Source of the DNA: Nocardioides sp. T2.26MG-1 | GTDB lineage: Bacteria; Actinomycetota; Actinomycetes; Propionibacteriales; Nocardioidaceae | Direction of reading: 5' to 3' | Length of the DNA: 64,000 nucleotides | Assembly: GCF_950101795.1 (NCBI RefSeq) | Contig: NZ_CATNLZ010000001.1 | Span: forward strand, 503,382 to 567,381 | Shown here: positions 1 to 64,000 of the stretch, one piece after another | Layout: every line of letters begins with the position of its first letter | How positions within the stretch are numbered: the stretch's first letter is position 1 | Translations under genes and position numbers: made by a program | The notes under the pieces: generated by a model | Told to the model about the DNA's origin: nothing | Seen by the model: only the letters and a program-made list of their open reading frames with translations | Database searches by the model: none

Positions 1-344
1 CCGAGGTAGCCGACGCTGGCCGAGAAGCCCGCCCCGACCAGGAAGAACACGGACCGGAAGATCCGGACCGTCATGTCGTCCGCGGGCAGGGCCATCAGGG
101 CGAAGAACGCGACCGCGGCGAAGATCGCCAGCGTGCGGAACTGCCGCTGCAGATACGCGTTCGCGCCTTCCTGCACCGCCTGGGCGATGTTCTTCATGTT
201 GTCGGTGCCCTCACCGGCGGCAAGTACCTCCTGGCGGAACATCGCCGCCATCGCGAGCGCGCCAAGCGCGATCAATGCGACGACGATGACCAGGACGAGG
301 TTGCCTCCGGAGACTTCCACGACAGCGGGAGCGATCCCCGTCAT
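1..344 (-). CDS. hppA: Membrane-bound proton-translocating pyrophosphatase, N-terminal part
   Basis: Partial gene whose 3' end lies beyond the window. The first ~114 residues are visible: a hydrophobic first helix (roughly residues 15-35), then the segment EGANAYLQRQFRTLAIF and a second and third hydrophobic stretch. That EGA-x-AYL-x-RQ segment is characteristic of H+/Na+-translocating pyrophosphatases, which couple pyrophosphate hydrolysis to ion pumping across the membrane. The ATG at 344 is preceded by a perfect AGGAGG Shine-Dalgarno (351-356). The 222 bp upstream hold only a possible -10 (TAGCGT, complement of 484-489) and no gene. H+ versus Na+ specificity cannot be judged from this fragment. 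Confidence 0.93.
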   Translation of the reverse strand, partial: MTGIAPAVVEVSGGNLVLVIVVALIALGALAMAAMFRQEVLAAGEGTDNMKNIAQAVQEGANAYLQRQFRTLAIFAAVAFFALMALPADDMTVRIFRSVFFLVGAGFSASVGYL

Positions 345-566
345 GTGTTTCCTCCTGGGAGAGTGATTCAGGTCTCACGGACGACGCGGAGTCTACGCAC
401 GGGCTGCCGGGGGACGCCGGGATGTGACCCGGGACACACAGCGAGGGCGCGGTTGCACGCCGTACGGGATGGGTTCGGCGCTGACGCTAGACCCGCCGTC
501 CCGGGGGGTCGACGGGTCAAAGGACCTGAAACGGTCGGGACGTCGAGGACGCCTCAGGGGCCGGGC

Positions 567-905
567 TCAGCTGCTCGCGAGGGCGGCGTCGGCGGTCTCG
601 TGGATGACGAAGACCTTGGCGAGGCCGGTGATGCGGAAGATCTTGAGGAGGCGGTCCTGGTTGCACACCAGCTGGAGGGAGCCGTCGTGGGCACGCACCT
701 TCTTCAGGCCGCCGACGAGGACACCGAGGCCGGTCGAGTCCAGGAACTCGACCTCTTCCATGTCGATCACGATGTCGTAGACGCCCGCAGCCACCAGCTC
801 GGTGATCTTGTCGCGGAGCTTGGGGGCGGTGTAGACGTCGATCTCGCCCCCGACGGCAACGATGGTCTTCCCACCGGCGTCGCGCGTCGTCAGAGTCAGG
901 TCCAC
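567..905 (-). CDS. STAS-domain anti-sigma factor antagonist
   Basis: A 112-residue single STAS domain. The segment [14 protein letters not shown] contains the conserved Ser57 that anti-sigma kinases phosphorylate in SpoIIAA/RsbV-type proteins. Such proteins release a sigma factor by binding its anti-sigma partner when unphosphorylated. The GTG start at 905 has a GGGGAG ribosome site about 6 nt upstream. No anti-sigma kinase or SpoIIE phosphatase is adjacent, so the partner is encoded elsewhere. The gene is monocistronic, between hppA and the divergent helicase. Which sigma factor it controls cannot be told; the FliA/WhiG-like factors at 46-50 kb are not usual targets. Confidence 0.9.
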
Positions 906-1114
906 CTAGTTCTCCCCGGTGCGGTTGTTCGGTTGCCGGAGGAGTCGCGGCTAGGAACCCGACATCCGGCCTGCACAATGAAACCACGCCCGCGCCTCCC
1001 CGCGCACAAACTGGCCACAGTTCGCCCCGGGAGCACGGCCAGGACAGGGTACGCCGGAGCGCCGCCCCCGGTGGCCCACGGGCGGATGTCGGCGCCGTCG
1101 GGGAGGATGACGGA

Positions 1115-3442
1115 GTGAGAGCGGCGCCTGGACTCCACGCCCGCAGGATGGGCGACATCGTCTCCCGGCTCGCGTCCGTGCCCGGCCGCGAGGACCGGGT
1201 GCGACACCTCGAGGTGCTGCCCGCCCGGCAGGCACGGCACGCCGACTGGCCCGTCTGGGCGGCGCCCGACGTCGTCGACGCCTTCCGGGCCCGCGGCGTC
1301 ACCCAGCCGTGGGAGCACCAGGCCGTCGCCGCGGACGCCGCCCACCACGGCCAGCACGTCGTGCTGGCCACCGGCACCGCCTCCGGCAAGAGCCTGGCCT
1401 ACCAGCTCCCGGCCCTCTCCGCCGTACGCCGCTCCCGCGGGCCCCGCGGCCAGCGCGGGGCGACGGTCCTCTACCTGGCGCCCACCAAGGCGCTGGCCCA
1501 GGACCAGCTGGCCGGGCTGTCGGGCCTGGGGCTCGACCTGCGGGTCACCACCCACGACGGCGACAGCGCCCGCGAGCAGCGCGACTGGGCGCGCGACCAC
1601 GCGGAGTACGTCCTGACCAACCCCGACATGCTGCACCGCTCCCTGCTCCCCGGGCACGCCCGGTGGGCTGCGTTCCTCGGCTCCCTCCGATACGTCGTGG
1701 TCGACGAGTGCCACCACTACCGCGGGGTCTTCGGCGCCCACGTCGCCCACGTGCTGCGCCGGCTGCGCCGGATCTGCGCGATCTACGGCGCCGACCCGAC
1801 CTTCGTGCTGGCCTCGGCGACCGTGGCCGAGCCCGAGGCCGCGGCCGCGCGGCTCACCGGCCTCGACGTGCTGGCCGTCACCGGAGACGCCTCGCCGCGG
1901 GGCGAGGTCTCCCTGCTGCTCTGGGAGCCTCCGTTCACCTCCTACGCCGGCGAGAACGGCGCCCCGGTGCGACGGGCGGCGTCGTCGGAGACCGCCGACC
2001 TCCTCGCGGACCTGGTCGCCGAGGACGTCCGCACGCTCGCGTTCATCCGGTCCCGGCGCGGCGCCGAGCAGGTCGCGATGGCGGCTGCGGAGCTGCTCGC
2101 CGACGTCGACCCGGCGCTGCCGTCCCGGGTGGCGTCGTACCGCGGCGGCTACCTGCCCGAGGAGCGGCGCGCCATCGAGGATTCGCTGCGCAGTGGCGAG
2201 CTCACCGGCCTGGCGGCGACCAACGCCCTCGAGCTCGGCATCGACATCAGCGGGCTCGACGCCGTGGTGATGGCCGGTTTTCCGGGCACCCGGGCGGCCC
2301 TGTGGCAGCAGATCGGCCGGGCCGGGCGGGGCGCCCAGGACGCGCTCGGCATCCTGGTCGCCCGGGACGACCCGCTGGACACCTACCTCGTCACCCACCC
2401 CGAGGCGCTCCTGGGCCGGCCCGTCGAGGCGACGGTGTTCGACCCGGGCAACCCCTACGTGCTCGGTCCCCACCTGTGCGCCGCCGCCCACGAGGCGCCG
2501 CTGACCGAGGCGGACCTGCCGCTGTTCGGACCGACCGCGCGCGAGGTCGTCGACGCCCTCACGGAGGGCGGGCTGCTGCGGCGCCGTCCGCGCGGCTGGT
2601 TCTGGACCGACCGGCGCCGGGCCAGCGACCTCGCCGACATCCGCTCGACCGGCGGCACCGCCGTCCAGCTGGTCGAGTCGGAGACCGGCCGGGTCATCGG
2701 CTCCGTCGACGCGTCGAGCGCGCACGCCACCGCCCACCCCGGCGCCGTCTACGTGCACCGGGGCGAGACCTGGCTGGTGCACTCGCTCGACCTCGACGAC
2801 CACGTGGCCGTGATCCAGCGGGCCGAGCCCGACTACTCGACCACCGCCCGGGAGACCACCGAGATCACGATCGCGCGCGAGCGCGAGCACACCGCGTGGG
2901 GCGACTGCCGGCTGTCCTTCGGTGAGGTGGACGTCACCCACCAGGTCGTCTCGTTCCTCAAGCGCCGCCAGCCCGGTGGCGACGTCCTCGGGGAGGAGCC
3001 GCTCGACCTCCCCGAGCGCTCACTGCGCACCGCCGCCGTGTGGTGGACGGTCCCCGACCACGCCCTCGCCGAGGCCGGACTGGCCGGCCGCGACCTGCCC
3101 GGGGCCGCCCACGCCGCGGAGCACTGCTCCATCGGTCTGCTCCCGCTCTTCGCGACCTGCGACCGCTGGGACATCGGCGGGGTCTCGACCGCGGTCCACC
3201 CCGACACCGGCCGGCTCACCGTCTTCGTCTACGACGGCCACCCCGGCGGGGCCGGCTTCGCCGAGCGCGGGTTCCGGGCGGCGCGCGAGTGGCTGACCGC
3301 GACCCGCGACACCATCGAGTCGTGCACCTGCGAGGAGGGCTGCCCGTCCTGCATCCAGTCGCCCAAGTGCGGCAACCAGAACAACCCGCTCGACAAGGCC
3401 GGCGCCGTGGCGCTCCTCGACGTGCTGCTGGGCAGCGTCTAG
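1115..3442 (+). CDS. MrfA/YprA-like DEAD/DEAH-box helicase with DUF1998 zinc domain
   Basis: A 775-residue superfamily 2 helicase. Motif I (ATGTASGKS) lies near residues 85-93, motif II DECH at 197-200, motif III SAT near 235 and motif VI (QQIGRAGRG) in the second RecA lobe. The C-terminal DUF1998 domain ends in a cysteine cluster (C737, C739, C743, C746, C752) expected to bind zinc. This architecture matches Bacillus MrfA (mitomycin repair) and mycobacterial Rv3649. The role is probably DNA repair, by family inference. The GTG at 1115 is preferred because GGAGGA sits 7 nt upstream; an in-frame ATG at 1148 is the alternative. The start of the Rv3649-Rv3683-like gene order lies here. Confidence 0.9.
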   Translation: MRAAPGLHARRMGDIVSRLASVPGREDRVRHLEVLPARQARHADWPVWAAPDVVDAFRARGVTQPWEHQAVAADAAHHGQHVVLATGTASGKSLAYQLPALSAVRRSRGPRGQRGATVLYLAPTKALAQDQLAGLSGLGLDLRVTTHDGDSAREQRDWARDHAEYVLTNPDMLHRSLLPGHARWAAFLGSLRYVVVDECHHYRGVFGAHVAHVLRRLRRICAIYGADPTFVLASATVAEPEAAAARLTGLDVLAVTGDASPRGEVSLLLWEPPFTSYAGENGAPVRRAASSETADLLADLVAEDVRTLAFIRSRRGAEQVAMAAAELLADVDPALPSRVASYRGGYLPEERRAIEDSLRSGELTGLAATNALELGIDISGLDAVVMAGFPGTRAALWQQIGRAGRGAQDALGILVARDDPLDTYLVTHPEALLGRPVEATVFDPGNPYVLGPHLCAAAHEAPLTEADLPLFGPTAREVVDALTEGGLLRRRPRGWFWTDRRRASDLADIRSTGGTAVQLVESETGRVIGSVDASSAHATAHPGAVYVHRGETWLVHSLDLDDHVAVIQRAEPDYSTTARETTEITIAREREHTAWGDCRLSFGEVDVTHQVVSFLKRRQPGGDVLGEEPLDLPERSLRTAAVWWTVPDHALAEAGLAGRDLPGAAHAAEHCSIGLLPLFATCDRWDIGGVSTAVHPDTGRLTVFVYDGHPGGAGFAERGFRAAREWLTATRDTIESCTCEEGCPSCIQSPKCGNQNNPLDKAGAVALLDVLLGSV

Positions 3443-3451
3443 GGTCCGGTC

Positions 3452-3760
3452 ATGGTGATCCTGGGGCTGCTGCTCATCGCGCTCGGCGCGGTCGCGATCG
3501 TCGCGGCGATCGGCACCGCGGAGGGCTCCGGCGTCGAGCTGCTCGGCACCGACGTCGGCGCCGTCGCGCTGTTCTTCATCGGCCTCGGTGCGGGCGTCGC
3601 GATCCTGTGGGGCTTCGGCCTCACCAAGTGGGGCACCAAACGCACCATCCGGCAGCGCCGCGAGAGCAAGAAGCTCAGCGAGCTGTCGGAGAAGCTCGAG
3701 GAGCGCGAGGCGGAGCGCCGCGACGACGAGCGCGAGGACGGCGACGGCAGGTCGGTCTGA
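3452..3760 (+). CDS. Small membrane protein, two TM segments, charged coiled tail
   Basis: A 102-residue protein not recognised to a named family. It begins 10 nt after the helicase stop, so it is probably co-transcribed. Residues ~2-22 and ~34-56 are hydrophobic helices. The cytoplasmic tail (from ~62) is rich in R, E and D in heptad-like order (KKLSELSEKLEEREAERRDDERE) and is probably coiled coil. The layout resembles LapA-like or small stress-associated membrane proteins of actinobacteria, but I assign no function. Codon bias is normal for the window, so I consider it a real gene. Confidence 0.7.
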   Translation: MVILGLLLIALGAVAIVAAIGTAEGSGVELLGTDVGAVALFFIGLGAGVAILWGFGLTKWGTKRTIRQRRESKKLSELSEKLEEREAERRDDEREDGDGRSV

Positions 3761-3774
3761 GCCCCGGCTGACGG

Positions 3775-4122
3775 TCAGGCCGGTCCGGCCCGGGCCTCGG
3801 CCGCCAGGTCGGCGGCCTGCCCGAGCCAGTGCGGCCCGGAGACCTCGACCCGGACCGTCGCCTCGAGACCGGCGACCTCGCACCATGTCAGCCGGGCACC
3901 GTTGGCCGCGGCCGTGCCGGCGCCGGCCGCGCAGGGGTCTCGGCCCTGGGCGAGCGCCGTGGCGGCCGCGAGCGCCGCCAGGTCGGCGGCCGACTGCGCC
4001 GACCGGTGCGCGCGGACCATCGCGGCGACGACCCCCAGCGCAGCGCCCACCAGCAGCAGCACCGCCAGGCACGAGACGACGAACAGGCTCGCGGACCCCC
4101 GCGCGTCGCGGTCACGGCGCAT
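3775..4122 (-). CDS. TadE-like secreted helix protein of Tad pilus cluster (Rv3654c-like)
   Basis: The last gene of the Tad operon. An N-terminal hydrophobic helix follows a basic stretch (MRRDRDARGSAS), as in pseudopilins and helicopter-repeat TadE-like proteins. A short Ala-rich region containing SAADLAALAAATALA follows; that pattern is typical of the Rv3654c/TadE-like family. Two cysteines (in DPCAAG and TWCEV) could form a disulfide outside the membrane. Start choice: the ATG at 4122 has GAGGAG 7 nt upstream; an in-frame GTG at 4137 would lie on top of that ribosome site. The gene overlaps the end of the TadE gene by 11 nt. Function is inferred from the operon. Confidence 0.75.
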   Translation of the reverse strand: MRRDRDARGSASLFVVSCLAVLLLVGAALGVVAAMVRAHRSAQSAADLAALAAATALAQGRDPCAAGAGTAAANGARLTWCEVAGLEATVRVEVSGPHWLGQAADLAAEARAGPA

Positions 4123-4495
4123 CGACCGACTCCTCACCCGCCGCGACCGCCTCCGCGCTGACGGTGACGCCCGGGAGCCGGGCGAACAGGCCGCCCGGGC
4201 CGTCGACCCGGCCCACGACGACGGCGGTCACCTCGCCGCCGTCGTCGTGGACGCTGATCCGGGCGCCGGCGGGCGCGACCCGCGATCCCCTGGACACGGC
4301 CTCCGCGACGCTGTCGCCACGGGCCACCGCGCGGGCGGTCTCGCGGGCGGCGTCGACCGCCCGCACCTGCGCGGCACCCACGGCGAGCAGCCAGACCAGG
4401 CCGATCGTGACCGCCACCAGCAACGGGAGCACCATCGCGAGCTCCGCGGTGGCGGCGCCGCGCTCGCGCCCGTGCCAACGCCGGCGGCGGGTCAT
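4112..4495 (-). CDS. tadE: TadE family pilus assembly protein
   Basis: A 127-residue protein with the TadE signature: a basic N-terminus (RRRRWHGRERG), then AATAELAMVLPLLVAVTIG. This is a prepilin-like processing and anchoring helix with the conserved glutamate five residues after the Gly-Ala cut region. The rest is a small periplasmic-type domain. TadE proteins are minor pseudopilins of Flp/Tad pili. Its ATG overlaps the stop of the upstream pilin gene (ATGA), so the two are translationally coupled. Equivalent position: Rv3655c. Confidence 0.85.
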   Translation of the reverse strand: MTRRRRWHGRERGAATAELAMVLPLLVAVTIGLVWLLAVGAAQVRAVDAARETARAVARGDSVAEAVSRGSRVAPAGARISVHDDGGEVTAVVVGRVDGPGGLFARLPGVTVSAEAVAAGEESVDAP

Positions 4496-4677
4496 CCGAT
4501 GCCCAGGAGCCCGAGCACGTGGTCGAAGAGCGTCTTGAGGAGCTTGTCACCGAACCCGCCGGTGAGCAGCTTGAAGAGCAGGCCGGCCAGGCCCGCGCCA
4601 GCGGCGGTGCCGACGGCGTACTCGGCGGTGGTGATGCCGCGCTGGTTGCGGCGGCGAGAGAGGCGCTGCAGGGACAT
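4492..4677 (-). CDS. Flp-type pilin-like protein (DUF4244)
   Basis: A 61-residue protein: a basic head (MSLQRLSRRRNQRG), then GITTAEYAVGTAAGAGLAGLLFKLL. G-I-T-T-A-E-Y-A is a class III prepilin processing motif (cleavage after Gly, Glu at +5, Tyr at +6). This is the presumed structural pilin of the Tad pilus. The ATG at 4677 is chosen because it gives a normal prepilin leader length; a longer reading from 4743 adds an unconserved tail. A prepilin peptidase (TadV/CpaA) is not in the window, so it must be supplied from elsewhere. The 169 bp up to the tadC stop hold no gene. Confidence 0.85.
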   Translation of the reverse strand: MSLQRLSRRRNQRGITTAEYAVGTAAGAGLAGLLFKLLTGGFGDKLLKTLFDHVLGLLGIG

Positions 4678-4846
4678 GAGGATCTCCGTTCCCGGCCGCC
4701 CGATGCGGCCGTCGGGACCGACCCTGCGCGACGTCACGGTCATCCGGCACGGCCTCGGACCGGAGCTGTGGAACCGCTCGCGCGGAGCGGCCCGGTGGAC
4801 GGTGAACGGGCCGCTCGGGCTGCTGCGGGGGCGGCCTCCGACGGCC

Positions 4847-5557
4847 TCAGATGTCCAGCGTGGCCAGCAGGGCGACGACGAGCGGGACGATCCCGATCAG
4901 CACGAAGGCCGGGAGCAGGCAGAGGCCCAGCGGCAGCGCGGCCTTGACGCCCACCGCGCGGGCCCGCTCCTCGGTGTCCGCGCGGGCGGAGCGGGCGAGG
5001 TCGTCGGCCAGCCGCTCGACCGCCGCGACCACGGGGGCTCCCGAGGAGTGGGCGCGGGCCAGGGTGCGGCCCAGGCGCCCGAGGTGTGGGTCGTCGGCCA
5101 GGGTCGACCACACCTGGACGGGGTCGAGCCCCAGCGCGAGACGGGCGGCCACACCGGCGATTCGGTCGGCGGCCGGTCCCGGGAGTGCGGCGCACACCAG
5201 GCCGATCCCGTCGCCGGGCGCGGCGCCCGCCCGGAGCGTGGCGGCGAACAGCTCGACGACGTGCGGCAGGTCGCGACGCACGGCCTCGCGACGCCGGCGT
5301 ACGTCGGGGAGCTCGGCGCGACCGATCACGACCCAGGTCACGGTCGCGGCGACGATCGCGGCGGGCACCGCGCCCCGGCCGCCGACGAACACCAGCGCCC
5401 CGACGCCCGCGAGGGCGCACCAGACGAGCCGGTGGCGTCGGAGCCAGCCCTCGGACGGCTCCCCGGTGGTCTCCGGGCGCGGCACCGGCAGGCCCGGACG
5501 ACCCGGCAGCAGGAGGGCCGCGGCGCCGGCCGCCGCCAGGACCGGCAGCCAGGTCAC
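4847..5557 (-). CDS. tadC: Tad pilus inner-membrane platform protein TadC-like (T2SS F domain)
   Basis: A 236-residue membrane protein of the type II secretion F family. Hydrophobic segments lie at the N-terminus (WLPVLAAAGAAALLL), near residues 50-80, and at the C-terminus (LPLGLCLLPAFVLIGIVPLVVALL). The cytoplasmic GspF helical domain lies between (DLPHVVELFAATLRAGAAPGDG, then SSGAPVVAAVERLADDL). It pairs with TadB to form the platform driven by the TadA ATPase. The GTG at 5557 overlaps the tadB stop (GTGA), which fixes the start; longer readings run into tadB in another frame. Confidence 0.88.
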   Translation of the reverse strand: MTWLPVLAAAGAAALLLPGRPGLPVPRPETTGEPSEGWLRRHRLVWCALAGVGALVFVGGRGAVPAAIVAATVTWVVIGRAELPDVRRRREAVRRDLPHVVELFAATLRAGAAPGDGIGLVCAALPGPAADRIAGVAARLALGLDPVQVWSTLADDPHLGRLGRTLARAHSSGAPVVAAVERLADDLARSARADTEERARAVGVKAALPLGLCLLPAFVLIGIVPLVVALLATLDI

Positions 5558-6330
5558 AGCGACTCCTCGGCCGCCGCGGCGATCGCCTCGATCCACCAGA
5601 GCCCGGCGATCCCGAACGCCAGCCCGCCAGCGAGGCAGGCCAGCCCGGCGGGGTGGCCGAGCAGGAACCCCCACGGGTCACCGCCGGCGCCCGAGCCCAT
5701 CGCGAGGGCGAGCACCGGAAGGCCGGCGACCAGCCGGGCGGTCGCGCGCGCCGAGCCGAGCTCGGCGGTGACCAGGCGACGGGTCGCCGCACCGGCACGC
5801 AGCGACTCCGCGACCCGGTCGACGGCGGAGGCGAGGCCCTGACCGGTGCGGTGCGCCACCTGCCACGCGGCGGCCACCACCCGCAGGTCGCCGGCACCGG
5901 CCCGCTGCTCCGCCAGCTCGCGCAGCGCCGTCGGCACGTCGGCGCCGACGCGGAAGGCCTCGGCGACCGGGCCCAGCGGCGGCCACGCGGACGCCGCCCG
6001 GGACAGGGCCTCCCCCGGCGGCCGGCCGGCCGCGAGCTCGCCGGCCAGCAGCTCGCAGGTCTCGAGCACCTGCCCGGCCACCCGCTCGGCGTCTCGTCGG
6101 AGTCGGCGCCGGCGCCACAGTCCCGCGGCTCCCGCGGCGGCACCGCCGAGCACGGCCGCGAGGCCGGCGAGCTGGGGAGTCGCGAGGGCGACCACCGCCG
6201 CCGCGAGCACCAGGGCGGCCGGCAGCCACCGGCCGCTCGTCGCGCGGCCGAGCGACCCCGGCAGCCGGGCGTGCGGGCGGACCACGAGGAGCGCGGCCAG
6301 CACCGCGGCGCCGACCGCCACGCCGGTCAC
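5554..6330 (-). CDS. tadB: Tad pilus inner-membrane platform protein TadB-like
   Basis: A 258-residue T2SS F-domain protein. Two N-terminal membrane helices (residues ~2-18 and ~36-72) precede a basic linker (RRRRLRRD). The helical F domain contains ETCELLAGELAAGRPPGEAL and GQGLASAVDRVAESLRAG. Two C-terminal helices follow. It is the usual partner of TadC and TadA in Flp pilus assembly. Its ATG overlaps the tadA stop by 4 nt, and its own stop overlaps the tadC start, so tadA-B-C are translationally coupled. Confidence 0.9.
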   Translation of the reverse strand: MTGVAVGAAVLAALLVVRPHARLPGSLGRATSGRWLPAALVLAAAVVALATPQLAGLAAVLGGAAAGAAGLWRRRRLRRDAERVAGQVLETCELLAGELAAGRPPGEALSRAASAWPPLGPVAEAFRVGADVPTALRELAEQRAGAGDLRVVAAAWQVAHRTGQGLASAVDRVAESLRAGAATRRLVTAELGSARATARLVAGLPVLALAMGSGAGGDPWGFLLGHPAGLACLAGGLAFGIAGLWWIEAIAAAAEESL

Positions 6331-7481
6331 GGGTCGATCCGGGCAGCGAGGGCACCGGCTCCGGGGCCGGGGCGGACCGTGCCGTCGTCGTCGACCTCGA
6401 GCGCAGGCACCATCGTCACCAGGCCGTCGGCTCCGCGCTCGGGGACCGCCACCTGGCGCAGCCGCCGCACGCCGTCGGACCCGCGGGCGAGGTGGAGCAC
6501 CGCGTGGACGGCCGAGGCGAGCTGGCTGTGCGCGGCCTCGCGGCCCAGGCCCGCGGCCAGCGCCAGGGCCTCGATCCGGGCCGGGACGTCGACGGCGGAG
6601 TTGGCGTGGAGGGTGCCGCAGCCCCCGTCGTGCCCGGTGTTGAGGGCGGCGAGCAGGTCGACGACCTCGCCGCCTCGCACCTCGCCCACCACCAGCCGGT
6701 CGGGGCGCATCCGCAGGGCCTGACGGACGAGGGTGCGGACCTCGACGGCGCCGGCGCCCTCGAGGTTGGCGGGCCGGCCCTCCAGTGCCACGACGTGCGG
6801 ATGGTCGGGACGCAGCTCGCTCGCGTCCTCGACCAGCACCAGCCGCTCCTCGGGGTCGACCCGGGACAGCAGCGCGGCGAGCAGCGCCGTCTTGCCCGAG
6901 CCCGTGCCGCCGCTGACCAGGAACGCCAGCCGGGCCTCCACGATCGCCTGCAACACCCGCGCTGTGCTCGGCGTCAGCGTGCCGAGGCCGACCAGCTCGT
7001 CGAGGGTGAACGTGCGCGGCCTCGGCACCCGGAGCGAGACGAGCGTGCCGGGCCGGGCCAGGGGCGCGAGCACGGCGTGCAGGCGAGTGCCGTCGGGCAG
7101 CCGGAGGTCGACGTACGGCGTCGCGTCGTCGAGCCGGCGCCCCCCGAGCGCGGCGAGACGCTGGGCCAGGCGGCGCACCGCCTCCTCGTCGGGGAAGCGG
7201 ACGTCGGTCAGCTCCAGGCCGGACCCGCGGTCGAGGTAGACACGGTCGTGACCGTTGACGAGCACGTCGGTCACGTGGGGCGTGCGCAGCAGCGGCTCGA
7301 GCGGCCCGGCGCCGACCACGTCGCGGCGGAGCGCCTCGTAGGTCGCGAGCACGGCGGCGTCACCGACCGGACGGCCGCTCTCGCGCAGCGCCTGCGCCAC
7401 GCGGTGGGGCGTCAGATCCCCGGGGCTGCGGGCCAGCCGGTCGCGGACCGCCTCGAGGTCGTCGACCGGGACGGCGCTCAC
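6327..7481 (-). CDS. tadA: Tad pilus assembly ATPase TadA/CpaF family
   Basis: A 384-residue secretion ATPase. The N-terminal domain carries DVLVNGHDRVYLDRG, typical of CpaF. Walker A is GGTGSGKT at 191-198, the Asp box LVLVEDASELRP follows, the Walker B region is RPDRLVVGEVRGGE, and the His box is GCGTLHANSAVD. It powers pilus extension through TadB/TadC. Length matches single-domain actinobacterial TadA (Rv3659c). The stop overlaps tadB and the start overlaps the ssd stop, placing it second in the operon. Confidence 0.95.
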   Translation of the reverse strand: MSAVPVDDLEAVRDRLARSPGDLTPHRVAQALRESGRPVGDAAVLATYEALRRDVVGAGPLEPLLRTPHVTDVLVNGHDRVYLDRGSGLELTDVRFPDEEAVRRLAQRLAALGGRRLDDATPYVDLRLPDGTRLHAVLAPLARPGTLVSLRVPRPRTFTLDELVGLGTLTPSTARVLQAIVEARLAFLVSGGTGSGKTALLAALLSRVDPEERLVLVEDASELRPDHPHVVALEGRPANLEGAGAVEVRTLVRQALRMRPDRLVVGEVRGGEVVDLLAALNTGHDGGCGTLHANSAVDVPARIEALALAAGLGREAAHSQLASAVHAVLHLARGSDGVRRLRQVAVPERGADGLVTMVPALEVDDDGTVRPGPGAGALAARIDP

Positions 7482-8533
7482 GCCGCCGCCCTCAGCAGCA
7501 TCAGCTGGTCGAGGACCTCGCCGGCGGCCCGACCGAGCGCACCCCGGCGCGACCGCACCGGCCCCAGGCCCAGGTCGATGGCCTCGCCGAGGCCGCGCTG
7601 GTCGGGCATCGTGGCCAGCACGGGGATGCCGGTCGCCCGGGTGACCGCCCGCGGGTCGACACCCGAACCCCGCAGCACGAGCCGGACGCCGGTGCGGTCG
7701 GGGTGGCGGGCGCAGGTGCGCACCGCCGACGCGACGCCCGCGACCGTGGGCACGACGACCACGAGCAGCCGGTCGCAGCGGGCGGCGACCTCGTCGACCA
7801 GCGCATCGGCGGCGCGCGGCAGGTCGACGACGACCAGGTCGTGACCGCGGCGCGCGGCGGACAGGACCTCGCGGACCGCGAACGCCTGGAGGCTGGCCGG
7901 CTCGCCGGCGTGCCAGGTCAGCGCGCCGAGGTCCTCACGCCGCGGCAGCGCCTCGCGCAGCGCTCGGGCGCTGAGCCGCCCGGTGGTCTGGCAGAGACCG
8001 TCCCACCGGACGCCGTGCCGGTCCTCGAGGCCGAGAACCCGGTCGACGCCGGGGCCCAGCGGGTCGGCGTCCACGACGAGCGCGCGCCCGCGCCGCGCCC
8101 CGACCTGCCCGAGGGCACAGGCGAACGTCGTGGCGCCGGCTCCCCCGCTGCCGCCGACCACCCCGACCACCAGGCCCTCCGCGGGCCCGGTGGCGCCGGT
8201 GTCGCCGAGGTCGGTGAGCAGCTCGGTCAGCCATCCTTCGGAGCGGCCGACCTGGGTCACGTTCTCGGCGCCGACCGCGACCGCGACCCGGAACATCTCA
8301 TCGGGCACCACGCCCCAGGAGAGCACGTAGACCCGAGCCCGCCGCGGCGGCGAGATCCGGGCCAGCTCCTCGGCCATGTCGGCGCCGAGCAGCACCACCG
8401 GGGCGCGTGCCCAGCCGCGCAGGGCGGCCCCGCCGTCCGCGGCGACGTCCGGCGTGACGCCGGCGGCGGCAGCCAGGCGGAGCAGCTCGTCGAGGAGGGA
8501 CTGGTCACGGGTGATGAGCAGCGGTGCGGTCAT
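7478..8533 (-). CDS. ssd: Septum-site-determining/CpaE-like ATPase (Ssd family)
   Basis: A 351-residue protein with a degenerate receiver-like N-terminal domain and a MinD/ParA-type ATPase domain. The nucleotide loop reads GGSGGAGATTFACALG, a deviant Walker A lacking the usual GKGGxGKT lysine pattern. DADPLGPGVD provides a switch I-like segment. Rv3660c (Ssd) of M. tuberculosis has the same place at the head of the Tad operon and affects septum formation; CpaE/TadZ proteins localise Tad pili. The ATG at 8533 (MTAPLLITRDQSLLDELL) is preferred over an upstream in-frame start lacking conservation. It is the first gene of the minus-strand tad operon. Confidence 0.87.
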   Translation of the reverse strand: MTAPLLITRDQSLLDELLRLAAAAGVTPDVAADGGAALRGWARAPVVLLGADMAEELARISPPRRARVYVLSWGVVPDEMFRVAVAVGAENVTQVGRSEGWLTELLTDLGDTGATGPAEGLVVGVVGGSGGAGATTFACALGQVGARRGRALVVDADPLGPGVDRVLGLEDRHGVRWDGLCQTTGRLSARALREALPRREDLGALTWHAGEPASLQAFAVREVLSAARRGHDLVVVDLPRAADALVDEVAARCDRLLVVVVPTVAGVASAVRTCARHPDRTGVRLVLRGSGVDPRAVTRATGIPVLATMPDQRGLGEAIDLGLGPVRSRRGALGRAAGEVLDQLMLLRAAA

Positions 8534-8640
8534 GCAGCGATGGTTCCCGCGCCGGCCGACCGGGTCCCGCCGTCGTACCGGCCCTGTGGACAAGGCCGTT
8601 CGACACGGGTGCTGTGGACGGCAGGTGGGCAGCACCCGCC

Positions 8641-8652
8641 TACGATTGCGCC
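8641..8652 (+). promoter_or_regulatory. -10 box for leaderless HAD-phosphatase transcript
   Basis: TACGAT at 8641-8646 fits the actinobacterial TANNNT -10 and ends 6 nt before the ATG at 8653. The transcript start is therefore predicted at or next to the A of the start codon. No Shine-Dalgarno is visible, which agrees with leaderless translation. Confidence 0.6.
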
Positions 8653-9453
8653 ATGGCGACCCGGTCCACCGCGGCCTTCTTCGACCTCGACAAGACGATC
8701 ATCGCCAAGTCGAGCACGCTGGCGTTCAGCAAGCCCTTCCAGGCGGGCGGGCTGATCTCACGGCGCGCGGTGCTGCGCTCGGCGTACGCCCAGTTCGTCT
8801 ACCTGGTCGGCGGCGCGGACCACGACCAGATGGAGAAGATGCGACAGTTCATGTCGCAGCTGTGCGCCGGCTGGGACGTCGCCACCGTCCGCGAGATCGT
8901 CGCCGACACCCTGCACAACATCGTCGACCCGCTCGTGTACGACGAGGCCGTCAGCCTGATCGAGGAGCACCGGCTCGCGGGCCGCGACGTCGTGGTGGTC
9001 TCCGCGTCCGGGGCCGAGGTCGTCGGGCCGATCGCCGAGATGCTCGGCGCCGACCGGGTGATCGCGACCCGCATGGAGATCGAGGACGGCCGCTACACCG
9101 GCGGCATCGAGTACTACGCCTACGCCGAGGAGAAGGCCCGCGCGATCGAGGAGCTGGCCGCCGCGGAGGGCTACGACCTCGCCAACAGCTATGGCTACAG
9201 CGACTCGGTCACCGACGTCCCGATGCTCGAGGCCGTCGGCCACGCCCATGCGGTCAACCCCGACAAGGAGCTGCGCAAGGTCGCCGCCGAGCGGGGCTGG
9301 CCGGTCCTGGTGTTCACCAAGCCGGTCACGCTGCGCTCCCGGGTGCCGCTGCCGCCCGCCAAGCCCACCCTCGCCGCGCTGGCCGTCGGCGGCGTCGTCG
9401 CGGTCGGCGGCGTGATGTGGGCCAACGCGCGCAAGCGGCGGCCCGGCGCCTGA
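8653..9453 (+). CDS. HAD-IB family phosphatase with C-terminal membrane anchor
   Basis: A 266-residue SerB-like HAD hydrolase. Motif I is FDLDKT (catalytic D11 and D13), motif II is VVVSASG, and motif III/IV is YGYSDSVTDVPML near residues 180-190. HAD-IB members are phosphoserine-type or lysophospholipid-type phosphatases; the true substrate is not evident. The C-terminus has a single hydrophobic helix (LAALAVGGVVAVGGVMW) followed by a basic tail, suggesting membrane attachment with the enzyme in the cytoplasm. The start was chosen at 8653 because of the leaderless -10 box. Orthologue position: Rv3661. Confidence 0.87.
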   Translation: MATRSTAAFFDLDKTIIAKSSTLAFSKPFQAGGLISRRAVLRSAYAQFVYLVGGADHDQMEKMRQFMSQLCAGWDVATVREIVADTLHNIVDPLVYDEAVSLIEEHRLAGRDVVVVSASGAEVVGPIAEMLGADRVIATRMEIEDGRYTGGIEYYAYAEEKARAIEELAAAEGYDLANSYGYSDSVTDVPMLEAVGHAHAVNPDKELRKVAAERGWPVLVFTKPVTLRSRVPLPPAKPTLAALAVGGVVAVGGVMWANARKRRPGA

Positions 9454-10015
9454 GGTCGCTCCGCCGGGCGACCGGGACGTTCCATCCCTCGGAGCTCGGC
9501 GTGCGACCGAGCGTCCCATCGACCTGCAGCTGAGCGGGTGCAGCGCGGTCGAGGCTGGCGGGGCAACCCGTCCGGGACCGCCCCGGGGCGGCCGACGGCC
9601 CGCGACCTGCCGCCCCCGTCGACGCGCGGAAGTCAATACTCGAAGGTCCTTGAACGTGCGACGAATCAGGCGTAGACACGGACTCAGAACTCAACAGGGC
9701 AGCACGTGATCCGGGTACCCACGCGGCGATCTACCCTTCCTACAGGGCGCGAGCCGGCCGGGACCTTCCCGCGGCAGCAGTTAGATGTTGCACGCCTGGT
9801 AACCATCGGATTCACGTGTCAGCGACGGCACCCGGACCAATCACACACAACCGTCGGGTGCCGTTCGCATGTCCGAGGGCAGTGGACCGCGACGAAGGAG
9901 CGGTCCGCGTCGCCCGAGGAGGTTGAGGGCGCCCACGGCTGAGCCCGCGAAGCCGTGACGGCGCGTCTCGAAACCCAGCCAGAGGTCAGGTCGCATCAGC
10001 CCCAGGCAGCGGTCC
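9454..10015. other. Intergenic region with dyads and a lower-GC patch, no gene found
   Basis: I find no convincing coding sequence here. Just after the HAD stop there are GC-rich dyads (GGTCGC/GCGACC near 9454-9473, then GGGACG...CGTCCC), probably a transcription end. From about 9620 to 9880 base composition drops well below the neighbours. A 10-bp dyad lies at 9825-9834 and 9855-9864 (ACGGCACCCG/CGGGTGCCGT). The patch could hold a promoter or a small RNA. A 78-codon open frame at 9706-9942 has no start signal or recognisable motif and is not annotated. Confidence 0.5.
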
Positions 10016-10220
10016 GGTGGTTTCGAGGCTCGCTTCGCTCGCACCTCAACCACCGTGACCGGCCGGGCGGTTTCGAGGCTCGCTCCGCTCGCACCTCAAC
10101 CACCGTGCGACGTCCGCTCGCACCTCAACCACCGTGCGACGTCCGCTCGCACCTCAACCACCGTGCGACGTCCGCTCGCACCTCAACCACCGTGCGACGT
10201 CCGCTGGCACCTCAACCACC
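10016..10220 (+). repeat. REP-like palindromic repeats with 29-bp tandem expansion
   Basis: Two full copies of an imperfect palindromic element lie at 10016-10054 and 10069-10104. Each starts GGTTTCGAGGCTCGCT and ends GCACCTCAACCACC. Then follow four head-to-tail 29-bp units (10105-10133, 10134-10162, 10163-10191, 10192-10220), each carrying only the right half (CGCTCGCACCTCAACCACC plus GTGCGACGTC). The last unit has one change (CTCG to CTGG). The same element recurs at 26111-26275. The downstream Fic-like gene takes its stop codon from the array edge. Confidence 0.9.
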
Positions 10221-10940
10221 GTGGGGCGTCCGCAGCGGGCTCGCCTCGGCGCCGGCGGCGTACGCCTCGGCCGCGTACAGCAGCCACGCGTGCACGCCGG
10301 CCGGGCCGCCCCCGGCGTACCCCCGCAGGTTCGACTCGTACGCCGCCCGCAGCGCGAGGTGACCGGCCTCGGGGACGACGAGCGACTTCTCGTCGACGCC
10401 CCGCGCGACGAGCACCAGCCGCTCGGCGGCGCGGGCCACGATGCCGTTGTGCGACGCGAACGGCGCAGCGGTCGCGAGCTCGGCGTGCACGACCGCGGCG
10501 ACCAGCAGCGCCGGCGCGGTGGCGCTCGCCACCAGCAGGTCGCCGACACCGCGCAGCCGGGCGGCCGCGGCCTCGTCGCGGGGGCGCCCCCGGGAGTCGG
10601 CGGGCTGGCTCGCGGAGGCCAGCGCGTGGATGCGCGCCAGCGCCTGCAGCGGCGTACGGGACAGCGCCGGGACGAGCGAGAGCAGCTCGGCGGACACCCG
10701 CACCGAGTCGGCGGCCACCTCGTCGCCCCGCCCCTCGCGCACGTCGGCCAGCGACGCGGTCGACCCCTCCAGCACCGCGCTCGCGTGGGCGCCGCGCAGC
10801 AGGCTCTCGGCGGTCGTCTCGGGCGAGGTGCGCCGCAGCCCGCGGTCGCGCAGCATCGCGTCGATGCCGTCCCGCGCAGCGGCGTACGCCGACGGCACGC
10901 CTTCGAGGGACGCCAGGCGCGACAGGGGGTCTTGGCTCAC
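10212..10940 (-). CDS. Degenerate Fic-fold protein (Rv3662c-like position)
   Basis: A 242-residue protein. Residues 152-170 read H-AELATAA-PF-ASHNGIVA-R. This lines up with the Fic active-site motif H-x8-PF-x-[D/E]GNGR-x2-R but has Ser, His and Ile in place of the acidic residue, first Gly and first Arg. Residues 54-60 (SAVLEGS) resemble the Fic inhibitory helix motif [S/T]-x3-E-[G/N]. The catalytic His is kept, while the ATP-phosphate-binding residues are largely lost, so AMP transfer is doubtful. The role is unknown. The GTG at 10940 lies 8 nt after a TACTGT -10 on the minus strand, consistent with a leaderless mRNA. Its stop codon is provided by the repeat array. Confidence 0.72.
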   Translation of the reverse strand: MSQDPLSRLASLEGVPSAYAAARDGIDAMLRDRGLRRTSPETTAESLLRGAHASAVLEGSTASLADVREGRGDEVAADSVRVSAELLSLVPALSRTPLQALARIHALASASQPADSRGRPRDEAAAARLRGVGDLLVASATAPALLVAAVVHAELATAAPFASHNGIVARAAERLVLVARGVDEKSLVVPEAGHLALRAAYESNLRGYAGGGPAGVHAWLLYAAEAYAAGAEASPLRTPHGG

Positions 10941-10975
10941 GGGATCCCACAGTATCTGCGAGTACGGTTGCCTCG
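10941..10975. promoter_or_regulatory. Divergent leaderless promoters in 35 bp
   Basis: Only 35 bp separate the GTG of the minus-strand Fic-like gene from the ATG of the plus-strand methyltransferase. On the plus strand TACGGT (10963-10968) ends 7 nt before the ATG. On the minus strand TACTGT ends 8 nt before the GTG. The two -35 regions must lie across each other, so the promoters probably compete. Confidence 0.55.
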
Positions 10976-11797
10976 ATGAGCGACCAGCCCTCCCCCTCGC
11001 CCGCGCTGTCGTTCGGTGACGTCGCGGCCGCCTACGACCGCGCCCGCCCCTCCTACCCCCGCGAGGCCGTCGCCTGGCTCGCCGGCGAGCAGCCCGCGAC
11101 GGTCCTCGAGCTCGGCGCCGGCACCGGCAAGCTCACCTCCGTCCTCGTCGCCCTCGGCCACGACGTGCACGCGACCGACCCCGACGAGCAGATGCTGGCC
11201 GTCCTTCGCGAGCGGCTCCCCGACGTGCCCACCTCGGTCGCGGGCGCCGAGGACCTGCCCGCCGCGGACGCGTCGTACGACGTCGTGGTGGTCGCCCAGG
11301 CGTTCCACTGGTTCGACCACGAGCGGGCGCTGCCCGAGATCGCCCGGGTGCTCAAGCCCGGGGGCCGGCTGGCGGTCGTGTGGAACGCCCGCGACGAGCG
11401 GATCCCGTGGGTGCGCCGGCTGGGTGCGCTGATCGGCAGCCCGGAGCAGCTGCGCTCGATGGAGCAGGTGGAGTCCAGCGAGCTGTTCGGCCCGGTCGAG
11501 GAGGACACGCTCCGCCACTGGCAGGTCGTGGACCGCGAGTCGATCGCGGACCTCGCCCTCTCGCGCTCCGCCATCGCCACGCTCGACGCGGAGGCGCGGG
11601 CCGCGAAGCTCGCCGAGGTCGTGGCGTTCTACGACGACTTCGGGCGCGGCATGGACGGCATGCAGCTGCCCTACGTCGCCTGCTGCTTCCGCAGCACCGT
11701 CGCCGAGCGGGCCACCCCTGCCGCCGAGACCGACGAGGGCGCCGCACCGGTCACCGACGGCTCCGACACCGACATGCTGCTCATCGACTTCCGCTGA
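10976..11797 (+). CDS. Class I SAM-dependent methyltransferase
   Basis: A 273-residue protein of the UbiE/Methyltransf_11 type. Motif I VLELGAGTGKLT binds S-adenosylmethionine (residues ~43-54). Motif II region DVHATDPDEQML and post-motif segments VVVAQAFHWFDHERAL and EIARVLKPGGRLAVVWN follow. The HWFDHE stretch is typical of actinobacterial small-molecule methyltransferases; the substrate is unknown. The ATG at 10976 fits the leaderless promoter. Only 2 nt separate its stop from the sensor kinase ATG, so it may lead the LytS/LytTR operon. Confidence 0.85.
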   Translation: MSDQPSPSPALSFGDVAAAYDRARPSYPREAVAWLAGEQPATVLELGAGTGKLTSVLVALGHDVHATDPDEQMLAVLRERLPDVPTSVAGAEDLPAADASYDVVVVAQAFHWFDHERALPEIARVLKPGGRLAVVWNARDERIPWVRRLGALIGSPEQLRSMEQVESSELFGPVEEDTLRHWQVVDRESIADLALSRSAIATLDAEARAAKLAEVVAFYDDFGRGMDGMQLPYVACCFRSTVAERATPAAETDEGAAPVTDGSDTDMLLIDFR

Positions 11798-11799
11798 CC

Positions 11800-12915
11800 A
11801 TGGCCCGTCCGTGGCGCCGCCGGCATCTCGGGACCGAGGCCGACCGGGCCACGTTCCGGACCCTGCACAGCGCCTCCCTCGCGTCGCCCGCGCTGCGGGA
11901 GGGCCTGACCCCCGCCAGCGCGGAGCGCAGCATCCGGCACCTGCACGACCTGCTCGGAACACCCGCGCTGGCGCTGACCGACACCGCGACGACGCTGGCC
12001 TGGCACGGCAGCGGGCAGCACCACCAGGAGCAGTCCCCGGCCCTGGCGGCGGCCACGATCGAGCGCGGCAGCACCCGGATGTTCGACCGCGGCGACCTGC
12101 CCTGCGACGTGCCCGGCTGCGAGGTGCGGACCGCGATCGTCAGCCCGCTGGTCGTCGAGGAGCGCGTGGTCGGCACGCTGCAGGTCTTCGCGGCGTACCC
12201 GACCGCCGGCCTGGCCCGGGCCGCCGACGAGGTCGCGCAGTGGGTGAGCGCGCAGCTCGAGCTCGCCGAGCTCGACGCCTCGCGGACCCGGCTGATGGAG
12301 GCCGAGGTCCGGGCGCTGCGGGCCCAGATCAGCCCGCACTTCATCTACAACTCCCTCGGCGCGATCGCCAGCTTCGTCCGCACCGACCCCGACCGCGCCC
12401 GCGAGCTGCTGCTGGAGTTCGCCGACTTCACCCGCTACTCCTTCCGCCGGCACGGCGAGTACACGACGCTCGCGGAGGAGCTCCGCTCGATCGAGCGCTA
12501 CCTGCTGCTCGAGCAGGCCCGGTTCGGCGACCGGCTCCGGGTCACGCTGCGGATCGCCCCCGAGGTGCTCCCCGTCGCCGTACCCTTCCTCTGCATCCAG
12601 CCGCTCGTCGAGAACGCCGTCCGGCACGGCCTCGAGTCGGCGGAGGGCGGCGGCCACATCCGGATCGTCGCCCGCGACCAGGGTCAGGAGTGCGTGATCG
12701 AGGTGGAGGACGACGGTGCGGGCGAGGACCCCGACGTCGTACGGCGAGCCCTCGCCGGTGACGCCTCACTCGACTCGACGGGCCTGGGGAACGTCGACGG
12801 CCGGCTGCGCAACGCGTTCGGCGACGACTACGGCCTGGTCGTCGAGACCGCACCCGGAGCCGGCACCAAGGTGACCGTCCGGGTGCCCAAGTTCGCCCCA
12901 GGAGTCCACGCATGA
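11800..12915 (+). CDS. LytS-type cytoplasmic sensor histidine kinase
   Basis: A 371-residue kinase without transmembrane segments. A GAF-like sensor region (about 45-150) carries the Cys pair PCDVPGC, which could serve redox or metal sensing (inference). The His_kinase domain contains RAQISPHFIYNSLGAIASF with phospho-acceptor His180, then the ATPase with FLCIQPLVENAVRHG (N box) and ECVIEVEDDGAG plus GLGNVDGRL (G boxes). This is the YpdA/BtsS/LytS family. The partner regulator follows after a 67-bp palindromic repeat. The target is probably the downstream symporter operon. Confidence 0.9.
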   Translation: MARPWRRRHLGTEADRATFRTLHSASLASPALREGLTPASAERSIRHLHDLLGTPALALTDTATTLAWHGSGQHHQEQSPALAAATIERGSTRMFDRGDLPCDVPGCEVRTAIVSPLVVEERVVGTLQVFAAYPTAGLARAADEVAQWVSAQLELAELDASRTRLMEAEVRALRAQISPHFIYNSLGAIASFVRTDPDRARELLLEFADFTRYSFRRHGEYTTLAEELRSIERYLLLEQARFGDRLRVTLRIAPEVLPVAVPFLCIQPLVENAVRHGLESAEGGGHIRIVARDQGQECVIEVEDDGAGEDPDVVRRALAGDASLDSTGLGNVDGRLRNAFGDDYGLVVETAPGAGTKVTVRVPKFAPGVHA

Positions 12916-12982
12916 ACACCCCACGCAATCGCAGGCTCCACTCGCTGCGCTCGCTCCGCCCACGATTCCGCGGGGACCCGTC
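12916..12982 (+). repeat. Intergenic palindromic element, family B copy 1
   Basis: Sits exactly between the kinase stop and the response-regulator ATG. Arms CCCCACGCAATCG (12919-12931) and CGATTCCGCGGGG (12963-12975) are nearly complementary, with a central CGCTGCGCTCGC. Related copies are at 54464-54491 and 62118-62178. Copies 1 and 2 share GCATGA-R-CACCCCACGCAA, which includes the upstream stop codon. Confidence 0.8.
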
Positions 12983-13717
12983 ATGAGCCACCGACTGCGC
13001 GCCCTGGTCGTCGACGACGAGCGGCCGGCCCTCGACGAGCTGCGCTACCTGCTCGAGCGCGACGACCGGATCCGCGAGGTGCTCACCACGGACTCCGCGA
13101 CCGAGAGCCTGCGGATCCTGCGCGAGGGCGACGTCGACGTGGCGTTCCTCGACATCCAGATGCCCGGCCTCACCGGCCTCGAGCTCGCCCAGGTGCTCGG
13201 CCGGTTCCGCAACCCGCCGCGCATCGTGTTCGTCACCGCCCACGAGGGCCACGCCGTCGCGGCCTTCGACGTGCACGCGGTCGACTACGTCCTCAAGCCG
13301 GTGCGGGCCGACCGGCTGGCCGAGGCGGTACGCCGGGTGGTGGCCGGGTCCGACCGGGCGCCGGCCGGCGACGACCCCCAGGTCGCGGTGGAGCGCGGCG
13401 GTGTCACCCGCTTCCTCAGCCGCTCCGACATCACCCACGTCGAGGCGCACGGCGACTACGCGCGGCTGCACACGGCCGAGGGGTCGCACCTGGTGCGCAC
13501 CCCACTGACCACGCTCGAGGAGGAGTGGGCCGGCGCCGGCTTCGTGCGCATCCACCGGTCGCTGCTGGTCTCGCTCGCCCACGTGCGCGAGGTGCGGATG
13601 GACGCCGGTCGCTGCACGGTGGTCGTCGGCGACCCGCCCGTCGAGCTCGGGGTCAGCCGACGGCACACCCGCGAGCTGCGCGAGCTGCTGCTCCAGAGCC
13701 GGACCCGCCGCCCGTGA
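12983..13717 (+). CDS. LytTR-family response regulator
   Basis: A 244-residue regulator. The receiver domain runs over residues 1-120, with the acidic pair VVDDE, phospho-acceptor Asp57 (AFLDIQMPG), Thr in FVTAHEG and Lys in YVLKPV. A LytTR DNA-binding domain follows from ~135 to 240 (HVEAHGDYARLHT, FVRIHRSLLVSLAHV). LytTR proteins bind direct repeats upstream of targets, often transporter genes. It is the cognate partner of the preceding LytS kinase and is coupled by a GTGA overlap to the small membrane protein gene. Confidence 0.93.
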   Translation: MSHRLRALVVDDERPALDELRYLLERDDRIREVLTTDSATESLRILREGDVDVAFLDIQMPGLTGLELAQVLGRFRNPPRIVFVTAHEGHAVAAFDVHAVDYVLKPVRADRLAEAVRRVVAGSDRAPAGDDPQVAVERGGVTRFLSRSDITHVEAHGDYARLHTAEGSHLVRTPLTTLEEEWAGAGFVRIHRSLLVSLAHVREVRMDAGRCTVVVGDPPVELGVSRRHTRELRELLLQSRTRRP

Positions 13718-14091
13718 GCGAGCCCGGACCCTCGCCGGACCGGGTCCGGGTGACCGGCCCGCCGCGCCGCCGTACGCCCACGGCGCGCACGGCGGACATC
13801 GACGACGAGACCCGGCTCGGCGGCATGTACATGGGCTCGCTGCTGCGCGAGCAGCTGCGGCTGGCGCTGGGCGTCCTCACCGTGCTCGGCCTCACCGTCG
13901 GGCTGCTGCCGCTGGTCTTCCACCTGGTCCCGGCGCTGTCGCGATTCGAGGTGCTGGGCGTGCCGCTCGCCTGGCTGCTGCTCGGGGCGCTGGTCTATCC
14001 GTGGCTGCTGGCGCTCGGCTGGATCTACGTGCGCCGGGCCGAGCGCAACGAGCGCGACTTCGCCGAGCTCGTGACGGAGGTCAACCGGTGA
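13714..14091 (+). CDS. Small two-helix membrane protein, symporter partner
   Basis: A 125-residue protein. The GTG at 13714 overlaps the response-regulator stop (GTGA), giving translational coupling. The N-terminus is Pro/Arg-rich and soluble. Helices lie at about 49-70 and 80-105 (VLTVLGLTVGLLPLVFHL and LAWLLLGALVYPWLLALGW), followed by YVRRAERNERDFAELV. Size, topology and place before a sodium:solute symporter match DUF485-type small subunits, like the DUF485 gene at 26436. The exact family is uncertain; a role in assembly or regulation of the symporter is inferred. Confidence 0.75.
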   Translation: MSEPGPSPDRVRVTGPPRRRTPTARTADIDDETRLGGMYMGSLLREQLRLALGVLTVLGLTVGLLPLVFHLVPALSRFEVLGVPLAWLLLGALVYPWLLALGWIYVRRAERNERDFAELVTEVNR

Positions 14092-14098
14092 TCACCCC

Positions 14099-15610
14099 GT
14101 GAACCTCGACGCCGCCCCCGGCATCGTCGCGGTGACCGCGGTGACGATCGCGACGCTGGTGATCGGGACCTGGGGGCTGCGGTTCTCGCGGACGACCAGC
14201 GACTTCTTCGTGGCCTCGCGGTCGGTGCGGCCCCGGCTCAACGCCAGCGCGATCGGCGGGGAGTACCTCTCGGCCGCGTCGTTCCTCGGCGTCGCCGGGC
14301 TGGTGCTCACGTTCGGCGCCGACATGCTGTGGTACCCGGTCGGCTGGACCGCCGGCTACCTCGTGCTGCTGGTGCTGGTGGCCGCGCCGCTGCGCCGCTC
14401 GGGCGCCTACACGCTGCCGGACTTCGCCGAGGCGCGGCTGGGGTCCCGCGCGGTGCGCTCGGTGTGCTCGCTGCTCGTGGTCGCCGTGGGCTGGCTGTAC
14501 CTGCTGCCGCAGTTCCAGGGCGCGGGGATCACGCTGCGCTCCACGATCGGCGCGCCGACCTGGGTCGGGCCGGCGATCGTCGGGATCATCGTCCTGGCCA
14601 ACGTCACCTCGGGTGGGATGCGGAGCATCACGTTCGTCCAGGCGTTCCAGTACTGGCTGAAGCTGACCGCGCTGCTCGTCCCGGCCGCGGTGCTGCTGGC
14701 CGTGTGGGCCGACGACGCGACGCCGTACGCCTCCGGCTCCGACGGCTGGTCGGTGCCGCTGGCCTCCGGCGGGGGTGAGGGGCTGTACGTCACGTACTCC
14801 CTGATCGTGGCGACGTTCCTCGGCACCATGGGGCTCCCGCACGTCGTGGTCCGCTTCTACACCAACCCCGACGGCCGGGCGGCCCGGCGTACGACGCTCG
14901 TCGTGCTCGGCCTGCTCGGTGTGTTCTACCTGCTGCCCCCGTTGTACGGCGCGCTCGGGCGGGTCTACGCGCCGACGCTGGCCGGCACCGACCGGGCGGA
15001 CGCGCTGGTGCTCGAGCTGCCGCGGATCATGCTCGACGGCCCGGCCGGCGAGCTGCTCACCGGCCTGGTCACCGCCGGCGCGTTCGCGGCGTTCCTCTCG
15101 ACCTCCTCCGGCCTGTCGATCGCGGTCGCCGGCGTGCTCAGCCAGGACGTCACCGGCCGGCTGTGGGCCGGGCGGCGCCTCGGCGGCGTGGCGGCGTTCC
15201 GGCTGGGAGCCGTGGTCGCGGTGACCGTCCCGTGCGTGGTCGCACTGGCGGTGCCCAACCTGGGGGTGGCCCGGGCGGTGGGCCTGGCGTTCGCGATGGC
15301 GGCCTCGACGTTCTGCCCGCTGCTGCTGCTCGGCATCTGGTGGCGCCGGCTCACCCCCGCGGGCGCGATCGCCGGGCTACTGGCGGGCGGGGTCGGCTGC
15401 GGCGTCGCGATCGTGTGGACGCTGGTGGTGTCGCGACCGTCCGGGTGGACGGACACGCTCATGGGCCAGCCGGCCGCGTGGTCGTTCCCTCTCGCACTCG
15501 CCACGATGGTCGTGGTCTCGCTGCTCACCGCCCCGCGGATCCCCGCCCACACCGGCCGGTTCCTCGTGCGGCTGCACACGCCTGAGGTGCTCGACCTCGA
15601 CCGCGGGTGA
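14099..15610 (+). CDS. Sodium:solute symporter (SSS family), ActP-like
   Basis: A 503-residue protein with about 13 predicted membrane helices. Family marks are SDFFVASRSVRPRLNASAIGGEYLSAASFLG, TFLGTMGLPHVVVRFYT and AAFLSTSSGLSIAVAGVLSQD, as in acetate/pyruvate symporters (ActP, MctC). The substrate is probably a short monocarboxylate. It is the last gene of the kinase-regulator-small protein-symporter operon, comparable to LytTR systems that control pyruvate or acetate uptake (BtsSR/YpdAB), although those use other transporter families. Start is GTG at 14099, 7 nt after the previous stop. A second, paralogous symporter lies at 26812. Confidence 0.88.
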   Translation: MNLDAAPGIVAVTAVTIATLVIGTWGLRFSRTTSDFFVASRSVRPRLNASAIGGEYLSAASFLGVAGLVLTFGADMLWYPVGWTAGYLVLLVLVAAPLRRSGAYTLPDFAEARLGSRAVRSVCSLLVVAVGWLYLLPQFQGAGITLRSTIGAPTWVGPAIVGIIVLANVTSGGMRSITFVQAFQYWLKLTALLVPAAVLLAVWADDATPYASGSDGWSVPLASGGGEGLYVTYSLIVATFLGTMGLPHVVVRFYTNPDGRAARRTTLVVLGLLGVFYLLPPLYGALGRVYAPTLAGTDRADALVLELPRIMLDGPAGELLTGLVTAGAFAAFLSTSSGLSIAVAGVLSQDVTGRLWAGRRLGGVAAFRLGAVVAVTVPCVVALAVPNLGVARAVGLAFAMAASTFCPLLLLGIWWRRLTPAGAIAGLLAGGVGCGVAIVWTLVVSRPSGWTDTLMGQPAAWSFPLALATMVVVSLLTAPRIPAHTGRFLVRLHTPEVLDLDRG

Positions 15611-15625
15611 GCCGGCCCCCTCCCG

Positions 15626-15702
15626 CTTGTAACGCTCCGATATTGCCCCACCGGGACAGTGCTTCCACGCTCAGCGGGCGGACCATCATGGAGCGTTACA
15701 AG
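15626..15702. repeat. 77-bp inverted-repeat element, family C copy 1
   Basis: Perfect 13-bp terminal inverted repeats CTTGTAACGCTCC / GGAGCGTTACAAG enclose about 51 bp containing CCACGCTCAG. It lies between the convergent ends of the symporter and globin genes. Copy 2, in the same orientation, is at 16223-16298; the two bracket the globin gene. Confidence 0.88.
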
Positions 15703-15715
15703 GGACGGCGGCGGG

Positions 15716-16123
15716 TCAGGCCGAGAGCTCCTCGGGGTAGCCCGCCAGCATCAACCCGGCCACGGCCCCGAGCGCCTCGGACCAGGCGGCGGTCATCTCG
15801 GGGGTCCAGGCCTCGCCGCCGAGCTCCTCCATCGCGGCGACCATGCACTCCGCGACCGCGTCGTACATCGGAGCGGTCGCGCCGTACGCCGCGTGCTTGG
15901 CGCCGAGGTCGCCCAGCGTGGTCGTGAGCCAGGCGGGGTCGTCGAGGTGGTCGAGGACGGCGACGACCGCGGTCCGCAGCATCGCGGCCTGCGAGCGGAC
16001 GTCGGCGGAGAACATCGGTCGCACGCCGGGGTAGCGCGCGAACAGGATCTCGTAGAAGCGCGGGGTCAGCCGGTCGTCGCCGTCGGCGAGCACCAGGCTC
16101 TCGGTGAGCAATTCCTTGTCCAT
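15716..16123 (-). CDS. Single-domain globin
   Basis: A 135-residue globin without the FAD/NAD reductase part of flavohaemoglobin. The B-C region RFYEILFARYPGVRPMF, the E-helix segment containing MLRTAVVAVLDHL and the F-helix region LGDLGAKHAAYGATAPMY (proximal His in GAKH) are visible. Single-domain globins with this pattern detoxify nitric oxide or bind oxygen in actinobacteria. The ATG at 16123 (MDKELLTESLVL) is preferred; a longer in-frame start at 16174 would overlap the promoter. The promoter block is nearly shared with the nitrate assimilation operon, which supports a role against NO or nitrite by-products. Confidence 0.85.
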   Translation of the reverse strand: MDKELLTESLVLADGDDRLTPRFYEILFARYPGVRPMFSADVRSQAAMLRTAVVAVLDHLDDPAWLTTTLGDLGAKHAAYGATAPMYDAVAECMVAAMEELGGEAWTPEMTAAWSEALGAVAGLMLAGYPEELSA

Positions 16124-16164
16124 GCCCCCAGGCTCAGCGCGGGCCGTTTCGGCTGCTCGCCCGT

Positions 16165-16222
16165 CGCCGTACAACCGCCGTCAACTCTTCCTCACGGCCT
16201 CACAGCCGACGACCTACTCACC
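16165..16222 (-). promoter_or_regulatory. Globin promoter sharing conserved block with narK
   Basis: Read on the minus strand: GTGAGGCCGTGA, 5 nt, AGTTGACG, 7 nt, TACGGCG (16171-16165). The narK promoter (26044-26100) has the same three blocks at the same spacing. TACGGC is a plausible -10 with a start near 16158. The direct repeat GTGAG-GCC-GTGAG lies at about -35 to -50, where an activator would bind. Confidence 0.6.
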
Positions 16223-16298
16223 CTTGTAACGCTCCTTTATCGCCCCTGGCGGCGAGCCGTCCACGCTCAGGCCGCAGGCCATAAAGGCGCGTTACAAG
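16223..16298. repeat. 76-bp inverted-repeat element, family C copy 2
   Basis: Arms CTTGTAACGCTCCTTTAT and ATAAAGGCGCGTTACAAG match at 17 of 18 positions and enclose 40 bp including CCACGCTCAG. It starts 12 nt beyond the cbiX stop and ends before the globin promoter. Copy 1 is at 15626-15702. It may fold in RNA as a long hairpin that ends or insulates the nitrate operon transcript, or it may be a non-autonomous mobile element. Confidence 0.88.
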
Positions 16299-16310
16299 CG
16301 ACGCAGCGGC

Positions 16311-16952
16311 CTACGCCGACCGCCGAGCAGCCAGCAGCTCGACCGCGCGGGCGACGACGAGGTCGACGACCCTGTCGTGGGGGCCGATCACGTCGGCGAC
16401 CAGCTCGGCGCCGGCCGCCAGCGACTCCTCGCGAGTGCGGGTCGCGAAGAACCCCGCCGCCAGCAGGTACGGCGTCACCGCGTCGCCGGGCCGGACCACC
16501 TCGGAGGGACGGCGGCCGAGCCCGCCCAGCGTGGCGAGCCGCACCGGTCCGCCCCAGGCATCCGAGAGCAGGGCGGTCGCGAGCATCAGGTCGCGGGCGG
16601 CCGCCGGGTCGCGGGACCCGGCCGCGACCATGACCAGGGGCGCACTCGGGCGCGCATCCGCGGAGACGAGCCGCGCCACCTGGGCGGCGGCGAGCAGCGG
16701 GTCGGGCCCGAGCGCCCGGCCCGCGACGACGACGAGGTCCTCGCGCACGTGGTAGCCGGTCGAGAGCAGCAGCGGCACCACCACCGACGGCTCGTCCGAG
16801 TCCAGGACGGAGGACAGCAGCGGCGAGGCCAGCTCGACGAATGCGGCGACGCCCGGCATCCCGAGCCGCAGGGCAGCCGCGGCGGTGAGCTCGCGCGCCA
16901 CGTCGTTGCCCGGCTCGTGCCGCGTGCCGTGGGCGACCGTCACCAACCTCAC
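16311..16952 (-). CDS. CbiX/SirB-type sirohydrochlorin chelatase
   Basis: A 213-residue protein of two CbiX half-domains. The first starts VRLVTVAHGTRHEPGN, with the metal-binding His in AHGT and a second His in STGYHVREDL. The second half (VMVAAGSRDPAA) is a weaker repeat. It inserts Fe2+ into sirohydrochlorin, giving siroheme, the cofactor of NirB, which fits its place as last gene of the nitrate/nitrite operon. The GTG at 16952 overlaps the nnaR stop (CCGTGA). Cobalt insertion for cobalamin is the alternative but fits the context less well. Confidence 0.85.
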   Translation of the reverse strand: MRLVTVAHGTRHEPGNDVARELTAAAALRLGMPGVAAFVELASPLLSSVLDSDEPSVVVPLLLSTGYHVREDLVVVAGRALGPDPLLAAAQVARLVSADARPSAPLVMVAAGSRDPAAARDLMLATALLSDAWGGPVRLATLGGLGRRPSEVVRPGDAVTPYLLAAGFFATRTREESLAAGAELVADVIGPHDRVVDLVVARAVELLAARRSA

Positions 16953-18067
16953 GGAGCCACCGCCAGCCGGTAGCCGCGCTTGACGACCGTCTGCACGGCA
17001 CGCGTCCCGAGCGCGGCCCGCAGCCGGGCGACCGCCATCTCGACGGCGTGCTCGGACCCGGCCGTCCCCGACGGCAGCATGGCGAGCAGCGCGGGACGGG
17101 AGACGACGTTGCCGGGGTTCGCCACGAGGGCGTTGAGTACAGCTGCCGGCGCCGGGGAGAGCTTCACCTCGGCGCCGTCGAGCAGCACGTCCTCGCCGTG
17201 CAGCAGCAGCTGGCGGCCGCCGACCAGCTCGATCGACAGCCCGGAGCGCCGCGAGGGCAGCTCGGTCTCGAGCTGCTTGACCATCGCCCCGAGCCGGGAG
17301 CGGTCGGGCCAGATCGTCGGCACCCCCCACATCTCGAACGCCGCGGCGGTCACCGGGCCGACGCACGCGGCGACCACGTCTGCCTGGAACGCCGAGACCA
17401 GCTCGTCGCGCCGGCCGGTGGAGCCGGCGGCCTCCATGAGGGCCGCGACCGCGGGGGCGGAGGTGAACGTGACCGCGTCGAGGGAACGGTCGGCGATCAG
17501 GTCGATCATCTTGAACATCGGCTCCGGGTCGTCGGCGGACGCGACGCGGTAGACCGTGACCGTCGTGACGTCGGCACCCTGGCGGCGCAGGGCGTGCGCG
17601 ACCATCGACAGCGACTGGCCGTGCTCCTGCACGACGATCCGCAGCCCGGCGAGCGACCGGCCGCGCAGGTGCTCCAGCACGTCCTCGAAGCACTCCGACT
17701 CCGGCGCCCACAGCTCGCGCAGCCCGCGGCGACGCAGCGCTCCGACGCTCTTGGGCCCGCGGGCCAGGATCTCCGCCGACTCGAGCGCCGACAGCAGCCG
17801 CGGCAGGATCCCCCACCGCTCGGCGGCGTCGAACCAGGTCCGCATCCCGATGCCGGTGGTGGCCAGGAACATGTCAACCGGCGCCGCGAGCACCTCCTCG
17901 GTGGCCGCGCGCAGCAGGTCGTCGTCGACGTGGTTGGGGTCCAGCGACAGCGCGGGCGCCCACTCCACGGTGGCGCCGCGTCGCTCGAGCAGGCCGACCT
18001 GCTCGTCGACCTTCCGGGCGGCGGTCACGCCGATCCGGAAGCCGGCGAGGGGAAGGCTGTCGGTCAC
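16949..18067 (-). CDS. nnaR: NnaR-type regulator: HemD-like domain fused to winged helix
   Basis: A 372-residue protein. Residues ~1-260 form a uroporphyrinogen-III synthase (HemD)-like domain (GFRIGVTAARKVDEQVGLLERRGATVEW; later AVTFTSAPAVAALMEAAG). Residues ~280-370 form an OmpR/PhoB-type winged-helix domain (SPAPAAVLNALVANPGNVVSRPALL ... AVEMAVARLRAALG, VVKRGYRLAV). This fusion is NnaR, which in Mycobacterium and Streptomyces acts with GlnR to activate nitrate/nitrite assimilation. It is encoded inside the operon it should control, between nirD and cbiX. Enzymatic HemD activity is unlikely but not excluded. Confidence 0.88.
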   Translation of the reverse strand: MTDSLPLAGFRIGVTAARKVDEQVGLLERRGATVEWAPALSLDPNHVDDDLLRAATEEVLAAPVDMFLATTGIGMRTWFDAAERWGILPRLLSALESAEILARGPKSVGALRRRGLRELWAPESECFEDVLEHLRGRSLAGLRIVVQEHGQSLSMVAHALRRQGADVTTVTVYRVASADDPEPMFKMIDLIADRSLDAVTFTSAPAVAALMEAAGSTGRRDELVSAFQADVVAACVGPVTAAAFEMWGVPTIWPDRSRLGAMVKQLETELPSRRSGLSIELVGGRQLLLHGEDVLLDGAEVKLSPAPAAVLNALVANPGNVVSRPALLAMLPSGTAGSEHAVEMAVARLRAALGTRAVQTVVKRGYRLAVAP

Positions 18068-18076
18068 CCTGATGTC

Positions 18077-18442
18077 CTAGGTCTCCTGGCGGGGGCCACC
18101 GACCAGCACCATGCCGTCGGCGACCCGGACGTCGTACGTCGGGACCCGGATCGCCGCGTCGTCGAGGCACTGTCCGGTGCGCAGGTCGAAGGCCTGCTTG
18201 TGCATCGGCGACGCGACGTACGGGATCTCGCCACGGGTGCCGACGATCCCGCGCGCCAACACCGACGCACGTGAACAAGGGTCGTAGTTGGACATCGCAT
18301 AGACGTTTCCGTCGTGTGTCCGGAAGATTGCGACCGCGACGCCGCCGACGAGGGCCGCGACGCCCCCCTCGACCTCGATCTGGTCGAGGCGGCACACGAC
18401 GGTGTACGCCGTCAGCACAGCGGGGTCGGTCGAGGTGCTCAT
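18077..18442 (-). CDS. nirD: Assimilatory nitrite reductase small subunit
   Basis: A 121-residue Rieske-like protein of the NirD family (YTVVCRLDQIEVEGGVAALVGGVAVAIFR; MHKQAFDLRTGQCLDD). NirD proteins keep the Rieske fold but usually lack the iron-sulfur ligands, as here: the CxH pairs are absent. It partners NirB in NADH-dependent reduction of nitrite to ammonium. The ATG overlaps the nirB stop (ATGA). Confidence 0.93.
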   Translation of the reverse strand: MSTSTDPAVLTAYTVVCRLDQIEVEGGVAALVGGVAVAIFRTHDGNVYAMSNYDPCSRASVLARGIVGTRGEIPYVASPMHKQAFDLRTGQCLDDAAIRVPTYDVRVADGMVLVGGPRQET

Positions 18443-20997
18443 CGGGGCGCTCCCACCGGGATCGTCGTGCCGAGGGCCACCGGTCCCGACGATTCGCCGG
18501 GCACCGCCTGCTCCCGCTCGGCGCGGAACGTGATGTTGGGGTCCGGGGTGTCCGGGGCGTTCACGAAGGAGACGAAGCGGGCCAGCTTGTCGGGGTCGTC
18601 GAGGGTCTCCCTCCACTCGTCGAAGTAGCCGTCGACGTGCCACGCCATCGCCGCCTCGAGCTCCGAGCCGAGGCCGAGCGCGTCGTCGACGACGATCTCG
18701 CGCACCCGGTCGAGCCCGCCGTCGAGCGAGTCGATCCACGGCGCGGTCCGCTGGAGCCGGTCGGCGGTGCGGATGTAGTACATGAGGAACCTGTCGAGGT
18801 AGCGGATCAGCGTGTCCCGGTCGAGGTCGCCGGCGAGCAGCCGGGCGTGGGCCGGGGTGGCGCCGCCGTTGCCGCCGACGTACAGGTTCCAGCCCTTCTC
18901 GGTGGCGATCACGCCGAAGTCCTTGCCGCGCGCCTCGGCGCACTCGCGGGCGCAGCCGCTGACGCCGCCCTTGAGCTTGTGCGGCGACCGCAGGCCCCGG
19001 TAGCGCAGCTCGAGGTCGATCGCGAGCTGGACGGAGTCCTGCACGCCGTACCGGCACCACGTCGAGCCGACGCAGGACTTCACGGTGCGCAGCGACTTGC
19101 CGTAGGCGTGCCCGGACTCGAACCCGGCGTCGACGAGCCGTCGCCAGATCTCCGGCAGCTGCTCCATGCGGGCGCCGAACAGGTCGATGCGCTGCCCACC
19201 GGTGATCTTGGTGTAGAGCCCGAAGTCCTGCGCCACCTGGCCGATCACGATCAGCTTCTCGGGAGTGATCTCGCCGCCGGGGATCCGCGGGACGACCGAG
19301 TAGGTGCCGTTGCGCTGGATGTTGGCGAGGTAGGCGTCGTTGGTGTCCTGCAGGGTGCGGGTCGGGCCCTCGAGCACGTGGCCGTTCAGCTGCGAGGCGA
19401 GGATCGAGGCGACCGTCGGCTTGCAGACGTCGCAGCCGCGACCGCGGCCGTGCGCCTCGACGATGTCGTCGAACCGCGTGTAGCCGTGCACCGCCACGAC
19501 GTCGAACAGCTCCTGCCGGGTCAGCGGGAAGTGCTCGCACAGGCTCTTGTCGACGACCCTGCCCTGCGCCGCGAAGAACTCCTCGACGACCTTCTTCACC
19601 ACCGGCTTGCAGGACCCGCAGGTGCTGCCGGCCTTGGTGCACCTGGTGACGCACGAGGCGCTGTCGCAGGTGCCGCCCTCGCCGACGGCCTCGAGGATCT
19701 GCGCCTTCGTCACGTCGTTGCACGAGCAGACCTGCGCCTCGTCGGGAAGTCCCAGCTCCACGCCGCCGCGGCCGACCGGGAGGATCAGCTCCTCGGGGTT
19801 GTCGGGCAGCGCGATGCCCGAGGAGACCATCGGGCGGAGCACGCCGTACGCCGACGCGTCGCCGACCAGGATCCCGCCGAGCAGCTGGCGGCCGTCCGCG
19901 GAGAGCACCAGCTTCTTGTAGACGCCGGTGACGGCGTCGGCGTACACGAGCTCGAGCGCACCGTCGGTCGCGGCGAACGCGTCACCGAAGGACGCCACGT
20001 CGACGCCGAGCAGCTTGAGCTTGGTGGACATGTCCGCGCCGGTGAAGGAGCCCGGGCCACCGAGCAGGGCGTCGACGACCACCTCGGCCATCGCGTAGCC
20101 GGGCGCCACGAGGCCATACATCCGCCCGCCGGGGGCGGCGCACTCGCCGATCGCCCAGACGTGCTCGTCGGAGGTGCGGCAGCGCTCGTCGACCAGCACG
20201 CCGCCGCGCTCGGCGACGTCGAGGCCGGCGGTCCGCGCCAGCTGGTCGCGCGGGCGGATGCCGGCGGAGAACACGACGACCTCGGCCGGGATCGGCTCCT
20301 CGTCGGCGAGCGCCAGACCTTCCACCCGCTCCGCGCCCAGCACCTGCTCGGTGCGCGCACCGGTGTGGACGTGGAGCCCGAGCTTCTCGATGTGGCGCAC
20401 CAGCGTCGCTCCACCCGCGTCGTCGACCTGCACGGCCATCAGCCGGGGCGCCATCTCGACCACGTGGGTCTCGAGCCCCAGCTGGGCCAGCGCGTTCGCG
20501 GCCTCGAGGCCGAGCAGCCCGCCGCCGATGACCGCGCCGACCGTGGCGCCGGCGGCCGCGTCGCGGATCGCCTCGAGGTCGTCGATGGTGCGGTAGACGA
20601 AGCAGCCGTCGAGGTCGTGGCCCGGCACCGGCGGCACGAACGGCGCCGCGCCGGTGGCCAGCACGAGCTCGTCGTACGTCAGCACGCTCTCCTGACCCTG
20701 GGCGTCGGAGAGCAGCACCGTGCGGGTCTCGGGGTCGAATCCGTCGACGGTGGCGCCGAGCACCAGCCGCACCCGCGGGTCGTCGTACTCGCCGCTCGGC
20801 AGGAAGGACAGCTCGTCCGCGCCGACCTCGAAGAACGAGGTGAGCGCGACCCGGTCGTACGCCGGGCGGCTCTCCTCCCCGACCACGACGATGTCGTGGG
20901 TCTCGGTGAGGCCGCGCTCGATCGCGGCCTGCACGAACCGGTGGCCGACCATGCCGTGGCCGGCGACCACGAGCGTCTTGCGGTGCTTGGGGCTCAT
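18439..20997 (-). CDS. nirB: Assimilatory nitrite reductase [NAD(P)H] large subunit
   Basis: An 852-residue cytoplasmic enzyme. The N-terminal FAD/NAD(P)H domain has KTLVVAGHGMVGHRF and IGGGLLGLEAANAL. A BFD-like [2Fe-2S] domain follows (QVCSCNDVTKAQIL ... GSTCGSCKPVVKK). The C-terminal siroheme/[4Fe-4S] domain carries the ligand pairs in SCVGSTWCRYG and GCARECAE. It transfers six electrons from NAD(P)H to nitrite, giving ammonium. The ATG at 20997 has AAGGAA upstream and overlaps the preceding gene's stop (ATGA). Confidence 0.96.
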   Translation of the reverse strand: MSPKHRKTLVVAGHGMVGHRFVQAAIERGLTETHDIVVVGEESRPAYDRVALTSFFEVGADELSFLPSGEYDDPRVRLVLGATVDGFDPETRTVLLSDAQGQESVLTYDELVLATGAAPFVPPVPGHDLDGCFVYRTIDDLEAIRDAAAGATVGAVIGGGLLGLEAANALAQLGLETHVVEMAPRLMAVQVDDAGGATLVRHIEKLGLHVHTGARTEQVLGAERVEGLALADEEPIPAEVVVFSAGIRPRDQLARTAGLDVAERGGVLVDERCRTSDEHVWAIGECAAPGGRMYGLVAPGYAMAEVVVDALLGGPGSFTGADMSTKLKLLGVDVASFGDAFAATDGALELVYADAVTGVYKKLVLSADGRQLLGGILVGDASAYGVLRPMVSSGIALPDNPEELILPVGRGGVELGLPDEAQVCSCNDVTKAQILEAVGEGGTCDSASCVTRCTKAGSTCGSCKPVVKKVVEEFFAAQGRVVDKSLCEHFPLTRQELFDVVAVHGYTRFDDIVEAHGRGRGCDVCKPTVASILASQLNGHVLEGPTRTLQDTNDAYLANIQRNGTYSVVPRIPGGEITPEKLIVIGQVAQDFGLYTKITGGQRIDLFGARMEQLPEIWRRLVDAGFESGHAYGKSLRTVKSCVGSTWCRYGVQDSVQLAIDLELRYRGLRSPHKLKGGVSGCARECAEARGKDFGVIATEKGWNLYVGGNGGATPAHARLLAGDLDRDTLIRYLDRFLMYYIRTADRLQRTAPWIDSLDGGLDRVREIVVDDALGLGSELEAAMAWHVDGYFDEWRETLDDPDKLARFVSFVNAPDTPDPNITFRAEREQAVPGESSGPVALGTTIPVGAPR

Positions 20998-22403
20998 CGG
21001 GGGGTTCCTTCCAGGGTGGTGCCCAGGGCTGGGCCCGGGGATTGACGCTGTGCCAGGAGCTGACGGACCGCGGGGGCGCAGCCCCCGCAGCCGGTGGTGG
21101 CGCGGGTGGTGTCGCGGGCGTCCGCGAGGGAGGCGCAGGCGCGGATCGCGCCGGCGCTGACGCCTGCGCACGCGCAGACCTCGGCGTCGTCGGGGAGCAC
21201 GACCGGGCCGGCCGGGCGCTCGCCCATCAGCAGGTCGCCCGGCTCGCTGGGGCCGAGGACCGTGCCGCGGTCGTAGTGCTGGGTGATCAGGCCGATCCGG
21301 GACAGGTCGCCGACCAGGGTGGCGGCGACCACGACGCCGTCGCGGACGACGAGCTTGCGGTGGGTGCCGGTGACCGGGTTGGAGACCTCGACGACCTGGC
21401 CCTCGGCACGCTCGGGGTCGCCGAGCACCGCGACGTCGAGGCCGGTCGCGCGGAGGCGGGCGACGTTGCGGCTGCCGGTGTAGGCGACCTGCTCGCCACC
21501 GAGGTGGCGGGCCAGCAGGGCGGCCTGCTCCCAGGCCGGCGGCACGAACCCGGTGACCTGCATGCCGTGCTGGGCGCAGTCGCCGATCGCGTGGATGCGC
21601 TCGTCGCTGGTGCGCAGCTGCTCGTCGACGACGACGCCGCGGCGTACGTCGAGATCCGCGCGGCGGGCCAGCGCCGTCGACGGCCGGCCGCCGGCGGTGA
21701 GCACCACGAGGTCCGCCTCGAGGACGTAGCCGTTGTCGAGCACGAGCCCCTCGTCGGTGAGCCGCACCGCCCGGGCCCCGGTGTAGACGCGGGTGCCGAG
21801 CTTGCCGAGGTCGCGGGCCAGGATCGCCCCGGCCTTGGCGTCGACCTGGCTGCGCAGCAGGTGGTCGCCGCCCTCGACGACCTCGGTGGCGAGGCCGCGG
21901 ACGCCCAGCGCGCGGGCGACCTGGAGGCCGAGCAGCCCGCCGCCGACGACGATCGCGTTGCGTGCGGCCGGAACGGCGGCGTCGAGCCGGCGGCAGTCGT
22001 CGAGGCTGCGGAAGGCGTGCACCCGGGTGTCGAGCCGGCCGTCGACCCGCACCAGCCCGCGGATCGGCGGCAGCGTCGGGATGCTTCCGGTGGCCAGCAC
22101 CAGGCGGTCGTAGGCGACCCGGGTCCGGTCGGCGAGCTCGACCTCGCGCTCGTCGCGGTGGATCTCGACGGCGCGCGCGCCGAGCCGCAGGTCGACCTCG
22201 TCGGGCAGCGACATCGTGATGCCGGCCGGGTCGTGGGTGCCCTCGAGCACCGCGGACAGCAGGATCCGGTTGTACGGCGGGTGCGGCTCGTCACCGAGCA
22301 GCGTGACCTGGTGGGAGGCGGGGTGGGCGCCGGCCAGGCCCTCGACCAGCCGCACCGCCGCCATCCCGGCACCGACGACGACGATCCGCTCGCGCGTGCT
22401 CAT
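20994..22403 (-). CDS. FAD-dependent NAD(P)H oxidoreductase with BFD domain (nitrate reductase electron-transfer subunit)
   Basis: A 469-residue flavoprotein. FAD-binding RIVVVGAGMAAVRLVEGL, NAD-binding AIVVGGGLLGLQVARAL and the second FAD motif RIHAIGDCAQH are clear. The C-terminus has a BFD-like [2Fe-2S] domain (EVCACAGVSAGAIRAC ... TGCGGCAPAVRQLL). It resembles the first half of NirB and the NasB/NasC-type subunit that feeds electrons to the assimilatory nitrate reductase. Its place between nasA and nirB, with 4-nt overlaps on both sides, supports that role. Confidence 0.85.
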   Translation of the reverse strand: MSTRERIVVVGAGMAAVRLVEGLAGAHPASHQVTLLGDEPHPPYNRILLSAVLEGTHDPAGITMSLPDEVDLRLGARAVEIHRDEREVELADRTRVAYDRLVLATGSIPTLPPIRGLVRVDGRLDTRVHAFRSLDDCRRLDAAVPAARNAIVVGGGLLGLQVARALGVRGLATEVVEGGDHLLRSQVDAKAGAILARDLGKLGTRVYTGARAVRLTDEGLVLDNGYVLEADLVVLTAGGRPSTALARRADLDVRRGVVVDEQLRTSDERIHAIGDCAQHGMQVTGFVPPAWEQAALLARHLGGEQVAYTGSRNVARLRATGLDVAVLGDPERAEGQVVEVSNPVTGTHRKLVVRDGVVVAATLVGDLSRIGLITQHYDRGTVLGPSEPGDLLMGERPAGPVVLPDDAEVCACAGVSAGAIRACASLADARDTTRATTGCGGCAPAVRQLLAQRQSPGPALGTTLEGTPR

Positions 22404-24445
22404 GCGCTGACCGCCGCGGCGCAGACCTTGAACTCCGGCATCCGGCTCGCCGGGTCGAGCGCGTCGTTGGTGAGCCGGTTGGCGCCGACCCAGTGGAACG
22501 GCACGAACACCGTGTCCGGGCGGATCGTGGAGACGACCCGCGCCGGCGCCTTGAGCTCGCCGCGCCGGGTGGTGACGACGACCGGCTCGCCGTCGTACGC
22601 GCCGATCCGCATCGCGAGCATCGGGTGCATCTCCACGAACGGCCCGCCATCCGGCAGGCCGGCGACGCGGCGGGTCTGGGCACCGGACTGGTACTGCGCG
22701 AGCACCCGGCCGGTGGTCAGGTGGAGGGGGTACGCCGCGTCCGTCGGCTCGGCCGGTCCGCGGTGCTCGACCGCGACGAACCGGGCCCGGCCGTCGGGCG
22801 TCGCGAACGACGAGCCGAACAGCCGCGGCGTGCCCGGGTGGTCAGGCGTGGGGCACGGCCAGAACACCCCGTGCTCCTCGCGGATCCGGTCGTAGCTGAT
22901 GCCGGCGTAGTCGGCGCGACCGCCGCTCGAGGCCCGGCCGAGCTCGGCGAAGACCTCCTCGGCGTCGGTCGAGAACACGACCGGCGAGCCGAGCCGCTCG
23001 GCCAGCCCCGCGATCACCTCGAGGTCGGTGCGCACCCCCTCGGGCGGGGCGACGGCCCGCTCGCGGAGGATCACCCGGCCCTCGAGGTTCGTCATCGTGC
23101 CGGTCTCCTCGGCCCACTGCGTGACCGGCAGGACGACATCCGCGAGCGCCGCGGTCTCGCTCATCACGATGTCGGCCACGACCAGCAGGTCGAGCGAGTC
23201 CAGCCGCGAGGCGACGTGGGTGGCGTTGGGGGCGGACACCACGATGTTGCTGCCGAACACCAGCAGCGCCTGCGGTCCGCCGTCGGTGCCGAGCGCGCCG
23301 AGCAGCTCGTACGCCGAGCGCCCCGGGCCGGGCAGCGACGCCGCCGGCACGCCCCACACGCCGGCGACGTGGTCGCGCGCGGCGGGGTCGTCGATCATCC
23401 GGTAGCCGGGCAGCTGGTCGGCCTTCTGGCCGTGCTCGCGGCCGCCCTGCCCATTGCCCTGGCCGGTGAGGCAGCCGTAGCCGGCGTGCGGCTTGCCGGG
23501 CATGCCGAGCGCGAGCGCCAGGTCGATCCAGGCGAGCACGGTGTCGGTGCCCTGCGCGTGCTGCTCCGCGCCGCGGGCGGTGAGAACGGTGACCTTCCCG
23601 GCCTCGGCCAGCAGCCGCGCGCACTGGCGCACCTGCGCGGTCTCGACGCCGGTGACCCGCTCCACGCGCTCGGGCCACCACGCGGCGATCGAGCGGCGGA
23701 CGTCCTCCCACCCGGTCGTCCGCGCGGCGACGTACTCCTCGTCGACGGCGCCGGCCGCGTCGAGCAGGTGCAGCAGCCCGAGCGCCAGCGGCAGGTCGGT
23801 GCCCGGCACCGGCTGGAGGAACAGGTCGGCCCGCTCGGCGGTGGCGGTACGCCGGGGGTCGACGACGACCACGCGGCCGCCGTTCTCGCGGAGCCGGTCG
23901 AGGTGCCGTGCGGCCGGCGGCATGGTCTCGGCGAGGTTGGAGCCGACGAGCACGAGCACGTCGGTGTGCTCGACGTCGGCCAGCGGGAACGGCAGCCCGC
24001 GGTCGATCCCGAAGGCCCGGTTGCCGGCGGACGCGGCCGACGACATGCACCAGCGGCCGTTGTAGTCGATCTGGCTGGTGCCCAGCGCGACCCGGGCGAG
24101 CTTGCCGAGCTGGTAGGCCTTCTCGTTGGTGAGCCCGCCGCCCCCGAACACCGCGACCGCGTCCGGGCCGTGCTCGGCGCGCAGCTCGCGCAGCCGGCCG
24201 GCGACGAGGTCGAGCGCCTCGTCCCAGCCGGCCGCGCGGAGCTCGCCGCTCACCCGGTCGCGCACCAGGGGTGTCGTCAGCCGCTCCCGGTGACCGCGCA
24301 GCGCGGCCGCCGTCCAGCCCTTGCGGCACAGCGCGCCCTCGTTGACCGGGAACTCCGGCCAGGGCTGCACCTCGAGGGCACGGCCGGTCCGCTCCAGGAC
24401 CATGCCGCACTGGAGCGAGCAGTAGGGACAGTGGGTCCGGGTCAT
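22400..24445 (-). CDS. nasA: Assimilatory nitrate reductase, molybdopterin catalytic subunit
   Basis: A 681-residue molybdopterin oxidoreductase. The N-terminal [4Fe-4S] ligands are C6, C9, C13 and C40 (THCPYCSLQCG ... GALCRKGW). The Mo-bisMGD domain follows (FGGGGLTNEKAY, DYNGRWCMSSAAS, VLVLVGSNLAETMP) and a C-terminal dinucleotide-binding barrel (LHLTTGRVLAQYQSGAQTRR). No twin-arginine signal is present, so it is cytoplasmic and assimilatory. It reduces nitrate to nitrite with electrons from the neighbouring oxidoreductase. The ATG at 24445 shares its A with the narK stop (TGATG). Confidence 0.93.
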   Translation of the reverse strand: MTRTHCPYCSLQCGMVLERTGRALEVQPWPEFPVNEGALCRKGWTAAALRGHRERLTTPLVRDRVSGELRAAGWDEALDLVAGRLRELRAEHGPDAVAVFGGGGLTNEKAYQLGKLARVALGTSQIDYNGRWCMSSAASAGNRAFGIDRGLPFPLADVEHTDVLVLVGSNLAETMPPAARHLDRLRENGGRVVVVDPRRTATAERADLFLQPVPGTDLPLALGLLHLLDAAGAVDEEYVAARTTGWEDVRRSIAAWWPERVERVTGVETAQVRQCARLLAEAGKVTVLTARGAEQHAQGTDTVLAWIDLALALGMPGKPHAGYGCLTGQGNGQGGREHGQKADQLPGYRMIDDPAARDHVAGVWGVPAASLPGPGRSAYELLGALGTDGGPQALLVFGSNIVVSAPNATHVASRLDSLDLLVVADIVMSETAALADVVLPVTQWAEETGTMTNLEGRVILRERAVAPPEGVRTDLEVIAGLAERLGSPVVFSTDAEEVFAELGRASSGGRADYAGISYDRIREEHGVFWPCPTPDHPGTPRLFGSSFATPDGRARFVAVEHRGPAEPTDAAYPLHLTTGRVLAQYQSGAQTRRVAGLPDGGPFVEMHPMLAMRIGAYDGEPVVVTTRRGELKAPARVVSTIRPDTVFVPFHWVGANRLTNDALDPASRMPEFKVCAAAVSA

Positions 24446-25980
24446 CAGATGCCCGCGTTGGCCAGGCTCACGTGCGCCTTCGCCTCGTGCGGGCGGCGGA
24501 CGAAGACCGCCCAGGTCACGGCGGCGCACACGACGTAGAACCCGGTGAACACCACGAACGCGCCCTTGGTCGCCTCCATCGGCTGGTCGACCCAGGGCGA
24601 GCTGAACGCGATCGGGATCAGGAAGCCGCCGATCGCGCCGACGGCACCGATGACGCCGATCGCGGCCGAGGCCTTCTTGGTGCCCGCGTGCAGAGCGGCC
24701 GCCCGCTCGGCGCTGCCCGCCGGTGTCGCCCGCTCGGCCTGGGTGCGGAAGATCGCCGGGATCATCTTGTACGTCGAGCCGTTGCCGATGCCGGTGGCGG
24801 CGAAGACACAGAGGAAGAACGCCAGGAACCAGGGGAACCAGGACCGGTTGTCCTCGGCGATGCCCGCGCTCTGGTCGGGGTTGGGCGTGAGCTGGGTGAG
24901 CGTCCACAGCACCGCGAGCGTGAACACGATCATCGCGGCGAACGCGGCCAGCGTCACCCGCGCACCGCCGAACCGGTCGGCGAGCCAGCCGCCGAGCGGG
25001 CGGGTGGCCGAGCCGACCAGCGCGCCGAGGAAGGCGTAGTAGGCGAAGTAGATGCCGGTGCCGAGCGGCGCCGGGTCGGCGACCCAGAAGTTCAGCTTGA
25101 TCAGCAGCGGCATCGCGGCCGAGTAGCCGATGAACGAGCCGAAGGTGCCGATGTAGAGGAACGCCATCACCCAGGTCTGCCGCTCCTTGACCACCTGGAG
25201 CTGCTCGCGGGGCTTGGACTTGGCCGAGGAGAGGTTGTCCATGAAGAAGTACGCCGCGAGCGTCGCCACGACCGCGAGCCCGGCGTACACGTAGGCCGCG
25301 CGCTGCAGGCTGATGCCGCTGTCGGCGGCCTTGACCAGGCCGAAGATGCCGGCGCCGCCGACGATCACCGGGAGGAACAGCTGGATCAGCGAGACGCCGA
25401 GGTTGCCGCCGGCGGCGTTGAGGCCGAGGGCGGCGCCCTTCTTGGCAGCGGGGTAGAAGAAGTTGATGTTCGCCATCGAGCTGGCGAAGTTGCCGCCGCC
25501 GAGGCCGGCGGTGGCGGCGATCAGGCAGAACGCCCAGTACGGCGTGCCCGGGTGCTGCACGGCGTACGCGAAGCCGAGCGTCGGCACCAGCAGCAGCCCC
25601 GCGCTGACCATCGTCCAGTTGCGGCCGCCGAACTTCGGCACCGCGAACGTGTAGGGCAGCCGCAGCAGCGAGCCGACGAGGTTCGGCAGCGCGACCAGGA
25701 GGAACAGCTGCTGGGGGGTGTAGCCGAAGCCCATCGAGACCAGGAACGCCGAGCTGACGCTCCAGATCAGCCACACCGAGAACCCGAGGTGCTCGGCGAA
25801 GATCGACCACACCAGGTTGCGGCGGGCGACCTGCCGGCCGCCGCTCTCCCAGAACTCCGGCTCCTCGGGTCGCCAGTCGTCGATCCAGCCTCCGGTCCGG
25901 TGGACCGGCGCATTGGGGGCCGCCCCGGTTGACGGCGCCGTCGCGGGCGGGTTGCTCGCCCCAGTGTGAGTGAGGGTCAT
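24445..25980 (-). CDS. narK: NarK-type nitrate/nitrite transporter (MFS)
   Basis: A 511-residue major facilitator with 12 predicted helices. An unusually long hydrophilic N-terminus (~55 residues) precedes the first. Nitrate-porter marks are present: NLVGSLLRLPYTFAVPKFGGRNW near helix 2 and GLGGGNFASSMANINFFYP in helix 5, plus ATGIGNGSTYKMIP in helix 11. It imports nitrate and may export nitrite. First gene of the seven-gene operon; ribosome site AGGAG lies 5 nt upstream of the ATG. Confidence 0.93.
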   Translation of the reverse strand: MTLTHTGASNPPATAPSTGAAPNAPVHRTGGWIDDWRPEEPEFWESGGRQVARRNLVWSIFAEHLGFSVWLIWSVSSAFLVSMGFGYTPQQLFLLVALPNLVGSLLRLPYTFAVPKFGGRNWTMVSAGLLLVPTLGFAYAVQHPGTPYWAFCLIAATAGLGGGNFASSMANINFFYPAAKKGAALGLNAAGGNLGVSLIQLFLPVIVGGAGIFGLVKAADSGISLQRAAYVYAGLAVVATLAAYFFMDNLSSAKSKPREQLQVVKERQTWVMAFLYIGTFGSFIGYSAAMPLLIKLNFWVADPAPLGTGIYFAYYAFLGALVGSATRPLGGWLADRFGGARVTLAAFAAMIVFTLAVLWTLTQLTPNPDQSAGIAEDNRSWFPWFLAFFLCVFAATGIGNGSTYKMIPAIFRTQAERATPAGSAERAAALHAGTKKASAAIGVIGAVGAIGGFLIPIAFSSPWVDQPMEATKGAFVVFTGFYVVCAAVTWAVFVRRPHEAKAHVSLANAGI

Positions 25981-26043
25981 GGGTGCTCCTGAGGGGTTCG
26001 GGTGGTCCCACCTTCGGTAGCGCAGGTAACGCCCGCCTCAGCC

Positions 26044-26100
26044 CGCCGTACCGGAAACGTCAACTTCCGCTCACGGCCTCACGGGGCTCACGACCTCACC
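26044..26100 (-). promoter_or_regulatory. Nitrate assimilation operon promoter
   Basis: On the minus strand: GTGAGGCCGTGA, 5 nt, AGTTGACG, 7 nt, TACGGCG (26050-26044), then about 57 nt of leader to the narK ATG. The three blocks and their spacings are identical in the globin promoter (16165-16222). A further GTGAG copy lies upstream (GTCGTGAGCCCC). NnaR and/or GlnR are the likely activators (inference). Confidence 0.6.
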
Positions 26101-26110
26101 GCAGCACCCC

Positions 26111-26275
26111 GTGGTTTCGAGGCTCCCTTCGCTCGCACCTCAACCACCGGCCCGCACGGTGGCTGAGGTGCGAGGGCCGCCAGGCCCGAGCCTCGAAACC
26201 ACCACTCCCCCGTCGCGCCGACCCTCACGGTGGTTGAGGTGCGAGGGCCGCCAGGCCCGAGCCTCGAAACCACCA
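26111..26275. repeat. Three REP-like palindromic elements
   Basis: Copy 1 (26111-26148) is on the plus strand and lacks the central hairpin. Copies 2 (26158-26205) and 3 (26229-26275) are inverted and carry a central GGCCGCCAGGCC. All share GTGGTTTCGAGGCTC and GCACCTCAACCACC ends with the array at 10016-10220. They fill the gap between the narK promoter and the DUF485-actP operon. The rest of 26276-26398 contains no gene. Confidence 0.9.
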
Positions 26276-26401
26276 CACACCGGACGCGCTCCGTCCGCGG
26301 CGACCGCTCGTCGCGCGCAGGCGACCGCTCACCGATCATCGGCGCCCGCTCGTCGCGTGCTCGTGACCCACCTCTCAACGGAGCCCGCGAGGTGGACCTA
26401 C

Positions 26402-26417
26402 GGTGACGCCGATCACA
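26402..26417 (+). promoter_or_regulatory. Putative Crp-binding site before DUF485-actP operon
   Basis: GGTGA-CGCCGA-TCACA differs at one position from the actinobacterial CRP/GlxR consensus TGTGA-N6-TCACA. It overlaps a possible -10 (TACGGT, 26399-26404), 18 nt upstream of the GTG start. That position would favour repression unless the real promoter lies elsewhere. Confidence 0.55.
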
Positions 26418-26435
26418 CACCGGAAGGGGTGCCCC

Positions 26436-26810
26436 GTGTCCGACCTCCAGCAACAGCCCCCGGGACTGCCGCATGACCCGGCCGCCCGGCACGACCCGAT
26501 CTACGACCGTCTGGTCCAAGAGCCCGAGTTCGTCCAGCTCCGCAAGCTCTACCGCGGCTTCGTGTTCCCCGCGACCGTCGCGTTCCTGACCTGGTACCTG
26601 CTCTACGTGGTGATGAGCAACTGGGCGACCGGGTTCATGGACACCCAGGTCGTCGGCAACATCAACGTGGCGCTCGTCTTCGGGCTCCTCCAGTTCGCCA
26701 CGACGTTCGCCCTCGCGTGGTTCTACAGCTGGTTCTCGACCACCCGTCTCGACCCGCTGGCACGCACGCTCGACGAGGACTACATCGCCGAGCTGGGACG
26801 GAGGCCCTGA
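26436..26810 (+). CDS. DUF485 family small membrane protein (YjcH-like)
   Basis: A 124-residue protein. A soluble N-terminus (HDPIYDRLVQEPEFVQLRKLYRGFVFPATVAF) leads into two helices (~48-70 and ~82-105). The sequence EF-x-L-x-R-x-YR-x-F-x-FP is the DUF485 signature, found in YjcH, encoded next to the acetate symporter ActP in many bacteria. GTG at 26436 follows the ribosome site GGAAGGGG. The gene ends 1 nt before the actP GTG, so the two are one operon. Confidence 0.9.
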   Translation: MSDLQQQPPGLPHDPAARHDPIYDRLVQEPEFVQLRKLYRGFVFPATVAFLTWYLLYVVMSNWATGFMDTQVVGNINVALVFGLLQFATTFALAWFYSWFSTTRLDPLARTLDEDYIAELGRRP

Positions 26811-26811
26811 C

Positions 26812-28431
26812 GTGGACGACAACCAGACCCTCACCTCGATCCTGTTCCTGGCCGTCGTCGCTCTGACGGTCGCCATCACGTTCTGGGCGAGCCGGCAGAC
26901 CAGCGGCACCGCCGACTTCTACGCCGGCGGCCGCGGCTTCTCCGGGTTCCAGAACGGCCTCGCCATCGGTGGCGACTACATGTCGGCGGCGTCGTTCCTG
27001 GGCATCTCCGGCGCGATCGCGCTCTTCGGGTACGACGGCTTCCTGTACTCGATCGGCTTCCTCGTCGCCTGGCTGGTGGCCCTGCTGCTGGTCGCGGAGA
27101 TGCTGCGCAACTCCGGCCGCTACACGATGGCCGACCAGCTCGCGTTCCGGATGCGTCAGCGCCCGGTGCGGATGGCGGCTGCGTCCTCGACCGTGGTCGT
27201 CTCGATCTTCTACCTGCTCGCCCAGATGGTCGGCGCCGGCGCCCTGGTGTCGCTGCTGCTCGGGCTCGACAGCCAGGCCGCTAAGAACCTGACGATCGCC
27301 GCCGTCGGCGCGCTGATGGTCTTCTACGTGACCGTCGGCGGCATGAAGGGCACCACGTGGGTGCAGATCGTGAAGGCCGTGCTGCTGATGGCCGGCTCCG
27401 CGCTCATCGTGGTCCTGGTGCTCGCGAAGTTCGACTTCAACATCTCCGAGCTGCTCGGCGCGGCCGCGGACAACTCGGGCGCCGGCCAGGCGTTCCTGGA
27501 GCCCGGGCTGAAGTACGGCGCGACCACGACCAGCAAGCTCGACTTCCTGTCGCTCGGCATCGCGCTGGTGCTCGGCACGGCCGGCTTGCCGCACATCCTG
27601 ATCCGCTTCTACACGGTCCCGACGTCGCGGGACGCCCGCAAGTCGGTGCTGTGGGCGATCGGCCTGATCGGCGTCTTCTACCTGTTCACGCTGGTGCTCG
27701 GCTTCGGTGCCGCGGCGCTGCTGGACACCGGCACCCTCGACGCCAGCGGCAACCTCGCCTCGCCGAGGCTGGCAGAGGAGGTCGGCGGTGGGGCCGGATC
27801 GACCGGTGGCGCGGTGCTGCTGGCCCTGATCGCGGCCGTCGCGTTCGCGACGATCCTGGCCGTGGTCGCGGGGCTGGTGCTCACGTCGTCGGCCTCGGTG
27901 GCGCACGACATCTACAACAACGTCGTGAAGAAGGGCAAGGCGACCGAGCGCGACGAGCTCCGAGTGGCGCGACTCGCCGCCGGCGCCATCGGCGTGGTGG
28001 CGATCCTGCTGGCGATCCCGGCGCAGAACCTCAACATCGCGTTCCTGGTGGCGCTGGCCTTCGCGATCGCGGCGTCCGCCAACCTGCCCGCGATCGTCTA
28101 CAACATGTTCTGGCGGCGCTTCAACACCCGCGGCGCCGTGTGGAGCATCTACGGCGGTCTCATCTCCGCCGTGGGCCTGGTGTTCTTCTCGCCGGTCACC
28201 TCCGGCAAGGGCGTGGACGCCACCGGCAAGAACCTGTCGCTGCTGCCGACCAGCATCGACATCTCGTGGTTCCCGCTGGAGAACCCCGGCATCGTCTCGA
28301 TCCCGCTGGGCTTCTTCCTCGGCTGGCTCGGCACCGTCACCTCGAAGGAGCCGACCGCCGAGGACCGGTTCACCGAGCTCGAGGTCCGGGCCCTCAGTGG
28401 GGCCGGATCGGAGAAGGCGATCCAGCACTGA
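26812..28431 (+). CDS. actP: Cation/acetate symporter
   Basis: A 539-residue SSS-family symporter with about 13 helices. Family marks are ADFYAGGRGFSGFQNGLAIGGDYMSAASFLG, FYVTVGGMKGTTWVQIVKA and TAGLPHILIRFYT. It takes up acetate, propionate or related anions with sodium or protons. The gene next downstream is acs, so uptake and activation are linked. It is paralogous to the symporter at 14099. GTG start one base after the DUF485 stop; a strong terminator follows at 28456. Confidence 0.92.
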   Translation: MDDNQTLTSILFLAVVALTVAITFWASRQTSGTADFYAGGRGFSGFQNGLAIGGDYMSAASFLGISGAIALFGYDGFLYSIGFLVAWLVALLLVAEMLRNSGRYTMADQLAFRMRQRPVRMAAASSTVVVSIFYLLAQMVGAGALVSLLLGLDSQAAKNLTIAAVGALMVFYVTVGGMKGTTWVQIVKAVLLMAGSALIVVLVLAKFDFNISELLGAAADNSGAGQAFLEPGLKYGATTTSKLDFLSLGIALVLGTAGLPHILIRFYTVPTSRDARKSVLWAIGLIGVFYLFTLVLGFGAAALLDTGTLDASGNLASPRLAEEVGGGAGSTGGAVLLALIAAVAFATILAVVAGLVLTSSASVAHDIYNNVVKKGKATERDELRVARLAAGAIGVVAILLAIPAQNLNIAFLVALAFAIAASANLPAIVYNMFWRRFNTRGAVWSIYGGLISAVGLVFFSPVTSGKGVDATGKNLSLLPTSIDISWFPLENPGIVSIPLGFFLGWLGTVTSKEPTAEDRFTELEVRALSGAGSEKAIQH

Positions 28432-28455
28432 CGCACCGCAGCGGCCCACGGGGGA

Positions 28456-28487
28456 GGGTGCCCGGCGACCACCGTCGCCGGGCACCC
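28456..28487 (+). terminator. Strong hairpin after actP
   Basis: A perfect 14-bp stem GGGTGCCCGGCGAC / GTCGCCGGGCACCC with a 4-nt loop (CACC), 25 nt after the actP stop. No U-tract follows, as is common for actinobacterial terminators. It separates the uptake operon from acs. Confidence 0.82.
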
Positions 28488-28510
28488 GGCCGCGTTCCCA
28501 CCCGCACTAA

Positions 28511-28526
28511 TGTGGCCCGTACCACA
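28511..28526 (+). promoter_or_regulatory. Putative Crp-binding site before acs
   Basis: TGTGG-CCCGTA-CCACA is a perfect inverted repeat that keeps the GTG-N8-CAC core recognised by CRP/GlxR proteins. It lies 36 nt upstream of the acs GTG. The crp gene itself is 9 kb away in this window. Confidence 0.6.
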
Positions 28527-28562
28527 CGGCCTTGATGATCCGCTGACGCACAGGAGCGAGAA

Positions 28563-30527
28563 GTGACCGACGAGACCCTGTCCAACCTGCTCAAGGAAGA
28601 CCGCCGCTTCGAGCCCCCGGCGGGGATCGCCGCGGACGCCAACCTGAAGGCCGAGGCCTACGAACGCGCGGCGTCCGACCGCGAGGCGTTCTGGGCCGAA
28701 CAGGCCGAGCGACTCGACTGGGACCAGCGCTGGGACCGCGTGCTGGACTGGGACGATGCCCCGTTCGCCAAGTGGTTCGTGGGCGGGCGGATCAACGCAG
28801 CCTACAACTGCGTCGACCGCCACGTGGCCGCCGGGCGCGGCGACAAGGTCGCGCTGCACTGGGTGGGCGAGCCCCTGGACGACACCCGCGACATCACCTA
28901 CGCCGAGCTCCAGGACGAGGTGTGCCGGGCCGCCAACGCGCTGACCGACCTCGGGGTCCGCACCGGCGACCGGGTCGCGATCTACCTGCCGATGATCCCG
29001 GAGGCCGTGGTCGCGATGCTCGCCTGCGCCCGCATCGGCGCCCCGCACACCGTCGTCTTCGGCGGCTTCTCCGCGGACGCGCTGGCCTCCCGCCTCGACG
29101 ACTGCGAGGCCAAGGTCGTGATCACCTCCGACGGCGGCTACCGCCGTGGGTCCGCCTCCGCGCTCAAGCCCGCGGTCGACGAGGCGCGCACCAAGACCAG
29201 CGTCGTGGAGAAGGTCCTCGTCGTCCGGCGCACCGGCCAGGACGTCGCGTGGGACGACGCCGTCGACGTCTGGTGGCACGACGCGGTCGGGTCCGCCTCG
29301 AGCGAGCACGCGTGCGAGTTCTTCGACTCCGAGCACCCGCTGTACGTCATGTACACGTCGGGCACCACCGGCAAGCCGAAGGGCATCCTGCACACGACCG
29401 GCGGCTACCTCGTGGGGACGTCGTACACCCACTGGGCGGTGTTCGACCTCAAGCCCGAGACGGACGTCTACTGGTGCTCGGCCGACATCGGCTGGGTCAC
29501 CGGGCACTCCTACATGGTCTACGGACCGCTCGCGAACGGCGCGACGCAGGTGATGTACGAGGGCGTCCCGGACAGCCCCGAGCGCGGCCGCTGGTGGCAG
29601 ATCATCCAGGACTACAAGGTCACGATCTTCTACACCGCCCCCACGGCGATCCGGTCCTTCATGAAGCAGGGCCGGGAGATCCCCGACAAGTACGACATGA
29701 CGAGCCTGCGCATCCTCGGGTCGGTCGGCGAGCCGATCAACCCCGAGGCGTACGTCTGGTACCGCCACGTCATCGGCGGCGACCGCACCCCGGTCGTGGA
29801 CACCTGGTGGCAGACCGAGACCGGGATGATCATGATCAGCCCGCTCCCGGGCGTCACCGCCGGCAAGCCCGGCTCGGCGATGACGGCCATCCCGGGCATC
29901 GCCGCCGAGGTGGTCAACGACGACGGCGACCCGGTGCCCAACGGATCCGGCGGCTACCTCGTGCTCACCCAGCCGTGGCCCGCGATGCTGCGTACGATCT
30001 GGGGCGACGACCAGCGCTACAAGGACACCTACTGGTCCCGCTTCGCTCGCCAGGGCTACTACTTCGCCGGCGACGGCGCGAAGAAGGACGAGGACGGCGA
30101 CATCTGGGTGCTCGGCCGGGTCGACGACGTCATGAACGTCTCCGGCCACCGGCTCTCCACCACCGAGATCGAGTCCGCGCTCGTCTCCCACCCCAAGGTC
30201 GCCGAGGCCGCGGTGGTGGGTGCGAAGGACGAGGACACCGGCCAGGCGGTCTGCGCGTTCGTGATCCTCCGCGAGGAGGCGGGCGACGGCGGCGAGGACA
30301 TCGTGCAGGAGCTGCGCCAGCACGTGCGCAAGGAGATCGGCCCGATCGCCACCCCGCGGCAGATCATGATCGTCCCCGAGCTGCCCAAGACCCGCTCCGG
30401 CAAGATCATGCGCCGCCTCCTTCGCGACGTGGCCGAGCACCGCGAGGTCGGCGACGTCACCACGCTGGCGGACTCCTCGGTCATGGACCTGATCTCCGCC
30501 AGGCAGGACTCCGGCAAGGAGGACTGA
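28563..30527 (+). CDS. acs: Acetyl-CoA synthetase
   Basis: A 654-residue AMP-forming acyl-CoA synthetase. The P-loop-like YTSGTTGKPKGI, the motif WWQTETG, the hinge region VLGRVDDVMNVSGHR and the C-terminal PKTRSGKIMRRLLR are all present. The Lys in SGKIMRR is the residue acetylated in regulated Acs enzymes. Product: acetyl-CoA from acetate, ATP and CoA. The GTG at 28563 has AGGAG 6-7 nt upstream. Likely Crp-controlled (site at 28511). Orthologue position: Rv3667. Confidence 0.96.
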   Translation: MTDETLSNLLKEDRRFEPPAGIAADANLKAEAYERAASDREAFWAEQAERLDWDQRWDRVLDWDDAPFAKWFVGGRINAAYNCVDRHVAAGRGDKVALHWVGEPLDDTRDITYAELQDEVCRAANALTDLGVRTGDRVAIYLPMIPEAVVAMLACARIGAPHTVVFGGFSADALASRLDDCEAKVVITSDGGYRRGSASALKPAVDEARTKTSVVEKVLVVRRTGQDVAWDDAVDVWWHDAVGSASSEHACEFFDSEHPLYVMYTSGTTGKPKGILHTTGGYLVGTSYTHWAVFDLKPETDVYWCSADIGWVTGHSYMVYGPLANGATQVMYEGVPDSPERGRWWQIIQDYKVTIFYTAPTAIRSFMKQGREIPDKYDMTSLRILGSVGEPINPEAYVWYRHVIGGDRTPVVDTWWQTETGMIMISPLPGVTAGKPGSAMTAIPGIAAEVVNDDGDPVPNGSGGYLVLTQPWPAMLRTIWGDDQRYKDTYWSRFARQGYYFAGDGAKKDEDGDIWVLGRVDDVMNVSGHRLSTTEIESALVSHPKVAEAAVVGAKDEDTGQAVCAFVILREEAGDGGEDIVQELRQHVRKEIGPIATPRQIMIVPELPKTRSGKIMRRLLRDVAEHREVGDVTTLADSSVMDLISARQDSGKED

Positions 30528-30569
30528 CCGCCGCCGAGCCGACGATGCGTCGCGTCACGGGACGGTCGG

Positions 30570-30634
30570 TAGGGTGGACGGCGGTGAGCCGGGAAGTCTG
30601 GTCGGCACGGTGACAGACGACCCTGAGGAGCCCC
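30570..30634 (+). promoter_or_regulatory. nhaA promoter and conserved 5' leader
   Basis: The -10 TAGGGT (30570-30575) is followed after 7 nt by a 24-nt block beginning at 30583, GGTGA-GCCGGGAAG-T-CTGGTCGGC. The same block, 22 of 24 identical, follows the same -10 at the same spacing before the gene at 32553. CCGGG can pair with the following TCTGG/CCTGG across an AAG loop, and the one loop-side change preserves pairing (G:U versus G:C). The leader is 52 nt and ends in GAGGAG. It is a candidate structured or cation-sensing leader. Confidence 0.6.
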
Positions 30635-31942
30635 ATGCCTGACGCCCACCCCGCCGGCCCACCCGGGACCGGCCGCCCCCGCCTGTTCGCCCGCGGCTCG
30701 TTCCTCGAGACGTCCCGCACCGCGCACATCCTGCGCGCGGAGACCACCGGCGGGCTGCTGCTCATCACCGCCGCCGCGATCGCGATGACCTGGGCCAACA
30801 CGCCGTGGTCCGAGGCGTACGCCGACCTGCGCGACCTGCGGGTCGGCCCGGAGGCGTGGCACCTCGACCTGACGCTCGGCTCCTGGGCGGGCGACGGCCT
30901 GCTGGCGATCTTCTTCTTCGTGGCCGGCCTGGAGCTCAAGCGGGAGTTCGTGGCCGGCGACCTGCGCGACCCGCGGCGGGCCGCCCTGCCGGTGGCCGCG
31001 GCGGTCGGCGGGATGGTGGTGCCCGCCCTGGCCTACGCGCTGTGGAACCTCGGTGCCGACGGCGCCCTCGAGGGCTGGGCCATCCCGACGGCGACCGACA
31101 TCGCGTTCGCGGTCGCTGTGCTCGCGGTGATCAGCACCCACCTACCCTCGGGCCTGCGCACGTTCCTGCTGACGTTGGCGGTCGTCGACGACCTGTTGGC
31201 GATCACGATCATCGCGGCGTTCTACACCAGCGACCTCCGCCTGGCCTACCTCGCCGCGGCGCTGGTGCCGATCGCGATGTTCGGGTTCCTGGTCCAGCGA
31301 CGCGTGCACCGCGGCTGGATGCTCGTCCCGCTCGCGCTCGTCGCGTGGGTGCTCGTCCACGAGTCCGGGGTGCACGCCACGGTCGCGGGCGTCCTGCTCG
31401 CGTTCACCGTCCCGGTCGTGCGGTCCGACGGCAACACCGGCCCCGGCCTGGCCGAGCACCTCGAGCACCTGGTCCGTCCGGTCTCGGCGGGCATCGCCGT
31501 ACCCGTCTTCGCGTTCTTCGCCGCCGGCGTCACGATCGGCGGCCTCGACGGGCTGCGCGGTGCGCTGACCGATCCCGTCGCGCTCGGCATCGTCACCGGT
31601 CTCGTGGTCGGCAAGACCGTCGGGATCGCCGGGTCGACCTGGCTGCTGCACACGTTCACCAAGGCCGACCTCGACGACGAGCTGAGCTGGATCGACGTCA
31701 TCGGGATGTCGATGCTCGCCGGCATCGGGTTCACGGTGTCGCTGCTGATCGGCGAGCTCGCCTTCGGCTCGGGGAGCGAGCACGACCACGTCAAGGTCGC
31801 GGTGCTCGTGGGCTCACTGCTCGCCGCCGTCCTGGCCGCCGTGGTGCTGCGGCTGCGCAACCGGGTCTACCGGCACCTGTGCGAGGTCGAGGAGGCGGAC
31901 GCCGACCGCGACGGCGTGCCCGACGTGTTCGAGGAGCGCTAG
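30635..31942 (+). CDS. nhaA: Na+/H+ antiporter NhaA
   Basis: A 435-residue antiporter with 12 predicted helices. The ion-binding aspartate pair is in [10 protein letters not shown], and the pH-sensor region [18 protein letters not shown] and [15 protein letters not shown] are conserved. It exports Na+ (or Li+) in exchange for protons. A soluble C-terminal tail ([20 protein letters not shown]) is acidic and resembles a calcium-binding loop (DADRDGVPD). The leader shared with the gene at 32553 suggests common regulation. It converges with the CBS gene, with 6 nt between stops. Confidence 0.95.
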
Positions 31943-31948
31943 GACCTG

Positions 31949-32437
31949 CTAACGCGGCTCGGTCGCTCCGCGCTCGCCCAGCCGCTCCGGCAGGATCTCG
32001 CGGAGCACGGTGGTGAGTGTGATCGCGCCGATCATCGGCGCGGTCTTGCCCGGACCGTCCACGACGGCCACCAGGGGGCTGCGCTCGACGACCATCAGCA
32101 CCGCGACCTCCAGCACCGTGTCGTCGGGCCGGACCACCGGCAGGTCGTCGTGGTCGCGGGGCAGCAGCTCGGCGACGGTCTTGCCGACCAGGGCGTCGCA
32201 CATCTGGTCGACGAACGAGTCATCGACGACGGAGGCGAGCTTCACGTCGTCCTGGAGGTAGCCCGGGATCACCAGGCGGAGGACCTGCGACCCGGGCAGG
32301 ATCGCCACCGGGTGGTCGTGCTCGTCGACGACGACCAGCGCCGGCCGGTGGTGCTCGGTGAGCAGCCGGGCCGCCTCGACGGCGCTGCTGCCGAGACCGA
32401 CGGTCGGGTACGGTTCTGCGAGCTCACTGGCCAACAC
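31949..32437 (-). CDS. CBS-domain pair protein
   Basis: A 162-residue protein with two CBS motifs (PYPTVGLGSSAVEAARLL ... RPALVVVDEHDHPVAIL; then DLPVVRPDDTVLEVAVLM ... RSPLVAVVDGPG). Such Bateman modules bind adenosine nucleotides and usually regulate a partner, here possibly the adjacent ion transporters. Start: the GTG at 32437 follows TAGCGT by 7 nt on the minus strand (leaderless). A longer frame up to 32575 would run over the divergent promoter and the start of the next gene, so I reject it. Confidence 0.82.
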   Translation of the reverse strand: MLASELAEPYPTVGLGSSAVEAARLLTEHHRPALVVVDEHDHPVAILPGSQVLRLVIPGYLQDDVKLASVVDDSFVDQMCDALVGKTVAELLPRDHDDLPVVRPDDTVLEVAVLMVVERSPLVAVVDGPGKTAPMIGAITLTTVLREILPERLGERGATEPR

Positions 32438-32486
32438 CCTGGCGACGCTATCCCACGTGCCCCTCGTCGGCGAGCGCGGACGACGA

Positions 32487-32552
32487 TAGGGTCGAGCCAG
32501 GTGTGCCGGGAAGCCTGGTCGGCGTCGTTCCGCCAACCCCTCAGGAGCCTGT
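32487..32552 (+). promoter_or_regulatory. Promoter and conserved 5' leader, second copy
   Basis: TAGGGT (32487-32492), 7 nt, then from 32500 GGTGT-GCCGGGAAG-C-CTGGTCGGC, nearly identical to the nhaA leader at 30583. The leader ends with AGGAG (32543-32547), 5 nt before the GTG. Its -10 region lies 38-50 bp from the divergent CBS promoter. Confidence 0.6.
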
Positions 32553-33827
32553 GTGGCCATCGTCGCCGTCGTCATCTTCCTCTGCGCCTACGCTCTCCTG
32601 GCGTCCGAGAAGGTGCACCGCACGAAGGTCGCCCTCGGTGGCGCCGCCCTGATGCTGCTGCTGCGCATCACCGACGCCGACCACGCGTTCTTCTCCGACC
32701 ACACCGGCATCGAGTGGAACGTCGTCTTCCTGCTGCTCGGCATGATGGTGATCGTCGCCGTGCTGCGCCGTACCGGCGTCTTCGAGTACGTCGCGATCTG
32801 GGCCGCCAAGCGCACCCGCGGGCGGCCGTACGCCCTCATGGTGATGCTGTGCGTGCTCACCGCGGTCGCCTCCGCGCTGCTCGACAACGTCACCACGGTC
32901 CTGCTGATCGCGCCGGTGACGTTCCTGGTCTGCCAACGCCTCGGGCTGCGCCCGGTGCCGTTCCTGATGGCCGAGGTCTTCGCCTCGAACATCGGCGGCA
33001 CCGCGACGCTCGTCGGTGACCCGCCCAACATCATCATCGCCGCCCGTGGTGGCCTCACGTTCAACGACTTCCTGGTCCACCTCGCGCCGATCGTGGTGGT
33101 GCTGATGGTGGCGTTCTGCCTCCTGTGCCGGTGGCTGTTCCGGCGCGACTTCGTCTACGACGCCGAGCGGGCCGCGTCGGTGATGCGGCTCAACGAGCGC
33201 GAGGCGATCACCGACCGGGGCATGCTCATCAAGGGCCTCGGCGTGCTCGGTCTGGTGATGATCGCGTTCGTCCTCCACCCTGTCCTCCACTACGAGCCGT
33301 CGGTGGTGGCGCTGCTCGGGGCCGGGCTGCTGCTGCTGATCACCGACGTCGATCCGGTCGACGCGATGGGCGAGGTCGAGTGGCCCACCCTGGCCTTCTT
33401 CGCGGGGCTCTTCATCATGGTCGGCGGCCTCGTGGAGACCGGCGTGATCGCCGACGTCTCGCAGGCCACGGCGGATGCGACCGACGGACGGCTGGGCCTC
33501 GCCACCATGGTGCTGCTCGGCGGCTCGGCGGTCCTGTCGGCGATCGTCGACAACATCCCGTACGTCGCGACGATGAGCCCCGTCGTGTCCGACCTGGTCG
33601 CCGCCCAGGGATCGGGCGGGCACGTCCTGTGGTGGGCGCTCGCACTCGGCGCGGACCTCGGCGGCAACGCGACCGCGATCGGCGCGTCGGCCAACGTCGT
33701 GGCCCTCGGCATCGCCGCGCGGGAGGGGCACCCGATCGGGTTCTGGGAGTTCACCAAGTACGGCCTGGTCGTGACCGTCGTGACCATCGCGCTGTGCGTG
33801 CCCTACCTGTGGCTGCGCTACCTCTGA
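32553..33827 (+). CDS. NhaD/ArsB-like ion transporter (IT superfamily)
   Basis: A 424-residue protein with about 11 helices. Two inverted half-motifs mark the ArsB/NhaD/P-protein family: SALLDNVTTVLLIAPVTF with EVFASNIGGTATLVGDPPNIII, and SAIVDNIPYVATMSPVV with LGADLGGNATAIGASANVVALGIA. Known members move Na+/H+ (NhaD), arsenite (ArsB) or carboxylates. No arsenic-resistance genes are nearby, and the leader is shared with nhaA, so I favour cation/proton exchange. Start GTG at 32553. Confidence 0.85.
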   Translation: MAIVAVVIFLCAYALLASEKVHRTKVALGGAALMLLLRITDADHAFFSDHTGIEWNVVFLLLGMMVIVAVLRRTGVFEYVAIWAAKRTRGRPYALMVMLCVLTAVASALLDNVTTVLLIAPVTFLVCQRLGLRPVPFLMAEVFASNIGGTATLVGDPPNIIIAARGGLTFNDFLVHLAPIVVVLMVAFCLLCRWLFRRDFVYDAERAASVMRLNEREAITDRGMLIKGLGVLGLVMIAFVLHPVLHYEPSVVALLGAGLLLLITDVDPVDAMGEVEWPTLAFFAGLFIMVGGLVETGVIADVSQATADATDGRLGLATMVLLGGSAVLSAIVDNIPYVATMSPVVSDLVAAQGSGGHVLWWALALGADLGGNATAIGASANVVALGIAAREGHPIGFWEFTKYGLVVTVVTIALCVPYLWLRYL

Positions 33828-33912
33828 GCCGGGATCCACGCCGGGGCTGCCGGCGGGTGACGCGGTCGGTAAGGTCGGACCCAGCACTGACCGAATCGAC
33901 CAGGGGATGCAC

Positions 33913-34314
33913 ATGACCCAGCAGGTGAACGACCAGGACCCGACCATCGGCCGGCTGGTTCACGACGCCAGCCGGGACATCTCGACGCTGATCCAGAAGG
34001 AGATCCAGCTCGCCAAGTCCGAGCTGAAGGTGAGCGTCCAGGCCGGCGGCATCGGCATCGGCCTGTTCGCGGCGGCCGGCTTCGTGGCCGTGCTGGCCGT
34101 GATCATGCTGTCGGTCGCGATCGCCTACTTCATCAACTGGAACGGCGACGGCCTCGCACTGCACTGGGCATTCCTGATCGTGTTCGGCTTCTACCTGCTG
34201 CTCGCCGGCCTGATGGTGTTCGTCGGCATCCGCAAGGTCAAGCAGGTGCGCGCGCCCGAGCGGGCCATCGGCCAGGGTCGCGAGATCCCCAAGGCACTCA
34301 AGGGCCAGAGCTGA
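33913..34314 (+). CDS. Holin-superfamily-like membrane protein (phage_holin_3_6/YqjE type)
   Basis: A 133-residue protein. An amphipathic N-terminus (PTIGRLVHDASRDISTLIQKEIQLAKSELK) precedes two helices (~47-73 and ~87-110). This is the actinobacterial family commonly called putative actinobacterial holin-X / YqjE; there is no sign of a prophage, so a membrane-stress role is more likely than lysis. The ATG at 33913 is preferred over 33907 because AGGGG then has correct spacing. A -10 TAAGGT lies at 33870-33875. Confidence 0.75.
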   Translation: MTQQVNDQDPTIGRLVHDASRDISTLIQKEIQLAKSELKVSVQAGGIGIGLFAAAGFVAVLAVIMLSVAIAYFINWNGDGLALHWAFLIVFGFYLLLAGLMVFVGIRKVKQVRAPERAIGQGREIPKALKGQS

Positions 34315-34324
34315 CGGGTCACCG

Positions 34325-35500
34325 TCAGCCCGCACACCCACCCGTCGAGACCTGGCTGGAGCCGGTCAGCCCGGCGGCTGCGGCCGCCGACACCTGCCCG
34401 GCCGTGAGCGCGTAGCCGGTGTCGTGGTCGGTGACCGAGGCCGCGAACACCACGCCGACGACGTCGCCGGCCGAGGACAGGATCGGGCCGCCGGAGTTGC
34501 CCGGGAGGATCCGGCCGCGCAGCGAGTACACCTCGCGGATCACCGCGCCGTCTCCGTAGATGTTCGGCGAGCGCAGCCGCTGCTCGGAGCGGATCCGGGC
34601 GGGCTCCACGTGGAACGGCCCATCCTGGGGGTAACCCAGGATCGCGACGCCGTCCTGGGCCTCTGCGGTGCGGTCGAACCGCAGAGCCGGCAGGTCGTCG
34701 CTGTCGAAGGAGAGCACGGCGACGTCGATGTCGGGGTTGTAGTAGACGACCTCGGCCGACACGGTCTCGTCGTCGACGACGACCTCGGGGTCGTCGATGC
34801 CCGCCACGACGTGCGCGTTGGTCATCAGCCGGTTGGCGGCGTACAGGAAGCCGGAGCCCTCGACGCCGCGGCCGCACTCGTTGGTGCCACGGATCTTCAG
34901 CACGCTCGCCTCGGCCCGCTGCACGTCGGGGTCCTCGAGCAGGCGCTTGGGCCCGGGGCCGACCTCGATGATGCGCTCGGGCGCGAACGGCTCGAGGTAG
35001 CGCGGGAAGAAGCTGGTGCCGACCACGTCGTTGAACGCCTGGAGGGCGCCGTCGGCCGTCGCAGGCATCACCTCGTCGACGTGCGCGAGCACCGTCGACT
35101 CGCGCACGAGCGGCGTGATGCCGCCGATCCGCGAGCCGGAGATCGCGACGCCGAGGGCCCACGAGACCAGCAGCACCGCGAACGCGCTCAGCAGCGCGCC
35201 CCCGACCGCGTCGAGCGCGCGTGCGGGCTGCCAGGTGATCCGCGCGCGGATCCGGGCACCGGCGAACTGCAGCACGGCCTGGCCGAGCGAGGCGGAGAGG
35301 ATCACGATGAACAGCGCGCCCAGGGAGACCATCAGCGAGGGGTTGGCGTCGCCCAGCGCGATCGGCGCCAGCCAGACCCCGAACAGGCCGCCGAGCAGCA
35401 GGCCGCCGGTGGCGAAGGCCCCGGTGATGAACCCCTGCCAGTAGCCCGAGAGCGCGTAGGCGAGCACCAGCACCACGAGCAGCCAGTCGAGGAGGTTCAC
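34325..35500 (-). CDS. MarP-like membrane-anchored serine protease
   Basis: A 391-residue protein. Four N-terminal helices (residues ~5-120) form a CvpA-like membrane domain, and the remainder is a trypsin-fold protease outside the membrane. Catalytic triad: His230 (TNAHVV), Asp259 (NPDIDVAVL) and Ser336 (GNSGGP). Cys209 and Cys389 are placed like the disulfide pair that activates M. tuberculosis MarP (Rv3671c), needed for acid and oxidative stress. GTG start at 35500 overlaps the Nudix gene stop. Last gene of the nth-tlpA-nudix-marP operon. Confidence 0.92.
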   Translation of the reverse strand: MNLLDWLLVVLVLAYALSGYWQGFITGAFATGGLLLGGLFGVWLAPIALGDANPSLMVSLGALFIVILSASLGQAVLQFAGARIRARITWQPARALDAVGGALLSAFAVLLVSWALGVAISGSRIGGITPLVRESTVLAHVDEVMPATADGALQAFNDVVGTSFFPRYLEPFAPERIIEVGPGPKRLLEDPDVQRAEASVLKIRGTNECGRGVEGSGFLYAANRLMTNAHVVAGIDDPEVVVDDETVSAEVVYYNPDIDVAVLSFDSDDLPALRFDRTAEAQDGVAILGYPQDGPFHVEPARIRSEQRLRSPNIYGDGAVIREVYSLRGRILPGNSGGPILSSAGDVVGVVFAASVTDHDTGYALTAGQVSAAAAAGLTGSSQVSTGGCAG

Positions 35501-36201
35501 CGGCGACCCTCCTCGATGTCCAGCAGGTCGTCGTCGGTCGGCGCCCGTCGAGGGCGATCCTGCAGCATGTACGCCGGGAGGTCGCGCAGGCGCGACTCGT
35601 CCCACGGGCGGGTCCAGCCCAGGAAGTCGAACAGCCGGGCGATGATGCCGCCGGTGAAGCCCCACAGGATCACGTCGTGGTCGGGCCCGATGAGGAAGCC
35701 GGGGCTCTGGTAGCCGCCCCGGGGGTGGCGCACGGTGATGCGGTGCTCGGGGTCGAGCAGCTCGTCGATCGGGACGTGGTGGATCGCGTGCACCTCGGCC
35801 CGGCTCACCACGCTCACCGCGCCGGGCTCGCGCCACCAGCCGAGGATCGGGGTGACCGCGAAGTTGCTCGGCGGCAGCCACAGCTCGGGCAGCTGGCCGA
35901 AGACCTCGACCGACGACGGGTCGACGCCCACCTCCTCCTGGGCCTCACGGAGCGCCGCCTGCACCGGGGTCTCGCCCGGGTCGAGGGAGCCGCCCGGGAA
36001 GGAGACCTGACCGGGGTGGGACCGCATGTCGTGGGCGCGCTCGGTGAGCAACAGCTCACCGCCCTGGGCGCCCTCGCCGAACAGCATCAGCACGGCGCCG
36101 AGCCGGGCGTTGCCACCCGGCGGCGGGGTGAACTTCGTGAGCTCGTCGGCGGAGATCCGGGCGGCGCCGTCGCGCACCGGCACCAGCCACTCGGGGATCA
36201 C
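35497..36201 (-). CDS. Nudix hydrolase, CoA pyrophosphatase family
   Basis: A 234-residue protein. The Nudix box is GSLDPGETPVQAALREAQEEVGV, preceded by LLTERAHDMRSHPGQVSFPGG, which is the NuCoA/UPF0035 signature for CoA pyrophosphatases. Predicted to split CoA or oxidised CoA into phosphopantetheine and ADP derivatives. GTG at 36201 overlaps the stop of the thioredoxin-like gene. Orthologue position: Rv3672c. Confidence 0.9.
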   Translation of the reverse strand: MIPEWLVPVRDGAARISADELTKFTPPPGGNARLGAVLMLFGEGAQGGELLLTERAHDMRSHPGQVSFPGGSLDPGETPVQAALREAQEEVGVDPSSVEVFGQLPELWLPPSNFAVTPILGWWREPGAVSVVSRAEVHAIHHVPIDELLDPEHRITVRHPRGGYQSPGFLIGPDHDVILWGFTGGIIARLFDFLGWTRPWDESRLRDLPAYMLQDRPRRAPTDDDLLDIEEGRR

Positions 36202-36809
36202 AGGTCGGTCCCGAGGTGCTCGTTGACCAGGTCGACGAGCTGGTCCACGCTCTTGATCTCGACCGGCTGCCGGTGGACGACCGCTCCGTCCGCGTCGATC
36301 AGCACCACCCAGGGGAGGCCCGGGATCGTCGGGAACGCGTCGGAGCCCTCGATGCTCGAGCCCGGGTCGGCGAGGAGCGGGTAGGTGACACCGGTGTCGC
36401 GTGCGAGCTCGAGAGCGGCCTGCGGCTGCACGTCGTTGTAGTCCACGCCGAGGACCGGCACCCGGTCGCCGTAGCGCTCGTAGAACTTCTGGTAGACGGG
36501 CAGCTCGTTGCGGCACGGACCGCACCAGGACGCCCAGAGGTTGACGACCATCGGGCCGCGGAGCCCGCCGACGTCGACGGCGTCGCCTCCACCGAGGCAG
36601 GGCAGGGTCACCTCGGGCATGCCGTCGTCGACGGCGGCGTCGGTGGTCGACCGGCACGGCTCGATGCCGGCGTCCTGCCGGATGGCCCGGAGCGCTGGGG
36701 TGTCCACGTCGACCTTCGCCTCGCCGGGGGGCTTCGGGAGGTCGCCGGAGTCGCAGGCGCCGAGGACGAGCACGGCCGCGACGAGCGCGGCCGGGAGGAG
36801 TCGCCTCAT
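36198..36809 (-). CDS. TlpA-like thioredoxin-fold lipoprotein
   Basis: A 203-residue protein with a lipoprotein signal: [19 protein letters not shown], lipobox LGAC with Cys19. The TlpA/AhpC-TSA fold has the active site [13 protein letters not shown]. An extra Cys pair ([10 protein letters not shown] and TLPCLGGG) precedes it and may form a structural disulfide. Membrane-attached thiol reductase or oxidase acting outside the cytoplasm; it may service the neighbouring MarP disulfide (inference). ATG overlaps the nth stop. Confidence 0.9.
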
Positions 36810-37513
36810 GCTCTGCCCTCGGTCTTCACCAGCTTCGCCGCCGCGACCGGGTCGGTCGGGCCTTCGCCGTACGCCGGGCACCACTGCGCCACCGGGCAGG
36901 CACCGCACGCGGGGTTGCGCGAGTGGCAGACGCGGCGGCCGTGCCAGATGAGGTGGTGGCTGAGCATCGTCCAGTCGCGCTTGTCGAACAGCGCGCCGAC
37001 GGCGTGCTCGACCTTGACGGGATCGGTCTCGTCGGTCCAGGCGAAGCGGCGGGCGAGCCGGCCGAAGTGGGTGTCGACGGTGATGCCGGGGATGCCGAAG
37101 GCGTTGCCGAGCACGACGTTCGCGGTCTTGCGGCCGACGCCGGGGAGCGCGACCAGGTCCTCGAGCCGGGGCGGGACGTCGCCGCCGTGGCGCTCGACCA
37201 GCGCGGCGCTGAGCTTGAGGAGCGACTCGGTCTTGGCCCGGAAGAACCCCAGCGGCCCGACGATGCCCTCGAGGGTGGCCCGGTCGGCCGCGGCCATCGC
37301 CTTGGCGTCGGGATAGGCGGCGAACAGCGTCGGCCGCACCGCGTTGACCCGCTTGTCGGTGGTCTGGGCCGAGAGCACGGTGACCACCAGCAGCTCGAAG
37401 GGATTGTCGAAGTCGAGCTCGCACCGGGCGTCGGGGTAGGTTGCGGCGAGCGCCCGGTCGATCTTGCGGGCGCGCCGTACCAGATTGGTCCGGGACTCGG
37501 GGGCTGCGGGCAC
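36806..37513 (-). CDS. nth: Endonuclease III
   Basis: A 235-residue DNA glycosylase/AP lyase. The helix-hairpin-helix [13 protein letters not shown] carries the catalytic Lys, VDTHFGRL the catalytic Asp. The [4Fe-4S] ligands are spaced C-x6-C-x2-C-x5-C ([17 protein letters not shown]). It removes oxidised pyrimidines. GTG at 37513 lies 6 nt after TACCCT on the minus strand, so transcription is probably leaderless; it heads the operon nth-tlpA-nudix-marP. Confidence 0.95.
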
Positions 37514-37601
37514 GGCCCAAGGGTACGGTGGCCCGCCGACGGGTACGGAGTCCCGCGTGCCCGGCCGGTCCCGGAGTCGACATACGGCGGGCGGTTGTTC
37601 C

Positions 37602-37626
37602 TGTGACCTTCCCCACTGGATAGGAT
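37602..37626 (+). promoter_or_regulatory. crp promoter with putative self-binding site
   Basis: -10 TAGGAT at 37621-37626, with transcription start expected near 37633. Just upstream TGTGA-CCTTCC-CCACT (37602-37617) keeps the GTG-N8-CAC core of CRP sites and occupies the -35 region, so autoregulation is likely. Confidence 0.55.
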
Positions 37627-37673
37627 CAGCGTGGTACCCGTGTGCTGCGGGGCCATCTCATGAGGAGGAACCC

Positions 37674-38351
37674 GTGGACAACGACGTGCTCCGTCAGGCT
37701 CCGCTGTTCAGCGCGCTCGACGACGAGGCCGCGACGGCGTTGCGCGCCTCGATGACGGAGAGCAAGCTGCGCCGAGGCGACGTGCTGTTCCACGAGGGTG
37801 ACTCCGGCGACAAGCTCTACATCGTGCTCGACGGCAAGGTGAAGCTCGGCCGCACCTCCTCCGACGGCCGCGAGAACCTCCTCGCGATCCTGGGCCCCGG
37901 CCAGATGTTCGGCGAGCTGTCGCTCTTCGACCCGGGCCCGCGCTCGGCGACGGTGACCGCGGTCACCGACGTGACGTTCGCGTCGCTCTCCCACGAGGAC
38001 CTGCTGCGCTGGCTCGAGGGTCGTCCCGTGGTCGCCCGCGGGCTGCTCACCCAGCTCGCCGGCCGGCTGCGCAAGGCCAACGACGTGGTCGCCGACCTGG
38101 TGTTCTCCGACGTCCCCGGCCGAGTCGCCAAGGCACTGCTCGACCTCGCCGACCGCTTCGGCCGCACCGCCGACGACGGCGTCCACGTGCACCACGACCT
38201 CACCCAGGAGGAGCTGGCCCAGCTGGTCGGCGCCTCCCGCGAGACCGTCAACAAGGCGCTCGCCGACTTCGCCTCCCGCGGCTGGCTGCGCCTCGAGCCC
38301 CGCTCGGTCGTGATCATGGACGTCGAGCGTCTGGGCCGCCGCGCCCGGTAG
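37674..38351 (+). CDS. crp: Crp/Fnr-family transcription regulator
   Basis: A 225-residue protein. The cAMP-binding domain contains RRGDVLFHEGDSGDKLYIVLDG and the phosphate-binding cassette FGELSLFDPGPRSATV. The C-terminal HTH is LTQEELAQLVGASRETVNKALADF. No Fnr-type cysteines are present. Orthologue of Rv3676/GlxR, global cAMP-dependent regulators. GTG at 37674 has an ideal GAGGAGG site 4-5 nt upstream. Candidate sites are seen before crp itself, acs and the DUF485-actP operon. Confidence 0.95.
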   Translation: MDNDVLRQAPLFSALDDEAATALRASMTESKLRRGDVLFHEGDSGDKLYIVLDGKVKLGRTSSDGRENLLAILGPGQMFGELSLFDPGPRSATVTAVTDVTFASLSHEDLLRWLEGRPVVARGLLTQLAGRLRKANDVVADLVFSDVPGRVAKALLDLADRFGRTADDGVHVHHDLTQEELAQLVGASRETVNKALADFASRGWLRLEPRSVVIMDVERLGRRAR

Positions 38352-38375
38352 CCGGGCCGGTCCGGTCCGGAGGAT

Positions 38376-38391
38376 CCCCGGTACACCGGGG
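38376..38391 (+). terminator. Hairpin after crp
   Basis: CCCCGG-TACA-CCGGGG, a 6-bp perfect stem, 24 nt after the crp stop. No U-tract. Confidence 0.55.
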
Positions 38392-38395
38392 AACC

Positions 38396-38433
38396 TTGCG
38401 CTTGTCGGCGGTTGCAACGGCCGAGAAGCGCAA
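38396..38433. repeat. Stem-loop with 8-bp perfect arms
   Basis: TTGCGCTT (38396-38403) and AAGCGCAA (38426-38433) enclose a second palindrome (GTTGCAAC) flanked by CGGC/GGCCG. It lies next to the crp terminator and the edge of a decayed coding remnant, so it may be an end of lost mobile DNA or a further terminator. Confidence 0.5.
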
Positions 38434-38501
38434 GAGGTGGCCGAGAAGTTCGGCCCAGGGGGGACCTCGCCACGCGCGCGGCCAGCTGGCGTCGGAGCAC
38501 T

Positions 38502-38867
38502 CTGAGCGTCGTCGCAGCCGACGGCACGCTGCGCGCCCACCGGGTCACCGGTCCCGACCAACCGCGCGACCTCGCCACCCTCCCCGGTGGCCGTCGCCGG
38601 GTCCTCGCGCCGGACCCGGCCGGCGACGACAGCTTGCGGTCGATCGAGCTCGGCGGCGAGCGACTGGCCCAGCACGGTGTCGCGGTGGTCGAGGACAGCA
38701 CCATGCACTCCCTCAGCATCGCCGTCGAGCTGCTCGACCGGCGCATCCCAGCGCCGATCGCCCCTCGCCCGACTGGCCGTGGTCGCAACAGCGCAAGGAC
38801 CTCGTGCTCTGGGGCGGCATCCTCCTGCTGGTGCTGTTGGAAGTTGGTCGGCGATACGTCGCCGTCG
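38502..38867 (+). pseudogene. Decayed coding remnant, frameshifted membrane protein tail
   Basis: Protein-like sequence in one frame from ~38502 to ~38765 (VVAADGTLRAHRVTGP ... ELGGERLAQHGVAVVEDS ... LSIAVELLDRR) continues in another frame from ~38771 with DWPWSQQRKDLVLWGG and a clear membrane helix (ILLLVLLEVGRRYVAVV). The two parts read together as the end of a membrane protein broken by a frameshift near 38765. No start codon with a ribosome site is visible, and the 3' end meets the MBL gene. Family not recognised. Confidence 0.45.
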
Positions 38868-39677
38868 TCAGCGTCGCTCGGCCAGGTAGGCCAGCTGAGC
38901 TCGCACCGACAGCTCGGCGGCGCCCCAGAGGACCGGGTCGACGTCCTGGTAGACGATCTCGACGACCCGGCGGGGCAGCTCGTCGACCGCGATGCCCTCG
39001 GGGTGGGGCGCGGACTGCAAGGACGACAGAGCGGAGGCGACCTGCTCGAGTCGCTCGCGCCGGTGGGCGATGTAGAAGTCGAGGGCGCCGAGCGCGTCGG
39101 CGATCACCGGCCCGTGGCCGGGCCAGATCGACGAGACCTCGTGCGCCGACGCCAGCGCGTGCAGCCGGTCGAGCGAGTCGAGGTAGGCGCCGAGCTGCCC
39201 GTCGGGGTGGGCGACCACGGTGGTGCCGCGGCCGAGCACGGTGTCGCCGGTGAGCACCGCGCCCTCCGCCGGCAGCAGGAACGACAGCGAGTCGGCCGTG
39301 TGCCCGGGCGTCGCGACCACCCGGACCTCCAACCCGTCGACGGAGACCACGTCCCCGTCGCCGAGGCCCTCCGAGCCCAGGCGGTACGCCGGATCCAGGG
39401 CCCGGACACCGCACCCCATCCGCTCGGCGAACTCGCGGGCCGCCTCGGCATGGTCCGCGTGGTGGTGGGTCAGCAGCACGACGCCGACCTCACCGGCCAC
39501 CGCGGCCACCGCGTCCAGGTGGGCCGGGATCGACGGCCCCGGGTCGACCACGACCGACCGGCGCGCGCCCGGTTCGCGCAGCACCCAGGTGTTGGTGCCG
39601 TCGAGCGTCATGACGTCGGCGTTGGGCGCGAGCACGCACTGCGCCCGCGACCCGAAGGTCCCGCCCGCCCAGCTCAT
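38868..39677 (-). CDS. Metallo-beta-lactamase fold hydrolase (LACTB2-like)
   Basis: A 269-residue hydrolase. Metal ligands: THHHADH, then His in ATPGHT, Asp in LTGDTVLG and His in IWPGHGPV. A C-terminal winged-helix extension (residues ~210-269) matches LACTB2-type proteins, some of which act on RNA. Orthologue position: Rv3677c. The substrate is unknown. It is separated from the next gene upstream by 15 nt, so it is probably cotranscribed with the Nudix and RidA genes. Confidence 0.88.
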   Translation of the reverse strand: MSWAGGTFGSRAQCVLAPNADVMTLDGTNTWVLREPGARRSVVVDPGPSIPAHLDAVAAVAGEVGVVLLTHHHADHAEAAREFAERMGCGVRALDPAYRLGSEGLGDGDVVSVDGLEVRVVATPGHTADSLSFLLPAEGAVLTGDTVLGRGTTVVAHPDGQLGAYLDSLDRLHALASAHEVSSIWPGHGPVIADALGALDFYIAHRRERLEQVASALSSLQSAPHPEGIAVDELPRRVVEIVYQDVDPVLWGAAELSVRAQLAYLAERR

Positions 39678-39692
39678 CCGGACCAGCCCACG

Positions 39693-40562
39693 TCAGGCGC
39701 CCCGGTGCGCGGCCAGGATCGGCCGCTGGTGCTCGGGGATCGACAGCGTCCACCCGTCGTCCATCGCCTCGATGCCGGGGGTGTGCATCTCGACCACGCG
39801 CCCGTGCGCGGCCTCGACGACCTCCCGCGGTGAGCCGAACTGCGCCACCTCCAGTGACGTGAGGTACGTCGGCGGCATCATCAGCATGTCGCCGCGCTCG
39901 GCCTGGGCGACGGCGTCGGCGGCCGGCAGCCAGGTCACCGAGGACGACTCGGTCGACACGTCGCGGGTGCGCTGACCCTCGGGCAGCAGCGCCACGAAGA
40001 ACCAGGTGCGGTAGCGCTTCGGCTCGAACACCGGGGTGAGCCAGCCGCCCCAGACGCCGAGCAGGTCGGTGCGCAGCACCAGCCCGCGGGCGGCGAGGAA
40101 CGACGTCATCGCGAGCTCGCGCGACTCCAGCGCGTGCCGGTCGGCCTCCCAGTCGTCGCTCGTGGTGTCGGCGACGACCTCGTCGGCCGAGGCACCCGCC
40201 AGCAGCACGCCGGACTCCTCGAAGGTCTCCCGGACCGCCGCGCACACCAGCGCCCGCGCCAGGTGCTCGTCGCAGCCGAGCCGCTCGGCCCACTCGGCCG
40301 GCTGCGGTCCGGCCCAGGCGACGGTCGCGTCGAAGTCGCGCGGGTCCACGCCGCCGCCGGGGTAGACGCACATCCCGCCGGCGAACTCCATCGTGGTGTG
40401 CCGGCGCAGGTAGTAGACCTCCGGCCCGTGCGCGGACGACCGCAGCAGGATCACCGTCGCCGCGTCCCGCGGCTCGGCGGGGTCGCGGCGGCCGTCGGCG
40501 TACTCGCGGGCGAGCTCGACGACCTGGTCCGGCAGCGGGATCGGCGGGATCGGGATCCTCAC
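39693..40562 (-). CDS. Nudix hydrolase, NUDT19/NUDT7-like
   Basis: A 289-residue protein. The Nudix box is split: FAGGMCVYPGGGVDPRDF is followed after an insertion of ~30 residues by ALVCAAVRETFEESGVLL. This long-insert form is seen in NUDT19-like acyl-CoA diphosphatases. The metal-binding RETFEE helix is intact. In the same direction as RidA (4 nt gap) and MBL, forming one operon. Confidence 0.85.
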   Translation of the reverse strand: MRIPIPPIPLPDQVVELAREYADGRRDPAEPRDAATVILLRSSAHGPEVYYLRRHTTMEFAGGMCVYPGGGVDPRDFDATVAWAGPQPAEWAERLGCDEHLARALVCAAVRETFEESGVLLAGASADEVVADTTSDDWEADRHALESRELAMTSFLAARGLVLRTDLLGVWGGWLTPVFEPKRYRTWFFVALLPEGQRTRDVSTESSSVTWLPAADAVAQAERGDMLMMPPTYLTSLEVAQFGSPREVVEAAHGRVVEMHTPGIEAMDDGWTLSIPEHQRPILAAHRGA

Positions 40563-40566
40563 CCGA

Positions 40567-41031
40567 TCACCCCGTCACCCGCACCACGATCTCCACCTCG
40601 ACCGGGGAGTCCAGCGGCAGCACCGGCACGCCGACGGCCGACCGGGCGTGCACGCCCGCGTCGCCGAAGACCGTGCCGAGCAGCTCGGAGGCGCCGTTGG
40701 CGACCTGCGGCTGCCCGGTGAAGTCCGGCGTGGAGGCGATGAACGCGACGACCTTGACGACCTGCGCGACCCGCGACAGGTCGCCGACCACGGACTTCAC
40801 CGCGGCGATCGCGTTGAGCGCGCACTGCTGCGCGCACAGCGTCGCCTCCTCGGCGCTCACCTCGCCACCGACCTTGCCGGTCACCATCAGCTCGCCGCCG
40901 CGCATCGGCAGCTGGCCGGAGGTGAAGACGAGGTCGCCGGACGCGACGGCCGGGACGTACGCCGCCACCGGCTTGGCCACCTCGGGCACCGCGAGCCCGA
41001 GCTCGGCGAGCCGCTCCTCGGGGCTCGTCAT
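40567..41031 (-). CDS. RidA family protein
   Basis: A 154-residue protein of the YjgF/YER057c/UK114 family (DLVFTSGQLPMRGGELMVTGKVGGEVSAEEA ... CALNAIAAVKSVVGDL; SAVGVPVLPLDSPVEVEIVV). RidA proteins remove reactive enamine/imine intermediates; the arginine usually seen before VEVE is missing here (residues SPVEVEI), as in the RutC/Rid-other subgroups, so the reaction is uncertain. ATG at 41031 overlaps the DUF4177 gene stop. Position of Rv3678c. Confidence 0.87.
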   Translation of the reverse strand: MTSPEERLAELGLAVPEVAKPVAAYVPAVASGDLVFTSGQLPMRGGELMVTGKVGGEVSAEEATLCAQQCALNAIAAVKSVVGDLSRVAQVVKVVAFIASTPDFTGQPQVANGASELLGTVFGDAGVHARSAVGVPVLPLDSPVEVEIVVRVTG

Positions 41032-41183
41032 GCCAGCGGCCGCTTGAAGTAGCCGACGAGGTTCTCGGGGTTCATGCCGGGCGCGATCTGCACCAGCTCC
41101 CACCCGTCGGCGCCGAAGTTGTCCAGGATCTGCTTGGCCGCGTGCGTGAGGATCGGGGCGGTCAGGTACTCCCACTTGGTCAT
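41028..41183 (-). CDS. DUF4177 family small protein
   Basis: A 51-residue protein (TKWEYLTAPILTHAAKQILDNFGADGWELVQI ... ENLVGYFKRPL). The pattern KWEY-x-T-x15-LN-x-G-x-[DE]GWELV is the DUF4177 signature; function unknown. The ATG at 41183 lies 7 nt after TAGGGT on the minus strand, so it heads a leaderless DUF4177-RidA-Nudix-MBL operon. The 4-nt overlap with ridA is further evidence that this short gene is real. Confidence 0.85.
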   Translation of the reverse strand: MTKWEYLTAPILTHAAKQILDNFGADGWELVQIAPGMNPENLVGYFKRPLA

Positions 41184-41265
41184 GCCGGGCACCCTACTCG
41201 GGACGCACGACGGATCCACCCGTGGACGGACGCCGGCGGCCGAGCGCCGCACTAGGGTCGCACTC
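41184..41265. promoter_or_regulatory. Divergent leaderless promoters for DUF4177 operon and NarL-type kinase
   Basis: On the minus strand TAGGGT is followed by 7 nt and the DUF4177 ATG (41183). On the plus strand TAGGGT (41253-41258) is followed by 7 nt and the kinase GTG (41266). Both transcripts are predicted to start at the start codon. Confidence 0.65.
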
Positions 41266-42459
41266 GTGACCACCGTGTCCCCCGAGCCCGCCGCGGAGCG
41301 CCAGCCGTGGCGACTCGGCCCGCGCGGCCAGGTGTGGTTCGACGTCGCGCTCGGCGTCGCCCTGCTGGCCCCGGTGGCGGCGTTCCCCGTGCTCGGCCTC
41401 GGCTGGGTGTCCACCGTCCTCGCGGTGGCCCAGCTGCTGCCGCTGTTCTGGCGCCGGCGCCACCCGCAGCTGGTGTTCGCGGCGGTCGCGGTGGCGAGCG
41501 CGGCGCAGGCGCTGGTCATCGACAACCCCCTGTGGAGCCAGGTCGCGTTCGCGGTCGCGACGTACTCCGTCGCCCGCTACGCCCCGGCGGTCCGGGGCCT
41601 CCTCGCGCTCGCCGCGGGCCTCTGCGGGGCGGCCGTCGCGGCCGTCGACTGGCTGCGCGGGCTGAAGGCGGAGCTGACCGTCGGCACCGTCGGCTCCTAC
41701 TTCCTCACGGTCGCGATGATCGTGGTCGCCGCGTGGGCGCTCGGCACCCTGGGCCGGGTCCGGCGGGCGTACGTCGACGCCGTGGTCGAGCGCGGCCGGC
41801 GGATCGAGCGCGAGGCGGCCCAGCAGGTCGCGCTCGCCGCCTCCGACGAGCGTGCCCGCATCGCCCGCGAGATGCACGACGTGGTCGCCCACGGGCTGTC
41901 GGTGATCGTGGTCCAGGCCGACGGGGCGCGGTACGCCGCCGGGCGGGACCCCGCCGCGGCCGCCGCGGCCCTCGAGGCGATCTCGGCGACCGGCCGCGCG
42001 TCGCTCACCGAGATGCGCCGGATGCTGGGACTGCTGCGCTCCGACCCCGACGCGAACGGGACGGCCCTGCGTCCCCAGCCGGGGCTGGCCGACCTCGACG
42101 CGCTCGTCGCGGAGGCCGGCGCCGCCGGGGCACACGTCGACGCGACCTTCCCGGCGGACGTCAGCGGCGTGCCCGACGGCGTCGCGCTCACGACGTACCG
42201 CGTCGTCCAGGAGGCGCTCACCAACGTCCGCAAGCACGCCGGTCCCGAGGTGGCCGTCCGCGTGGAGGTCCGGGTCGCCGACGGCACCGGGATCGAGGTG
42301 CTCGTCGAGGACGACGGGCGCGGCGCGGCCGCACCCTCCGACGGTCGGGGACTCGGCCTGGCCGGCATGCGCGAGCGGGTCACCGTGCACGGCGGCACAG
42401 TCGAGGCCGCCCCCCGCCCGGGAGGCGGCTTCCGGGTGGCTGCGAGGCTGCCCCTGTGA
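41266..42459 (+). CDS. NarL-type sensor histidine kinase
   Basis: A 397-residue kinase with about five N-terminal membrane helices (residues ~28-165) and almost no extracellular domain. The HisKA_3 segment DERARIAREMHDVVAHGLS places the phospho-acceptor at His204. The HATPase has VVQEALTNVRKHAG and GRGLGLAGMRERV. Intramembrane-sensing kinases of this kind, next to ABC exporters, commonly respond to cell-envelope stress. Start GTG at 41266 is chosen from the leaderless promoter. Coupled to the regulator by GTGA overlap. Confidence 0.92.
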   Translation: MTTVSPEPAAERQPWRLGPRGQVWFDVALGVALLAPVAAFPVLGLGWVSTVLAVAQLLPLFWRRRHPQLVFAAVAVASAAQALVIDNPLWSQVAFAVATYSVARYAPAVRGLLALAAGLCGAAVAAVDWLRGLKAELTVGTVGSYFLTVAMIVVAAWALGTLGRVRRAYVDAVVERGRRIEREAAQQVALAASDERARIAREMHDVVAHGLSVIVVQADGARYAAGRDPAAAAAALEAISATGRASLTEMRRMLGLLRSDPDANGTALRPQPGLADLDALVAEAGAAGAHVDATFPADVSGVPDGVALTTYRVVQEALTNVRKHAGPEVAVRVEVRVADGTGIEVLVEDDGRGAAAPSDGRGLGLAGMRERVTVHGGTVEAAPRPGGGFRVAARLPL

Positions 42460-43166
42460 GCCCCGAGCCCAGCCACGAGCCCAGCCACGGGCCCAGCCCC
42501 GGGCCGATCCGGGTCTTCCTCGTCGACGACCAGCAGATGGTGCGCGGCGGGTTCCGGATGCTCGTGGAGAGCCAGCCCGACCTCACGGTGGTCGGGGAGG
42601 CCGGCGACGGCGCCGAGGCGGTGCAGCGGCTGGCGGTCACCCGTGCCGACGTGGTGCTGATGGACGTGCGGATGCCGCGGCTCGACGGCGTCGAGGCGAC
42701 CCGGGCGATCACCGGCCGCGGCGAGGTGCCGCGGGTGATCGTGCTGACGACGTTCGACCTCGACGAGTACGCCTTCGCCGCGATCAGGGCCGGCGCCGCG
42801 GCGTTCCTCCTCAAGGACGCCCCGCCCGAGGACCTGCTGTCGGCGATCCGCACCGTGCACGCCGGCGACTCGGTCGTCGCCCCCAGCACCACCCGCCGCC
42901 TGCTCGACCACTTCGCCGCCACGCTGCCCGACCCGGACGCGGGGCCGTCGGCCGACGACCGCCTGACGGCGCTCACCGACCGGGAGCGCGAGGTGCTCGT
43001 CGAGGTCGGCCGCGGCCGCTCCAACTCCGAGATTGCCGCCGACCTGGTGGTCGCCGAGGCGACGGTCAAGACCCACGTGAGCCGGCTGCTCGCCAAGACC
43101 GGGTCCCGCGACCGGGTCCAGCTGGTGGTCCTGGCGTACGAGACCGGCCTGGTCCGTAGTCCCTGA
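42456..43166 (+). CDS. NarL/LuxR-type response regulator
   Basis: A 236-residue regulator. The receiver domain has VDDQQMV, phospho-acceptor Asp70 (VVLMDVRMPRLDG), Thr in VLTTFD and Lys in LLKDAP. A LuxR-type HTH is at the C-terminus (LTDREREVLVEVGRGRSNSEIAADLVVAEATVKTHVSRLL). The N-terminus has a short unconserved repeat (PEPSHEPSHGPSPGP). It should control the ABC exporter that follows 65 bp downstream. Confidence 0.93.
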   Translation: MSPEPSHEPSHGPSPGPIRVFLVDDQQMVRGGFRMLVESQPDLTVVGEAGDGAEAVQRLAVTRADVVLMDVRMPRLDGVEATRAITGRGEVPRVIVLTTFDLDEYAFAAIRAGAAAFLLKDAPPEDLLSAIRTVHAGDSVVAPSTTRRLLDHFAATLPDPDAGPSADDRLTALTDREREVLVEVGRGRSNSEIAADLVVAEATVKTHVSRLLAKTGSRDRVQLVVLAYETGLVRSP

Positions 43167-43231
43167 GTCGTACGTCGGGTCGGTTCCCCGGGCTGACGAC
43201 CCTGCACCCCCCTCGACGGGATCGTCGAGAC

Positions 43232-43995
<764 letters not shown>

Positions 43996-43999
<4 letters not shown>

Positions 44000-46407
44000 G
44001 GACGGTGCTGGCCGCGTCCCTGCGGGTCCACACCCGGCGGTACGTCGCGGCCTCGGTCGCCGTCGTGATCGGCGTGGCGTTCATCGTGGTGACGAGCCTG
44101 CTGTCCTCGGCCGCCCGCAACGGGCTCGTGGCCGGGGTGGAGGTGCCCTACCGCGACGCCGATGTCGTCGTGACGGGCATCGACGGCGACCAGGCGGCCG
44201 GGATCCTCCAGCAGGCCGCGGACCGGGGCGACCATGCCTCGTTCCTGGGGTGGACCGTGCAGCACGTACGGGTCGGCGACCGGCTCCTCGGCGAGGCCGT
44301 CGACGTCGGGGCAGTCGCCGACGGCCCGGACCTGCGCTGGCAGGAGCTGCGCGCCGGCCGCTTCCCCGAGCGCCCGGGCGAGGTGGTCGCGGACGCCAAC
44401 GCGGTCAAGGGCGACGGTGTCGCCGTGGGCGATGCGGTCCGGATCGGCACCGGCAACCACGCCGTCGAGGCCACGCTGGTGGGGCTGGTCGACACCCCGT
44501 CGGCGAGCGTCGGCGCCGACCTCTATCTCACCTGGTCCGACCTGCAGCGGTTCGCCGGCGACCTGTGGGTCGACTCGGTCGCGTACGCCGGCAGCGGCTC
44601 GTCGTCGCTGGCCGACCGGCTGCCCGAGGACGCGACCGTCCAGTCCCGTGACGCGTTCGTCGAGGACCGCCAGGCCGACCTCACCAACCAGGTCAACGTG
44701 CTCGCGATCCTGCTGCTGGTCTTCGCCGCGATCGCCCTGTTCGTCTCCGTGCTGGTGGTCGCCAACACGTTCTCGATCCTGTTCGCCCAGCGGGCCCGCG
44801 ACTTCGCCCTGCTGCGCTGCGTCGGCGCGACCCGCCGGCAGGTGCTGCGCTCGGTGCGCATCGAGGCGCTGGCGATCGGCGTCGCCTCCGCGCTCGTCGG
44901 GCTGGTCGCCGGCACCGCAGTCGGCTACGCACTGGTGGCGGCCGCCCGGGCGCTGCTGCCCAGCGGGTCGATGGGCCTGCCGACGCCCTCGCTGCGCTGG
45001 TACGTCGCCGCGTTCGTCACCGGGGTGCTCGTCACGGTCGTCGCCGCGTGGCTGCCGACCCGCCGGGTGACCTCGCTCAACCCCTTGGCGGCGCTGCGGC
45101 CCGACGACGCGACCAGCGTCCGCACCCGCTCCGGCCGGATCCGGATCGCCGGCGGGCTGGCCGCGGTCGTGCTGGGCGCCGCCCTGCTCGCCCAGTCGAT
45201 CTCCGGCAACAGCGTGCTCGCCATGGTGCTCGGTGGGATCACGTCCTTCAGCGGCGTGCTCCTGCTGGGACCGGTGCTGGTGCCCGCGCTGATCCGGGTG
45301 CTGGGCGGGGCCGCCGGACGGCTCGCCGGCGCGCCCGCGCGGCTCGCCGCGGAGAACGCCGTACGCAACCCGCGCCGGACGGCGGCCACCACGTCGGCGC
45401 TCCTGGTCGGCGTCACGTTGACGACCGCCGTGCTCACCGGGCTGGCCAGCTCACGCAGCGCCGTCGACAAGGACCTGGACCGCGACTACCCGATCGACCT
45501 GGCCCTGACCGCGACCGACGAGCCGCTGCCCGCCGACCTCCTCGACAAGGTCCGCGGGGTGACCGGGGTCGCCGCAGCGGTGGGGCTCGAGGGCGCGCCG
45601 CTGCACGTCCCCGGTGCGGGCACGCTGCCGGTGGTCGCGGCGGTCGATGCAGGCGAGGTCGTCCACGGCTCGGCGGGCGTGGCCGGGGTGCGTCCCGGTC
45701 AGATCTGGTTGCCCCAGGGCGAGGGACTCGACGAGGGCGGCCGTGTGACGCTCGCCGGCACCGGCGGAGAGGTCACGCTGCGGGTGCGGACCGGCTCCGG
45801 CTGGGGCGACGGCGCGATCGTGGCCACCGCGACCCTGAGCCGGCTGACCTCGGACGCCACGACTCGCGCAGTGTGGGTCCGCGCCGAGCCGGGCGCCGAC
45901 GCGGAGGACCTCGCCGGCGACCTGGACGCCCTCGCCCAGCCGGCGGATGCCGACCTGGCGGACAACCTGGCCACCCGGTCCTGGGTGAACCTGCAGCTCG
46001 ACATCCTCACCGGCACCGTCGTCGCCCTGCTCGGCATCGCGGTGGTCATCGCGTTGATCGGCATCGGCAACACGCTCGGCCTCTCGGTGCTCGAACGGGG
46101 CCGTGAGAACGCGCTGCTGCGCGCGCTCGGCCTGACCCGGCGCCAGCTGCGGGCCACGCTCGCGACCGAGGCCCTGCTGCTGTCGGTGGTCGCGACCGTC
46201 CTCGGCATCGCCATCGGGGCGACGTTCGCCTGGGTGAGCCTGCAGGCGCTGGTGAAGGCCGCCGTCGACGAAGCGCCCATGGTGCTGCCGTGGGGTCAGC
46301 TGACGGTCGTGGTGCTGGTCGCCGCGGCTGCGGGGCTGGCGTCCTCACTGGTGCCCGCGCGCCGGGCCGCCCGGACGACCCCGGCTGCGGGCCTCAGTCT
46401 GGACTGA
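43996..46407 (+). CDS. FtsX-like ABC transporter permease
   Basis: An 803-residue permease. After an N-terminal helix (YVAASVAVVIGVAFIVVTSLL) comes an extracellular MacB_PCD-like domain, then FtsX three-helix modules (VLAILLLVFAAIALFVSVLVVANTF; a second set near residues 660-790, with ERGRENALLRALGLTRRQLR). The tandem FtsX arrangement with a middle pair of helices is typical of actinobacterial exporters. Converges with the sigma factor gene (6 nt between). Confidence 0.92.
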
Positions 46408-46413
46408 GTGGTC

Positions 46414-47313
46414 TCAGGCCGTGGACTCGAGGTCGCGACGGACGCGCTTCGGGAGCGAGCGCCGGGCGGCGTACCGCGCCGCGACGGCGCTGGTGTAGGC
46501 CAGGCGCCGGCGGGCGGCGACACCGGTCGGGTTCGGGTGCGGCTGCGCCAGGTGCGGGTCGAAGCTCTCGGCGAGCGCGTCGCGCAGCAGCACCAGCGCC
46601 TCGGCGCGGAGCTGGGAGATCCGGGACTCGGTGACGCCGAGCTCCGCGGCGAGCTCGGCCATCGGCAGCTCCTCGAGGAAGTAGCCGCGGACCACGCGCT
46701 GCATGCGCGACGGCAGCTCGTCGACCGCGTCGGCGAGGTAGCGGACCCGCTCGAGGTGCTCGGCGTGCTCGGCCGGACCCGCGTCGCGACCCGGGAGCAG
46801 GTCGGCCAGGCCCTGCTGGGCTCCGGCGTCCAGGGGGAGCACCATCGCCCGGGAGACCTCGGAGTCGGCCCTCGTCACCTCGTCGTGGCTCAGCCCGAGC
46901 GCCGCGGCCACCGCGCCGTCGTCGGGGAACTCCCCCATCGTCGCCGCCAACCGGGCGCGGGCCTCCTCGATCTCACGGCTCCGGCGGCGCACCGAGCGCG
47001 ACGCCCAGTCGACCGCGCGGAGCTCGTCGACCATCGCACCGCGGATCCGGGGCATGGCGTACCGCACGAACGGCACGCCCCGTGCCGGGTCGTAGGAGCG
47101 GGCCGCGGTCACCAGGGCGACCAGGCCGGCGGAGCGCAGGTCGTTGCGGTCCACGTGGGCCGGCACCCGCGCCATCGTCTCGCGCACCAGGTGCGCGACG
47201 AGGGGGAGGTTCTCGACGGCGAGACGGTCCGCATCGGGGAACGGCCCCGGCCGCAGGGAGTCCTCAGCCGGCTCGGCGAACGTGCGGGGCTCGTAGACCT
47301 CGGGGTCGGTCAT
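46414..47313 (-). CDS. FliA/WhiG-like sigma factor (paralogue 1)
   Basis: A 299-residue sigma-70 group 3 factor. Region 2 contains LVAHLVRETMARVP, DRNDLRSAGLVALVTAARSYDPARGVPFVRYAMPRIRGAMVDELRAVDWASRSVRRRSREI. Region 3 spans FPDDGAVAAALGLSHDEV, and region 4 has ELPMAELAAELGVTESRISQLRAEALVLLRDAL. The C-terminal extension AYTSAVAARYAARRSL is shared with the copy at 48981. WhiG controls sporulation in Streptomyces and FliA flagella elsewhere; no such genes are in the window. A GAGGAGAC ribosome site precedes the ATG. Confidence 0.9.
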   Translation of the reverse strand: MTDPEVYEPRTFAEPAEDSLRPGPFPDADRLAVENLPLVAHLVRETMARVPAHVDRNDLRSAGLVALVTAARSYDPARGVPFVRYAMPRIRGAMVDELRAVDWASRSVRRRSREIEEARARLAATMGEFPDDGAVAAALGLSHDEVTRADSEVSRAMVLPLDAGAQQGLADLLPGRDAGPAEHAEHLERVRYLADAVDELPSRMQRVVRGYFLEELPMAELAAELGVTESRISQLRAEALVLLRDALAESFDPHLAQPHPNPTGVAARRRLAYTSAVAARYAARRSLPKRVRRDLESTA

Positions 47314-47511
47314 GGGGCGCTGTCTCCTCGAGAGATGTGCGTCGTGCCTGGGTCCCGTGGTTCCACCTGGCCTGCGGGAGTCGCGGCGCTGTTGTCACCT
47401 CCCCATTCGGCGAGCAGCACGCGCGTCTTGAGGTCGGCTAGACCTGTTGTGCCGGTCACGCACCGACCACCTGCGCAGCCGGACTGCGTCAGGCCGAGAT
47501 CACGCCTGGGG

Positions 47512-47889
47512 TCACGCCGGCCAGCGGCCGTCGGTCTGAGCCGCCGCGACGGCGGCCCGCCCGGCGGGCTCCATCCGGCCCGCGGCCTTGAGACGGGCCA
47601 CCCGTTCCACGTTCGAGGACGACCACGGGCTCCGCGCGCCCCGGGGCGTCATCCTCAGGCAGCGGGTCTGCTCGTCCCGGCGGCGCGCCTGGCTGTCGAT
47701 CCACCCGAAGCACAGCGACTCCTCGACGGCCTCCTCATAGGTGAGAGCCGTGACCGCGCGGCCCTTCTTGGTCAGCACCAGCCAGACACCCGGGGATCGG
47801 TCGTGGTGCTCCCGCAGCCACGCGCGCCACGCGGCGGCGTCCGGCACGAGCAGCTCGTCGAGCTCGGGCTTCGGTGCAGACCTGGGCAT
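47512..47889 (-). CDS. YdeI-family protein, C-terminally truncated
   Basis: About 125 residues (MPRSAPKPELDELLV...) matching the N-terminal half of YdeI/OmpD-associated proteins: WRAWLREHHDRSPGVWLVL, YEEAVEESLCFGWIDSQ and RCLRMTPRGARSPWSSSNVERV. Full family members run on for about 70-80 residues after the segment DGRW, but here translation stops at DGRWPA. The gene may therefore be a pseudogene or a short variant. The start is uncertain (47889 or 47901). It lies between two sigma factor paralogues and just beyond the end of the second. Function of the family is poorly known. Confidence 0.65.
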   Translation of the reverse strand: MPRSAPKPELDELLVPDAAAWRAWLREHHDRSPGVWLVLTKKGRAVTALTYEEAVEESLCFGWIDSQARRRDEQTRCLRMTPRGARSPWSSSNVERVARLKAAGRMEPAGRAAVAAAQTDGRWPA

Positions 47890-47917
47890 GCCGGCCATCA
47901 TGCCCGCGCCTGCAGGG

Positions 47918-48718
47918 TCAGGCGGACCGTTCGAGCCGCTCGCGCGACGCGGCGGTGCGCGCCCGACGGGCGGCGTACTGCTGGGCGACCAGCCGCGTGT
48001 ACGCCGTCCGCCGCCGGGCATGGGGGCGCTCGTGGTCGCCGCCCTCCCCGGTGTCGGCGGGCCCGACGGGCGCGGCGCTCATCGCCGTGGCCAGCGCATC
48101 GCGCAGGAGGACCAGGGCCTCGGTGCGCAACTGCTCCGCGCAGGCCTCGCTGGCGCCGACCTCCGCGGCCAGCTCCGCCATCGGGCGCTGCTCGAGGAAG
48201 TAGCCGCGCGCCACGTGCCGCAGCCGCTCCGGGAGCTCCTCGACGGCGACGACGAGGCACTGCACGCGCTCGTGACGTCCGCGGCGGTCGACCTCGACCA
48301 CGCGATCCGCGTGTCGCCCGGCGGCTGCACCGTCGCCGACCGAGAGTCCCAGGGCGGCGGCCAGGTCCACGGCGTCGGGGAAGAGGGCGAGCACGGTGTC
48401 GAGGCGGAGCCGGGCGGCGGACGCGTCCCGCGGGCACGCGGCCCGGACCGCCCAGTCCACCGACCGCAGCTCGTCGACCAGGGCGCCGCGTACCCGGACC
48501 GAGGCGTGCTCCGCGAACCGAGCCGACCCCGCCGGGCCGGCGTCGCGCGCCGCGGCGAGGAGCGCGACCAGGCCGGCGGCCAGCAGGTCGTTGCGATCCG
48601 CAGACGACGGCACCCGCGCCATCGTCTCGCGCACGAGGTGCGCCACCAGGGGGACGTGCTGGACCGCCAGCCGGTCTCGCTCGGCGGCCGACCAGGAGCT
48701 CGGGGTGTCGATCGTCAC
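47918..48718 (-). CDS. Degenerate FliA/WhiG-like sigma factor (paralogue 2)
   Basis: A 266-residue protein clearly related to its neighbours (DRLAVQHVPLVAHLVRETMARVPSSADRNDLLAAGLVALLAAARD; VDELRSVDWAVRA). Key parts have eroded. The basic stretch after DWA (SVRRRxREIE in the paralogues) is ACPRDASAARL, and the region-4 helix GVTESRISQLRAE has become GASEACAEQLRTE, losing the residues that read the -35. It may be non-functional, or may act as a modified or anti-competing factor. The start is assigned to GTG 48718 with modest confidence. Confidence 0.75.
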   Translation of the reverse strand: MTIDTPSSWSAAERDRLAVQHVPLVAHLVRETMARVPSSADRNDLLAAGLVALLAAARDAGPAGSARFAEHASVRVRGALVDELRSVDWAVRAACPRDASAARLRLDTVLALFPDAVDLAAALGLSVGDGAAAGRHADRVVEVDRRGRHERVQCLVVAVEELPERLRHVARGYFLEQRPMAELAAEVGASEACAEQLRTEALVLLRDALATAMSAAPVGPADTGEGGDHERPHARRRTAYTRLVAQQYAARRARTAASRERLERSA

Positions 48719-48980
48719 TCCCCAAGTGATGCATAAACGGGCCGTTTCCCACAAAAAGACAGGGGAGAAATGCCCGTTTTCGAAGGTAAAAGTCTGCGGG
48801 CTCCTCGTACGGACTAGGACCGCCTAGTCCGTTCGGGCCAGGGGGACCATTGCCTTGCTGGCACGAACGGGTTGGCCTCTCTAGCCAGTTGGAAAACGTT
48901 ATCGACCCGCCTGCCACCCGGAGGGGTCAAATCCTGTCGATTTGTCGTCACAATCCGTCCGGTCGTGAGTCACTACTCCC
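48719..48980. promoter_or_regulatory. Divergent sigma-factor intergenic region with 10-bp inverted repeat
   Basis: A 262-bp gap, noticeably AT-richer than its surroundings, separates the divergent sigma paralogues 2 and 3. It contains a perfect inverted repeat ACGGACTAGG-ACCG-CCTAGTCCGT (48809-48832), which could be an operator or hairpin. Other marks are CGTTTTCGAAGGTAAAAG and GGAAAACGTTATC. No classical WhiG promoter (TAAA-N15-GCCGATAA) was found. Confidence 0.55.
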
Positions 48981-49841
48981 GTGAATGCCAGCACGACGAC
49001 CTCGTTGTCGATCTCCGAACGCGACCAGCTCGCGGTCCAGCACGTGCCCCTCGTGGCGCACCTGGTCCGCGAGACGATGGCGCGGGTGCCGTCCTACATG
49101 GACCGCAACGACCTCCACTCCGCCGGTCTGCTGGCACTCGTGCAGGCCGCTCGCGCCTTCGACCCCGACCGAGGCGTGCCGTTCGCGGGCTACGCGAGCA
49201 CTCGCATCCGGGGCGCCCTGGTCGACGAGCTGCGATCGGTCGACTGGGCATCACGGTCGGTGCGCCGGCGCGCTCGCGAGATCGAGGCGGCGCGAACCAG
49301 GCTGGCCGCCGCCCTCGGCGCGTTCCCCGACGACGCCGCGGTCGCCGAGGCCCTCGGGCTGCGCCCCGAGGACGTCTGCCGCGCCGACTCCGAGGTCGCC
49401 CGGGCGGTCGTCGTCCCGCTGGACGCCGGACCCAACGCCGGCTTCATCGAGCAGCTCGCCGGTCGTGGGATCGGTCCCGAGGACGCCGTCCTGCGCGAGG
49501 AGCGCACGCAGTACCTCGCCGCCGCGGTCGAGGCCCTGCCCGAGCGTCTCCAGCACGTGGTCCGCGGCTACTTCCTCGAGGAGCGGCCGATGGCCGAGCT
49601 CGCCGCGGAGCTCGGCGTCACCGAGTCCCGGATCTCCCAGCTCCGCGCCGAGGCGCTGGTGCTGCTGCGCGACGCGCTCGCCGAGGCCTTCGACCCGCAC
49701 CTGGCGCAGCCGCACCCCAACCCCGACGGTGTCGCCGCCCGCCGGCGCCTGGCCTACACCAGCGCCGTCGCCGCCAGCTACGCGGCCCGACGTACCCTCG
49801 CGAACCCGCGCGCTCGCGAGAGCCTCAGCTCGACCGCCTAG
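48981..49841 (+). CDS. FliA/WhiG-like sigma factor (paralogue 3)
   Basis: A 286-residue sigma factor with intact regions: region 2 (VAHLVRETMARVPSYMDRNDLHSAGLLALVQAARAFDPDRGVPFAGYASTRIRGALVDELRSVDWASRSVRRR) and region 4 (RPMAELAAELGVTESRISQLRAEALVLLRDALAEAF). It shares the C-terminal tail with paralogue 1, including the segment HLAQPHPNPDGVAARRRLAYTSAVAA. Duplication within the locus is the simplest explanation. GTG at 48981 without a clear ribosome site. Confidence 0.9.
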   Translation: MNASTTTSLSISERDQLAVQHVPLVAHLVRETMARVPSYMDRNDLHSAGLLALVQAARAFDPDRGVPFAGYASTRIRGALVDELRSVDWASRSVRRRAREIEAARTRLAAALGAFPDDAAVAEALGLRPEDVCRADSEVARAVVVPLDAGPNAGFIEQLAGRGIGPEDAVLREERTQYLAAAVEALPERLQHVVRGYFLEERPMAELAAELGVTESRISQLRAEALVLLRDALAEAFDPHLAQPHPNPDGVAARRRLAYTSAVAASYAARRTLANPRARESLSSTA

Positions 49842-50509
49842 AAGGCGCAGAACTCGTTGCCCTCGGGGTCGGCCAGCACCGTCCACGAGATCTCGTCGTC
49901 CGGCGCGCGCAGCACCCGTGCTCCGCGATCGACGAGCAGCTCCACGTCCACCGCGTCGACGTCCCAGTGGATGCGGTTCTTGACGGTCTTGGGCTCGGGG
50001 ACCGGCACGAAGACCAGGTAGTCGAACGGCGCCCCCGGGATCTCCTCGACCCCCGCCCAGCCGTGCTCCTCGTCGGCGGACCACCGTCCGCCGACCAGCT
50101 CGGCCCACCACTGCGCGAGCCGCGCCGGGTCGGCGGCATCGACGACCACCTCGTAGAGCCGGCGCGCGGGCACCTGCTCGCGCTCGAAGACGCACAGCTC
50201 GCCGCCCTCGGGGTCGCGCAGCACCTTCCAGCGGAAGCTCTCCAGGTCCACCGGGGTCGCCCCGAGGTCGAGCACGTCCTCGACCGCCGCCGCGTGCACG
50301 TCGAGGTGCACCCGCTGCTTGACCGTCACCGGCTCGGGCACCCGGTTGAGCCACACCGTGTCCCGCTCGGTCGGCCCGGTCAGCAGCACCATCCCGTCGT
50401 CGCGCTGCTGGAGCTCGAGGTCGAGGGCCGCGGCCCAGAAGTGTCCCAGTCGGACCGGGTCGACGGCGTCGATGCAGAGGTCCTTGAAGGACGCGGGGCG
50501 TTCGCTCAC
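49838..50509 (-). CDS. Tandem VOC (glyoxalase-like) domain protein
   Basis: A 223-residue protein of two similar halves. Each has the pattern [LI]CIDAVDPxRLGxFWAAAL / VVVDAADPARLAQWWAELV, then a PEPVTVKxRVHLDV / PEPKTVKNRIHWDV segment, and ends with DPEGGELCVF / DPEGNEFCAF. This is the Glyoxalase_6 (VOC) type. The substrate is unknown. Its stop overlaps the end of the convergent sigma gene by 4 nt. GTG start at 50509. Confidence 0.85.
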   Translation of the reverse strand: MSERPASFKDLCIDAVDPVRLGHFWAAALDLELQQRDDGMVLLTGPTERDTVWLNRVPEPVTVKQRVHLDVHAAAVEDVLDLGATPVDLESFRWKVLRDPEGGELCVFEREQVPARRLYEVVVDAADPARLAQWWAELVGGRWSADEEHGWAGVEEIPGAPFDYLVFVPVPEPKTVKNRIHWDVDAVDVELLVDRGARVLRAPDDEISWTVLADPEGNEFCAF

Positions 50510-50574
50510 CAGGACATCATGGCGGCACCCTGGGCGGGATCGGGACCGGGCCGCGGGCCCAGTAACGTCGGCTC

Positions 50575-51993
50575 GTGACCGCACCACCGACCAGGACTCG
50601 CGATCGGCTGCTGTCTCCGGCGTACGCCGCCACCACGATCGGCATGTTCGCGCTGTGCGCGCTGGTGGCCTTCGAGGCGCTCGCGGTGACGACCGTGATG
50701 CCGTCCGTCGCGCGCGAGCTGGACGGCGTCTCGCTCTACGCCCTGTCCTTCGGCGCACCGCTGGCCAGTGGTGTGGTCGGCATGGTCGCCGCCGGCGCCT
50801 GGAGCGACCGGCGTGGCCCGGCAGTGCCGTTGCTGGCCTCGCTCACCCTGTTCACGCTCGGGTTGGTGGTCTGCGGCACGGCCCCGACGATGGAGATCCT
50901 GGTCGCCGGCAGGGTCGTCCAAGGGCTCGGCGGCGGTGCGCTGACCGTCGGCCTCTACGTCCTGGTCGGGGCGATCTTCCCCGCCCAGCTGCAGCCCGCG
51001 GTGTTCGCGAGCTTCGCGGCCGCGTGGGTGCTGCCGTCGCTGTTCGGTCCCGCGTTGGCCGCCGCCGTGGCTCACGCGGTCGGCTGGCGCTGGGTGTTCC
51101 TCGGCGCCACCGCCCTGGCGGCCGCGGCAGCGAGCCTGGTCGCGCCCTCGCTGCGCGGGCTCGCGGCACCGGCGCCCGGGGAGGTGACCCCGGCGCGCTC
51201 CCGGCTGGCGTGGGCCGCGGTCGGCGGTGTCGCAGTGCTGGTCGTCGAGCTCGTCGGGTCCGCTCGGGGCGCGGTCGCCCTGGTCGCCGTCGTGGCCCTC
51301 GGTGCCGTGCTGGCCGCACTGCGGCGGCTGCTGCCGCCGGGCGCCCTCGTCGCCCGGCGCGGGCTGCCCGCCGTGATCGCCACCCGTGGGCTGATGAGCG
51401 CCTCGTTCTTCTGTGCGGAGGCCTACATCGTGTTCGTGCTCCAGGACCACTGGGGCCTCTCCGCGGGCCGCGCCGGCCTGGCCCTGACCGGGGTCGGCGT
51501 GGTCTGGGCCGCTGCCAGCCAGGTGCAGTCGCGTCTGGGCGAGCGGCTCTCGCACGTCGCCGCGATGAGCGCGGGAACCGGGCTGCTGGCCGGTGGCACG
51601 GTCGGGCTGGTCGTCGTCGTCGGAGCCGCTGCGCACCCTGCCCTCGCGGTGGCGGCGTACGTCGTCGCCGGCGCCGGGATGGGCCTGGGCTACCCCCGCA
51701 CGAGCGTGGCGATGCTGGCCGCGTCCACCGAACGCGACCGAGGATTCAACTCCTCGGCACTGTCGGTCGCAGACTCGCTCGGCGGCGCGCTCGCGCTCTC
51801 GGCGTCGGGGATCGCCTTCGCCGCCTCCGAGCGGGCGGGCGCCGACCCGTTCCTGTCGGTCTTCGTGCTGGCCGTCGCGCTCGGGGTGCTGGCGGCGCTC
51901 GCCGCCGCCCGGACCGGCCAGGACCGATCAGGCCACAGCAGGTCAGGCCAAGCAGGTCAGGCCGGTCAGATCAGCACCGGCTCGGTCTGCTGA
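50575..51993 (+). CDS. MFS multidrug exporter, DHA2/14-TM-like
   Basis: A 472-residue transporter with about 12-14 helices. The motif A region GAWSDRRGP, the motif C-like [17 protein letters not shown] and [18 protein letters not shown] at the N-terminus indicate a drug-efflux type. The C-terminus ends in a low-complexity tail ([15 protein letters not shown]) made by a short direct repeat (AGGTCAGGCC). The GTG at 50575 follows TAACGT (50563-50568) by 6 nt, so it is probably leaderless. Its last 28 nt overlap the convergent scoB gene. Confidence 0.88.
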
Positions 51994-52592
51994 CGCACCT
52001 CGTCCTCGGTGACGCCCGGCGCGAGCTCGACCAGGCGCAGTCCCTCCGGGGTGACGTCGATGACCGCCAGGTCCGTGATGATCCGCTGCACGACACCGCG
52101 GCCGGTGTAGGGCAACGAGCACTCCTCGACGATCTTGTAGCTGCCGTCCTTGGCGACGTGCTCCATCAGCACGATCACCCGCTTGGCACCGTGGACCAGG
52201 TCCATCGCGCCGCCCATGCCCTTGACCATCTTGCCGGGGATCATCCAGTTCGCGATGTCACCGGCCCGGGACACCTGCATGGCCCCGAGGATCGCGGCGT
52301 CGACCTTGCCGCCGCGGATCATCCCGAACGAGGTGGCGGAGTCGAAGAACGACGCGCCGCGGCGCAGCGTCACCGTCTCCTTGCCCGCGTTGATCAGGTC
52401 GGGGTCCTCCTCGCCGTCGAACGGGTAGGCACCCACACCGAGGATGCCGTTCTCCGACTGCAGCACCAGCTCGACGTCGTCGCCGACGTAGTTGGGCACC
52501 AGGGTCGGCAGCCCGATCCCGAGGTTGACGTAGGAGCCGTCCGTCAGCTCCGAGGCGGCCCGGGCCGCCATCTCCTCACGGCTCCAGCTCAT
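51966..52592 (-). CDS. scoB: 3-oxoacid CoA-transferase subunit B
   Basis: A 208-residue subunit. [13 protein letters not shown] and the catalytic-Glu motif [10 protein letters not shown] mark the SCOT/AtoA family. [21 protein letters not shown] completes the match. With subunit A it moves CoA between succinyl-CoA and acetoacetate or 3-oxoadipate. Substrate choice cannot be settled: no beta-ketoadipate pathway genes are nearby. ATG overlaps the subunit A stop (ATGA). Confidence 0.92.
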
Positions 52593-53362
52593 GCTCGGGT
52601 CCTCACGGTCTTGCGCTCGATCCGCTTGTCTGCGGCCTGTTCCGGGGTCAGCTCCACGACGCGCTGCACGAACACGCCCGGGGTGTGCACGTGGTTGGGG
52701 TCGATCTCACCCGGCTCGACCAGGTGCTCGACCTCCGCGATCGTGAGCCGGCCGCACATCGCGGCCAGCGGGTTGAAGTTGCGCGCGGAGTCGCGGAACA
52801 CCAGGTTGCCGTGGCGGTCGCCCTTCCAGGCGCGGACCAGCCCGAAGTCCGCGACGACCGCGTGCTCGAGCACGAACTCCTTCGGGCCCTCGGCGGTCTC
52901 GAAGACCTGGGTCTGCTTGGGCGGGGAGGACTTCACGACGTTGCCCTCGGCGTCGTACCGCCAGGGCAGCCCGCCCTCGGCGACCTGCGTGCCGACGCCG
53001 GTCGCGGTGAAGAACGCCGGGATGCCGGAGCCGCCCGCCCGCATCCGCTCCGCGAGCGTGCCCTGCGGGGTCAGCTCCACCTCCAGCTCACCCGACAGGT
53101 ACTGCCGCGCGAACTCCTTGTTCTCCCCCACGTACGACGCCACCACCCGCCGGAGCCGGCCGGCACCGAGCAGCAGCCCGAGCCCCCAGCCGTCCACGCC
53201 GGCGTTGTTCGACACGACCTCGAGATCGTCGGTGCCGGCGTCCAGCACCGCCTGGATCAGCACCGACGGGATCCCGCACAACCCGAACCCGCCGACGGCC
53301 AGGGTCGACCCGCTCGCGATGTCCGCGACGGCCTCCGCGGCCGTGCCCACCACCTTGTCCAC
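52589..53362 (-). CDS. scoA: 3-oxoacid CoA-transferase subunit A
   Basis: A 257-residue subunit. Signature [34 protein letters not shown] and [19 protein letters not shown] are conserved. It forms the heteromeric transferase with ScoB. The GTG at 53362 is preceded by GGAGGAGA 4-5 nt upstream, which decides the start. The pair is a two-gene operon. Confidence 0.92.
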
Positions 53363-53446
53363 GCCATCTCCTCCTCGCCGGCCACGACGCTGTGACCCGG
53401 CTCTCGTCGATCCTAGTGTCGCCGGGCCGTCATCTACGCTCGCCCC

Positions 53447-54463
53447 ATGGTCTCGTCGAAGGACGCCCCGGACTGGTCCCGTGTGCGCCTGCACGTCGTG
53501 ACCGGCAAGGGCGGCACGGGCAAGTCCACGGTCGCGGCGGCCCTCGCGCTCGGGCTGGCCTCCCAGGGGCGGCAGGTGCTGCTCTGCGAGGTCGAGGGAC
53601 GCCAGGGCATCGCCCGGATGTTCGACGTCGACCCACTGCCCTACGAGGAGCGCCGGATCGCCACCGGCCTCCACCACGACGGCCGGGCGCCGGGGGTGGT
53701 GCATGCGCTGCACATCGACCCCGAGTCGGCGCTGCTGGAGTACCTCGCCATGTACTACAAGCTCGGCCGCGCCGGCCGGGCGCTGGACCGCTTCGGGGTG
53801 ATCGAGTTCGCCACCACGATCGCGCCCGGCGTCCGTGACGTGCTGCTCACCGGCAAGGTCTTCGAGGCGGTCCAGCGCAACAGCCGCAACCGCCACGCGG
53901 TCCGGTACGACGCGGTCGTGCTCGACGCTCCCCCGACCGGCCGGATCACCCAGTTCCTCAACGTCAACGAGGAGCTCGCCGGCCTGGCGAAGGTCGGGCC
54001 GATCAAGGGCCAGGCCGACACCGTCATGACGCTGTTCCGGTCGCCGCGCACGCTGGTCCACCTGGTCACCGTGCTCGAGGAGATGCCCGTGCAGGAGACG
54101 GCCGACGGGATCGCGGAGCTGCGGGCGGCCCGGCTGCCGGTCGGCGCGGTGATCGTCAACCAGGTGCGGCCCCGCGACCTCGGGCGCGAGGACCTCGACG
54201 CGGCGCTCGCCGGCCGCCTGGACACGGACCGGATCGCGGCCGACCTCGAGGCCGCCGGCGTCGGCGGCGGCCGGGCGCTCGCGACCGGGCTGGCCGCCGA
54301 GGCGCGCGACCACGCGGAGCGACGAGCCCTGGAGGACGCCCAGCGGGAGGTGGTCGACGAGCTCGCGCTGCCGACCGTCGAGCTCCCCCGGCTCGCGAGC
54401 GGCGTCGACCTGGGCGGGCTCTACGAGCTGGCCGCCGACCTCAAGGCGCAGGGGATGGCATGA
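53447..54463 (+). CDS. ArsA/GET3-like ATPase, first of pair (Rv3679-like)
   Basis: A 338-residue ATPase of the anion-transporting ATPase family. Walker A TGKGGTGKST near the N-terminus (after HVV), switch II DAPPTGRITQFL. It is predicted to pair with the next gene; the M. tuberculosis pair Rv3679-Rv3680 forms a complex tied to virulence and envelope glycerol metabolism. No arsenite pump is nearby, so arsenic export is unlikely. ATG at 53447 lies 6 nt after TACGCT (53435-53440), suggesting a leaderless mRNA. The stop lies inside a palindromic repeat (copy B2). Confidence 0.9.
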   Translation: MVSSKDAPDWSRVRLHVVTGKGGTGKSTVAAALALGLASQGRQVLLCEVEGRQGIARMFDVDPLPYEERRIATGLHHDGRAPGVVHALHIDPESALLEYLAMYYKLGRAGRALDRFGVIEFATTIAPGVRDVLLTGKVFEAVQRNSRNRHAVRYDAVVLDAPPTGRITQFLNVNEELAGLAKVGPIKGQADTVMTLFRSPRTLVHLVTVLEEMPVQETADGIAELRAARLPVGAVIVNQVRPRDLGREDLDAALAGRLDTDRIAADLEAAGVGGGRALATGLAAEARDHAERRALEDAQREVVDELALPTVELPRLASGVDLGGLYELAADLKAQGMA

Positions 54464-54491
54464 GCACCCCACGCAACTGCGGGGGCCCCGC
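54464..54491 (+). repeat. Intergenic palindromic element, family B copy 2 (short)
   Basis: CCCCACGCA (54467-54475) and TGCGGGGG (54478-54485) form a compact palindrome between the two ArsA-like genes. It shares GCATGA-R-CACCCCACGCAA, including the upstream stop codon, with copy 1 at 12913-12928. Confidence 0.75.
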
Positions 54492-55697
54492 ATGACCAAG
54501 GCACGCACCCGCACCCGTGTCGGTCCGCTCGCGACCAACCCGGAGCCGGCCCCTCCGCTGGACGTCGACGCACTGCTCGACGACCGGTCCACCGGCATCA
54601 TCGTGTGCTGCGGCTCGGGCGGCGTCGGCAAGACCACGGCGTCGGCGGCGCTGGCGCTCCGGGCCGCCGAGCGCGGCCGCCGCGTCGTCGTCCTCACCAT
54701 CGACCCGGCCCGCCGGCTGGCCCAGTCGATGGGCATCGAGGCGCTTGACAACACCCCGCGCCCGGTCAAGGGCCTCAAGCTCCCCGGGGGCAACGGGAGG
54801 TCGAAGGGAGCGCCCCTGCTGGACGCGATGATGCTCGACATGAAGCGCACCTTCGACGAGGTGGTCGAGAGCCAGGCCAACGCCGAGAAGGCGCGCCAGA
54901 TCCTGGAGAACCCCTTCTACATCGCGCTCTCGAGCTCGTTCGCCGGCACCCAGGAGTACATGGCGATGGAGAAGCTCGGGCAGATCCACGCGGACGCCAA
55001 GCGCGACGGCACCTACGACCTGATCGTCGTCGACACCCCGCCGTCCCGCTCGGCGCTGGACTTCCTCGACGCCCCCGAGCGGCTCTCGAGCTTCCTCGAC
55101 GGCCGGTTCATCCGGCTCCTGCTCACCCCCGCCCGCGGTCCGGCTCGGATGATGACCGCCGGGCTCGGGCTGATCACCAGCGCGCTGAACCGGATCCTGG
55201 GCACGCAGGTGCTGCGGGACATGCAGACCTTCGTCGCGGCGTTCGACACGCTCTTCGGCGGCTTCCGCGCGCGCGCTCAGAAGACGTTCCAGCTGCTCCA
55301 GGCGGACGGTACGGCGTTCCTCGTCGTGGCGGCCCCGGAGCCGGACGCGCTGCGCGAGGCGGCGTACTTCGTCGAGCGGCTGGAGGAGGACGACATGCCG
55401 CTGGCCGGCCTGATCGTCAACCGGGCCAGCCCCGCACCCGTCGGCACCGTGTCGGCGGACGAGGCGATGGCGGCGTCCGAGCGGTTGCGCAAGGAGGACC
55501 CGTCGTCGCTGACCGCGGGCCTGCTGCGACTGCACGCCGACCAGACCCGCATCGTCGAGCGCGAGGCGCTGCTGCGCGACCGGTTCGCGGCCGCGCACCC
55601 GCAGGTGCCGACCGTGGTCGTCCCGGCGCTCGCGGGCGACGTCCACGACCTCGACGGACTGCGTCGGGTCGGAGAGCTGATGGCGGGGACGGACTAG
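54492..55697 (+). CDS. ArsA/GET3-like ATPase, second of pair (Rv3680-like)
   Basis: A 401-residue ATPase. Walker A CGSGGVGKTT, the segment LTIDPARRLAQSMG and switch II VVDTPPSRSALDFL are canonical for ArsA. GTQEYMAMEKL is a family mark of the Rv3680 branch. It is probably the partner subunit of the preceding ATPase, whose stop is 28 nt upstream. The neighbouring whiB4 and ponA suggest a role in envelope homeostasis (context inference). Confidence 0.92.
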   Translation: MTKARTRTRVGPLATNPEPAPPLDVDALLDDRSTGIIVCCGSGGVGKTTASAALALRAAERGRRVVVLTIDPARRLAQSMGIEALDNTPRPVKGLKLPGGNGRSKGAPLLDAMMLDMKRTFDEVVESQANAEKARQILENPFYIALSSSFAGTQEYMAMEKLGQIHADAKRDGTYDLIVVDTPPSRSALDFLDAPERLSSFLDGRFIRLLLTPARGPARMMTAGLGLITSALNRILGTQVLRDMQTFVAAFDTLFGGFRARAQKTFQLLQADGTAFLVVAAPEPDALREAAYFVERLEEDDMPLAGLIVNRASPAPVGTVSADEAMAASERLRKEDPSSLTAGLLRLHADQTRIVEREALLRDRFAAAHPQVPTVVVPALAGDVHDLDGLRRVGELMAGTD

Positions 55698-55730
55698 CGT
55701 CCCCGGTCAGGGCAGGCCGGTCAGGTCAGG

Positions 55731-56030
55731 TCAGACGGCGACCGGCTTGGCGACCGGCGACGGAGCACCCTGCTCGCGGGCGGTCTCGAGCACCGTCCGC
55801 CACGAGGCGTTCGGGCGACGGCGCAGCAACGCACGGCGCTCGCGCTCGGTCATCCCGCCCCAGACCCCCCACTCGATCTGGTTGTCGAGCGCCTCAGCAA
55901 GGCACTCGGTGCGCACGGGGCAACCCGCGCACAGCTGCTTGGCCTTGTTCTGCTCCGCGCCTCGCACGAACAGCTGGTCCGGTTGCGCTTCGCGACACGC
56001 AGCCGCCGGCGCCCAATCCTCAACCCACAT
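55731..56030 (-). CDS. whiB4: WhiB-family iron-sulfur regulator, WhiB4-like
   Basis: A 99-residue protein. The four [4Fe-4S] ligands are C12, C34, C37 and C43 (C-x21-C-x2-C-x5-C), followed by EWGVWGGMTERERR and a basic C-terminus (RRALLRRR). The position between the ArsA-like pair and ponA is that of Rv3681c (WhiB4), an oxygen/NO-responsive redox regulator in mycobacteria. A reasonable promoter on the minus strand is TTGGGT-16-TTATCT around 56122-56149, giving a long leader. Confidence 0.92.
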   Translation of the reverse strand: MWVEDWAPAAACREAQPDQLFVRGAEQNKAKQLCAGCPVRTECLAEALDNQIEWGVWGGMTERERRALLRRRPNASWRTVLETAREQGAPSPVAKPVAV

Positions 56031-56227
56031 GATGATGTCCCCACATCAGTCCGAGATAGGCGGCGTCCCCATGACGTCTACCCGGGATGTTCTCCCCTCG
56101 GTAAAGAAGTTAAGGAAGAAATCAGATAAGGGGCAGACACATCCGACCCAATCCGCGTAGTCCAAACTAACTAGTCATATCGGACTACGACTGGGTTCGG
56201 GTTCAGCGACTCACGTACCCTGGGCCC
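56031..56227. promoter_or_regulatory. whiB4-ponA divergent regulatory region with inverted repeat
   Basis: An AT-rich 197-bp gap. Inverted repeat CGTAGTCC (56156-56163) / GGACTACG (56182-56189) is separated by 18 nt that include AACTAACTAGTC. TACCCT (56216-56221) ends 6 nt before the ponA ATG, predicting a leaderless ponA transcript, with the inverted repeat lying upstream of its -35 region. Confidence 0.55.
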
Positions 56228-58606
56228 ATGTCCGTGCCGCGCGACGAACGCCTGCCTGCCTCCCGCGTCGCCTCCCACCTGGCCGTGATGCTCGCCGTCG
56301 CCGCCGTGATGGGGGTCGTCGTCGCCGGGCTCGCCATCCCGTTCGCGGGCGTCCTCGGCATCGGTGCGCGCAACATGTCCCAGGCGATGGACAACCTGCC
56401 CGCGGAGCTGCAGACCGACCCGCTGCCGCAGAAGACCAAGCTGGTCGACTCCAAGGGCAACGTGATCGCGACCCTGTACGACGAGAACCGCGTCAACGTC
56501 TCGCTCGACCAGATCTCCCGCACGATGGTCAAGGCGATCGTCGCGATCGAGGACTACCGGTTCTACGAGCACGGCGCGCTCGACCTCAAGGGCACGCTGC
56601 GGGCGCTGATCACCAACCAGGCCAGCAACGGCGTGGTGCAGGGCGGGTCCTCGATCACCCAGCAGATGGTCAAGATGACCCTGCTCACCCAGGCCAAGAC
56701 CAAGGAGGAGCGGCGCGAGGCCACCGACGACACCTACGCCCGCAAGCTGCGCGAGCTGCGCTACGCGATCGCGTTCGAGCAGAAGTACTCCAAGGACTGG
56801 ATCCTCGAGCGCTACCTGAACATCGCGTACTTCGGTGACGGCACCTACGGCATCCAGTCCGCGGCCCGGCACTACTTCAACGTCAACGCCAAGAACCTCG
56901 ACCTGCGCCAGTCCGCGATGCTCGCCGGCCTGGTGAAGAACCCCACCGGCTACGACCCCACGAACTCCCCCGACCGCGCTCTCGAGCGCCGCAACGTGGT
57001 CCTCGACCGGATGGCCGAGCTCAACGTGATCAGCCGCGAGAAGGCCGCGAAGACCAAGGAGCAGAAGCTGGGCCTCCGGGTGGTCCCGGCCAAGAACGGC
57101 TGCCTGTACTCACGGGCGCCGTTCTTCTGCGACTACGCGATCAACTGGCTGCTCCAGGACCCCCAGCTCGGTGAGACCGTCGCCGAGCGCAAGGATCTGC
57201 TGAAGACGGGCGGTTTGACCGTCCACACGACGATCGACCTGCGCTACCAGCAGGCGGCCGACGCCTCCGTCGCGAGCCACGTCCACCCCACGGACCAGGC
57301 CATCGGTGCGCTCGCGATGGTCGAACCGGGCACGGGCGCGGTGAAGGCGCTCTCCCAGTCGCGACCGATGGGCCGCAAGGAGAAGAAGGGCGAGACCTTC
57401 CTGAACTACGTCGTACCCCAGAAGTACGGCGACTCCAACGGCTTCCAGGCCGGCTCGACGTTCAAGCTGTTCGTGCTGGCCTCGGCCATCAACGACGGCA
57501 CGTCGCTCAACACGACCATCAACTCGCCCAACGAGCTACAGATCCCGATGAACAGCTACCAGGACTGCGGCGACCAGCCCTACGCGAGCAGCGAGACCTG
57601 GCCGGTGCACAACTCGACCGGGTTCGGCACCTTCAACCTCTACACTGGCACTCAGCTGTCGGTGAACACGTTCTTCGCCCAGCTCGAGCAGCGCACCGGG
57701 TTGTGCCAGCCCTACAAGCTCGCCAAGAGCATGGGCATCGAGCTGACCGACCCCGTCGACGAGCGGGTGCCGTCGTTCACCCTCGGTGTGCCGAGCGTGA
57801 GCCCGCTCGAGATGGCCGAGGCGTACGCGACGGTGGCGGCGCGTGGGCTGCACTGCGACTCGCGGCCGGTGACCGCCATCGACGACGCCACCGGAGCGCA
57901 GATCCGTGACTACTCCTCGACCTGCGAGCAGGTCATGCCGCAGACGACGGCCGACGCCGTCAACGACATCCTTCGCGGCGTTCAGGAGACCGGCTTCGGC
58001 GCTCAAGCGGGCATCGGACTCCCTCAGCCGTCGGCAGGCAAGACCGGCACCATCAACGAGAACATGGCGGTGTGGTTCTGCGGCTACACCCCCAACCTCG
58101 CCACCGCATCGATGATCGCCGGCGCGAACCGCAAGGGTCACTGGATCACCTTGAACGGCCAGATGCTGGCCAACCGGTACGTCCCGAGTGCGCACGGCTC
58201 GACCACCGCGGGCCCGATGTGGGGCGACGCCATGAAGCCGATCGCGGCCTGGCTGCCCGACGAGGACTTCGTCGCCCCGGACTCCGAGATCGTCAACGGC
58301 GTGATGGTGTCGGTGCCGGACACGGCCGGCATGTCTCCCGACCAGGCACGCAGCATTCTCGAGGACGCCGGGTTCTTCCCGGCCGACGGCGGCCAGGTGA
58401 ACTCCAACGCACCCGCCGGCACGGTCGCCTACACCAGCCCCGCCGGAGGCTCGACGACGACCAGCGGGTCCTCGATCACGATCTACGTCTCGAACGGCGT
58501 CCCCCCCGCACCGCCACCGCGCCACGGCGGCGGCGGTGGCGGCGGTGGCGGTAACGGCCACGGCCACGGCAACGGCAACGGGCACGGCGGCGGCCGCGGT
58601 CGCTGA
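56228..58606 (+). CDS. Bifunctional class A penicillin-binding protein with PASTA domain (PonA2-like)
   Basis: A 792-residue wall synthase. One N-terminal membrane helix (~20-45). The GT51 glycosyltransferase follows (EDYRFYEHGALDLKGTLRAL, QGGSSITQQMVKM). The transpeptidase has SxxK in AGSTFKLF, SxN in SVNTFF and KTG in AGKTGT. A PASTA domain lies at ~695-750 (MVSVPDTAGMSPDQARSILEDAGF). The C-terminus ends in a Gly/His/Asn-rich tail (~770-792). Orthologue of Rv3682 (PonA2), needed in stress and dormancy. Acts outside the membrane on peptidoglycan. Confidence 0.95.
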   Translation: MSVPRDERLPASRVASHLAVMLAVAAVMGVVVAGLAIPFAGVLGIGARNMSQAMDNLPAELQTDPLPQKTKLVDSKGNVIATLYDENRVNVSLDQISRTMVKAIVAIEDYRFYEHGALDLKGTLRALITNQASNGVVQGGSSITQQMVKMTLLTQAKTKEERREATDDTYARKLRELRYAIAFEQKYSKDWILERYLNIAYFGDGTYGIQSAARHYFNVNAKNLDLRQSAMLAGLVKNPTGYDPTNSPDRALERRNVVLDRMAELNVISREKAAKTKEQKLGLRVVPAKNGCLYSRAPFFCDYAINWLLQDPQLGETVAERKDLLKTGGLTVHTTIDLRYQQAADASVASHVHPTDQAIGALAMVEPGTGAVKALSQSRPMGRKEKKGETFLNYVVPQKYGDSNGFQAGSTFKLFVLASAINDGTSLNTTINSPNELQIPMNSYQDCGDQPYASSETWPVHNSTGFGTFNLYTGTQLSVNTFFAQLEQRTGLCQPYKLAKSMGIELTDPVDERVPSFTLGVPSVSPLEMAEAYATVAARGLHCDSRPVTAIDDATGAQIRDYSSTCEQVMPQTTADAVNDILRGVQETGFGAQAGIGLPQPSAGKTGTINENMAVWFCGYTPNLATASMIAGANRKGHWITLNGQMLANRYVPSAHGSTTAGPMWGDAMKPIAAWLPDEDFVAPDSEIVNGVMVSVPDTAGMSPDQARSILEDAGFFPADGGQVNSNAPAGTVAYTSPAGGSTTTSGSSITIYVSNGVPPAPPPRHGGGGGGGGGNGHGHGNGNGHGGGRGR

Positions 58607-58618
58607 CCCCGCCCGGGC

Positions 58619-59077
58619 TCAGCCGAGCTGCCGGCGTACCTCCGCGGCGACGGCGCCGCCGTCGGCACGACCCTTCACCTGGGGCTGGATCATGCCCATG
58701 ACCTTGCCCATCGCCTTCATGCCCTCGCCGGCGACGCCGGCCTGGGCGATGGCCGAGGTCACCAGGTCGGCGATCTCCTGCTCGGTCAGCTGGGCGGGCA
58801 GGTAGTCGGCGATCACCGCGGCCTCCGCGGTCTCCTTGGCCGCCATCTCCGCGCGGCCGCCGTCACCGAAGGCGGCCGCGGCCTCGCGCCGCTTCTTCGC
58901 CTCGGTGGAGAGCACCCCGATGATGTCGTCGTCGGTGAGCTCGCGGTGCTCCTTGCCGGCCACCTCCGCGTTGGTGATCGCGGTGAGCACCATCCGGAGC
59001 GTGGAGGACCGGACCTCGTCACGGGCCTTCATCGATGCGGTGAGGTCGGCACGGAGACGGTCCTTGAGCGCACTCAT
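58619..59077 (-). CDS. GatB/YqeY domain protein
   Basis: A 152-residue helical protein of the YqeY family (LKDRLRADLTASMKARDEVRSSTLRMVLTAI; YLPAQLTEQEIADLV; MGKVMGMIQPQVKGRADGG). It resembles the tail domain of GatB, which contacts tRNA during amidation; the free-standing form has no settled function. Start: the ATG at 59077 (MSALKDR) lies 7 nt after CACAAT on the minus strand; an in-frame ATG at 59086 is possible. Confidence 0.9.
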   Translation of the reverse strand: MSALKDRLRADLTASMKARDEVRSSTLRMVLTAITNAEVAGKEHRELTDDDIIGVLSTEAKKRREAAAAFGDGGRAEMAAKETAEAAVIADYLPAQLTEQEIADLVTSAIAQAGVAGEGMKAMGKVMGMIQPQVKGRADGGAVAAEVRRQLG

Positions 59078-59103
59078 GTTCGCCATTGTGGCAGCCTTGC
59101 GCC

Positions 59104-60039
59104 GTGACCTCCCTGTCCCCCGCCCGCCGCCTGGCCCTGCGAGCGGTCGCCACCGGGGCCGTCGGAGGCGCCGCGCTCACGGCGTACGCCCTGGCCGAGG
59201 CGCGGGCCTACACGCTGCGGCGGGTCACCGTGCCGGTGCTGCCACCTGGCAGCCCGGACCTGCGGGTGCTGCACCTCAGTGACATCCACCTGACCCCGGG
59301 GCAGACCCGCAAGCAGGAGTGGCTGCGCCGCCTCGCGGGGCTCGCTCCCGACCTCGTCGTCGACACCGGCGACAACATCGCCCACCACGCGGCGGTCCCC
59401 GTCGTGCTCGACGCCCTCGGGCCGTTGCTGGACGCGCCGGGCGTGTTCGTGTTCGGCTCCAACGACTACTTCTCGCCGACGCTGCGCAACCCGATGCGCT
59501 ACCTGCTGCCCGACGACGGCACCCGCCACACCGACAGCGCCCAGCTGCCGTGGCGCGACCTCCAGCGGGAGCTCACCTCCCGCGGGTGGGTCGACCTGAC
59601 CAACAGCCGTGCGACGCTCGAGGTGCGCGGGCTGCGGATCGCGTTCGCGGGGGTCGACGACCCGCACCTGGGCTACGACCGCCTTCAGGACGTCGCCGGG
59701 CCCGCGGACCAGGACGCCGACCTGCGCCTGGGCGTCGCGCACGCGCCGTACCTGCGGGTGCTGGACCGCTTCACCGCCGACGGGTACGACGCGATCCTCG
59801 CCGGGCACACCCACGGGGGGCAGGTCTGCCTCCCGGGGGTGGGCGCGCTGACCACCAACTGCGACCTGGAGCCCGACCGGGCGCGCGGCCTGCACCGTCA
59901 CCCGGCCGCGTCGGCACCGGGCGACCCGGGGTCCGCGTGGCTGCACGTCTCGGCCGGGCTGGGCACCAGCCCGTACGCCAGGATCCGGGTCGCCTGCCGC
60001 CCCGAGGCGACGCTGCTCACGCTCGTCGCCCGCTCCTGA
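59104..60039 (+). CDS. Metallophosphoesterase, membrane-anchored
   Basis: A 311-residue calcineurin-like phosphoesterase. An N-terminal signal/anchor helix (residues ~10-32) is followed by metal motifs LHLSDIHL, DTGDNI, FGSNDY and LAGHTHGGQ. The order D-x-H, G-D-x2, G-N/S-[HD], H, GHTHGG matches the YkuE group; the usual GNH is GSND here. Probably acts outside the membrane on phospholipids or nucleotides. GTG at 59104 is preferred over upstream TTG. Orthologue position: Rv3683. Confidence 0.9.
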   Translation: MTSLSPARRLALRAVATGAVGGAALTAYALAEARAYTLRRVTVPVLPPGSPDLRVLHLSDIHLTPGQTRKQEWLRRLAGLAPDLVVDTGDNIAHHAAVPVVLDALGPLLDAPGVFVFGSNDYFSPTLRNPMRYLLPDDGTRHTDSAQLPWRDLQRELTSRGWVDLTNSRATLEVRGLRIAFAGVDDPHLGYDRLQDVAGPADQDADLRLGVAHAPYLRVLDRFTADGYDAILAGHTHGGQVCLPGVGALTTNCDLEPDRARGLHRHPAASAPGDPGSAWLHVSAGLGTSPYARIRVACRPEATLLTLVARS

Positions 60040-60142
60040 GCGAGAGCTCTGGTCCACGGGGCGAGGCCGATTTCGAGCGCCCCGCGCGGCTCGGGTATGG
60101 TTGCCCCTGCTTGGGGGCCGGACGGTGTCCGGATCCAGCGAT

Positions 60143-60219
60143 CGGGCTGTGGCGCAGCTTGGTAGCGCGCCTCGTTCGGGACGAGGAGGCCGCAGGTTCA
60201 AATCCTGTCAGCCCGACCA
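60143..60219 (+). tRNA. tRNA-Pro (anticodon CGG)
   Basis: Complete cloverleaf: 7-bp acceptor stem CGGGCTG/CAGCCCG, D arm GCGC/GCGC with AGCTTGGTA loop, anticodon stem CCTCG/CGAGG with loop TTCGGGA (anticodon CGG), T arm GCAGG/CCTGT with loop TTCAAAT (its last pair G·T), discriminator A and encoded CCA. Reads CCG codons, frequent in this high-GC genome. Corresponds to proY next to Rv3683 in M. tuberculosis. Confidence 0.97.
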
Positions 60220-60222
60220 TGT

Positions 60223-60257
60223 GCAGGCCCGGATCCGCAGTGCGGATCCGGGCCTGC
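60223..60257 (+). terminator. tRNA-Pro terminator
   Basis: GCAGGCCCGGATCCGCA (60223-60239) and its exact reverse complement (60241-60257) flank one base, so the RNA can form a stem of about 15 bp with a short loop, 3 nt after the tRNA CCA. Confidence 0.9.
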
Positions 60258-60297
60258 TGCATCATCCGGACGGGCTCGCCGTGGCACACTGCCGGTC

Positions 60298-60981
60298 ATG
60301 CCGGAGAAGACCGACGGGGAGCCCGGGAAGGACGCCGGCAGGGACGAGCCCTCGCTGGAGCTGCCCTCCCTGGGGTGGCGCCGCAAGCGGCGGCGTACCC
60401 CTGCCGACCCGGTCGCCCCTGAGCCGATCGAGGTGGCCGAGCCGGCCGAGGCGCCGACCGCGCCGCTCCCCGCGCAGCCCGAGCCCGTCGCGTCGCCCGA
60501 GCCCGTCGCGTCGCCCGAGCCCGTCGCGTCGCCCGAGCCGGTCGCGGAGGCCGAGCCCGTCGTCGAGGCCGAGCCGGGGCCGCGGGTGCGCCCGGTGCGC
60601 GGGCCCGGCGGGATGGCGGTGGTCGTGCTGACCGGCCTGGTGGTCGGGCTCGGTATCGTCGGGCTCACCTGGGCGTCGCTGCGCCTGTGCGAGACCGTCC
60701 AGGGCACGTCGTCGTGCGGCGACACCGGCTACGTCCTGCTGATCGGGATCCTCGCGGTGATGATCATCGTCGGCTCGCTGCTGCTGCGGCTGACCCGGGT
60801 GCCCGAGCCGGGGAGCACGAGCTTCCTCGCCGTCGGGCTGACCGCGGTGCTCGCCCTGGTGTTCCTCGTGGACTCACTCATGGACCGGCCCATGGTGGTG
60901 GTCATCCCGCTGATCTCGGCGGGCACCTTCGCCCTCGCCCACTGGGTCACCCGCACCTTCGCGAGCCCCGACCAACGTTGA
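60298..60981 (+). CDS. Four-helix membrane protein with EPVASP repeats, function unknown
   Basis: A 227-residue protein not recognised. A basic N-terminal section (GWRRKRRRT) leads to a Pro/Ala/Glu-rich linker with three perfect EPVASP repeats followed by EPVAEAEPVVEAEP. The C-terminal half has about four helices (~105-127, ~146-163, ~174-190, ~198-216). A Cys pair (LRLCETVQGTSSCGD) lies in the first extracellular loop and may form a disulfide. The stop codon is inside a 37-bp palindrome. Converges with asd. Confidence 0.7.
   Translation: MPEKTDGEPGKDAGRDEPSLELPSLGWRRKRRRTPADPVAPEPIEVAEPAEAPTAPLPAQPEPVASPEPVASPEPVASPEPVAEAEPVVEAEPGPRVRPVRGPGGMAVVVLTGLVVGLGIVGLTWASLRLCETVQGTSSCGDTGYVLLIGILAVMIIVGSLLLRLTRVPEPGSTSFLAVGLTAVLALVFLVDSLMDRPMVVVIPLISAGTFALAHWVTRTFASPDQR
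60481..60534 (+). repeat. 18-bp in-frame tandem repeat (three units)
   Basis: GAGCCCGTCGCGTCGCCC is repeated three times without a mismatch, coding EPVASP three times. A partial fourth copy follows. The perfect identity suggests recent expansion; 18-bp units do not change the reading frame. Confidence 0.9.
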
Positions 60982-61063
60982 CCCGCCCGAAACTTTCGGG
61001 CGGGTCAACGTGGTTTGTCGACATTCGACGTTGACCCGTCGTGAAGTTTCGGGCGGGTCAACC
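60975..61063. terminator. Twin palindromes between convergent genes
   Basis: First: a perfect palindrome of 18-bp arms around one base (60975-61011; arm starts ACGTTGACCCGCCCGAAA). Second: an imperfect relative in the same frame (61028-61063; ACGTTGACCCG ... CGGGTCAACCT), 16 bp later. They lie between the membrane protein stop, which the first includes, and the asd stop (61069). They probably serve as a bidirectional terminator; they may also be a mobile REP-like pair. Confidence 0.75.
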
Positions 61064-61068
61064 TCGAC

Positions 61069-63496
<2,428 letters not shown>

Positions 63497-63535
63497 GGTT
63501 GTCCCTCTGCTCGACTGTGCTGCCAGCCGTCGAGT

Positions 63536-64000
63536 CTACCGAGGAGCGGGCTCCTCACTCTCGAGCATCTCATCGGCGAGTGCGATCTGCTCCTCCTCGA
63601 CCACGAACTCCGCGTCCAGCCGGTCGTGGGCGACGATCGAGAGCAGCGCGTTGAGGGCGGCGCCCGCGAGGTTGCCCCACGAGGCGACGTAGGAGTACTG
63701 CCACCACCACAGCGCCTCCCCGACGTTGCCGAGGCGGTAGTGGCGCAGGCCGTTCTCGAGGTCGGTGGCGATGCTGGTCAGGTCGTCGGAGAGCTGGCTC
63801 TCGACCACGTCGGGGACGTAGGGGTCGAAGACGAAGCTGTAGGTGTCGACGCTGTCGAGCATCGAGGCGAGCCGCAGCCGCATCTCGTCGAGGTCGGGCT
63901 CGGGGCCCACGTCGGGCTGGAACTCGCCCTCGGGGTTGAAGTCGCGCTGCGCCCCCAGCCGGGCGCCGGCGAGCAGCACCTGGCTGATCTCCAGCAGCAG
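63536..64000 (-). CDS. DUF5063 family protein, C-terminal part
   Basis: The gene runs off the right edge; at least 155 residues are present. Visible sequence: LLLEISQVLLAGARLGAQRDF, SMLDSVDTYSFVFDPYVPDVV, LSDDLTSIATDLENGLRHYRLGNVGEALWWWQYSYVASWGNLAGAALNAL. This matches DUF5063, a helical actinobacterial family often encoded between recR and lysC; function unknown. The acidic tail ends EESEEPAPR-like. Transcription continues toward lysC with a 39-bp gap. Confidence 0.85.
   Translation of the reverse strand: MLLEISQVLLAGARLGAQRDFNPEGEFQPDVGPEPDLDEMRLRLASMLDSVDTYSFVFDPYVPDVVESQLSDDLTSIATDLENGLRHYRLGNVGEALWWWQYSYVASWGNLAGAALNALLSIVAHDRLDAEFVVEEEQIALADEMLESEEPAPR

Follow-up and report, generated by a model that had tools for sequence, protein, structure and literature searches.

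What might two neighbouring genes for cation transporters of unrelated families share that calls for nearly the same 24 nt in front of each? The question is raised by a locus of Nocardioides sp. T2.26MG-1 that lies within a stretch of 64,000 nt, analysed as a whole and termed the window below. According to the original prediction, each of the two blocks follows a TAGGGT hexamer at a distance of 7 nt and is succeeded by an AGGAG site, and all of these features are indeed in place (Table 1). A recount of copy 1 (GGTGAGCCGGGAAGTCTGGTCGGC, ahead of nhaA) and copy 2 (GGTGTGCCGGGAAGCCTGGTCGGC, ahead of a CitMHS/NhaD-like gene) likewise bears out the claimed identity at 22 of 24 positions, with the differences falling on positions 5 and 15. 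When up to three mismatches were allowed, the window contained these two matches, and 100 shuffles of it contained none; the exact core GCCGGGAAGYCTGGTC occurs twice in the entire 5.1 Mb genome, both times in these two blocks. A covariance model built here (R1) scored copy 1 with 44.3 bits (E 3e-08) and copy 2 with 43.8 bits (E 3.9e-08). The next-best place in the window, at 11410–11439 (17.6 bits, E 0.048), is without a −10-like hexamer nearby and was taken as chance.

The first gene encodes NhaA (PF06965, E 9e-133; TIGR00773 above its cut-off). The second transporter had been described as NhaD/ArsB-like, which is fair inasmuch as its best profile match is CitMHS (E 1e-95) and ArsB matches also, whereas the NhaD part was not confirmed, its matches to the NhaD and NhaB models being weak and below their NCBIfam cut-offs. 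Between the two transporters lies a gene for a CBS-domain protein, divergent from the second of them, whose open frame as listed runs under element copy 2. Elsewhere in the window, a tRNA gene at 60143–60216 (+) is the sole Rfam match at gathering score.

Table 1. Coordinates of the features at the locus, given as positions of the window.
Feature	Position	Strand	Basis or remark
−10-like hexamer TAGGGT, copy 1	30570..30575	+	7 nt gap to block
Element copy 1, 24 nt, before nhaA	30583..30606	+	sequence match, model R1
Helix 5′ strand (bases 6–10), copy 1	30588..30592	+	covariation-supported
Helix 3′ strand (bases 20–24), copy 1	30602..30606	+	covariation-supported
CGACC, complement of bases 18–22, candidate alternative partner just 5′ of the ribosome site	30618..30622	+	enriched in related leaders
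AGGAG, probable Shine–Dalgarno site of nhaA	30626..30630	+	sequence
nhaA, Na+/H+ antiporter, 435 aa	30635..31942	+	profile matches
CBS-domain protein, open frame between both transporters, start provisional	31949..32575	−	similar to CBS proteins behind the element elsewhere
−10-like hexamer TAGGGT, copy 2	32487..32492	+	7 nt gap to block
Element copy 2, 24 nt, before CitMHS/NhaD-like gene	32500..32523	+	sequence match, model R1
AGGAG, probable Shine–Dalgarno site of the second transporter	32543..32547	+	sequence
CitMHS/ArsB/NhaD-like transporter, 424 aa, GTG start	32553..33827	+	profile matches

Distribution and downstream genes

Within the genus, GCCGGGAAGNCTGGTC was found in 188 of 196 genomes, and the pattern read backwards in 3. 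Across the phylum, a 17-base form (GCCGGGAAGNCTGGTCG) is present in 78/296 genomes and 57/193 genera (reversed control: 3 genomes); for genomes of the same class, a hand count gave 31/33, and of the two remaining ones, G401 carries a compensated variant. When named genome contigs were scanned, at least 119 stretches with the element came up, and the 80 titles among the matches listed bear names that we take to be all of Actinomycetota. Carriage by viruses was considered and rejected: the 18-base core occurs in ten viral stretches, but the GGNGNG start in none of them, and they were taken as chance.

A test blind to the motif started from a NhaA-family search over the phylum (present in 148/296 genomes), from which 80 nhaA upstream regions were taken by rank after the first 30 rows, with 10 rows in the rank range skipped and one genome (G328) added from lower down. 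Thirty-six of these regions come within 0–3 mismatches of the consensus and 44 show six or more, i. e., background; the reversed consensus always had at least 7 mismatches and the antisense strand at least 6. The 30 top-ranked loci divide into 10 with 0–1 mismatches and 20 with at least 6. Presence of the element before nhaA is all or nothing, and a covariance-model search for distant variants in the 44 block-free regions gave nothing convincing (best 14.8 bits, E 0.098). Bases 9–14 and 16–21 are invariant in 36/36 motif-blind nhaA sites, to which this statement is confined because most search patterns fixed those letters. Many exact sites per genome occur in G131 (6), G154 (4), and G318 (9), some of them within a few kb. 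Furthermore, four loci of one genus (L319, L321, L322, and L323; family f81, genus g226) carry a related string with CGGGAAGTCTGGTCGACCG that is without a −10 hexamer, lies near GACGGTACAGTACCGTC-type repeats, and looks like a different element.

At 157 of 164 sites, there is a gene downstream on the strand of the element, so that the orientation is sense at every site with a readable gene; the 7 sites without usable gene were left out of the downstream-gene count. The pattern-only sample (L051–L169) comprised 133 sites with 127 readable downstream genes, the clusters of which were labelled from one or two scanned representatives each. These are NhaA (73), CPA1 antiporters (11), CBS proteins (8), KimA-like potassium importers (3), and CitMHS/NhaD-like transporters (2), followed by ABC ATPases (4), PPS/rifamycin-phosphotransferase-like proteins (3), alpha/beta hydrolases (3), DUF2254 (2), DUF6653 (2), and 16 singletons that include one TrkH and one TrkA_N protein. 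Seven of the 8 CBS genes are followed on the same strand, in one operon, by a gene related to the second transporter of the window. If the CBS genes are counted in, 99/127 downstream genes belong to monovalent-cation transport in several unrelated families. Scattering of the block at unrelated genes, which the original prediction had named as an argument against itself, is thus seen in part, as 28/127 genes lie outside cation transport (including ABC exporters, a glycosyltransferase, and an FAD-dependent oxygenase), whereas 99 lie within it. Several genes behind the element resemble those for drug export or modification, namely PPS/rifamycin-phosphotransferase-like (L082, L108, L117), EryCIII-like glycosyltransferase (L146), ABC ATPase (L069, L096, L117, L164), and FAD oxygenase-like genes (L110). 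In one genus, the element precedes an ABC ATPase gene in a T6/A24 form (L340, L341, L342).

Helix, helix foot and promoter

The original prediction proposed a small hairpin CCGGG-AAG-YCTGG (6–11/15–20), in which the one change between the copies keeps pairing. This hairpin did not withstand the comparison: among 45 distinct sequences, it has zero two-sided changes, and it is unpaired at 6/20 in three sequences (the three T6/A24 variants) and at 11/15 in 12. The supported helix pairs bases 6–10 with 20–24 instead. For the two window copies, folding energies are −5.1 and −7.2 kcal/mol for the rejected hairpin vs −5.5 and −5.3 kcal/mol for the helix 6–10/20–24, and on these modelled values the former may possibly act as a competing fold.

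Natural variants were searched for as sites with one helix base off consensus and the partner left free. A changed base 7 was met at 15 places in 394 genomes, 10 of which lacked TANNNT before the block and were set aside as chance; the five with a −10 hexamer, from five families, all combine T7 with A23. Base 23 was changed in 3/197 genomes, with two cases being the same T7/A23 sites and the third an uncompensated C7/A23 before a CPA1-like gene. Both changes of base 8 (2/197 genomes) are T8/A22, and among the four of base 6 (4/197), the three with hexamer are all T6/A24 from one genus, while the fourth (L343, without hexamer) was dropped from the count. No change of base 9 with 21 free was found in 197 genomes. 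Altogether, 10 compensated sites stand against a single uncompensated one, plus one G6–U24 wobble. In the alignment of 45 distinct sequences, 3/4 helix pairs show compensatory (two-sided) changes and 99.4 % of cells are paired; the covariation score of 0.198 (0.075 when shuffled) was reached in 0/500 shuffles, which ignore relatedness, and slid versions of the helix score at most 0.066. RNAalifold found the helix 6–10/20–24 unaided. Against it, thermodynamic folding gave the 4-bp hairpin a mean probability of 0.002. Many instances before antiporters with compensatory changes, which according to the original prediction would speak in its favour, are thereby on record (99/127 genes in cation transport; 10 compensated sites vs 1).

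A separate rule governs bases 5 and 25, which lie at the helix foot. C5 goes with A25 in 62/67 sites and T5 with G25 in 100/130, while A5 is partnered by A (21), G (12), or C (9) and in no case by T. The mutual information reaches 0.496, compared to at most 0.086 in 500 shuffles, and the genus, the genome contigs, and the phylum/class sites, taken as separate subsets, all show this trend. Among the 45 distinct sequences, 28.9 % have a standard pair at 5/25, fewer than the 46.4 % of the shuffles; Watson–Crick pairing is thus avoided here. Since the wobble pairs C-A and U-G resemble each other in shape, the rule may be stated in two ways: a wobble pair is formed, or position 25 takes a purine that makes no Watson–Crick pair with base 5. 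In both versions, it is an RNA shape rule, and a palindromic DNA site would be expected to show the opposite.

As to the promoter, TANNNT stands 7 or 8 nt ahead of the block at 156/239 sites, as compared to 1.2 sites per position at gaps of 20–70; most blocks would therefore start at the first transcribed base, and we infer from the −10 hexamer that the block is transcribed. Upstream of the element, no −35 signal was recognised (TTG in 5/176), and the region upstream of the −10 shows mild preferences only; C or CA is often found directly before the block. Among 59 sites without near hexamer, 29 have TA[AG][AG]NT within 60 nt upstream vs 8 in the next 60, and some blocks would therefore sit deeper in the leader. 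Four sites of one family (f3; L276, L278, L286, and L289), with a common CTCA(T)-ending stretch ahead of the block, have a likely −10, judged by eye, ~21–35 nt before the element, and the transcript would hence start upstream of it.

In sum, helix covariation, the 99/127 theme, and the leader position make the element conform to one general expectation of a riboswitch, that of a conserved structured leader RNA of related genes. The element is most likely RNA. From the original idea of a cis-acting RNA leader, the leader element before antiporters of unrelated families has stood and its RNA nature is favoured on balance, while the proposed hairpin has fallen.

A candidate translational switch and competing readings

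How such a small RNA may act is suggested by a box further downstream. Only two 5-base windows of the motif, 18–22 and 19–23, have complements that exceed all 200 leader shuffles: CGACC (complement of 18–22) occurs in 63/145 leaders (shuffled mean 25.5, largest 39) and CCGAC (complement of 19–23) in 41 (shuffled mean 24.5, largest 35). When each genus or named group is represented by a single site, CGACC remains in 17/41, and other orderings of its letters reach 0–5/41, save for the overlapping GACCC (16), CCGAC (12), and CCCGA (10). The usual start of GACC is 15–20 nt ahead of the start codon, which puts it immediately 5′ of the ribosome site. The preceding base is C or T in 58/77 cases and would pair with G23; the following base is rarely A (6/75), which is the base that would lengthen the pairing. 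CGACC is missing from 82/145 leaders and also from that of copy 2 in the window, and the pairing of the box is without covariation support, as among the helix variants only one (L311) has the matching UCGACC. Pairing with CGACC and formation of the helix are mutually exclusive. Against a switch of this kind, the hairpin, when forced, comes out less stable than the alternative fold by a median of 8.1 kcal/mol. The narrow ribosome site is about equally open in both folds (0.46 with the hairpin, 0.47 with the alternative), and a wider region, which includes the box itself, differs modestly (0.49 vs 0.40). The enrichment of CGACC hints at a translational switch.

The reading we prefer, for which we see about an even chance, is that the 24-nt leader element works as an RNA hairpin and, as a predicted translational ON switch, responds to Na+ or pH stress. 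The helix 6–10/20–24 with its invariant loop, at or near the 5′ end of the mRNA, would form the sensor. Without signal, bases 18–23 would pair with the (C/U)CGACC box just 5′ of the Shine–Dalgarno site and get in the way of the ribosome. The hairpin would be stabilised, and translation of the transporter turned on, by the signal, for which Na+ or something linked to Na+/H+ balance is the likeliest candidate. That the helix is taken as the putative ON state is owed to the analogy with Li+ riboswitches, which are activators of nhaA. A bolder version, which we consider tentative and rather doubtful, ranks this among the smallest ion switches in nature: a ~20-nt hairpin at the 5′ tip of the mRNA would directly sense cytoplasmic Na+, or H+ via the wobble-type C-A/U-G foot, and serve as a general Na+/H+ homeostasis switch of Actinomycetota for NhaA, CPA1, NhaD-like, KimA-like, and Trk proteins from separate leaders.

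The strongest competitor, albeit an unlikely one in our estimate, retains the hairpin and has it read by a salt- or pH-dependent RNA-binding protein that holds the loop and controls translation or decay, so that the RNA itself would sense nothing. An invariant loop in 36/36 motif-blind nhaA sites would suit such a protein, as would a hairpin that is very small and disfavoured by folding energy alone, and the widely varying distances between element and ribosome site; the CGACC box, however, would then be needless.

Rather improbable is a DNA operator that overlaps the transcription start and is bound by the regulator of a salt-stress regulon. It would account for the fixed gap of 7–8 nt to the −10 hexamer in 156/239 sites and for the absence of a −35 signal (TTG in 5/176), as is the case for regulated promoters, and changes from C-G to T-A keep a palindrome as well as a helix. 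A check of operator symmetry showed 4-bp arms that are indeed complementary and co-varying; yet the 11 bases between them are invariant and asymmetric, the half-sites would lie 15 bp apart from centre to centre, and bases 5/25 follow T-G/C-A and break complementarity. Moreover, sites without a near −10 often have a farther one (29/59 within 60 nt vs 8), which likewise argues against an operator tied to the start.

The effects of initially transcribed sequences on RNA polymerase have been proposed for promoter-proximal elements, and the block could in this way influence pausing or escape and leave the ribosome aside. We regard this as quite improbable: in most cases the predicted transcript starts with the element, and G1, G2, and G4 are invariant in 180 promoter-bearing sites (letters that were partly fixed by the search patterns), but in the minority with a likely −10 farther upstream, the element would not be at +1. 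A conserved leader peptide read from the GTG at bases 2–4 is scarcely credible, given that this start is present in 158/180 promoter-bearing sites but missing in 22, and that variation in the 36 motif-blind nhaA sites affects the residue-changing position 15 but none of the synonymous positions 10, 13, and 16, whereas a leader peptide would be expected to keep its start and to let synonymous positions vary. Equally little can be said for a K+-stabilised two-layer G-quadruplex, for which the consensus would offer four GG tracts (1–2, 10–11, 18–19, 22–23), as 8/180 promoter-bearing sites lose G22 or G23 and thereby one tract, and 7 of these keep the helix via a second change.

Relation to known leader elements

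The original prediction could not match the block to the nhaA-I, nhaA-II, or DUF1646 motifs, and a comparison with Rfam 15, the library of which presumably includes these three models, came to the same result: no family matched at the element, neither in the window nor in 20 related nhaA leaders, permissive filters included. The models that overlap the window blocks are those of snoRNA and miRNA (E 0.88 to 8.8), all of which fall well short of the gathering score. In the open-access literature, as far as its partial coverage reaches, no earlier description of the element was found, and in the accessible text of structured-RNA surveys of 50 and 26 genomes, the word nhaA is absent. To our knowledge, no sensor has been described by which actinobacteria set their antiporter levels, and the literature searched yielded none. 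What has been found is a real, very widespread leader element tied to sodium/proton and potassium transport that is, as far as searched, undescribed. If the preferred reading as a hairpin switch is true, one tiny, near-invariant RNA controls several unrelated ion-transporter families across much of the phylum to which soil bacteria, antibiotic producers, and mycobacteria belong. The case further suggests that covariance pipelines can miss very short RNA elements on account of their near-lack of variation. Experimental work could start from a defined RNA of 26 nt, from disruptive and compensatory variants that occur in nature, and from a list of genes.

Several known systems invite comparison. 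The ydaO/c-di-AMP riboswitch controls genes for K+ and osmolyte transport, KimA among them, and is a much larger RNA. Ion-transport genes are thus common to both, but the present element is far smaller and without Rfam match. The Na+-I riboswitch (DUF1646 motif) is, according to the accessible text, a leader RNA controlling sodium-related genes (PMC9337991). The element shares this setting; the two are told apart by Rfam match, of which its sites have none. The rifamycin-associated element of actinobacteria, as far as its accessible description goes, is a short conserved DNA sequence upstream of rifamycin-induced genes (PMC8655204). Here, the likeness lies in a short, conserved, upstream element and in 3/127 genes that are PPS/rifamycin-phosphotransferase-like, whereas the main genes are cation transporters; the two are set apart by description, not by letters. 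A further case is that of the Li+ riboswitches, which are described in the available text as leader RNAs most often found before nhaA, with reporter fusions activated by Li+; "actinobact" does not occur in that text. Although the element differs from them in sequence and architecture (constructs of the Li+ aptamer comprise ~70 nt) and by its lack of a Rfam match, it resembles them, so far as that text tells, in being a leader element that lies mostly before nhaA genes.
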